Positions 1-30,766 of a stretch of 30,766 nt of DNA are shown here, one piece after another (positions within the stretch are counted from its first letter, which is position 1; the number at the start of each line of letters is the position of its first letter). Position numbers and translations under genes: made by a program. The notes beneath the pieces were generated by a model. It had not been told where the DNA came from. It did not search any database and saw nothing but the letters and a program-made list of their open reading frames with translations. This DNA is from a virus, in IMG/VR virus record IMGVR_UViG_3300025102_000168, positions 1-30,766 of that record; one strand, written 5' to 3'.

Positions 1-7
1 AGTCTTC

Positions 8-265
8 GTGCAGCAAAAAATTAATCTGTACTACTGCCAGGTCGATGACGATGACGATCACTTCCCATTAGCTATCGCTCGATTCACCGCTTATGACGAA
101 GACCACAAACCTCTATCTGTAGAGCAAGTGACTTACGAAAGTGACCCTAATTACTTTCAAGCTCAGGTCTCTGCTGCTCTTTCGTGCGGGGTTGACGTAA
201 GTGTTATTACCGCTTCACCAATGGAAGATTTTGCCTGGATCAAACAACTATCGCAACAAGCTTGA
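8..265 (+). CDS. Small acidic protein of unknown function (possibly 5' truncated)
   Basis: The ORF opens with GTG at position 8, only seven bases from the window edge. The true start may therefore lie outside the window. The 85-residue product has an aspartate run near residues 13-17 (DDDDD) and an otherwise mixed alpha/beta composition, with no signal peptide or membrane segment. I do not recognise a family. Its TGA stop (263-265) overlaps a TTG start for the next small ORF, which suggests a co-transcribed plus-strand pair. Confidence 0.55.
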   Translation: MQQKINLYYCQVDDDDDHFPLAIARFTAYDEDHKPLSVEQVTYESDPNYFQAQVSAALSCGVDVSVITASPMEDFAWIKQLSQQA

Positions 266-435
266 AACTTAAAATCTTTCGCAATGATGGCACATGGATT
301 GTGCTAACAGAGAATAATGAGATAACGTTCCACCAAACGCTTGCTGGAGCGATGGCTGATGCCTCTACCAAAATCAGGGCGTCAGCTTATGTTGGATCGT
401 CTGTATGCAGCAGTTCGTTCAGCGACAACTGCTGA
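262..435 (+). CDS. Small ORF, 57 aa, unknown function
   Basis: A TTG start at 262-264 overlaps the preceding TGA by two bases, and the frame runs to TGA at 433-435. The peptide begins MKLKIFRNDGTWIV and contains a F-x-x-TLAGAM-x-DA stretch. This 'short beta-hairpin with GTW, then a helix after TL' pattern is one I associate with tiny cyanophage proteins, but I cannot name a family. The last 31 bases overlap the next ORF (405-812) in another frame. Calling it real rests on the coupled start and the sensible composition; there is no clear ribosome binding site. Confidence 0.45.
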   Translation: MKLKIFRNDGTWIVLTENNEITFHQTLAGAMADASTKIRASAYVGSSVCSSSFSDNC

Positions 436-812
436 TATACAAAGGGCTGCAATGCTCCTTGAAGGAGCTAAAAAGATTAGAGCTGGGTCAAGCCGTCAGA
501 GGTCTTCCGCTCGATCAGCACAAGCAAATTCATGGAAGAAAAAAGTTGACAATTCAATATCATGGTAATGTCAATCTATTGTTCCACTCGGTAATGGCCA
601 ATAGGCACGGAGATCGTATTCGCTTCAGTGTACTGTTGGCGGAAGAGTACGCTCACCTATTGATTGAAGACGCAAATTTGCAGGGCCAGAAGCCGTCATC
701 CCTCATAAGAGACCTTGTCTATCAATACATACAATCACAGCATTACAACGCTACGCTTGCTTCCACAGCTGAAACTATTATTTCTGATATTCAAAAACTA
801 GAAACTCACTGA
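405..812 (+). CDS. Small protein with ribbon-helix-helix-like C-terminal half
   Basis: The 135-residue ORF starts at ATG 405. An in-frame ATG at 594 (residue 64) would give a 72-residue protein instead. After residue 64 the sequence reads as a short beta strand (RIRFSVLL), a helix (EEYAHLLIEDANLQG) and a second helix (PSSLIRDLVYQYIQ). That is the strand-helix-helix order of CopG/Arc-type DNA-binding proteins. A regulator is possible, but the DNA-contact strand is not diagnostic. Neither start has a convincing ribosome binding site. The 3' end overlaps the convergent minus-strand gene by 15 bases. Confidence 0.55.
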   Translation: MQQFVQRQLLIYKGLQCSLKELKRLELGQAVRGLPLDQHKQIHGRKKLTIQYHGNVNLLFHSVMANRHGDRIRFSVLLAEEYAHLLIEDANLQGQKPSSLIRDLVYQYIQSQHYNATLASTAETIISDIQKLETH

Positions 813-1028
813 TTCAAACTGTGAAATGCGTTTCACAGCTTGCCTAAGCAACTTGCCCTGATGCCACTGTTGACGCGCCATAGCAACACAAAGCTGTGAC
901 AACACATCTATGTTCTCGCAGTCCTCAATCTCTCTGATACTGCGTTCGAGCGTCAACTCCTCTTCAAGGCTTTGCTCAACGACCATCCATTCCATTGATG
1001 GATCGTAAGGCTCGTTTTTCGGAGGCAT
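798..1028 (-). CDS. Small helical-hairpin protein, distantly NblA-like in pattern
   Basis: I chose ATG at 1028 because GAGGAG lies four bases upstream, the best ribosome binding site in this region. A GTG at 1061 is the alternative and would add 11 residues. The 76-residue product has an acidic first helix (SLEEELTLERSIREIE), a turn, and a basic second helix ending in KLLRQAVKRI. The 'SLEEEL.L' opening and the two-helix layout recall NblA, the small cyanobacterial adaptor for phycobilisome degradation that some cyanophages carry. The match is by pattern only, and it could equally be an unrelated conserved cyanophage hypothetical. Confidence 0.7.
   Translation of the reverse strand: MPPKNEPYDPSMEWMVVEQSLEEELTLERSIREIEDCENIDVLSQLCVAMARQQWHQGKLLRQAVKRISQFESVSF
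819..838. repeat. Perfect inverted repeat near the convergent gene ends
   Basis: CTGTGAAA (819-826), loop TGCG and TTTCACAG (831-838) form an 8-bp perfect stem just beyond the stop of the plus-strand gene and inside the 3' end of the minus-strand gene. It could act as a weak bidirectional terminator or as an RNA 3'-end stabiliser. There is no good T-run on either side, so terminator function is uncertain. Confidence 0.5.
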
Positions 1029-1057
1029 AAGGCTCCTCACTCTTAAATCGTATGTAA

Positions 1058-1183
1058 TCACCTATAGCGGGAAATAACCAGTCCTGCACTGGCAAGCAAG
1101 CCTGCCAATTCACAGGTTGAACGCAGTTCATCACAACTGTCGTCCAGAACGCACTGATATATCCCCAGTTCATCGATCCACAA
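1058..1183 (-). CDS. Very small ORF, 41 aa, unknown function
   Basis: The frame runs from TTG at 1183 to TGA at 1058-1060, overlapping the end of the C39 peptidase gene by 14 bases. The peptide contains IDELGIYQCVLDD, CDELRSTCELAGLLASAGLVISRYR, read here as two short pieces. It is acidic, helix-forming and has three cysteines, with no sign of a random out-of-frame product. It fills the otherwise empty gap between two real genes and ends where the possible GTG start of the next gene begins (GTGA overlap). The start codon is uncertain and I do not recognise a family. Confidence 0.45.
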   Translation of the reverse strand: MWIDELGIYQCVLDDSCDELRSTCELAGLLASAGLVISRYR

Positions 1184-1889
1184 ATACAGCCCAGCCGCTT
1201 GCTTCTCCTTCGATAGACCAACGCTGGTAAAAAGCGGGACGCGACATCCTGATCAACTCACCTGACTTTGTGGTGTCATGGCCGCCATGATCCATATCTG
1301 GCTTACCCATGGGATCCATGGCAATGAACTCATCCTTGTCATAGCCAATGATTACGCTCCAATGACCACAGCCTTCGCTATCACACACTGCTGGTTTGCC
1401 TTTAGTTAGATCACCCTTATGCAACCAGCCAACCATGATTGGCCTGCCAGCATCAATCTCAATCTCAATATCCTCAACCCTGGCATCCCTGCGAAACTGA
1501 GCGTCCAGCCCAAGTGATCTCAACGCAGAAATTTGTGCATGGACTTCAGTCGTATCACCAAACTTTCGGCGTACTTGCCGGTAAGCGTCTTGGCTTTTTA
1601 CACCATGATGGAACGCCACAACCATTGCAGCCGCAGAGTCAAAACACTCCCGATAGCCGTAGCCGGTAGGACTATCTAGCTGGTTGTAATACGGGACTCC
1701 ATAAACCTCTTGGTGAATGCCGCTGGTTTTCCACATCTCAAACCATTCAGCATCATCATTGAGCAAGTCCTGATCGATGGCACGTTCTAGCTCTGCAATA
1801 GCAGCCAGTTGGTGAGGATCGTCTTTTTTAAAAAACTGAAAAAACGGAAGGAGTGACAATAAACCCACGATTACAACCCAAGCCCACAT
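1170..1889 (-). CDS. C39-like family cysteine peptidase with N-terminal membrane anchor
   Basis: The 239-residue protein starts with a hydrophobic helix (residues 2-20) followed by lysines. It then has a papain-like C39-type domain (PF13529-like). Visible active-site elements are Gln70 (oxyanion position, PYYNQLD), Cys82 in GYRECFDSA, His176 in GHWSVIIGYD and Asp192 in AMDPMG, all in the expected order. The block YGYRECFDSAAAMV...FGDTT...ALRSLGL...IDAGRPIMVGWLHKG is typical of C39-like peptidases that I recall in cyanophage genomes. The substrate is unknown; peptide cross-link cleavage during lysis or host protein processing are both possible. The stop overlaps a small downstream ORF, and the ATG directly abuts the TAA of the upstream 57-residue ORF. 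Confidence 0.88.
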   Translation of the reverse strand: MWAWVVIVGLLSLLPFFQFFKKDDPHQLAAIAELERAIDQDLLNDDAEWFEMWKTSGIHQEVYGVPYYNQLDSPTGYGYRECFDSAAAMVVAFHHGVKSQDAYRQVRRKFGDTTEVHAQISALRSLGLDAQFRRDARVEDIEIEIDAGRPIMVGWLHKGDLTKGKPAVCDSEGCGHWSVIIGYDKDEFIAMDPMGKPDMDHGGHDTTKSGELIRMSRPAFYQRWSIEGEASGWAVFVDR

Positions 1890-2063
1890 TTACTTCTCAA
1901 CCCGGCCTCCAGGAAAAAGTAGATCTTGCACATACTTGCAGGCCACATCGTCCAACTGATTGTCTGTTTGCTCGCTAATCTTGATCAAGCAGTCGAGTAG
2001 CAGCTGTTTTACGGCTTTTGATTTGATGAAGCCAAATAAAATTGGCTTTAGCAGTAACACCAT
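1890..2063 (-). CDS. Small helical protein, 57 aa, unknown function
   Basis: ATG at 2061-2063 opens a frame that stops with TAA at 1890-1892, directly abutting the ATG of the C39 peptidase gene. The peptide begins MVLLLKPILFGFIKSKAVKQ, has an amphipathic hydrophobic N-terminal helix, then an acidic middle (SEQTDNQLDDVACKYVQDLL) and a basic tail. It looks like a membrane-associated amphipathic helix followed by a helical hairpin. It reads as a genuine coding frame and exactly fills the space between its neighbours. The function is unknown; a lysis-related accessory role is only a guess from position. Confidence 0.68.
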   Translation of the reverse strand: MVLLLKPILFGFIKSKAVKQLLLDCLIKISEQTDNQLDDVACKYVQDLLFPGGRVEK

Positions 2064-2087
2064 GAAATTACTGTAAGTGCCGAAATT

Positions 2088-2342
2088 CTAAGTCCGATTG
2101 GCATGGCCTTCCAGTCGTGCAACATTTTGCTCTAGGTCTGAAATTCGAGCAAATAGCTCCTGATCTCTTACGCGCAAATCAGCGTGAAGAACATCCATGC
2201 GGCTCGCTAGGTTGTCTACAGCCGAGGTCAGACGCACCAACGAATCCCTCCCATGCTGTGTTTCACGGTTGGCACCTTTAATACCAGAAGCTGCCACGCC
2301 TATTGACGCACCAGCCACAGCAGCCCAGATTTCTACCACCAT
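2088..2342 (-). CDS. Membrane-anchored coiled-coil protein (lysis-region type)
   Basis: The 84-residue protein has an alanine/glycine-rich hydrophobic N-terminal segment (residues 2-22). A long heptad-like helix follows (residues 30-80: RLTSAVDNLASRMDVLHADL, then ISDLEQNVARLEGH). I recall very similar short proteins as a recurrent cyanophage family of unknown function. The shape, one small-residue membrane helix plus a coiled coil, is compatible with a holin/antiholin or spanin-like role, but nothing diagnostic is present. The gene heads a minus-strand group leading to the C39 peptidase and is divergent from the membrane protein gene at 2366, with only 23 bases between the two starts. Confidence 0.75.
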   Translation of the reverse strand: MVVEIWAAVAGASIGVAASGIKGANRETQHGRDSLVRLTSAVDNLASRMDVLHADLRVRDQELFARISDLEQNVARLEGHANRT

Positions 2343-2365
2343 TCGACCAATAGCGTTAATTCATC

Positions 2366-2632
2366 ATGGCAGAAGAACAGGCAAAGCAAGAGCAAGAACA
2401 AGACAACTCACGTTTAGGTGATGTCATTAAGGTTGTGTTGCTCGGTTGGGCAATGGCAATCCTGACCGCAAACTACCTTGGTGTTTTCAAGCAATCGCTT
2501 GATCCCACCTATCCAGCGTCAATATTGAGTGGTACGGCAGCGTCCTTTGGCTTAGCCGTTGGAGGCAACAAGAAGCTAAAAAAAGAAGAGCCTACAATTA
2601 AGGAACAAACCCCTACGTCCAAACCCAAATGA
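2366..2632 (+). CDS. Two-helix membrane protein, holin-like candidate
   Basis: The 88-residue protein has a charged, Gln/Glu-rich N-terminus. A first hydrophobic helix (VIKVVLLGWAMAILTANYLGV, about residues 20-40, named here by its ends) and a second Ala/Gly-rich helix (ILSGTAASFGLAVGG, about 53-67) follow, with a very basic/polar tail. Two helices, about 90 residues and a charged C-terminus fit class II holins. I recall homologues next to structural genes in cyanophages, always unassigned. It is first in a plus-strand group in which each gene overlaps the next by four bases (ATGA). Its ribosome binding site is not obvious. Confidence 0.75.
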   Translation: MAEEQAKQEQEQDNSRLGDVIKVVLLGWAMAILTANYLGVFKQSLDPTYPASILSGTAASFGLAVGGNKKLKKEEPTIKEQTPTSKPK

Positions 2633-3126
2633 GACGTTTTCTCTTTGTATCGTGCCTAACGTTTTTTGCGATAAGTCCTGCCTCGGCGGACATCACACAC
2701 GCTATTAAGTCCTCTATCTCTCTAACTGTTGATGGAGCAGGATCAATCTCGACGCGCGTACCGTCTTCAGTGGCAGTATCTGGTTCTAACGTCACTTTGG
2801 GTACTGCTCCTACTTTGGGGGCACTTACTTCCGGCACCGCTGTTGGGTACACTCCTGGTGCTTACAGTATTACTACTGCTGGTGACAGCTTTTCGTATAC
2901 AGAGTCGTACATAGAAGGTGATGACGTTCCAACCATACTCTCCACAACTGTTACTGCTGGCGTAGTACCAGCCATGCCTATCTTTGGCAGTAACACCACA
3001 ACTTCTGGCGGTGTAGCAGGCACTCTGGCGGGGACAATTGCGACTGATGGTGCAATTTCAATAACAGCAGGCGGAGCAGGTACTACAGCGGTTGGACAAG
3101 TCATTCAGGAGCTAACTATTAGATGA
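2629..3126 (+). CDS. Signal-peptide protein, Ser/Thr/Gly-rich, unknown function
   Basis: The 165-residue product starts with a textbook Sec signal peptide: MRR, a hydrophobic core, then ISPASA before DITHA, cleavage expected near residue 21. The mature part is rich in Ser, Thr, Gly, Ala and Val with alternating beta-strand patterning. It resembles a periplasmic or cell-surface beta protein rather than an enzyme. There are no cysteines in the mature chain and no membrane anchor. ATG at 2629 overlaps the previous stop (ATGA), and its own stop overlaps the next ATG the same way. It probably acts in the host envelope during infection, but no function can be assigned. Confidence 0.72.
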   Translation: MRRFLFVSCLTFFAISPASADITHAIKSSISLTVDGAGSISTRVPSSVAVSGSNVTLGTAPTLGALTSGTAVGYTPGAYSITTAGDSFSYTESYIEGDDVPTILSTTVTAGVVPAMPIFGSNTTTSGGVAGTLAGTIATDGAISITAGGAGTTAVGQVIQELTIR

Positions 3127-3545
3127 AAATATTGTTGCTATTGTTTCTTACAGCTCCAGCCGCAGCAATTCCTGTAGTTCCAAATTTTCAGCAAGGAGTT
3201 TTGTCTTCAACGACAAGAACAACGTCAAAAGTTGTTGAAGTTATCAACTCTTATGACTATCGAACAGGCTACGAATACACCGTAACCGGAACAAATATTT
3301 CCCCCGTTGGCGGTGCTATTGCTCCCGCTAGCCTGACTTCAACAACAAACACGCTTAATGGCGTTTCTAGTCGTTGGACTGGCCTTGACCCTGCTGACAA
3401 ACCTGTTTGGAACGTCGTCAAGCAAAATAAAGCATTCCAATTCACTGAAACGCTCCAAGGGCCAGGACTCACAAATCACACATTGATAAACAGAGAAACA
3501 GACATTGAATCTTTAACCGAAACGACCAGCACTTTTAGCCAATGA
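3123..3545 (+). CDS. Signal-peptide protein, beta-rich, unknown function
   Basis: The 140-residue protein has a short signal peptide (MKILLLLFLTAPAAA, cleavage near residue 15-16). The mature domain is Thr/Ser/Asn-rich and begins IPVVPNFQQGVLSST. A Tyr-rich strand pair (YDYRTGYEYTVTGTNI) and a C-terminal Thr/Glu-rich segment suggest a small beta sandwich. It is the second of three consecutive exported proteins on the plus strand, with ATGA overlaps at both ends. I recall similar gene trios in marine cyanophages, without a known role. Confidence 0.72.
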   Translation: MKILLLLFLTAPAAAIPVVPNFQQGVLSSTTRTTSKVVEVINSYDYRTGYEYTVTGTNISPVGGAIAPASLTSTTNTLNGVSSRWTGLDPADKPVWNVVKQNKAFQFTETLQGPGLTNHTLINRETDIESLTETTSTFSQ

Positions 3546-4273
3546 AGCGAGTTATTGCAACGCTTTTACTGCTAACCGCTCCAGCACAAGCACAGGTCAG
3601 TAGTACGGCAGCTCCGGTTGCAAATAGCAGCGGGTCAGTTACTAATCAGGCCGTGATGGTGACTCCTAGCAAAAATTTTAGCTCTGTAATTAACGGCGTT
3701 AGTTGTCAAGGTGCAACTCTAACAATTAACCCTTTCCTTAGTTCAACCACTGGCTGGTCTGATCCGTATGAAAGGTATTACAACGAACCTGTATATGACA
3801 CGCTTGATCTTGTTGGTGCGTTTGATCCTGAAGGCAATTCCATCCCAGATGGCAGACCTGACAACCCAGGAAACATTTTGTTCCACAAACCAGTCAGGAC
3901 AGGCCAGAAAACTAACTTTTCAGTCAATGGCGGCATCACTGCACAGATCTCAATCCCGTTAGACCGCAGTCATATCCGCACTTGTAGAGCTGCAGCTGAA
4001 AGACAAGTCGCAATCTTAGACGCAACTCTTGCGGATAAAAGATTAAATTACGAGATCGCAAGATTAAAAAATTGCTCGGCTCTTATGAAAGAAGGCGTTA
4101 TATTTCACCCCGATAGTCCATATGCATCAATCTGTGCTGATGTTGTACTAACCAATCCGCCAGGCGTGTTGCCGCGCCACATCCATTCAATACCTACTTC
4201 TTTAAAGACCGTTGAAAACGCCGACGCTGCCAAGCAGACTCAACAACAGTCGTCTTCCCCAGCTTCTCCTTAA
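3542..4273 (+). CDS. Signal-peptide protein, third of the exported trio
   Basis: The 243-residue product has a signal peptide (MKRVIATLLLLTAPAQA, cleavage near 17-18). A Ser/Asn-rich stretch with NQAVMVTP follows, then INGVSCQGATLTINPF, a central region with GGITAQISIPLD, and a helical segment (CRAAAERQVAILDATLADKR) with cysteines. The tail is Gln/Ser/Pro-rich. Cysteines near residues 55, 148, 175 and 195 could form disulphides after export. I recall the 'SVTNQAV...CQGATL...INPF' and 'ISIPLD...C' elements as recurring in marine phage hypotheticals. The 3' end overlaps the convergent gene by 80 bases. Confidence 0.75.
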   Translation: MKRVIATLLLLTAPAQAQVSSTAAPVANSSGSVTNQAVMVTPSKNFSSVINGVSCQGATLTINPFLSSTTGWSDPYERYYNEPVYDTLDLVGAFDPEGNSIPDGRPDNPGNILFHKPVRTGQKTNFSVNGGITAQISIPLDRSHIRTCRAAAERQVAILDATLADKRLNYEIARLKNCSALMKEGVIFHPDSPYASICADVVLTNPPGVLPRHIHSIPTSLKTVENADAAKQTQQQSSSPASP

Positions 4274-4952
4274 TCTTCTTGATTGTCTTTTTAACAAGAG
4301 GCTTAATCGTTTTTAGCAGTACATCGCCTAAAGGCTTGGCTATGACTGCCGCTGTTGTCGCGACAACCGCCACTGTCGCAGTAGTGACGACAACCGGCGA
4401 ACCAGGTAAATGGTTGCCGAGAATCGCTGGTATGTCCAACGACTTGAACTGGGTTTTGCATTCTCCATCGACTCGCTTGTAACCAGTGATAACAGCAGTC
4501 TGAAGCTTATTTTTTGCACCAATAGGTATTGCGTCTGGTGGCGGACATGGCAGTTCCGTGTCTAAATTTGGAATGTCAAGCGATTGAGAAACGCTTGGTG
4601 AAGGGGGCTTGGCCGGTTGTTTGTCAGCCGGTTTTTTCTTGGGATCAAGTGCTGGAGTTTTAGCTGCTCCATACGTCAACGTGCCGGGCGTAAAATCCAA
4701 CGCTTCGTATGACGGCATGGTGCCATCACATACAACAAAGTTGCCCTTTGGGTCATTGTCGTAGGCGCTATGGTTGCCAGGCTGTATGTTTCTGGTCTTA
4801 ACGCAGCCAGGAATATCAGCTATTGGGAAACCAAAGCCCGGTATTGCTGTAATAGGTGGCGTAGACGGAATGCTTTGCGGTGAAATACTTCTCCAAGTCG
4901 GTATTTCTGGAACGCCAATACGCTCCACACCGATCTCAGGTATTTCCGGCAC
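4194..4952 (-). CDS. Proline-rich protein with C-terminal membrane segment and basic tail
   Basis: The 252-residue product starts at GTG 4952 just after the preceding stop. Residues 1-50 are Pro/Ile/Glu-rich with repeated PEIP elements. A cysteine-containing central domain (GCVKTRN ... VVCDGTMPSYEALDF) and a Lys/Pro-rich linker (residues about 100-118) follow, then PCPPPDAIPIG. A hydrophobic Val/Thr/Ala helix (about 186-205) precedes a strongly basic C-terminus (VKKTIKKIKEKLGK). The layout suggests a membrane-tethered or virion-associated protein. I recall similar proteins in cyanophages but no function. It is the last minus-strand gene before the plus-strand island, which it overlaps tail-to-tail. 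Confidence 0.75.
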   Translation of the reverse strand: MPEIPEIGVERIGVPEIPTWRSISPQSIPSTPPITAIPGFGFPIADIPGCVKTRNIQPGNHSAYDNDPKGNFVVCDGTMPSYEALDFTPGTLTYGAAKTPALDPKKKPADKQPAKPPSPSVSQSLDIPNLDTELPCPPPDAIPIGAKNKLQTAVITGYKRVDGECKTQFKSLDIPAILGNHLPGSPVVVTTATVAVVATTAAVIAKPLGDVLLKTIKPLVKKTIKKIKEKLGKTTVVESAWQRRRFQRSLKK

Positions 4953-4956
4953 CTAA

Positions 4957-5193
4957 TTAGAACGGCAATTTAGGCGTTTCAATTGCTGGCCCTGTAGCTG
5001 ATGGCAATTTAGGCATTACGTCGTCAACTGCTGGAATCATGTCAGCCACAACCTTGGTCAACTCAAGCTTTAGCTCACTCATGTAATACTTTGTCAGCGA
5101 TGGAATGCGCGTGTAAAGCATTAATGATCCAACGACCATCGCTCCAGACATCACAAAGGCTGTAGCGCCAAGCAGATTAAAAACTTTTTGCAT
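4957..5193 (-). CDS. Small single-pass membrane protein
   Basis: I set the start at ATG 5193 (MQKVFNLLGATAFV) rather than the TTG at 5208, because the latter lies inside a terminator hairpin. The 78-residue product has one hydrophobic helix (about residues 5-27). An amphipathic helix (YYMSELKLELTKVVADMI) and a Pro-rich tail ending TPKLPF follow. The stop is four bases from the GTG of the next gene, so the two are likely co-translated. The C-terminal PxLP-rich motif resembles the Pro-rich N-terminus of the next protein, hinting that the two proteins interact or are related. Function unknown. Confidence 0.68.
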   Translation of the reverse strand: MQKVFNLLGATAFVMSGAMVVGSLMLYTRIPSLTKYYMSELKLELTKVVADMIPAVDDVMPKLPSATGPAIETPKLPF

Positions 5194-5194
5194 A

Positions 5195-5217
5195 ATAAAA
5201 AGCCCCAATTAAGGGGC
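5195..5217 (-). terminator. Intrinsic terminator after the beta-barrel gene
   Basis: On the minus strand GCCCC, loop TTAATT and GGGGC form a 5-bp GC stem, followed by TTTTTATTAT. It lies about 36 bases after the stop of the beta-barrel gene. The ATG of the next gene begins immediately after the T-run. Confidence 0.78.
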
Positions 5218-5253
5218 CACCAGTCTGTGTGAAGGACTTGAGAAAAGACTAGC

Positions 5254-5610
5254 TCAGAAGTTGTACTTGACGCCAACTTTTGTACCAACAGAAGGATCCT
5301 CATCTGCAGTGATGAAGCTCAGTTCGCCATAAACGCCAAACTGTTCTGTTGCTTGAACGCTGCCGCCAATCTTGCCGGACAGCTCAAACTCACCTTCTTC
5401 GCCTTGGGGCGAAACAAACGCTGGACCACCCTGCAGGTAGTAGTTGTAGACGCCTTCGCCACCGTCAAAACCAACGTGAATATCAGTCGTTGCACCTTGA
5501 TAGTCGCCGCCTGAATAACCAGCGTTATTCTCCACGTTCACATAAGGGCCTGCCAAGGCAGCTGAACCAGCGAGAACACCAGAAACAGCGACTGCGAATG
5601 CTTTGATCAT
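5254..5610 (-). CDS. Small outer-membrane beta-barrel-like protein with signal peptide
   Basis: The 118-residue protein begins with a signal peptide (MIKAFAVAVSGVLAGSAALA, cleavage before GPYVNVENN). Alternating Gly/aromatic beta strands follow: TTDIHVGFDGG, YNYYLQGGPAFVSP, FELSGKIGGSVQAT, FGVYGELSFIT and a final VGTKVGVKYNF. The C-terminal phenylalanine and the strand periodicity are hallmarks of outer-membrane porin-like barrels, though about 98 mature residues is short (perhaps four to six strands, or an oligomeric barrel). I recall homologues in marine cyanophages. With its own terminator and flanking gaps it looks like a moron gene altering the host surface. It has no clear ribosome binding site. 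Confidence 0.8.
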   Translation of the reverse strand: MIKAFAVAVSGVLAGSAALAGPYVNVENNAGYSGGDYQGATTDIHVGFDGGEGVYNYYLQGGPAFVSPQGEEGEFELSGKIGGSVQATEQFGVYGELSFITADEDPSVGTKVGVKYNF

Positions 5611-5681
5611 TTGTAGAAGGGGTTGAGTTTTCTTGAACCAGATTAGCTGGCTTAGTCAATGGACAGTTAGAAATCTGCTCC

Positions 5682-5876
5682 TTAATTTTCATCCGTTCCA
5701 GGGAACGTGGAGAAGTGTTTTTTATGCAATCCGGTAAAGAGACCGCATTTGGGGTGGTCAGGGCTGTCCCTGCCTTCCAACATAAAAAGCATCTCCATCC
5801 ATTCCACTCGATTGGAATTTGCTTGAATGTCAGTTGCCCCGTAAGTAGCGCAGATCATTGGGTCAGGTCGTTGCAT
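5682..5876 (-). CDS. Small protein at the end of the fibre cluster, unknown function
   Basis: ATG at 5876 overlaps the stop of the upstream gene in a TGATG junction, the same coupling used elsewhere in this cluster. A TTG at 5897 would add seven residues. The 64-residue product starts MQRPDPMICATYG. It carries a helix with the motif ANSNRVEWMEMLFML and ends with a His/Lys-rich segment (GLFTGLHKKHF). The sequence has ordinary coding composition. It may be a small assembly chaperone or fibre accessory given its position, but I recognise no family. Confidence 0.62.
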   Translation of the reverse strand: MQRPDPMICATYGATDIQANSNRVEWMEMLFMLEGRDSPDHPKCGLFTGLHKKHFSTFPGTDEN

Positions 5877-6382
5877 CAGGAAGGCTTGGTTGGCCAAGTC
5901 ATCGTATGTGGGAATCCATCCGCTGACGGCAAATCGCGTAACGCTTGCCTGTAAGTTTTCATTGCAGCTGGAATGTTTGTTCCAGTTTCTTTTGCCATAA
6001 CAACGACCCAGTCAGTTTCAGCAATTAACCTGTCGCGCTGTGAGCGGACAGATGCAGCAGCTTCAGCATCGATACGTGCTTTATAAGCAGCTTCATTGTC
6101 TGCTGCTGTTGTGACATTGCCGTCATCGTCAGTCGTGTCAGTAAAGACAGGGCCAGCGATAAATTTGGTGAACCACTTGCCGTCAACTTCTTCAACACCA
6201 TCACGAGTGCTGACGCCGTAAGGAGCAGTGACGGTAGCCGCCGCTCCATTCAGAACAGCGTCATAGCCAAAGGCGTCCAACACTTGCGTGTTGATTTGTT
6301 TGGGGAAGCTGGTGTTGGGGTGTTCAGACTTGAATTGGCTGACAGTAGTGACAGCGCCTGTGGAGCGGTTGCGGATTTCCAT
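5876..6382 (-). CDS. Tail-fibre assembly chaperone-like protein
   Basis: The 168-residue protein has an N-terminal beta domain (TVTAPYGVSTRDGVEEVDGKW, trimmed) with a central acidic Thr/Asp linker. Its C-terminal helical segment contains RSQRDRLIAETDWVVVMAKE and YRQALRDLP...FPHTMTWPTKP. That 'RD.LL..TDW.......YRQ.LRD......WP..P' block is characteristic of phage tail-assembly chaperone families (PF16778 type), which assist fibre folding and attachment. It lies immediately downstream of the large fibre protein, the usual place for a fibre chaperone. Only two bases separate the genes. Confidence 0.82.
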   Translation of the reverse strand: MEIRNRSTGAVTTVSQFKSEHPNTSFPKQINTQVLDAFGYDAVLNGAAATVTAPYGVSTRDGVEEVDGKWFTKFIAGPVFTDTTDDDGNVTTAADNEAAYKARIDAEAAASVRSQRDRLIAETDWVVVMAKETGTNIPAAMKTYRQALRDLPSADGFPHTMTWPTKPS

Positions 6383-6384
6383 GA

Positions 6385-8310
6385 TTAAGCGATTGCAAGG
6401 AATAAGTAGGTGCCGCCACTTGCATTAACAGTGGCAGGAGCTGATGCAGCAACTGTAAACCCGGTGCTAAGTGGGTCAATGTAATCGGTGCCTGTTACTT
6501 GAGCATTAGTAGTATTCAGCTCTATAGCTGGATCGTTACCAGAGACAATGCCACGTAGTGAGTCAAATAGCATCCACCTACCGCTACCGGCCGAATCTGT
6601 ACGTTTAATCAGTACAAACCTTGCACCATTGGTAAAACCGCAGTCAACGTTAATTGCATTACCAGTTCCAGAGTAACTGCCTACTTTACTGATGCCGGGC
6701 AGGGTTGCGAATAGGTAGGCGATGTAAGTATCTCCGCTGCCGTTTACAGAAACATCGTTGCCTACAGTAAATACCGAGTTTGTAGGAGATGTATTATTCC
6801 AAATAGTCGTATTGGTGTAAGTGGAGGCAGATGTATTTAACTTGGTGTATTTATTGGCTCCCAAAGTCGCGCTATAAGTTGCCCAGTCTTCAGAGCCGCT
6901 GCGACGTTTTACGATGTAAAATTCCGGCGCAACTTCAAGATTGTGATTTATATTTTGATTAGATGAATTTCCACTGTAAGCAACTACATCCATGAAACCT
7001 GGGGCACGTTTGAACATCCAAGCGATGCTTGTATTAGTAAAATCTTTTTCAAAACCTGACATAAAGTCCCATAAAGTATCGTGACTACTAGCTTCAGCAG
7101 CAGCCGATGGGGTATATAACTGCTTAGACCCTTGCAATCTTGTAAGCCCTCGTGGATCATTACCTCCACCTTCGTAGTTTCCTAGTCTAAACGCGAAATC
7201 AACAGGAAATCCACTGGTGAAACATGGTTGAGTACCAGAACCATTACCTAAAGCTACTGCAAACACATCCGTTGCAGTTTCCGGCGGCTTATTAGGACGG
7301 CGGATTGCCATAAAGATAGTTGTATCTCCCGCTACATTATGGTCACTTTGTTGTAAAAGACGAAATCCTCTGGGTTCGAATAAAACATTACTGGTTATAG
7401 CTGAACTTTCGCTACCCGCATTGTTAGGAAAAAGTGCCTTATCTCTCATTGCATCAAAAAGCATCCAATTTCTATTACTCGAACTACTGTTTTTAAAAAG
7501 TATCCACGACGGCTCAAATCCAATATCAACACTAAATGGTGAAGCAGACCCTACAAATGATCCACAATGAATAATACTTTCATCCTCATCCGTACCGAAC
7601 TGTGCGTCGTCATGAGCAAAGATGTAGGCGACGTAGGTACCACCTGTGGTATTTAATCCGAAGTAATCTCTAATACCAATATGTGTACTTGTCATTGAAC
7701 CCCACATATTGACACCGGGGTTAGCCTGTGTCTCAGCTGAATTTTGGTTGAGGCTTACCCACTTAGTTAGAGGACTCGCTAGGGATCGATGATAGGTAAA
7801 CCAATTACCAGTTGCATTAGTTCGCTTTACTATTACCATCCCAGGTTCTGACCCAAGTGAATGGGAGATGGCAACATCACTATCGCCATTTCCGCTCCAT
7901 GTAACTACATCAAAAAAACCCTTCTGTGCTTTAAAATTCCAAGAAGTATACTTTTTAGTATTACCATTGACTTGAGCGTTGCCACCTTGAATACTATAAC
8001 TACTTGTACCTACTGCATTTATCCCTGTCGTTTCTCCTGTTTGCTTTCCATAAGTCCTGTCAGATGCAAAACTATCGAAACAAACCCCAGTTTTTTGGGT
8101 TGAATCGGACATAAAATGACTGTCAGAACCATCTCTAAGTTTAATCCAAGAAAGCCAAGAACCTTCTGTAAAATCTAAACCTGACGGAACAGTATTAGAG
8201 GAAGCATTTCCTGTATAGACGGCCGTACTAAAAACATCATCAACGTAAACCTTGTCTCCACCTGCTGAGCCGGACGCTCCAGCAAGAATACTGCTGCTAA
8301 TAACGCTCAT
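6385..8310 (-). CDS. Large fibre/adhesin protein with duplicated DUF7483-like unit
   Basis: The 641-residue protein contains a duplicated unit. Copy A spans about residues 124-292 and copy B about 429-589. Each has the ordered blocks W.FK...GF.DVV.(Y/W)SGN, a P..(V/Y)IVKR.....W.TY line, a G.TY(V/I)AY(I/L)FA line, and a final block with I.(V)DCGF, (L/I)(F)K and RNWMLFD..R or RWMLFD..R. This arrangement matches the DUF7483/LamG-like beta-sandwich units that I recall in marine phage tail fibres. Between the copies is a segment with FMAIRRP and a Gly-rich stretch. It probably binds host surface glycans. It overlaps the upstream gene by four bases. Confidence 0.8.
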   Translation of the reverse strand: MSVISSSILAGASGSAGGDKVYVDDVFSTAVYTGNASSNTVPSGLDFTEGSWLSWIKLRDGSDSHFMSDSTQKTGVCFDSFASDRTYGKQTGETTGINAVGTSSYSIQGGNAQVNGNTKKYTSWNFKAQKGFFDVVTWSGNGDSDVAISHSLGSEPGMVIVKRTNATGNWFTYHRSLASPLTKWVSLNQNSAETQANPGVNMWGSMTSTHIGIRDYFGLNTTGGTYVAYIFAHDDAQFGTDEDESIIHCGSFVGSASPFSVDIGFEPSWILFKNSSSSNRNWMLFDAMRDKALFPNNAGSESSAITSNVLFEPRGFRLLQQSDHNVAGDTTIFMAIRRPNKPPETATDVFAVALGNGSGTQPCFTSGFPVDFAFRLGNYEGGGNDPRGLTRLQGSKQLYTPSAAAEASSHDTLWDFMSGFEKDFTNTSIAWMFKRAPGFMDVVAYSGNSSNQNINHNLEVAPEFYIVKRRSGSEDWATYSATLGANKYTKLNTSASTYTNTTIWNNTSPTNSVFTVGNDVSVNGSGDTYIAYLFATLPGISKVGSYSGTGNAINVDCGFTNGARFVLIKRTDSAGSGRWMLFDSLRGIVSGNDPAIELNTTNAQVTGTDYIDPLSTGFTVAASAPATVNASGGTYLFLAIA

Positions 8311-8780
8311 GAGTAAGCCAAAGTAACAACAGAATGAATTGAACTAGCAGATCGAACGATGTAATCCAACCGATCCACCGATCCAGCAGCAGTGCTTAAT
8401 GTTGGCGGCGTTCCACCAGCCCAGTCAAAGTAGCTGCCCCATGTAATAACTCGTGATCCAGTGCCGTCCTGTACCAAAAAGATTGACCCAGACTGGCCAG
8501 GAGTGCAATTCGTTGGATTAGCAAAGTCCATGGTGTGAGCTAGCGTCAATGTGAAATTATTACTTGCTGCAAAATCCGGAGTTACTGTCGTTGCACTTGT
8601 CAGCGTTGTAATCTCACCGCGCTGGCTAGCGGTAAATGTCTGTGCTACGTCAGTCTTGGCAGTATCGGCATCAAACCCCTGAACAGTGCTGCCGATAGCA
8701 GTTGAATCCAGAACGTTGTCGACTGTGACCGTCTTAGTGCTGGTCGTTATTGAATCGACCTTTACCGTTCCAAACGCCAT
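8307..8780 (-). CDS. Beta-structured virion protein of the fibre cluster
   Basis: The 157-residue product begins MAFGTVKVDSITTSTKTVTV, a start I associate with marine phage fibre-attached proteins. It continues with Thr-rich beta repeats (TTLTSATTVTPDFAASNN) and a C-terminal domain with GQSGSIFLVQDG...ITWGSYFDWAGG and SSIHSVVTLAYS. No signal peptide or catalytic motif is visible. The stop overlaps the next gene's ATG. It is probably a short fibre, a decoration protein or an adaptor subunit; the distinction cannot be made from sequence. Confidence 0.72.
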   Translation of the reverse strand: MAFGTVKVDSITTSTKTVTVDNVLDSTAIGSTVQGFDADTAKTDVAQTFTASQRGEITTLTSATTVTPDFAASNNFTLTLAHTMDFANPTNCTPGQSGSIFLVQDGTGSRVITWGSYFDWAGGTPPTLSTAAGSVDRLDYIVRSASSIHSVVTLAYS

Positions 8781-8782
8781 CG

Positions 8783-8845
8783 CTAGGCCAGCCGTAGGGC
8801 AATTGCCCCAACTTTAACTGACCAGCTCCGATTGAGCACGCTCAT
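8783..8845 (-). CDS. Putative 20-aa mini-ORF between fibre genes
   Basis: ATG at 8845 overlaps the TGA of the upstream gene (ATGA), and TAG at 8783-8785 is two bases before the ATG of the next gene. The peptide would be about MSVLNRSWSVKVGAIALRLA. It neatly bridges the only gap between the two neighbours, and a translated bridge would keep ribosomes coupled. Its length gives no statistical support, so it is a weak call. Confidence 0.28.
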   Translation of the reverse strand: MSVLNRSWSVKVGAIALRLA

Positions 8846-9225
8846 TGGGGTCTTAACTCTGGTAGCTCGGTTTTGACCCATGAAGTTGTTGACTCGTCCC
8901 ATGAGTAAGTATTGTCATCATCTGGGCAAGGCGTGGGTGCCTCCCATCGGCAAGTAGCTTCGTTCAAAACCCAACTTGCATAAGGCTTTGGTGCGATGAA
9001 CGCATCACGCGCTAAATCGTATGTGTAACCAACTCCGGCAAAGTTTTTGCGTATATTGCCGTTATAAGAAGTTTGCATCCATGTGCCATCCGCACCAAAC
9101 AACGAGTGACAAAATGCAACACCTAGGGCTTCTTGTTCATTTCCCTCACTGTTTGTCAAATCAGCATTGCCCACGACAATAACTTGTTGAACAATAGTGT
9201 TTTTAATTAATGCAAAATGTGCCAT
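8842..9225 (-). CDS. Conserved cyanophage fibre-associated protein (MAHFA type)
   Basis: The 127-residue product opens MAHFALIKNTIVQQVIVV. It has FCHSLFGADGTWMQTSYNGN, IRKNFAGVGYTYD, DAFIAPKPYASWVL, then a Trp/Pro-rich C-terminus with WEAPTPCPDDD...YSWDE. I recall this block order (QTSYNGNIRKN.AG.GYTYD..RDAFI.PKPY.SW.L) as widespread in T4-like and other cyanophages, usually among tail-fibre genes. Its precise role is unknown; a fibre connector or assembly protein is likely. It is coupled to the glycine-rich adhesin gene upstream. Confidence 0.82.
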   Translation of the reverse strand: MAHFALIKNTIVQQVIVVGNADLTNSEGNEQEALGVAFCHSLFGADGTWMQTSYNGNIRKNFAGVGYTYDLARDAFIAPKPYASWVLNEATCRWEAPTPCPDDDNTYSWDESTTSWVKTELPELRPQ

Positions 9226-10028
9226 TAGAAAATAATACTCCCAGAGCTAGTAAAATCGTAATGTCTATATCCACCTGAAACTGTAACTGTTACGCTTCCG
9301 GTTGTTGCTGTTGCTGCGGGAGATGAGTCGGGATAACGAAGAATAACTCGGCCTGAACCTCCGTTTTTTGGATATTCTCGTATGCCTCCACCGCCACCAC
9401 CTGTATTGGCCGTGCCATTTGCCTGCATACCACCACCACCAGAACCACCACCACCGGAACTAAAATGTCCACCACCTCCACCACCGCCACCAACGGTTAA
9501 CCCGGTCGGATGCAAAGGTAATGTTACGCCATCTCCACCATAGCCTCCGTACCAGTCACTGTATCCAGCCTGGCCATTGGCACCAGCGCCTGCTCCACCG
9601 CCGCCGCCATGGCTGGTATTTCCGCCACCATTATAGTCAGTATTGTATCCACCATTACCACTACTACTGCTGGTGCCATGTCCTCCGCCAGGAGCATTTA
9701 CAATACCTACGATTGAGCTTGTTCCTCCGTCATTTTCTCCGATACCTCCTGCGCCAATTGTCACGGTATATGTAGTTCCACCTGTTGGAGCAAAAGTACC
9801 TTGTACCAGAGAAGAGCCCGCACCACCTCCAATAGCTCTATAACTAGTGCTATCAGCTGATCCGCCCCCACCTCCTAAAAGGTTGTAACTGACGGAACTA
9901 GGTGCATTGAAGTTTGGCCATTCACCAGCAACAGTATTACGCAGGAAAACTTCATTCGTTGACCATATTCCTGAACCAGAAGTAGACGTTGAAGGATTTA
10001 GTTTTCCAATAATTCCACCTTCTCCCAT
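9225..10028 (-). CDS. Glycine-rich tail adhesin
   Basis: ATG at 10028 forms a TGATG junction with the upstream gene; GTG one codon earlier is equally possible. The roughly 267-residue product has a non-Gly N-terminal domain (about residues 1-45, with GIWSTNEVFLRNTV). Long polyglycine islands separated by variable loops (about 50-225, including HPTGLT and YSDWYGGYGGDG) come next. The C-terminal cap contains GSGRVILRYP and ends HYDFTSSGSIIF. Gly-rich islands with exposed loops resemble the polyglycine-helix receptor-binding adhesins at T-even fibre tips. The loops are the likely host-contact surface. The underlying GGN/CCN repeats are prone to in-frame slippage. Confidence 0.8.
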   Translation of the reverse strand: MGEGGIIGKLNPSTSTSGSGIWSTNEVFLRNTVAGEWPNFNAPSSVSYNLLGGGGGSADSTSYRAIGGGAGSSLVQGTFAPTGGTTYTVTIGAGGIGENDGGTSSIVGIVNAPGGGHGTSSSSGNGGYNTDYNGGGNTSHGGGGGAGAGANGQAGYSDWYGGYGGDGVTLPLHPTGLTVGGGGGGGGHFSSGGGGSGGGGMQANGTANTGGGGGGIREYPKNGGSGRVILRYPDSSPAATATTGSVTVTVSGGYRHYDFTSSGSIIF

Positions 10029-10366
10029 CACGTAATCTCCAATGCACTAACTGTAATCTCAAAATCGTTTGCAGCAGATGCAGTTGCCCGCAACTTTTGC
10101 GATTGCTTCATGACTACTTTATTTGGAATAATCTCGATAGACGCATCTGCTGGGACAGCAATTGTGCTAGCCAAAGTGCTTAAAACAGCGTCACTGCTAT
10201 CTGTTAACGCAATTGTAATTTCAGCAGCGCTACTGCCATCCACGTTAGCAACCAAACAACTCAGCACAATGGCTCGATCTGTTGCCGCACCAGTTGGCGC
10301 TTGGTATAGATCTGTCGCATTTGTCGTCGTTAGCTTGACGGATGCGTTATTAAAAGTTTCAGCCAT
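10028..10366 (-). CDS. Small beta-structured virion protein
   Basis: The 112-residue product begins MAETFNNASVKLTTTNATDLYQAP and has DRAIVLSCLVANVDGSSAAEITIAL. Its second half, with SIEIIPNKVVMKQSQKLRA, resembles the compact beta-sandwich decoration and fibre-base proteins common in marine phages. It has no enzymatic motif. It begins four bases after the previous stop and overlaps the adhesin gene. I recall close relatives in cyanophage structural clusters, with no proven role. Confidence 0.75.
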   Translation of the reverse strand: MAETFNNASVKLTTTNATDLYQAPTGAATDRAIVLSCLVANVDGSSAAEITIALTDSSDAVLSTLASTIAVPADASIEIIPNKVVMKQSQKLRATASAANDFEITVSALEIT

Positions 10367-10370
10367 GAGG

Positions 10371-10577
10371 TCAGCCTAACGCAATAGCAAGTCCAAGGCT
10401 CACCCCAGCAGGTGGAACCGTTATCGTCGTAAATGACAAACCACCTGATCCGTTGGTTGTCAAGACTTGGCCATCCGTTCCGTTTCCGTCTGGCAACGTC
10501 AACGTATTATCCGCTGCTGAAGCAGGTGCAGCAAGCTCTACATAGCCTGTAGTCTGCCCTTTCAGTCGAAGTGCCAT
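10371..10577 (-). CDS. Short fibre-like protein, 68 aa
   Basis: I place the start at ATG 10577, which overlaps the upstream stop in TGATG, rather than at the GTG/TTG five codons upstream. The product is MALRLKGQTTGYVELAAPAS followed by AADNTLTLPDGNGTDGQVLT and TNGSGGLSFTTI. The motif 'GYVEL.AP..A..NTLTLP...G..GQVL.T.GSG.LSF' is the repeated unit at the N-termini and shafts of many phage fibres. Here it stands alone as a small ORF, so it could be a detached fibre segment or a small trimeric connector. It is very similar in its GQVLT-SG-T element to a part of the neighbouring 202-residue protein. Confidence 0.72.
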   Translation of the reverse strand: MALRLKGQTTGYVELAAPASAADNTLTLPDGNGTDGQVLTTNGSGGLSFTTITVPPAGVSLGLAIALG

Positions 10578-11185
10578 CAGACAACAACCCAAAAACTATT
10601 TGCAGGCACTGTAATGGTTGCCGCTGCATTAATACTAAGCGGACCAGCAGAAATCACATTCTTTCCAGTAGCGATCGTATAAGTCGTTGTAATGGTGTTG
10701 TCATGCTCTAAAGCCCATTCATCTGATCCACCGCCCGTTGCTCCAGCCGCAGCAGCCGCCCAAGTGATTGCGCCTGACGCTCCACCACTTGTTAAGACTT
10801 GGCCGCTTGTGCCGTAATTCGCGCCAGCAATCCCAATTTGACCTGCCGGGCCAACACGAAGCCGTTCAACGTTTTCGGTCGTAACTTTAAAATGCCCGTC
10901 AGAGCCCGTATCAACGACTTCAGCCTCTGTATCACCTTCAACAATCTTGTCAGTGTCTGCAGCAGTTCCGTTTGAAGCTGCTGTGATTCGGCCTTTAGCG
11001 TCAACAGTAATGCTGCTTAATGTGTAGCTCCCGGCAGTAACAGCAGTGTCTGCCAAGCCCGTCGTAACGAGGTTGGCAACCGTAGCCTTCTTTGTTTGAT
11101 CGTTGAGCGTGTCAACAATCGGCACAACGTCTGTAGTCGAAACGACTAGCAGCTCAGTTAGGTCGGAAAGTCTAGTGTTTGGCAT
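10577..11185 (-). CDS. Tail fibre-like protein, 202 aa
   Basis: The protein starts MPNTRLSDLTELLVVSTTDVVP, a common N-terminus for phage fibre or needle proteins that anchor to the baseplate. Beta repeats follow (SSITVDAKGRITAAS, GHFKVTTENVERLRVG), then a GQVLTSGGASGAITWAAAAAG element and a C-terminal domain ending NSFWVVV. AAGGGG-like bases (AAGGGG just before ATG) provide a good ribosome binding site. It is the second in a set of three proteins with related N-termini (compare MADRKISQLAQLL in the upstream gene), so subunits probably share an attachment site. Confidence 0.78.
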   Translation of the reverse strand: MPNTRLSDLTELLVVSTTDVVPIVDTLNDQTKKATVANLVTTGLADTAVTAGSYTLSSITVDAKGRITAASNGTAADTDKIVEGDTEAEVVDTGSDGHFKVTTENVERLRVGPAGQIGIAGANYGTSGQVLTSGGASGAITWAAAAAGATGGGSDEWALEHDNTITTTYTIATGKNVISAGPLSINAAATITVPANSFWVVV

Positions 11186-11216
11186 AACCCCTTAACTTTT
11201 TCCAATATTACTGGTA

Positions 11217-12317
11217 TTAGGACCAAGTTGAAATCGCAACCCGTTTCCAGGTGTTAGTTGCAGTGCAGACGTAAACATAATCTGCGTCCCAAGCAATTTC
11301 CCCAGTCGTACCAGCAGCGGTTGCAGAAGCAGGCGTATGAGTCGGCAAAATTGGACGACTACCTAACGTCACATTTGCTGCCGTAATTGCTGCCATGCTG
11401 GTCAACGTTCCAGCCGCCTCAACCTTTAAGTCAATCTTGCCGTCCTCTTCCGTGTCAGAAGCGTCAACAATTGAAACTTCTATTGATCCAAAAACAATTT
11501 GCTCAGGAGTAGAAGCGTCATTGTTCCCTTTGACAATTAAAGAGCTAAGAACATCGTTATCCTGACCCGCAACTGCATCACCACGACTGTGATACAAAGT
11601 TATATCAGCGGCGCTTACGGAAACAGCTTCAGTAGATTCAATAAACAGACCAGTGTTTGCGACTGACTCCGAGATGTGGAGCGGATGTTGAGGGTTAGCC
11701 TCATTAATTCCGACTTTGTCGCTTTTTATCGTAATGCGTGCTGCAGTAGCGCCAGCCGCTGCAGTCATTAAATGCAGCAAGCCATCTTCACTGGCATCAG
11801 TAGTATCTGCAATTTGAGCTAAAACTTGGGCATAGGCAAAGCCTTCGCTATTGCTGTTTTGTCCTCGAAACTCAAGATTTCCAATGTTGTCGCTAACAGC
11901 AGGTGATGCTGAATTGCGATACAACACAACGTCTGGCGCAGTATCAAGACCCGTATCAGTATTCTCAATAATAACTTGATCTGACGTAACTGAGCTGAAT
12001 AGGTGCAACTGAGCAGCAGCCGTTCCAGTGCCTAATTGAAACCCAGCGGTTGTAAATTTGCCAATAAAACTGCTATTTGCGGTAACGGCAATTTCGTTAG
12101 CAGCAGAACGATAAAAACCCGAAACACTGCCATCAGACAAAAAGCTAATCGCAGGCGCAGCTGTTGTCCCATCAGGGACAGTCTTATGCAACGTGCTAAA
12201 TAGCAATTTTTTATTTTTGTCGGCATTAGCAGCTTCGCTGCTATCTACAACAACAAATTCATCTGTTGCGTTTGGAGCTAGTAGCTGAGCAAGTTGAGAG
12301 ATTTTCCGATCAGCCAT
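11217..12317 (-). CDS. Tail fibre protein, 366 aa
   Basis: The N-terminus (MADRKISQLAQLLAPNATDE, then FVVVDSSE) matches the fibre-anchor type of the 202-residue neighbour. Residues about 55-340 show successive beta units, each with a short acidic or glycine turn. Examples are GFYRSAANEIAVT, a CAQLHLF-like line, DNIGNLEFRGQNSN, KVGINEANPQHPLHI and SSLIVKGNNDAS. The 'VGIN...P..LHI' element is typical of phage and bacterial fibre shafts ending in S74 chaperones, but this protein lacks an S74 domain. Its C-terminus (AWDADYVYVCTATNTWKRV, then AISTWS) resembles the closing element of other marine phage fibres. Confidence 0.8.
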   Translation of the reverse strand: MADRKISQLAQLLAPNATDEFVVVDSSEAANADKNKKLLFSTLHKTVPDGTTAAPAISFLSDGSVSGFYRSAANEIAVTANSSFIGKFTTAGFQLGTGTAAAQLHLFSSVTSDQVIIENTDTGLDTAPDVVLYRNSASPAVSDNIGNLEFRGQNSNSEGFAYAQVLAQIADTTDASEDGLLHLMTAAAGATAARITIKSDKVGINEANPQHPLHISESVANTGLFIESTEAVSVSAADITLYHSRGDAVAGQDNDVLSSLIVKGNNDASTPEQIVFGSIEVSIVDASDTEEDGKIDLKVEAAGTLTSMAAITAANVTLGSRPILPTHTPASATAAGTTGEIAWDADYVYVCTATNTWKRVAISTWS

Positions 12318-13291
12318 TAGTTTGCCTCCAGGGTTGCAACACGATTGGTCAGAGAAGCAATTTCGGCAAAAGCTTCTTGCAATGCTGCTGTAAGCAGCGG
12401 TACTAATTTAGATTGGTCAATAGCTTGATAAACGGCGTTACCGTCTGAATCAATTTCGTCTTTCGTTCCTGTCACAGATTCCGGAACAGCAGCTTGTGCT
12501 TCATGAGCAAGAAACCCATCAACTAATACGTCTGTTTTGCCTATAAAATTAAATCGCTTAGGGAGTAACTGCTGCAAGCGAGATTTTGCGCCAGTTAAAT
12601 TAACGACGTTTTCTTTTAATCTGTAATCAGATCCTGTGTTGTACGAAACGGCGCTAGTAGTCATATTAATGTGACCTACCGGCGTGGCTCCATCGCGAGC
12701 AAAGCTAATCATTTGACCATCATTGCCAGTACGATTCATCCTTATCCCTGGCCCTTCATGCGTACACATTTGCATCCTGCCAAGCTCAGCAATCATTATG
12801 CCTTGATGTGTTAAACCTTCCGAAGAAGTAACAACTTCTGGCTTCTTGGGGGCAGCTAAAGACGCTGCGTTTCCAATAAATAAAGCCCTGTTTTTGGTGG
12901 TTCCAGAAGGCGCAACGTTATAACCAATCTTTAAATAAGTATGGTTCTCCATAGACAATGCAATTTCATTGTCCGCAGCGTTGGTAGGCGCATAAAAGCC
13001 GGACGTCGTATTGGTGCCAAAACGAACACTAGGCAAGGCTTGCGTACCAGCAGGGAATGCTATAGCCCCTTCTGTCGTATTAAAATCAATAACATTTACC
13101 CAGCCATTGTCGGCGTCATTTCTAATTTTTAAAATTTTTGCGCTTTCGTCATACCACCACATGTGGCCAACAATCGTACTGGGTTGAGTTGCCCCGCTGT
13201 GATTGCTAAAAACTGCCGCAAGCTGACCATTGATGTCAGTCCTTACAGCAGCACCACTAGCATTTGCTACAACCCCATCTGCTTGAGCCAT
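12317..13291 (-). CDS. Tail fibre with C-terminal S74 self-cleaving chaperone
   Basis: The 324-residue protein has an N-terminal shaft with SVRFGTNTTSGFY and similar beta elements. From residue 221 it has a peptidase S74 intramolecular chaperone domain: SDYRLKENVVNLTGAKSRLQ, then DGFLAHEAQAAVPESVTG, then QSKLVPLLTAALQEAFAE and a C-terminal coiled coil (LTNRVATLEAN). In S74 proteins the chaperone trimerises the fibre and cleaves itself off at the Ser of this (G)SD.RLKEN motif. Cleavage is expected just before Ser221. A conserved Lys-Asp/His-rich set is present. It is the first fibre gene after the tip protein J, so it probably forms the main or side fibre. Confidence 0.88.
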   Translation of the reverse strand: MAQADGVVANASGAAVRTDINGQLAAVFSNHSGATQPSTIVGHMWWYDESAKILKIRNDADNGWVNVIDFNTTEGAIAFPAGTQALPSVRFGTNTTSGFYAPTNAADNEIALSMENHTYLKIGYNVAPSGTTKNRALFIGNAASLAAPKKPEVVTSSEGLTHQGIMIAELGRMQMCTHEGPGIRMNRTGNDGQMISFARDGATPVGHINMTTSAVSYNTGSDYRLKENVVNLTGAKSRLQQLLPKRFNFIGKTDVLVDGFLAHEAQAAVPESVTGTKDEIDSDGNAVYQAIDQSKLVPLLTAALQEAFAEIASLTNRVATLEAN

Positions 13292-13300
13292 AATTGCGCT

Positions 13301-16300
13301 TTAAGACTGTTGTGTTCCATATCCTATTGCACTGTACTGAAAAGATCTGTCAATGACAGAACTGCCGTTTTTAAACGTGATCGTAAACCCAGTTCCGGTA
13401 GGCTCTGACATCACGTAATAATCCCCGTCGTTCATGTTGAAAGCCGTAATTCCAACAGTCACCTTGGTGTTGCCATCGGTATAGAACGCATTGACAAAAG
13501 TCACAGCTTTCCCAGAACTGTCTGTACCAGAGCTGATTGTGGTGCTGTTTTCGCTGCGTCGTTCAAATTGCAGCGTTACCCCTAGCTCATCAACAATCGG
13601 CGTCTGGTCAGCGTGGTTAGTTGAAAGCTCAGCTTTAAATTGAAACGATCGTCCCACAAACACATTATTCTCAAGAGCGATCCAATCATCAAAAACAAGA
13701 TCTGAATTTTGCTGCAGATGCGAATAAACACCGGCATTTGTGCTTAATTGTCCTCCCATTCCTGAATGAGCAGAACAGTAATAATAAAGAGTTGGGGCTC
13801 CAGCAGCTAAAATTATTTGTGTATAAGCTCCTGAAGTTCCTGGCGTTCCAACCGTTGTTACGCCTGTAGTGTATTCAGAGCCTCCGCCGTGTGTTCCGTC
13901 GCTGGTTTCGCTTATTCTTAGTGGATGCCCAGAATTGCTTGCATTGCTTGCGTCAGACTGATCAAATATGTAAGTGTTGCCTTCTGTTAAGGCTAACGTT
14001 TCGTTGTCGGTGCTAGAGCCGTTAATTCTATATTTATTCCCACCAGAACTGACAACAGTTACAGCAAAGGTGACACTGTCTCCTTCAAGTTCAATTTTAC
14101 TGCTATTGGCATCGGTGTGGTCTTCAAAAACAATATCAGAATCGGTTGCACCAAGGTCTGATTTTCTAAAATACACTTGAACTTTTGTGTCGTCAGGAAG
14201 GTCTCCGTCAAAGTCGGCCCATGTGTCAATGTTTACTGTACGACTGTCAATAAGGTTGCTTAGATAAAGCCCGCGAGTTGTCAACACGCGTTGCATTTGC
14301 ACGCTAAACTTTGCGCCAAGATCAATAACGTTGTTGAAGAAATACGTGCCGCTAGTAAATTGCGTTCCAAATTGCGAATCAATATTTTCTGTAAACGCGT
14401 CTAGGTCAGGAATATTGTCGAAAGACGCATCTCCATCTAGTATCAAGCCGTCATATACGTCATTGTATGCAACGCGAAATTTGTCTCCGTTAAATTCGCC
14501 AGGCGACGAGTCTTCTCTTACAACTTCATAATTAAACCTGGGAATTTCGTCAGGCAAGTTAATTAAAGCCTTGCCTGCATTCTTGCTGCGCAACCCTTGG
14601 TTGTCTTCAAACTTGATTTGATATTCTCCGTTAAGACGAGGAACAAAGGCGGAACTAGCTCTTGCTTCTGTTTCTTTTAGAAAATTAGTATTTGGCCAAG
14701 GTCTATCTGCTTGCGATGCGTGCCTAATTACAGCTGTAAAATTTTCACGATTTAGACCGCTAGCTGTAGCCAGCCAGCGCAAGGAAGCCAACCCTGTTCC
14801 AATTGCTTCAATTGATACGCCTGTTGGATCAGGAGGCAACAGCACATTGGCGGTGCCAGACGCGTCATCGCTTGTTTCACCAACGGGGATCTCACGCTCA
14901 ACTTTCGTAACTTTAGATTTTTCACGATCTGGCTTAGGCCCTCTAGCTGTAATCTGCGCATACAGAATTTTTCCAGGCTTTAAATTTGTGTTTACGTCGA
15001 TAGACGTGTTAGTGGTAAAAACAACAGTCCAATTGCCGCCTTTGCCTACTTTCCATTTAATCTTGAAATCTTCGACCGACCTTGTTAACCCTCTGCTCCA
15101 GGAAATAATAGCTCGATTTGTTGTATTTCGGCCGTCGTCAATTTGATTAAACCTAATTTTTGCATCTTGAACTTTTTCTGGCTTTTGTCCGTAGATAAAG
15201 GGTGGTGGTAACACTAAGCTCGCGTCTTTTTCCTCGATTACACGGTATATATCGTCAACATGACGCACGCCTGTGACGGTATAAACGCCAGCTTCACCCT
15301 CCCCTACGGAAAGACATCGATACTTTCTTATAACTGCAGCGTCACTTGTAATTGAATAAACAGCGTCATCAGGCGGCGCTTGCGTAAACCTGGAGCTAAG
15401 TGTAATTTCCGTGCCAGAAAAATTATCAATAGCTTGCGTCTCTACTGTTCCGTCTTTCATGACAACGCTGAGTTTACTGTTAGGACCAGGCGGCAACACT
15501 ACGTCTTGATCTATCCGAACTTTTATTCGCGTAGCCCCAACAATACGACCAGCTAAACGGATCCCTAGGCGCATCTCGTCTGACACTTCAAAGACTTGAC
15601 CCGGCAGTACGTTTAAACCTTCAAGGCCAACTGAAAATGTAACCGTATCATTGTGAATCTTTTCGGACAGCATTATCCAACGCCCCAACCGCTGGGCTTG
15701 ATGCTTTGAAGTGCAGCCAAACGCAACAACACTTTTTTCTTGTATGCCATACTTATCAATTAGATTTCTGTCTTCAATGATGATAAAATTAGGCTTGTAA
15801 AAGTTATCAGGGTCGTTGTATCGAATGCGTACCCTAGTGCTTCTAGTTTTCAAAGAAGAGCCGCTATAAGAAAAGCTGCCGTTAACAACATTTGAATTAC
15901 TAAAAACATGAATTGCCGCCAATGGGTCTGCGGTCGCTCCGCCTAAATTTCCGTGGTCAGCAGCGATTTGTACGTTGTCTGCCTTCCAAAAAAGCATTCC
16001 ACGAAAAATACTTGCCATATCCTGCAGGACGCTGTAAGCGTCAGCCTGCGATCCAAGCACAGTATTGATTGCAAACCTTGGCTCTAGCCCGTCTGGTGTG
16101 TCAACCAGCTCATTGCAATACTTAGAGATCTCAATTAAATCAACCCAGTTAAGATTTTTTTCGTCAATAAAATCACCTGCGCCGTAACGAGTGTTGGTCA
16201 GCAAGTCGTAGAAACAACAAACAGGGCAAGTAGTCCATTCCCTGTTTCTTCTCAAACTTCCGTCGAAAGGAATATTATCATTGTCATAAATAAGACGGCC

Positions 16301-17215
16301 ATTTGTTGGGTCAGTACACGCATTAGATGGAATTTTAACTTTTAAACCCTTTACGTCATACGCCCTTGCAGGCAAAGTATTAAATTCTTCCGAATCGATG
16401 CTTAAATAAGCAAGAGCTGTAAAAGGGTAGTTTGTTTTTAAATATTTGCCAACAATAATGCTATTCCAAATAATAACATCAGCTCGGCTACTAGCTAAAG
16501 GCGTTTTTTGAGGCAATTCTTCAAGGTCTGTTAATTTTATCTCAAAAGCATCTTCAGGGGTTGCAAATTCCAGCTTGCGAACTCGAATCCTGTAAGGTGC
16601 TTTTCTGAGCCCTTTAGCGTTAACAAGCTCAAAAGGCTCAGTAATAAATTGATATTGCGACGTCGATATTCCTTTTATTATGTTTTTATCTTTTTGCCCT
16701 TCTGCCCTAAAGTTTTTCTTTGCAAAGCTTCCGCCATCTTCTGCGATTTTAATTTCTAATTTAATTTGGGCATTGAATAGCTGCCCTCGCGCCAACCCCT
16801 CCATAGCAGTACAATGAAGTCTGGGTACTGTAAAAACAAGTTGGACAAAATCAGCCTCAGAGTCTGTAATTGATCGCATGACTTGACCGCTGCCATAGTC
16901 ACGATCGACAACAAAGTTTTTGTCATTGAGTGTTTCGCTATAGTTTCTACCGACCTGTTCATTTACGTCAATGATTGTAGTTTGAACGTCACTTAAAGAA
17001 GAATTTTCGTTAAAACGTTTTTGTTCCTTGCCCCCCTTTCTTATCGCAATAGAAACTGCTTTCCTTTCCTCATCGTCTTCGTCTTCTCTAGTTTGCTGCA
17101 CTGTTACTAAACTTTCATTCAAAAACACGCTTTCTCGATGCCGAACGAGCCCTTCAATAGGACCTTCGCAAATTGCGTCTATAATCTTGAGATTAGTCTT
17201 TGAATTAAGAGCCAT
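13301..17215 (-). CDS. J: Tail tip / host-specificity protein, lambda J-like
   Basis: The 1304-residue protein matches the TipJ architecture. The N-terminus is KTNLKIIDAICEGPIEGLV. Central blocks include WNSIIVGKY and the YDLLTNTRYGAG element (residues 336-347), which in lambda-type J sits in the hub domain. FN3-like domains follow at about residues 690-775 and 795-890. A cupredoxin-like domain at about 1048-1157 and a C-terminal beta domain (about 1170-1304) complete it. Cysteines at 330, 333 and 334 precede YDLL, where many relatives have NPAW. The protein forms the tail tip and is expected to contact the host receptor. It lies between gpI-like and fibre genes, as in lambda. Confidence 0.92.
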   Translation of the reverse strand: MALNSKTNLKIIDAICEGPIEGLVRHRESVFLNESLVTVQQTREDEDDEERKAVSIAIRKGGKEQKRFNENSSLSDVQTTIIDVNEQVGRNYSETLNDKNFVVDRDYGSGQVMRSITDSEADFVQLVFTVPRLHCTAMEGLARGQLFNAQIKLEIKIAEDGGSFAKKNFRAEGQKDKNIIKGISTSQYQFITEPFELVNAKGLRKAPYRIRVRKLEFATPEDAFEIKLTDLEELPQKTPLASSRADVIIWNSIIVGKYLKTNYPFTALAYLSIDSEEFNTLPARAYDVKGLKVKIPSNACTDPTNGRLIYDNDNIPFDGSLRRNREWTTCPVCCFYDLLTNTRYGAGDFIDEKNLNWVDLIEISKYCNELVDTPDGLEPRFAINTVLGSQADAYSVLQDMASIFRGMLFWKADNVQIAADHGNLGGATADPLAAIHVFSNSNVVNGSFSYSGSSLKTRSTRVRIRYNDPDNFYKPNFIIIEDRNLIDKYGIQEKSVVAFGCTSKHQAQRLGRWIMLSEKIHNDTVTFSVGLEGLNVLPGQVFEVSDEMRLGIRLAGRIVGATRIKVRIDQDVVLPPGPNSKLSVVMKDGTVETQAIDNFSGTEITLSSRFTQAPPDDAVYSITSDAAVIRKYRCLSVGEGEAGVYTVTGVRHVDDIYRVIEEKDASLVLPPPFIYGQKPEKVQDAKIRFNQIDDGRNTTNRAIISWSRGLTRSVEDFKIKWKVGKGGNWTVVFTTNTSIDVNTNLKPGKILYAQITARGPKPDREKSKVTKVEREIPVGETSDDASGTANVLLPPDPTGVSIEAIGTGLASLRWLATASGLNRENFTAVIRHASQADRPWPNTNFLKETEARASSAFVPRLNGEYQIKFEDNQGLRSKNAGKALINLPDEIPRFNYEVVREDSSPGEFNGDKFRVAYNDVYDGLILDGDASFDNIPDLDAFTENIDSQFGTQFTSGTYFFNNVIDLGAKFSVQMQRVLTTRGLYLSNLIDSRTVNIDTWADFDGDLPDDTKVQVYFRKSDLGATDSDIVFEDHTDANSSKIELEGDSVTFAVTVVSSGGNKYRINGSSTDNETLALTEGNTYIFDQSDASNASNSGHPLRISETSDGTHGGGSEYTTGVTTVGTPGTSGAYTQIILAAGAPTLYYYCSAHSGMGGQLSTNAGVYSHLQQNSDLVFDDWIALENNVFVGRSFQFKAELSTNHADQTPIVDELGVTLQFERRSENSTTISSGTDSSGKAVTFVNAFYTDGNTKVTVGITAFNMNDGDYYVMSEPTGTGFTITFKNGSSVIDRSFQYSAIGYGTQQS
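13745..14074 (-). other. Cupredoxin-like domain in the J protein
   Basis: Residues about 1048-1157 of the J protein show a plastocyanin-type pattern: YRING, TLALTEGNTYIFDQSD, SGHPLRISE, then APTLYYYCSAHSGMGG. All four type-1 copper ligands are visible in order: His1097, Cys1147, His1150, Met1153. The Cys-x2-His-x2-Met loop is as short as in amicyanin. Copper binding is an inference from the motif. Confidence 0.78.
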
Positions 17216-17220
17216 TGTGT

Positions 17221-18552
17221 TTAAGGATTGAGGTCCAGAAGGTTGTAACCGTAAGCGTGAACTTTTAGCTTAGCTCTGTCGTAAACGTCTGCATCAATAA
17301 TTTCGACGGAAAGCTTGACGTCATCCCCGTCTTTAACTTTTGGCATTTCCATCCTATGGCCATAAGTAAAACTCTGTGTCTCAACAGTTAACGCTTGAAT
17401 AGTAGCGCGAGTTGTTGCAACAAGAGCGTTGGGGCGGCCGTCAATGGTGACAGTTAATTTTATTTCATAAGTGATAAAACCATCAACCTTAGTAGTGCCT
17501 ACTGCTCCAACATTTTGATACAATCCTCTAGGGACCTCAAAAAGTATATCTATGCTTTTTCTTTTAGATTTGCTGTATTTCAATTCGTCTCCTTTAATTA
17601 CCGACCCTACCTCCAACGGTTGATTTACATTATTGTCACCAATACGGCCAAAAGTCTTGTTAACTGTTCTTCTATTGCTTCTGCTAGTTTTTACTGTTAC
17701 CACGCCTCGTTTGCTGTCTAGACCTCCTAATGACTCAATCTTTCTTGTAAGACGTTCTCCGTTAACTGTTGCCGTATTAATACGTGGGCTTTGAATAGAC
17801 GACATCAAAGGGTCGGAATCATCTGAAATTTCTAAATTAGCTGCCAATAAATGACTTCCAGTAATTACCCGGCCATAAATAACAGGCAATGTTGTACCTG
17901 TCCCAACTGTGTTAGCAGGCCCAGTAAACGCATACGACTCAATCCCTGAAGCGCCTCTAGTTACTCCACTTGGTCCTGCACCCCTGACGTTTGTTCCATT
18001 ACCTTTAATTCTGTTAGCGCCAACATTAGGAAGCTGCGGCTGTGGCGAGATAAGACTTGCCGTTCCAGAAAGAATCAAGCTTGCGCCGACTGCGCTTAAT
18101 GCTGTACCAAGAGCTGTTCCAAATACACCACCGGCAACACCAACTGCGCCAGCAAAAGGGATTGCGGCAGTTGAACCCGCTGCCAAAAGACCAGTTCCAA
18201 ATGCAGACGTTCCAAATATTCCAGCGCCTGGAAGCAAGAACGAAGCCGCAACCAAGCCAACGCCAAGCAAAATTTGTGTTGTGGGGCCTCCGCCAGAACC
18301 TGTAATTACTGGCACCACCAGCAACGGCTTACTGCCAAACGGCAATTGCAGCTCGTCATATCCCATCGCCGCACCACCCTGGATCACCCTGTACCCAACG
18401 CCGTTTTGGTGCGCCTGGATTAGCTCATTCTTTAACGCTGGATAATTGATGCAAAGCAGCTTGATTGCATCGGCAGGTGTCTGCAGGTTGTAATACTCGT
18501 GCTGCTGGCCATACTTCTCGCCCAGCTCACCCGCCAACAGAACTAGCTGCAT
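17221..18552 (-). CDS. I: Tail assembly protein, lambda I-like with extended C-terminus
   Basis: I prefer ATG 18552 (MQLVLLAGELGEKYG). A TTG at 18570, with a slightly better AGGA site, is the alternative. The first 85 residues match the tail-assembly protein I family (PF06805): LLAGELG..YG, PADAIKLLCINYPALKNELI. A long Gly/Ala-rich hydrophobic stretch follows (about residues 85-170), then VIYGRVITGSHLLAANLEI, and a beta-rich C-terminal half with no catalytic motif. At about 443 residues it is roughly twice lambda gpI, so it appears fused to a tip-associated domain as in other cyanobacterial siphoviruses. It overlaps the NlpC/P60 gene by 26 bases. Confidence 0.85.
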   Translation of the reverse strand: MQLVLLAGELGEKYGQQHEYYNLQTPADAIKLLCINYPALKNELIQAHQNGVGYRVIQGGAAMGYDELQLPFGSKPLLVVPVITGSGGGPTTQILLGVGLVAASFLLPGAGIFGTSAFGTGLLAAGSTAAIPFAGAVGVAGGVFGTALGTALSAVGASLILSGTASLISPQPQLPNVGANRIKGNGTNVRGAGPSGVTRGASGIESYAFTGPANTVGTGTTLPVIYGRVITGSHLLAANLEISDDSDPLMSSIQSPRINTATVNGERLTRKIESLGGLDSKRGVVTVKTSRSNRRTVNKTFGRIGDNNVNQPLEVGSVIKGDELKYSKSKRKSIDILFEVPRGLYQNVGAVGTTKVDGFITYEIKLTVTIDGRPNALVATTRATIQALTVETQSFTYGHRMEMPKVKDGDDVKLSVEIIDADVYDRAKLKVHAYGYNLLDLNP

Positions 18553-18916
18553 GGCGAAAAACTGCCGCAACGCTTTTCCTATAGTAACGGCTTAAAGGCT
18601 CTAAAGCACTCAAGCTGTTCATGCGCTGGTGCAAGATCTTGTCCCCTCCGACATAGATGGCTGCGTGCATTGGAGTCCTCGTACCAAGGCGCATAACCAA
18701 TAGGTCATGTTGGCAACGGTCTTCAAGCAACACAGAGTAAAAACCAACGACTGGAGCCTGCTTTAAAAAGATGCTGTCCGTCCGCTCCAAAGACTCAGGC
18801 CGAGCAAAATCTGGCAGGCTAATTCCAAGCAACTCGTAATACTCGCGAAGCAGGGAATAGCAGTCAGTTTTGCCGTAATCCCATTGACGGCCTAGCAAGG
18901 CTTGATAGTTAACCAT
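18527..18916 (-). CDS. NlpC/P60 tail-tip peptidase, lambda K C-terminal half
   Basis: ATG 18916 gives a 129-residue product. A longer frame to 18967 would overlap the upstream gene more. The NlpC/P60 domain shows Cys19 in GKTDCYSLLREYY, His84 in PMHAAIYVG and His96 in ILHQR, the expected Cys-His-His catalytic order. The enzyme cleaves peptide cross-links of peptidoglycan at tail entry. The JAB domain that precedes it in lambda K is encoded by the separate upstream ORF, so the lambda K function is split here into two overlapping genes. Confidence 0.87.
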   Translation of the reverse strand: MVNYQALLGRQWDYGKTDCYSLLREYYELLGISLPDFARPESLERTDSIFLKQAPVVGFYSVLLEDRCQHDLLVMRLGTRTPMHAAIYVGGDKILHQRMNSLSALEPLSRYYRKSVAAVFRHAASSVGG

Positions 18917-19206
18917 TGATTGTCCGGCACAGAGTAAACGTACCAAGAAACCTTGGTTTGAGTGCAAGCTTTTCGGTCATAATCGCTAACTGGTGTTCCT
19001 TGTGGGTGCGAATGAACTACCGCTTCAATTGTTCCAGCAAACATTGCACGGGCATAGTCAGCAGGATTGATCGCAAAATCTGTGGTCGGATCTAACGCAA
19101 TATTCCTGCAAGGAAAGTATTGCCCGTTTACGACCAGACCACAGGATTCTTGAGGATAGGCAGCCTTGGCGTGCTTTTCTGCGTTACACCTGAAGTCTTG
19201 CACCAT
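18892..19206 (-). CDS. JAB/MPN-type metallopeptidase, lambda K N-terminal half
   Basis: I chose ATG 19206 (MVQDFRCNAEKHAKAAYPQE) because the earlier part of the frame overlaps the gpL-like gene. The 104-residue product has a JAMM motif: Glu20 in QESCGLVV, then His65-Ser-His67 with Ser74 and Asp77 in HSHPQGTPVSDYD. The spacing between the second His and Ser is six residues; seven is usual in this family. CGLV and HSHP are standard for the phage JAB subfamily. Zinc ligation by His65, His67 and Asp77 is expected. The role is uncertain; it is thought to help process or assemble the tail tip together with the NlpC/P60 partner. Confidence 0.85.
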   Translation of the reverse strand: MVQDFRCNAEKHAKAAYPQESCGLVVNGQYFPCRNIALDPTTDFAINPADYARAMFAGTIEAVVHSHPQGTPVSDYDRKACTQTKVSWYVYSVPDNQWLTIKPC

Positions 19207-20284
19207 AAAACCCACCAAAAGGAAGACTTTCGCTGTCAGACATGCATTCAGCAGCAAATCTTGCTTGACAACTTGATAAACGTTTGCCGCAAATATCGTT
19301 TGTAACTTTACCATTTTCGTCAATTATTCTGTCTGCATGCGCTAATGGCGAATCGTCAATCGTAAAACATTGGGCTCCAGTGTACCCACACCTTTCCCCC
19401 CTATACTTCCATGGACAAAACTCTTCAATAGTTCGTCTAGGCAGCGCTAGATTGACTAAATCAAGCTTGGGTGACATTTCAAACTCAACAAATTGTTGAT
19501 TTTCGTTTGAAACGCGGTCAATATACCAAGTCTCAACAATTTTTGCGTCAGAATCAGAAGTATCGTTAAAGGTTTGCATACACAATGGGTTACCTGCATC
19601 GTCTATCAATAAATCATCTATGTTGTCTTCTGACGCAAACGGAACTTGGTCGTTAAAGTTTGTTGTGTCTATAAACTTAGCAAATGTGCGTATTCTTCTG
19701 ACTTTGGCCCCCAAAGGGTTATACAAAAGAAGCAATGATGTAATAGCGTTATCAATATTAGCAACCTTTAAGGTTGGGCGAGGCAAAAGACCATTAGATG
19801 AAAATTCAAATCCATCTACTTCTACCGGCACAGCAGGATAGTTTATTCCTCCAAATTTAATAGTCTCAGTCAGTCCGTTTTTACCTGCGTGATACCTTAA
19901 CGTGTCGTCAATATCGTTAACTTCTTTAGTCAAAACAACTTCAAACAAATCAATGACAGCCGTTGGCGCTAACTGAAGTAATTCTTCCGCTAACGGCTCA
20001 AACGCTTCCCAAGTTACGTCACCGTCTTGAAGTTCTTGCGTAATCTTAAATGGAAAGGCAGGTTCCTTGTTTGGAAATTTTTTATAATCATCAGCCTCGC
20101 CAGGGTTGCCGCCTACTATGCACTTAAAAGCTAAAGTATTTCCTTTGTTGGGATGAGCGCGAACAACATCTCCAACCTTGTAAGCCCCTTGATATATTTT
20201 TGGGTTGAACGACTCACCGTTCGATATACGGACAATTTCTTCGCCTAATGCGTACCACTTGTGCAGAGCGTAGGGATAAGCCAT
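19184..20284 (-). CDS. L: Minor tail protein, lambda L-like, with 4-Cys Fe-S motif
   Basis: The 366-residue protein has lambda L features in its second half: FGGINYPAVPVEVDGFEFSS, NGLLPRPTLKVANID and LPRRTIEEFCPWKYRGERCG. NDICGKRLSSC and LPFGGFYGA follow. Cys290, Cys299, Cys332 and Cys339 are spaced 9 and 7 apart within each pair, as in the four cysteines that bind an iron-sulphur cluster in lambda gpL. The first 100 residues hold an extra domain (YKVGDVVRA ... FKCIVGG ... DGDVTWEAF) absent from lambda L. This small beta module recurs in phage tail proteins and may bind carbohydrate. The protein sits at the tail tip and overlaps the JAB gene by 23 bases. Confidence 0.9.
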   Translation of the reverse strand: MAYPYALHKWYALGEEIVRISNGESFNPKIYQGAYKVGDVVRAHPNKGNTLAFKCIVGGNPGEADDYKKFPNKEPAFPFKITQELQDGDVTWEAFEPLAEELLQLAPTAVIDLFEVVLTKEVNDIDDTLRYHAGKNGLTETIKFGGINYPAVPVEVDGFEFSSNGLLPRPTLKVANIDNAITSLLLLYNPLGAKVRRIRTFAKFIDTTNFNDQVPFASEDNIDDLLIDDAGNPLCMQTFNDTSDSDAKIVETWYIDRVSNENQQFVEFEMSPKLDLVNLALPRRTIEEFCPWKYRGERCGYTGAQCFTIDDSPLAHADRIIDENGKVTNDICGKRLSSCQARFAAECMSDSESLPFGGFYGARLQV

Positions 20285-20622
20285 TAGGTTTCAAATACCT
20301 GCACAAAAGTAGCGTTAATCTCGGCTCGATCAACGAAGGAAATTGTCTTTGTCCATTGTTGGCAAAGAAATTTACTGCTAGCTGCTTCCCCTGGTGGTGT
20401 GTAGTCAAAACTTTGCACCCCACCGCGAGCATCCAGGAATGTTTCGATAGTGTCAGCTTCTGTTTCAGACACCCGAAACGTCAGGTTATAGATCTTGGGG
20501 TTTTGGTTGATGCCAAACGTTGCACGCTGGCTATAGCCACTGCCAAAGGCGATCGTGCGCACTTGTGGTGCGCTTTCCTTGGTCATCCCTGGCGCAGGGT
20601 CAAAAGCGGGAAAAGTGCTCAT
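20284..20622 (-). CDS. M: Minor tail protein, lambda M-like
   Basis: The 112-residue product matches phage minor tail protein M (PF05939 type). Visible elements are RTIAFGSGYSQRATFGINQN, KIYNLTFRVSETEADTIETF, LDARGGVQSFDYTPPGE, and a C-terminal FLCQQWTKTISFVDRAEINA. The size is typical of lambda M (about 109 residues). It lies between the tape measure and the L-like gene, exactly as in lambda. The start ATG overlaps the tape-measure stop (TAATG). It is expected to form a ring at the distal tail where the tape measure joins the tip. Confidence 0.9.
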   Translation of the reverse strand: MSTFPAFDPAPGMTKESAPQVRTIAFGSGYSQRATFGINQNPKIYNLTFRVSETEADTIETFLDARGGVQSFDYTPPGEAASSKFLCQQWTKTISFVDRAEINATFVQVFET

Positions 20623-23600
20623 TAACGGGACAATAAGCCTCCAGGTCGTTGTTGCTTGATCAATTCTGACTGCACAGCCGCTCCAATCAACCCTCCAAGC
20701 TGTTTACCAGCACCACTGTCGCCTGAAGCGGAACTGCCTTTGGCGTCAACGTTAACGACAACGTTTGTGCTGCTGACTCCGCTGCCACCGCTGCTAGAGC
20801 CAAGCTTGTTGTTTGGAATGATTGTGCCAGAAGCATTTGGGACGAATAGCTCAGGGCCTTTCTCACCAACAATGTAAGGCGACCCATTCTCCACAGGTCC
20901 ACCTTTGGCTAGTCCAGGGATGCCACCACCGAAAAAGTTCAATCCAATTTTTAGTGCTTGCATCTTTACTTGGGCTGCAATTATTTCTACAGCCATGTCC
21001 AAGAAGTGATCTGCGGTCCTTTGGAACAAATTTGCTAACGCTTCACGGGCGCTCATGCTTCCGTCAATAATTCCCTTAAACGATTCAGAGAACGCATCTC
21101 CAATCGTGGTTGACAATTCAATTATTCGGTTGGTTGGGTCAAGTAGATCATTTAATCCGCCCTGAATTACAGCGATCTGATCTCTGATTCTTTCTTCAGG
21201 CGTCTTGCCCTCACCAGGCCCTTTACCGGCTTCGCCTTTTATAACCGCTTGTTGTTTTTTAAGAATATCAAGCTGCTCTTCTAGAGCAGTAGTGTTAGCG
21301 CCATTCGCTTTAGCCCGAAGAATATCAGCTTCTACTAACTGAATTGCTTCAGTTTTTTGTTTCAAAAGTAAACCAACCTGTTTGTTAAACTCAGTGATTC
21401 TTTTCGCTTCAGCAGGCAACATTCCTTCCATAACCAGACGGTTATATTCTCTTGAAGCGGTAAGGTTTGCTTCTTGACTATCTCGAATTTGTTTTAGTGG
21501 AGCGACTGCATCTCTAAGAGCTTTTGCACGCTTTTGCTCTTGTTCAAACGCAAGTCTTGCCTCAGCGTTTGTTTTAATTTGAGCGGCTAATCTTCTTTGT
21601 TCGGGCGCTTCACTTTGGTCTTTTAGCTTGGCAATTCTTTCTAGAGTTTGTTCATACTTTTGTTCTATTGCAAGTTTTTTAGCTTGCTCAGTGCCTGCTA
21701 CTTTGCCTTGCGCTAACTGCCGTTCCAGGTTGGCGGTCAAGGCTTGAGCTTGCTGCGCCTGTCTGGCAAGTTGCCCATTTTGTTTTGATAGTCTATTGCT
21801 GGCGCTTTCTAGCTTCTTGTTATTAGCTTCTTGAGCTGTGGCAACACTGTTGGTGAGTTCCAGGTTTTTATTAGTTTCTTCGTTTCTATTCTTATCTCGC
21901 TGCAATCCTTCGAGCTTTAACACGTTACTATCTACTGCGTTAGCAAGACGCTTCTCTTCAACAGACGCATCCAGTTTACTGTCAGCAAGCTGCCGTGTTT
22001 TAGATATTATTAATCTTTTGTTTGCAACGACTGTTGCGTCTAACAAGTCGTTATTACGTCTTAAATTTTCTCCTATTAGCTCGGTTATTTCATTTTCGAG
22101 CGTTAAAGAACCTACGTCTGTAGTGGCTTTTAATTGTTTAGTCTGTTGCGCTAATTGTTGTGTCGGAGTTAACTCAGAGGCCTGCAGTTCAGGCTTGGGC
22201 TTCAGCGATAGAGCTTTGTTAGCAAGTTGAGTGAACGCAGGGCCACCCGGCACCATTGCACTTAGAATTGTTTGTGAAATTGTCGTGGGAATATCAAGCG
22301 TCTGCTGCTCCCCACCAGGGCCAGGTATTTTGATGTTGCCAAGTTTAGCTATAACTCCTGCAAAAATATTTACGCCCTGCGCGGCTGCCGTTAGAGCAGG
22401 CAACAACGACACAATTAATGCTGATTTAAGATCACTAATATGCTGCTGCGTTTCTTCCTGGGCGTCGTCTAACGCTTGCAATTCAGCGACAGCATCTACT
22501 CCTAACGTTTGAGCTAATGTGTGTAGAAGCAAAGCTTGTGCTTCATAGGCTCTTCCCGCAGACTCAAGTTGTTGTACCTGTAGCGCGACTGAACTGTTTA
22601 CTTCTATTCCTGCCTCTTTTAAAGCTGCAAGAGCAGCGGTTGGCTCACGCAAAGAACTACTTAAGCTAGTAATACTGGTTATTGTTTGGTCAACAGCAGC
22701 GCCAAGCTGCGTTCCAACAAGACTTAATCCAAAACCAAGCTGTCCTCCGGCAAGACCTCCCCCAAATCCGCCTATGCCACCACCAATAGCTGCCCCAGGA
22801 CCTTGACCAAATAGCAATGGGAAGGCACCGCCAATAAGCCCGCTGCTAGCTGCATCTTTAAGCCTTCTTCTTCTGGCTGAACGTTTCTCATTTATCTCTT
22901 GCTCAAGTTGCAATTCTTTTTGTTTCAACTGGTTGGTTCTTACTTGCTCTCTATTTGTATTTGCTATTGCAACTTTTGCTTCAATGTCCAACTTCTGTAA
23001 CGAGCCTGCTAAGCCTACTAACTGCTCCCTGCTTCTAATAGTTCGTTTAATAATTTCTAGTTTTTTCTGAGCCAGATCAATACCTTTTTGCTCAGCTTTA
23101 TTCATAGGCAGAGCTACGTTAAACCCCATCGCACCAGCTGCGGCAAGTGGGCCTTGCTGTTGCCCACCAGAAGTGCCTCTAAGAGCAATTAATCTTGCTT
23201 TTTCAAAAATGCTAGCTCTTTTTATTTCATTTGTTGTGTTACGGAGAACAGTAAGATAATTAGATTGAAGGTCAAGACGCGCATTGTGTTGCTTGATTGA
23301 ATCTGCATCTAGTCTTGCTAAGGACTCTTGTACCTTGCCAATACCTTGCTTTACATTTAAACGTTCTTTATCCAAAGCAAGAGACCTTGCTATCCGTTGA
23401 TCGACAGGAGAACTTTGGCCTCTAAACGCTGATGATGCCTCACCTGGGCCTATTGGCCCTGCAAATTGTGATCCGCCTTTGAACGATCCACGCAAATACG
23501 AACCAGCCATTGTTGTGGCTGCGCCGCGCTTTGTAGGAGCAGCTAGTGCAGCGTTATAAGCTTTTAAAGCTTGAGTCGCTCCTTTCCTTCTCGTAATCTC

Positions 23601-23897
23601 TTCATCAATTAACCTGTTTTGGCGCGACTGAGCACCTTCGGCATCAAGCAAAGCAGTTGCATATTCTTTTACGGCTTTTGTTTCGCCTTCAGTCCCTGCA
23701 ATTACTTTTTTAAGTGTTTCAGCTGTTGTAGATAAAGCTTTTTTGTAGTTATCTAAAGACTGACTTACAATTCCTCTTTGGCCTAAAGATTCAGCAAGGC
23801 TACTTGCGGCTTTGGAACTAAGTTTTATCTGAGAGGTAAGCTCTTGTAATTTTCTTGCACCCTTTACGCCAATCTCAATCTCAGCTCTATAGGCCAC
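20622..23897 (-). CDS. H: Tail tape measure protein
   Basis: The 1091-residue protein starts at GTG 23897. Residues about 1-340 and 590-930 are long, Gln/Lys/Glu/Ala-rich helical coiled coil. A glycine-rich hydrophobic segment (about 350-395, PLLFGQGPGAAIGGGIGG) and short membrane-like helices lie between. The C-terminus (about 1000-1035) has KGGPVENGSPYIVGEKGPEL followed by FVPNASG, the standard closing motif of tape measures of this type. The long coil sets tail length; the Gly-rich segment may insert in the membrane during DNA entry. It follows the GT chaperone immediately, as expected. Confidence 0.93.
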   Translation of the reverse strand: MAYRAEIEIGVKGARKLQELTSQIKLSSKAASSLAESLGQRGIVSQSLDNYKKALSTTAETLKKVIAGTEGETKAVKEYATALLDAEGAQSRQNRLIDEEITRRKGATQALKAYNAALAAPTKRGAATTMAGSYLRGSFKGGSQFAGPIGPGEASSAFRGQSSPVDQRIARSLALDKERLNVKQGIGKVQESLARLDADSIKQHNARLDLQSNYLTVLRNTTNEIKRASIFEKARLIALRGTSGGQQQGPLAAAGAMGFNVALPMNKAEQKGIDLAQKKLEIIKRTIRSREQLVGLAGSLQKLDIEAKVAIANTNREQVRTNQLKQKELQLEQEINEKRSARRRRLKDAASSGLIGGAFPLLFGQGPGAAIGGGIGGFGGGLAGGQLGFGLSLVGTQLGAAVDQTITSITSLSSSLREPTAALAALKEAGIEVNSSVALQVQQLESAGRAYEAQALLLHTLAQTLGVDAVAELQALDDAQEETQQHISDLKSALIVSLLPALTAAAQGVNIFAGVIAKLGNIKIPGPGGEQQTLDIPTTISQTILSAMVPGGPAFTQLANKALSLKPKPELQASELTPTQQLAQQTKQLKATTDVGSLTLENEITELIGENLRRNNDLLDATVVANKRLIISKTRQLADSKLDASVEEKRLANAVDSNVLKLEGLQRDKNRNEETNKNLELTNSVATAQEANNKKLESASNRLSKQNGQLARQAQQAQALTANLERQLAQGKVAGTEQAKKLAIEQKYEQTLERIAKLKDQSEAPEQRRLAAQIKTNAEARLAFEQEQKRAKALRDAVAPLKQIRDSQEANLTASREYNRLVMEGMLPAEAKRITEFNKQVGLLLKQKTEAIQLVEADILRAKANGANTTALEEQLDILKKQQAVIKGEAGKGPGEGKTPEERIRDQIAVIQGGLNDLLDPTNRIIELSTTIGDAFSESFKGIIDGSMSAREALANLFQRTADHFLDMAVEIIAAQVKMQALKIGLNFFGGGIPGLAKGGPVENGSPYIVGEKGPELFVPNASGTIIPNNKLGSSSGGSGVSSTNVVVNVDAKGSSASGDSGAGKQLGGLIGAAVQSELIKQQRPGGLLSR

Positions 23898-23927
23898 GAC
23901 GATTCCAGCGCACTGCGATGCCTAAGT

Positions 23928-24451
23928 TTAACGCCTACGCCGCGCCTTATCCATTTCTTTCTTCTGCTCTGCATTGATCACGCCAAAATAGGCGCTCCAA
24001 CCAATCAACTCCTCTTGCGTCATTGTGGTGCGAACCTCAGACAAGCTCATGCCAAGCTCTTTGGCGACACCAAATTGCAGCATGAGCCAGTTGTCCTTCT
24101 GAAGCTCGGCTTCTAGGCTTTTGGGTCGATGGCCTCTTCTTCGTCATCAGTCAGGATTGCCAGCATCAAGGATTGCAAATCCTTATCCTTTACTTCGTTC
24201 TTCAATACATCAATTTCACCAGCCAAGAACAAAGACTCCCCCAACTCATCCTTAGCTTTCGTAATCAAAAGCTGCAAGGCAAACGCATTGGCATCATCCG
24301 ATCCAGCACGTTTTTGAGCGCGTTCACGTTCTGCCATCGTCAGTGGCGTAACCCACATCTCAAACTCAGTTTTATCTGAAAGAGTAACTACTCTTTTTGT
24401 TGCCTCTAGGTTTGCGGCTTTTTTAAGACGATCAATGGCGCGTAATGCCAT
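23928..24451 (-). CDS. GT tail-assembly chaperone, produced by -1 frameshift
   Basis: The upstream frame (24113-24451) and a second frame (23928-24119) overlap at a slippery heptamer. After slippage at C CCA AAA the product continues S-L-E-A-E-L-Q-K-D-N then WLMLQFGVAKELGMSLSEVR and ends with EMDKARRRR, stop TAA at 23928. The fusion is 111 + 63 = 174 residues. The T part has no start codon or ribosome binding site of its own. It fills the space between G and the tape measure, which otherwise would be a 215-base gap. As in lambda, GT should recruit tape-measure and major tail protein during tail assembly; its lambda counterpart is about 275 residues, so this is shorter. Confidence 0.87.
24101..24125 (-). 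promoter_or_regulatory. Programmed -1 frameshift signal (slippery heptamer plus hairpin)
   Basis: On the minus strand the sequence reads CCCAAAA (24125-24119) with zero-frame codons CCA and AAA, a canonical X XXY YYZ heptamer. After a five-base spacer (GCCTA) comes GAAGC-CGA-GCTTC, a 5-bp stem (24113-24101). The zero-frame TAG stop is inside the spacer/stem start at 24113-24115. Confidence 0.85.
24113..24451 (-). CDS. G: Tail-assembly chaperone, lambda G-like
   Basis: The 112-residue unshifted product starts ATG 24451 (MALRAIDRLKKAANLEATKR). It has a central block with EMWVTPLTMAERERAQKRAG and ALQLLITKAKDELGE, and an acidic end (DDEEEAIDPKA). The pattern of a short beta/helix protein between the major tail gene and the tape measure is typical of G chaperones. 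The abundant G form coats the tape measure while the rare GT form is made by frameshifting. A terminator hairpin separates it from the major tail protein gene, so its transcription should be lower. Confidence 0.88.
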   Translation of the reverse strand: MALRAIDRLKKAANLEATKRVVTLSDKTEFEMWVTPLTMAERERAQKRAGSDDANAFALQLLITKAKDELGESLFLAGEIDVLKNEVKDKDLQSLMLAILTDDEEEAIDPKA

Positions 24452-24483
24452 GAGTTAAAACTGATTGTGCCACTACACTAGCA

Positions 24484-24519
24484 TTAAAAAGACCCCTAAC
24501 AATGTCAGGAGCCTCTTTA
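24484..24519 (-). terminator. Intrinsic terminator after the major tail protein gene
   Basis: On the minus strand a long stem pairs CTCCTGAC with GTTAGGGG around a tiny loop. The stem can extend outward through AAAGAGG and TCTTTTT, and it is followed by TTTTTAAT. It begins about 15 bases after the major tail protein stop. It probably reduces readthrough into the chaperone and tape-measure genes, keeping the major tail protein in excess. Confidence 0.85.
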
Positions 24520-24533
24520 TCATCAATCGACTA

Positions 24534-25283
24534 TTAGCTCTTACCGAAGTCGAATGTAGGAGCTGCAGTTGGACGGAAGTTAATAGAAATCGCCTGAGCA
24601 TCGTCTGGCGTTACTGAGAAACTTGCAGAAGTAAGGACCGCTTCCATCTGGATGGAACGGCTAGCTGCATCATTTATTGCGGCAGGAGTCCCTGACACAA
24701 CTGCATCCATATACAGCTTGAACGTTGCGCCAACCTGATTGCGTTGGGTAACGTCTTCAATCAAACGAGCCGAAATGCCGGTGTCGTCATCAGTGAAGTA
24801 AACCTCAGCTGAACCCGTGCCATCCGCAAAACCAGAGATAAAGGTTCGGAATGGTGCGCTTTGGCCCAAAGTGCCGCCGATGCTTGTTACATCGATTTCA
24901 TCTCGGGTTATTTCAAAGTTCCAAGAGCGCACGTTTGCAACTGCTTGAAAATCCTTGAACGCAATTGTAAAAGGAGTGCTGCCGTCTGTTCCGACATCTG
25001 TCAGATCAAGAATAGTTCCGCCTGCTGACGCAGAAAACGTTGCCGCCCCTGTGCCGGGAACGTAGTCTTTTATAAAACAGGTAGCTGTTAAACCAGCAGG
25101 CAACACTGGGCTGCCTCCTGTACCGGTTCCAATAGAAACCTCATCGCCAGGTTTGAAGTTGAGGAACGTCCCAACGTTGATGGAATCGGAACCGATAGTG
25201 ACATCTGCAGCCTTAAAGGTTCCAGATGTGCCAGCTGGCTTGTAATAAAGGGCGCCAGAGGTGCCCGAAAGGACGGTAGCCAT
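24534..25283 (-). CDS. V: Major tail tube protein
   Basis: The 249-residue product is in the lambda V position, after the tail terminator gene and before the chaperones. The sequence has an N-terminal Gly/Ser/Thr-rich part (GSDSINVGTFLNFKPGDEVS), then RSWNFEITRDEIDVTSIGG, FISGFADGTGSAEVYFTDDD and a C-terminal SRSIQMEAVLTSASFSVTPD. The 'RSWNFEITRDEIDVTS' line is typical of tail tube proteins of this class. It is expected to form stacked hexameric rings. A terminator directly follows the gene. There is a 74-base leader before the start with no convincing promoter. Confidence 0.88.
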   Translation of the reverse strand: MATVLSGTSGALYYKPAGTSGTFKAADVTIGSDSINVGTFLNFKPGDEVSIGTGTGGSPVLPAGLTATCFIKDYVPGTGAATFSASAGGTILDLTDVGTDGSTPFTIAFKDFQAVANVRSWNFEITRDEIDVTSIGGTLGQSAPFRTFISGFADGTGSAEVYFTDDDTGISARLIEDVTQRNQVGATFKLYMDAVVSGTPAAINDAASRSIQMEAVLTSASFSVTPDDAQAISINFRPTAAPTFDFGKS

Positions 25284-25357
25284 TCGTGGTACTGAGAATG
25301 GTGGACTTACGGGCGAAACCCGGACTCATACAGCTTAGCGTGTCAACAGTAAAAATT

Positions 25358-25789
25358 CTAATCCTGCTCTTCTGCAACGAAAGACGTTGTTATACGTCCC
25401 ATCAAATGGGGACTTGCTTCCGTTGCTGACAAAGTCGGCCCGTTTATGACGCCGGGGCGCAAATATACCCCTGAACCGTCCCTCGTTGAAGCGGGTAATG
25501 CTAAAAGCGTTGTGACTGCGGTATTCAAAAGCGTTTGATTTCTTGCAGGGCCTTGACCTTTTTCGCTGTAGACACGAATGACAATGCCTCCCCGCACGTA
25601 ATCAACGTTGCCAGTCATAGTAATTTCTGTTGTCAGGCCAAAAGCAATATTTATTCGTACATACTCTGTGGTCGTGTTTGCTGGGACAGCGGTGATATTG
25701 TCAAAAAAGACCGGTATCGCTGGCGATAAGTTATTAAAAGCCGTCAAAAGAGGACTTTCAATAGCGGCTCGAATTGCTTGGTAGTTCAT
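25358..25789 (-). CDS. Tail terminator protein (lambda U-like position)
   Basis: The 143-residue protein reads MNYQAIRAAIESPLLTAFNN, then PVFFDNITAVPANTTTEYVR, INIAFGLTTEITMTG, YVRGGIVIRVYSEKGQGPAR and the C-terminal PHLMGRITTSFVAEEQD. The blocks 'FDN......EYVR', 'RGGIVIRVY.EKG.G' and 'N..L' are typical of phage tail-terminator/DUF4128-type proteins, which cap the tail and join it to the head. The size fits lambda U (131). The start overlaps the preceding stop by four bases (ATGA). Confidence 0.82.
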   Translation of the reverse strand: MNYQAIRAAIESPLLTAFNNLSPAIPVFFDNITAVPANTTTEYVRINIAFGLTTEITMTGNVDYVRGGIVIRVYSEKGQGPARNQTLLNTAVTTLLALPASTRDGSGVYLRPGVINGPTLSATEASPHLMGRITTSFVAEEQD

Positions 25790-26430
25790 AGCTCAGTAAA
25801 CAAATCATCCATCTCAAGCTTGACAGTGCGGTCCAGCCTCCCATCTTCTACATACATTGCAAGCCAGTCAAGATCAGCTGTTGCACTAGACTCACGGTCT
25901 TGAGGCCCACCACCAATCTCTCCGCGATATGACGGAAGTTGCATTGAAGTGCCTGTCTTTACTCCTGTTTCAGAGTCAAAACTGCTTTCTGTTCTGGGGC
26001 GACCGCCATCGCCTCTTCTAAGTTTTCTTCGACCCAGTGCTGTAGTTGGCTCTTCTTCCGTTGGACGAAAAAATACACTTTCTACTACGTCAGTTGCTTC
26101 AGCTGCATACTCAGAAAAATTTGAAATTGTTGTTACTGCTCGATCTTTAATTGGCAGAGAAGCTCGAAGGTTTTGAGGGCCGGAGAATAAAGCGACAGGA
26201 AGGTTAATAGGTCTTGGCTCTCCAGGCTGGCCATCACCCTTATACATACGGCCATCAGGTGTTTCAATCTGATATGAATTTGAAAAACGACCTGTCCAGC
26301 TTGGTCCTTCTTGCTGCAATTCTTTAATAGTTCTTCTTGCAACTCTTGAAGGGCCAGACACAATCAAAGAGGATCCAAGCCTTTCAAGTTGTTGCCCAAG
26401 CTTCAAAAGCTCGTTAAAAGGTTTTCCCAT
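25786..26430 (-). CDS. Tail completion protein, HK97 gp10-like position
   Basis: The 214-residue protein has an N-terminal helix (LLKLGQQLERLGSSLIVSGP), a segment RRTIKELQQEGPSWTGRFSN, and SYQIETPDGRMY. A region with arginine/acid-rich linkers (about 125-175: RPTEEEPTTALGRRKLRRGD) and a C-terminal helix follow. The T..(L)...(G).(W)TG.(F)..S(Y) pattern is that of HK97 gp10-like neck/tail-completion proteins. It is longer than usual (110-140), mostly by the low-complexity Arg/Glu insert. Position between head-closure and tail terminator supports the call. Confidence 0.75.
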   Translation of the reverse strand: MGKPFNELLKLGQQLERLGSSLIVSGPSRVARRTIKELQQEGPSWTGRFSNSYQIETPDGRMYKGDGQPGEPRPINLPVALFSGPQNLRASLPIKDRAVTTISNFSEYAAEATDVVESVFFRPTEEEPTTALGRRKLRRGDGGRPRTESSFDSETGVKTGTSMQLPSYRGEIGGGPQDRESSATADLDWLAMYVEDGRLDRTVKLEMDDLFTEL

Positions 26431-26807
26431 TACTGCGGCCTCGCAACAATCGTGTGGAGCAAAGGATCTTCGCCCCGAAGACTCAACACATTTAAAATCT
26501 TCGCTTCTCTTGTCACACCAGCTTGTGAATACTGGATACGGTCGGCCTCGGTTGGATAGTAAGAACCCAACTCGTCACCACCAATAATCACCTTGATGTC
26601 AGTTGTTTGGTAAAGACCTTCGCTTTCTCTTGCTGAAACATTAGAAATCAAACCCTTCAACGCAACAGACGTGTCCGCACCAGTCACAGCACCTGTTGCT
26701 GGATCATAAGTGCGTGGCGTTGTCGTTTTGACAAGAGTGATGTCTTGGCCCCAATCATCCAGTAGATCCTTGGGAATTGACTTAAAAGTGCTGTCTACAA
26801 GTGACAT
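26430..26807 (-). CDS. Head-closure / head-tail connector protein
   Basis: The 125-residue protein begins MSLVDSTFKSIPKDLLDDWG. It contains DITLVKTTTPRTYDPATGAV, GLISNVSARESEGLYQTTDI and KVIIGGDELGSYYPTEADRI, then a C-terminal EAKILNVLSLRGEDPLLHTI. This 'G.D..L.....YDPATG.V......(L)G' architecture is typical of small neck (head-closure) proteins. It sits between the adaptor and the tail-completion genes as expected. Its stop overlaps the next ATG (TAATG). It should plug the portal/adaptor ring. Confidence 0.8.
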   Translation of the reverse strand: MSLVDSTFKSIPKDLLDDWGQDITLVKTTTPRTYDPATGAVTGADTSVALKGLISNVSARESEGLYQTTDIKVIIGGDELGSYYPTEADRIQYSQAGVTREAKILNVLSLRGEDPLLHTIVARPQ

Positions 26808-26808
26808 C

Positions 26809-27339
26809 TCAACCCCTCACCATACGAACTTGATAAGAGCCAGAACCTCCAAGACAATAAGCACCAAGATAAGACTGCAGCCAAGGGTAAACGTCGAATA
26901 CGTTATTGACAGTTCCAGTAGCTTGACTAGCAGTGTTGTACTTGACCTTGAGGTCTCCGAGTTCGACTTCTTCGTATAACCCCTTATCGCCGGTATTCCC
27001 TGTAATCGCGTCCGTGTCATTAGCCAGTTCAAACGCTAGTAGATATGTAGCTTTTTTAATTGCGTTTGGAATCGCGGAACAGGTCAGTTCTACGCGATCG
27101 ACATGATAATTATTGCGGGGCCAACTTAAGGCTTGGCTTGAATCGCAACGATCACCATAGAAATTCAATGTGTCGATCCAGCCTGTAGCTGAAATCAATG
27201 CACGATTTTTCTTGTCGTCTTGTTTGTTGTCCCACTGCGTTGAGCTTGGGGCGGTTTCAAAATACGCGTCTGCCTCCGCCAACGTCACAAAGCTGTTGGC
27301 TGTCTCACTTTTGAGTGTGGCGTTGATCGTGGCAGCCAT
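26809..27339 (-). CDS. Head-tail adaptor (DnaT-like / gp6-like family)
   Basis: I prefer ATG 27339 (MAATINATLKSETANSFVTL), since an upstream start would lie inside the terminator hairpin. The 176-residue product has SFVTLAEADAYFETAPSSTQ, ALISATGWIDTLNFYGDR, QALSWPRNNYHVD and IPNAIKKATYLLAFEL. These are the blocks of the phage adaptor family often labelled putative DnaT-like ssDNA-binding (PF20557 type). In structural-module context it is a head-tail adaptor that binds the portal ring. It lies directly after the major capsid gene. Confidence 0.83.
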   Translation of the reverse strand: MAATINATLKSETANSFVTLAEADAYFETAPSSTQWDNKQDDKKNRALISATGWIDTLNFYGDRCDSSQALSWPRNNYHVDRVELTCSAIPNAIKKATYLLAFELANDTDAITGNTGDKGLYEEVELGDLKVKYNTASQATGTVNNVFDVYPWLQSYLGAYCLGGSGSYQVRMVRG

Positions 27340-27355
27340 AAGACAATAATAAGGT

Positions 27356-27377
27356 GGCCCCACCTAATGGTAGGGCC
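27356..27377 (-). terminator. Hairpin after the major capsid gene, weak intrinsic terminator
   Basis: On the minus strand GGCCCTACC and GGTGGGGCC pair over nine bases (one G-T) around ATTA. The tail (ACCTTATTATT) is only partly T-rich. It starts about 17 bases after the capsid stop, so it may be an attenuator or 3'-end stabiliser for capsid mRNA. Confidence 0.65.
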
Positions 27378-27393
27378 TTTGCTCTGATCAAGA

Positions 27394-28473
27394 TCAGATG
27401 GTGCTGGTATCCAGCGGAGAGTTGACAGTCAACTGAACCATAGGGATCAGATCGATGTCATAGGTGGCGGCCCACTTGTTAGCGGTAGCCAGATGAGCGT
27501 TGGTGGGGTTGTCACCAGCGTCAGACCACTTAGTACCCATCACGTGATAGGTGCTGTGATAATCCACAGAAAGCACGTCTTGCTTCGAGAGGACGTTGCG
27601 ATCAGCTTCAATCCGAAGCTCTTGCTGCACACCTTCAAGGATGGTGCCTGATTTAATCAGATAGCAGTAGAACTCACGTTGGTGACCACCAGTGCCAGGA
27701 GCAACAGTGTTCACTGAACTGTCGGTAACGACTCTCATCCCTGCGAACTCACCAACTTCGCGAGCGCCAATGCCTACGCCACCGCCACCCCAGGTCACTG
27801 CGCCAGTAGCGGCTAGTGCTGAAGTAGAGAAGGTCAGCATTCCTACCTGATACAGGTAGTAGGCGACGGAAGGGTGAACAATCAGAGTGTCCAACTCTTC
27901 ACCACGCTCTCCAAGCTTGGAGCGTGCTTCAGCAACCATGGTTGCACTAAGGAAGTTGGCTTCAGTTGCGCCAGAAGCAGCAGCCTTGCCTTTGTCTAGT
28001 GCGTTGGCAGAAAGAGCAGTGCCAAACAAACCAGCAAGCTGTGAGAACAGGCGTGCGCTGTTCAGCTTGTTGATTGCATCAGCCAGCTGATTGCGGATGT
28101 GAAGCATTGGATCTTCACCAGCAGCCAATACTGCAATGTCATCTACGGCATACGCGAAACCGCGATGGCAGATGGTTGCAATTTGAGTGCCAGTTCCAAT
28201 CTTTTGTGGAGTCAGGTAACCACCGGATCCGGTGCCCCATGTCGCTGTTCCGTCCAGAATTTCTTCTGTTGGGGATACAGGATTGAACTCAGGGACTTGG
28301 ATGCGAGTACCGCCTGAGCGGGAATCGAGCAGTGAGTTACGGACAACAGCGCCAGACTTGATAAACAAGCTGCGCTCTTTGATGGCCTCAGACACATAAG
28401 TGCTGAGATTATTCCTCTTGACGATGTCCGCAAGTAGGACACCGCCGGAATAATTCTGAAATGGAGCGGCCAT
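27394..28473 (-). CDS. Major capsid protein, HK97-fold
   Basis: The 359-residue protein begins MAAPFQNYSGGVLLADIVKR. It carries VVRNSLLDSRSGGTRIQVPE, TPQKIGTGTQIATICHRGFA, an alpha-rich P-domain-like region (LHIRNQLADAINKLNSARLF), LIVHPSVAYYLYQVGML, and a C-terminal RNVLSKQDVLSVDYHSTYHV. This is the major-capsid-protein-13-like HK97-fold family found in phages with DUF4055 portals. No N-terminal delta domain is fused; a separate scaffold is upstream. It lies between scaffold and adaptor, and is followed by a hairpin that could limit readthrough. Confidence 0.9.
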   Translation of the reverse strand: MAAPFQNYSGGVLLADIVKRNNLSTYVSEAIKERSLFIKSGAVVRNSLLDSRSGGTRIQVPEFNPVSPTEEILDGTATWGTGSGGYLTPQKIGTGTQIATICHRGFAYAVDDIAVLAAGEDPMLHIRNQLADAINKLNSARLFSQLAGLFGTALSANALDKGKAAASGATEANFLSATMVAEARSKLGERGEELDTLIVHPSVAYYLYQVGMLTFSTSALAATGAVTWGGGGVGIGAREVGEFAGMRVVTDSSVNTVAPGTGGHQREFYCYLIKSGTILEGVQQELRIEADRNVLSKQDVLSVDYHSTYHVMGTKWSDAGDNPTNAHLATANKWAATYDIDLIPMVQLTVNSPLDTSTI

Positions 28474-28503
28474 TTCTTACTTAGGGATAATGTTTGCGGT
28501 GGA

Positions 28504-28539
28504 TCAAGTCACAGACTTGACATGGTGTCCCACAGGGAC
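28504..28539 (-). promoter_or_regulatory. Tandem hairpins between scaffold and capsid genes
   Basis: On the minus strand GTCCC-TGT-GGGAC (28539-28527) and TCAAGTC-TGT-GACTTGA (28520-28504) form two perfect stems (5 and 7 bp) with the same TGT loop, seven bases apart. The first begins at the scaffold TAG stop. Neither has a T-run, so they are unlikely to be terminators. They may protect the capsid mRNA or shape its ribosome access. Confidence 0.6.
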
Positions 28540-29249
28540 TATTGACCAGCCTCTCTCTTGAGCACAGCTGCAAGATCAGGGTTAGTTTCTTCCAACATCA
28601 TACGTTGAGTTAAGTTCGATGTCGCGTCTGCGTAGGGATTAGCCATGCCTACAGCCCCAGCAGTTCCTGTTGATGGCTTAGCCCCCATTCCGGCCTGAGT
28701 GCTTGGCTTGAAATGATGTTCAAAACCAGAACCAGGATTTTTTAATTTGGCTAAGTAGACACCTAAATCTTGTTCAACACCACCGTCAAGAACTTTGACG
28801 CTGCCATCTTCAGATTTCTTAAGACCGTTCTGCACTAATTGCAGCATTTGTTGGGCATTAATTGCTCCAGCCTGGCTGATTGCAGACAAAGCAGACGTTT
28901 GCATCGCTGCATTTTCGTTTGAAACTCGAAGCTCTTGCAATTGACGCTCTAGGTCAGCAATTTGTTGCTGCTTGTCTTGAGCAGTTTTGTTTGCTTCTTC
29001 CCAAAGGTCTTTCCATTGACCTTGGTCTTCAAGCGTTTTCCTACGCTGATCGTCTTGTTTTTTGTAGACATCATCAAGCTTGCCTTTAATGCCTTGGAAT
29101 TTGTCCTCGGCTTCGTTGGCACGTATTTTTAATGCTTGAATTTGCTGTTCGTAAACAGAAACGTCTACAGCAGGAGTTGAAGTCGTAGTCTCAGCCACAG
29201 GCTGTTCAGGAGTTGCCACAGGCGTCTCCTGGATGACTTGTTCTTCCAT
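28539..29249 (-). CDS. Scaffold-like coiled-coil protein
   Basis: The 236-residue protein has an acidic, Pro/Thr-rich N-terminus (EEQVIQETPVATPEQPVAET). A long coiled coil (about residues 30-115) follows, with RANEAEDKFQGIKGKLDDVY and QIADLERQLQELRV. Then come a short helical region, a Gly/Ser-rich linker, and a C-terminal segment (ATSNLTQRMMLEETNPDLA). Acidic coiled coil with a basic-linked C-terminal helix directly upstream of the capsid gene is the typical layout of scaffolding proteins. No protease is visible in the window. Confidence 0.83.
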   Translation of the reverse strand: MEEQVIQETPVATPEQPVAETTTSTPAVDVSVYEQQIQALKIRANEAEDKFQGIKGKLDDVYKKQDDQRRKTLEDQGQWKDLWEEANKTAQDKQQQIADLERQLQELRVSNENAAMQTSALSAISQAGAINAQQMLQLVQNGLKKSEDGSVKVLDGGVEQDLGVYLAKLKNPGSGFEHHFKPSTQAGMGAKPSTGTAGAVGMANPYADATSNLTQRMMLEETNPDLAAVLKREAGQ

Positions 29250-29263
29250 TGGAAAAAGTAGAT

Positions 29264-29371
29264 TTACTCTTCTACTTTACTGCTTTTAGCCTTTTTAGTT
29301 TCTTTTTTTGTGGCAGGCATTGGACATTCCTCTTTTTTAGGAGGATTAATCTCTTCAAAACGAAGTCCCAT
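29264..29371 (-). CDS. Small Lys/Glu-rich ORF between portal and scaffold
   Basis: ATG at 29371 to TAA at 29264-29266 gives a 35-residue product, MGLRFEEINPPKKEECPMPA followed by TKKETKKAKSSKVEE. An in-frame ATG at residue 18 is an alternative. The sequence fills the 145-base gap between portal and scaffold and has a clearly basic, disordered tail. It has no recognised domain; the composition resembles small nucleic-acid- or portal-binding tails seen near head genes. No independent evidence of translation is visible. Confidence 0.5.
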   Translation of the reverse strand: MGLRFEEINPPKKEECPMPATKKETKKAKSSKVEE

Positions 29372-29394
29372 GACAGTAGGAAGCTGTTGTGCTC

Positions 29395-30766
29395 CTACTG
29401 TACCTCTGCTGACTGATCTTGCGACTCCGCTGATGTAGGCAGAATTTCACCCTGTACCAACATCTCGCGGAACTCTTCGCGATCAATAATATTGTCTTGG
29501 AATAGCTGAGCCATTGCCGTAATGTCTTGACCAATAAGACGTTGAAGATCAAAGTCACGGCTGATCTTCACTTCAGGTGGCTCAATACCCAAATAATTGG
29601 CAGCCAGGTTGTAAGACTTTTGCAAACCTGACTCCAGGTCCATAGAAACCATCGACAACATTGAATTTGTGTCGATACGGTCTAATCGTCGTGCGTCAGC
29701 TGATTCAGCTACAAATTTTTGCTGGCTAAGCGTACTGATGCCCAACGTCGCCATTTGCTGCTGTAACTCTTGGATCTCCGCAGATTGCGCTTCAAAAGCA
29801 CTAGCGGCAGGCTCCACGTAATAAACCTTGTTCCCCGGCTGCGTTGCCATCGCATAGTTCACACTAATCGCCATATCTTTGGTCTGATCGTCCCAGCCCT
29901 CAAGCACCAGCATCGGCTGTGATGCAATATGCAGGCTATGAATCAAGTCAGCCTGACGTTGAAAATGAGCAAGGTTTAGATGAGCAATATCCAGTAACGG
30001 TGGACGACTTGTCATCGTGTCCGTCTTGTTCGCGTAGATCGTGACCAAGGGGACTTGATCAAGTGAATACGGCCCAGACTCAATAAGCTCAAACTCCGCC
30101 GTAGCGTCTGATTGGTCAAACGAAGAGGGATATGGGAAGTTCCCTTGCATCGCTTTCTTCTGCTCTTCTTGCCGATAGACGCGATAACGACCTGGCTCAA
30201 TGACACGGATTTGGTCATAGACCTTTTCTCCAAATTCACCGTCAGCTACAACAGCCTTTTCGCCAATACGCACTTGCGTCAGGTTGCCGTAATTTGATTC
30301 GCGGTCCAAACGCCAGCCATACACCTTGGTTGGGTCAACCTCAATCCAATATGGACGACGGTTTAATGCACGCTCTTCTGCAAGGCTTCGGGCTTCTGTT
30401 GGAGCGGGAAAGTCAACCAACGTATGGCAATGGCCATAGGTCAGCGCACAAATTACTAGACGACGTGCATACTCATCCAGATCTGAACCGCAGCCATCAA
30501 CGTCTTTGTTGAAAACTTCTGTCCAATATGGATCGCCAACAATATTGATTGGCTTACGCAGAATCAAGCCTGCTGCTGCTCGAATCAAACGTTGGGTATA
30601 AGGCGTAAAAACAGCACGATTTACACGTGCTAAGTACGCGGAATAATCTTCACGTGGTTCTATTGGCAAGAATGCTTCGCTATTATCACGTAAATACTCA
30701 GTGCCAGAAACCACGGCTTTCATGATTTCCCAGCCTTTCATCTGGTCAATCACTGCCCGTGTTCGA
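29395..30766 (-). CDS. Portal protein, DUF4055 type (N-terminus cut by window edge)
   Basis: The frame continues to the right edge; upstream of GTG 30753 it reads RTRA with no stop. The true start is therefore probably outside the window. The visible 457 residues carry DUF4055 elements: FLPIEPREDYSAYLARVNRA, PYTQRLIRAAAGLILRKPIN, RLVICALTYGHCHTLVDFPA, RRPYWIEVDPTKVYGWRLD, PLLDIAHLNLAHFQRQADL and SQPMLVLEG. The C-terminal coil (EIQELQQQMATLGISTLSQQ) and an acidic tail follow. Twelve copies form the DNA channel at one capsid vertex. The terminase genes should lie just to the right of this window. Confidence 0.9.
   Translation of the reverse strand, partial: RTRAVIDQMKGWEIMKAVVSGTEYLRDNSEAFLPIEPREDYSAYLARVNRAVFTPYTQRLIRAAAGLILRKPINIVGDPYWTEVFNKDVDGCGSDLDEYARRLVICALTYGHCHTLVDFPAPTEARSLAEERALNRRPYWIEVDPTKVYGWRLDRESNYGNLTQVRIGEKAVVADGEFGEKVYDQIRVIEPGRYRVYRQEEQKKAMQGNFPYPSSFDQSDATAEFELIESGPYSLDQVPLVTIYANKTDTMTSRPPLLDIAHLNLAHFQRQADLIHSLHIASQPMLVLEGWDDQTKDMAISVNYAMATQPGNKVYYVEPAASAFEAQSAEIQELQQQMATLGISTLSQQKFVAESADARRLDRIDTNSMLSMVSMDLESGLQKSYNLAANYLGIEPPEVKISRDFDLQRLIGQDITAMAQLFQDNIIDREEFREMLVQGEILPTSAESQDQSAEVQ

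Follow-up and report, generated by a model that had tools for sequence, protein, structure and literature searches.

A predicted cupredoxin module with a conserved type-1 copper ligand set in a phage J-like tail protein and its relatives in marine phage virion proteins

Type-1 copper proteins are familiar in electron transport and as domains of enzymes, and the presence of their complete ligand set within a phage tail protein raises the question of whether such a domain holds a metal on the virion and what it might do there. The domain is encoded in the window, a 30,766-base virus record. We addressed the question computationally, by prediction of the fold and by analysis of the conservation of the ligands, the mobility of the domain, and the selection acting on it.

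The domain within the J-like tail protein

The J-like central tail fiber or tail tip gene occupies positions 13,301–17,215 on the minus strand, as do all features of the window given below, and encodes 1304 amino acids with matches to PHROG 31 ("central tail fiber J," E = 3e-131) and Pfam Phage-tail_3 (E = 5e-23). The PHROG 31 match spans the conserved J core, amino acids 3–748 (14,972–17,209), by which the protein is classed as lambda J-like, whereas the match does not extend to the COOH-terminal part, which contains the cupredoxin insert and the lectin-like end. The neighbors of J encode an L-like minor tail protein, a tail protein that is NlpC/P60-like, and a tape measure protein. Directly after J lies a gene for a fiber-type protein with a COOH-terminal S74 chaperone domain (12,317–13,291), and a C39-like peptidase or endolysin-type gene is present at 1170–1889. 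The window also encodes a cyanophage outer-membrane-protein-like beta barrel (5254–5610; Pfam Phage_OMP, E = 3.7e-40), which hints at a cyanobacterial host. The nearest named relatives are cyanophages; the virus is a marine one, and its host is probably a cyanobacterium.

Sequence, comparison with J homologues, an AlphaFold model, and structure matches together delimit the cupredoxin domain, an inserted module, to amino acids 1047–1160 (13,736–14,077). A preliminary description of this DNA had placed it at 13,745–14,074 (amino acids 1048–1157), a span that fits the domain and for which we adopted the slightly wider boundaries given here. The motifs named in that description were all present, and the four residues were exactly where it had put them: the GNTYIFDQSD motif lies at amino acids 1079–1088, the SGHPLRI motif at 1095–1101, and the Cys/His/Met-loop motif at 1140–1155, with the predicted type-1 copper ligands 1 to 4 being His1097 (13,925–13,927), Cys1147 (13,775–13,777), which is the sole Cys of the domain, His1150 (13,766–13,768), and Met1153 (13,757–13,759), the last of these in the axial position. 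Just before His1097, this copy contains three extra residues, an Ala-Ser-Asn repeat (amino acids 1092–1094, positions 13,934–13,942), that are absent from 95 of 97 relatives.

The domain had also been assigned to the receptor-contact end of J. It does lie near the tip, but not at the extreme end: approximately 144 residues lie beyond it, among them those of a lectin-like domain at amino acids 1219–1300 (13,316–13,561) that was recognized by structure matches and is the likely receptor-binding end. The model from which these matches were obtained, covering J amino acids 880–1304, was poor overall (pLDDT of 56), and only its COOH-terminal part was used for structure matches. The last 82 residues matched discoidin I (H-type lectin domain; Z of 7.8, rmsd of 2.5 over 78), and the COOH-terminal model also matched phage AP22 gp53 (Z of 7.6) and the cyanophage Pam1 tailspike RBD (Z of 7.0). 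With Z values below 8, the evidence for a resemblance to H-type lectin and phage receptor-binding domains is moderate. As modeled, the lectin-like end would be a likelier receptor binder of J than the cupredoxin domain, and the earlier suggestion that the cupredoxin fold itself binds the receptor gives way to this better candidate.

Fold prediction and relatives of the domain

The domain was modeled with AlphaFold, without templates, from an alignment of 46 non-redundant domain copies (A1), with a resulting pLDDT of 87.1 and pTM of 0.81. Nine of the ten Foldseek matches in the PDB at E ≤ 0.001 were type-1 copper proteins (three-domain nitrite reductase and rusticyanin), the tenth being a venom prothrombinase chain, and the next matches were AcoP, pseudoazurin, amicyanin, laccases, and plastocyanin. 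Alignment of the model by VIA-align gave a Z of 10.1 with nitrite reductase 2dv6 (rmsd of 7.3 over 113) and a Z of 8.8 with rusticyanin 2cal (rmsd of 3.3 over 109 residues). Foldseek TM-scores of approximately 0.5 point to a fold in common with cupredoxins and to a kinship that is not close. The model and the PDB matches indicate a Greek-key beta barrel, in which the Cys is situated at the end of one strand and the Met before the next, as in the cupredoxin layout, and the sequence contains the His ... Cys-x2-His-x2-4-Met ligand set of type-1 cupredoxins. A Greek-key cupredoxin fold had been named beforehand as one of two points on which the preliminary description would stand or fall, and the model proved confident, with cupredoxins as its best solved matches. 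On the basis of this model, amino acids 1047–1160 almost certainly adopt the cupredoxin fold. Two BFVD "Beta-sandwich" proteins, A0A481YVH3 and A0A481Z6J5 (from a Marseillevirus and a Pithovirus), also match the domain model.

Sequence searches of solved structures with the single sequence or the close alignment A1 gave no matches of value. A wide profile (A3; 79 intact copies, mean column identity of 38%) ranked nitrite reductase (E = 0.015) and plastocyanin (E = 0.021) at the top of the PDB matches, with E-values that are weak. Pfam Copper-bind (PF00127) matched 14 of 79 relatives at E ≤ 0.1 (best value, 2.9e-5); it did not match the window copy, and single members fell below its curated cutoff or were unmatched, so that the domain is not assignable to this family. 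A search of NCBIfam with the domain gave no matches. In its predicted fold and in the order and spacing of His...Cys-x2-His-x2-Met, the domain is similar to the type-1 cupredoxins rusticyanin, pseudoazurin, amicyanin, plastocyanin, and three-domain nitrite reductase. It differs from them in being embedded in a tail protein, in that the window copy has no match at the level of a sequence family, and in the Pro placed directly after the first His in 89 of 93 copies, and its copper occupancy is predicted.

Relatives of the domain were detected by tblastn in 117 phage records, and viral contigs contain at least 593 domain-like stretches. Almost all of the named phages that carry it come from the sea (Synechococcus, Prochlorococcus, Pelagibacter, and Methylophilales phages), and the proteins that contain it are gp9, tail fibers, the baseplate wedge, and other virion proteins. 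The COOH-terminal domain of gp9, the baseplate fiber connector of T4-like cyanophages, is a relative (349 records), and the His-Cys-His-Met set was intact in the gp9 copies that were read (L204:1525–1824, L213:557–853, and L214–L220). The domain class is therefore not new to marine phage structural proteins, as the preliminary description had suggested. The location in J, which had been regarded as unexplored, is one instance among many: as judged by sequence comparison, the domain is a portable module of many marine phage tail proteins, and it is found in some close J homologues and missing from others.

A stand-alone copy of 113 amino acids, gp080 of phage P-SS2 (L212:2971–3327), corresponds to ORF 080, whose product mass spectrometry of purified virions detected with an average of 9 peptides (PMC2784084, Table 2). 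Its ligand positions read Asp, Ala, Thr, and Met. Because this virion copy has lost three ligands, at least one virion uses the fold without the site, and gp080 is probably a natural metal-free version.

A genome scan yielded 83 relatives of the domain in marine bacteria and archaea. Some of these are phage genes, such as that for a T7-type fiber in a Pelagibacteraceae contig, and others adjoin cadherin, collagen-like, lectin, or phosphatidylethanolamine-binding-protein domains in surface-type proteins. In a bacterial genome of the SAR92 clade (L190:7224–8312), the relative is fused to a phosphatidylethanolamine-binding-protein domain.

Cyanophages carry a separate plastocyanin gene, petE (PMC3037559), and PetE and the J domain are alike in being cupredoxins encoded by marine cyanophages. 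PetE is the product of a separate metabolic gene, however, whereas the J domain is embedded in a virion protein and has a loop two residues shorter than that of plastocyanin; the domain therefore does not belong with PetE. The cupredoxin fold with its site and cyanophage petE are thus known, and we found no earlier report of cupredoxin domains in virion proteins in the literature searched, coverage of which was partial, so that this absence is weak evidence.

Conservation of the ligands and insertion into J

All four ligands were intact in 93 of 97 non-redundant relatives and in all 80 viral-contig loci. Three of the 97 copies had lost three ligands and one, a partial copy, had lost four, whereas none had lost one or two. 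Random loss of the set among homologues, which the preliminary description had named as contrary evidence, was thus not observed. Given that losses come together and never singly, the four ligands appear to constitute one functional unit. They are also the only invariant columns of A3, an alignment that deliberately excludes degenerate copies, which the count of 97 includes, and they persist down to approximately 28–40% identity while other columns vary. The short Cys-x2-His-x2-Met loop of the amicyanin type, noted earlier for the window copy, is present in 91 of the 93 intact copies. These counts, together with the 117 phage records and the viral-contig stretches, rule out a chance motif.

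One of the search peptides spans the Cys and a His, and copies without that peptide were therefore examined separately. The four ligands were kept in 22 of 22 such viral copies and 49 of 51 such cellular copies, and search-peptide bias was rejected on this basis as the source of the conservation. Eight more phage copies, obtained by tblastn with no peptide filter, all show His ... Cys-x2-His-x2-Met; seven of them belong to Kyanoviridae, for the most part in gp9, and the eighth to an actinophage from a lake. Retention of the Cys for an intradomain disulfide is disfavored, since 88 of the 93 intact copies have a single Cys per domain. Such strict conservation is better explained by selection for a metal site than by plain reuse of the fold. 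A metal site is very probably under selection, and from the ligand set and the fold we infer that the metal it holds is likely to be copper.

Comparison with homologues and the low-confidence model of the COOH-terminal region (mean pLDDT of 56) place the insert between two strands of a receiving domain, at amino acids 1010–1019 (...VQVYFRKS; 14,159–14,188) before it and 1185–1199 (...GRSFQFKAEL; 13,619–13,663) after it. Among J homologues with approximately 54–78% identity, 14 have the domain between ...VYFRKSD... and ...DWIPLENN..., and 16 lack it there. The module has entered one loop of a beta domain upstream of the COOH-terminal domain of J, and, given that 16 close homologues do without it, the tail tip does not depend on it. 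J-borne copies form one clade (support of 99), and the J tree requires at least three changes in domain presence; the reading with the fewest events would be a single entry into J followed by losses or swaps. One homologue without the domain, L103, retains EGST, the residues that come first in relatives with the domain, and this remnant looks like a loss scar. In two Prochlorococcus phages, MED4-117 (L082; J amino acids ~1028–1093) and P-HS2 (L083), another segment (GTIITITKASHGYSVGSFVVVDF) occupies the cupredoxin loop. The J proteins of L103, L107, and L109 carry a different portable module (AGTTDFTAIGASNNNAGTIFTATGSGSGTGTVYG type) upstream of and near the cupredoxin site, with two copies in L109, and no cupredoxin there. 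The ratio dN/dS was 0.087 for the domain versus 0.096–0.109 for the rest of J, and the domain is thus under purifying selection, as is the rest of J.

Possible roles on the virion

In our preferred reading, His1097, Cys1147, His1150, and Met1153 of J would together hold one metal ion, most likely copper, in a portable cupredoxin module that serves contact, stability, or both; taken as a whole, we hold this reading tentatively, as something not quite probable. Metal binding would hold the cupredoxin barrel in the folded state, and the module would be an accessory one, mounted on the side of J next to the receptor-binding tip. Folded and probably loaded with copper in the virion, it would add host-surface contact or tip stability in seawater, or both, and the neighboring lectin-like domain would supply specificity. 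The contact role is suggested by the location and company of the domain, with relatives in fibers and in cell proteins that bear cadherin, collagen, and lectin domains, and it is possible, if slightly more doubtful than the reading as a whole.

The metal might instead only lock a small barrel that serves as padding or as a spacer at the tip, with neither receptor contact nor redox activity. We consider such a metal-stabilized spacer somewhat unlikely. It would accommodate the occurrence of the domain at widely differing sites of the virion (J, gp9, fibers, and wedge) and the finding that the domain is optional in J and swappable with unrelated modules of the same region; a full His-Cys-His-Met site would be needless for this job, however, given that many metal-free Ig-like modules perform it, and yet no columns are more conserved than those of the ligands. 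Phage structural proteins are also decorated with Ig-like and other portable modules, which are likewise optional and exchangeable on virion proteins, and the cupredoxin module differs from them in its strictly kept metal site. That many marine tailed phages carry working type-1 copper cupredoxins on tail tips, fibers, and gp9, with the copper active in adsorption or as a redox trigger, appears unlikely.

A redox role is possible but unsupported, and a redox module, in which copper would trade an electron with a partner on the host surface or in the periplasm or would quench reactive oxygen, as a switch or as protection, is distinctly improbable. The site is of the electron-transfer type and the nearest folds are electron-transfer cupredoxins, whereas no partner is known, the domain occupies many unrelated virion positions, and no further redox gene was recognized among ten other window proteins scanned.

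Tail copper as bait for a host copper-uptake receptor, a copper Trojan horse after the manner of the iron "Ferrojan horse," is very improbable. The surface position and the copper-type site are compatible with it, and PMC11705849 offers a marine phage precedent in predicted iron-binding tail-fiber domains: Alteromonas phage R22Y, with its predicted iron-binding tail fiber, resembles the present case in the suggestion of a metal on a marine phage tail and differs in the metal and, apparently, in the site. Against such bait, the domain has no link to copper receptors, and its site also occurs in proteins away from the tip. Buried type-1 copper sites, moreover, give up copper poorly.

It is slightly less probable again that another metal, such as zinc, fills the site within the virion, given that Cys/His sites can bind zinc but that a cupredoxin fold bearing an axial Met and a short Cys-x2-His-x2-Met loop is the pattern of type-1 copper. 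Hardly credible is the metal-free reuse of the fold raised in the preliminary description, with ligand conservation due to shared descent alone: a few copies lack the ligands (P-SS2, the first copy of L156, and L177), and yet the set is kept in 93 of 97 copies, even at the low identities given above, with three or four ligands lost at once.

Given that no part of the family is kept as strictly as the four ligands, our results suggest that many ocean phages may carry a metal, most likely copper, on their tails. Lambda J is a trimer, and T4 gp9 is present in 18 copies. If the J protein is trimeric as in lambda, the domain would add three metal sites per virion, and if gp9 is present in 18 copies as in T4, approximately 18 copper ions per virion would be predicted from gp9 alone. 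If the preferred reading is true, abundant ocean phages would bear copper on their tails, in exchangeable virus parts whose only invariant residues are the copper ligands. Trace-metal chemistry would then be tied to phage adsorption, and the copper would be directly measurable in cultured cyanophages.
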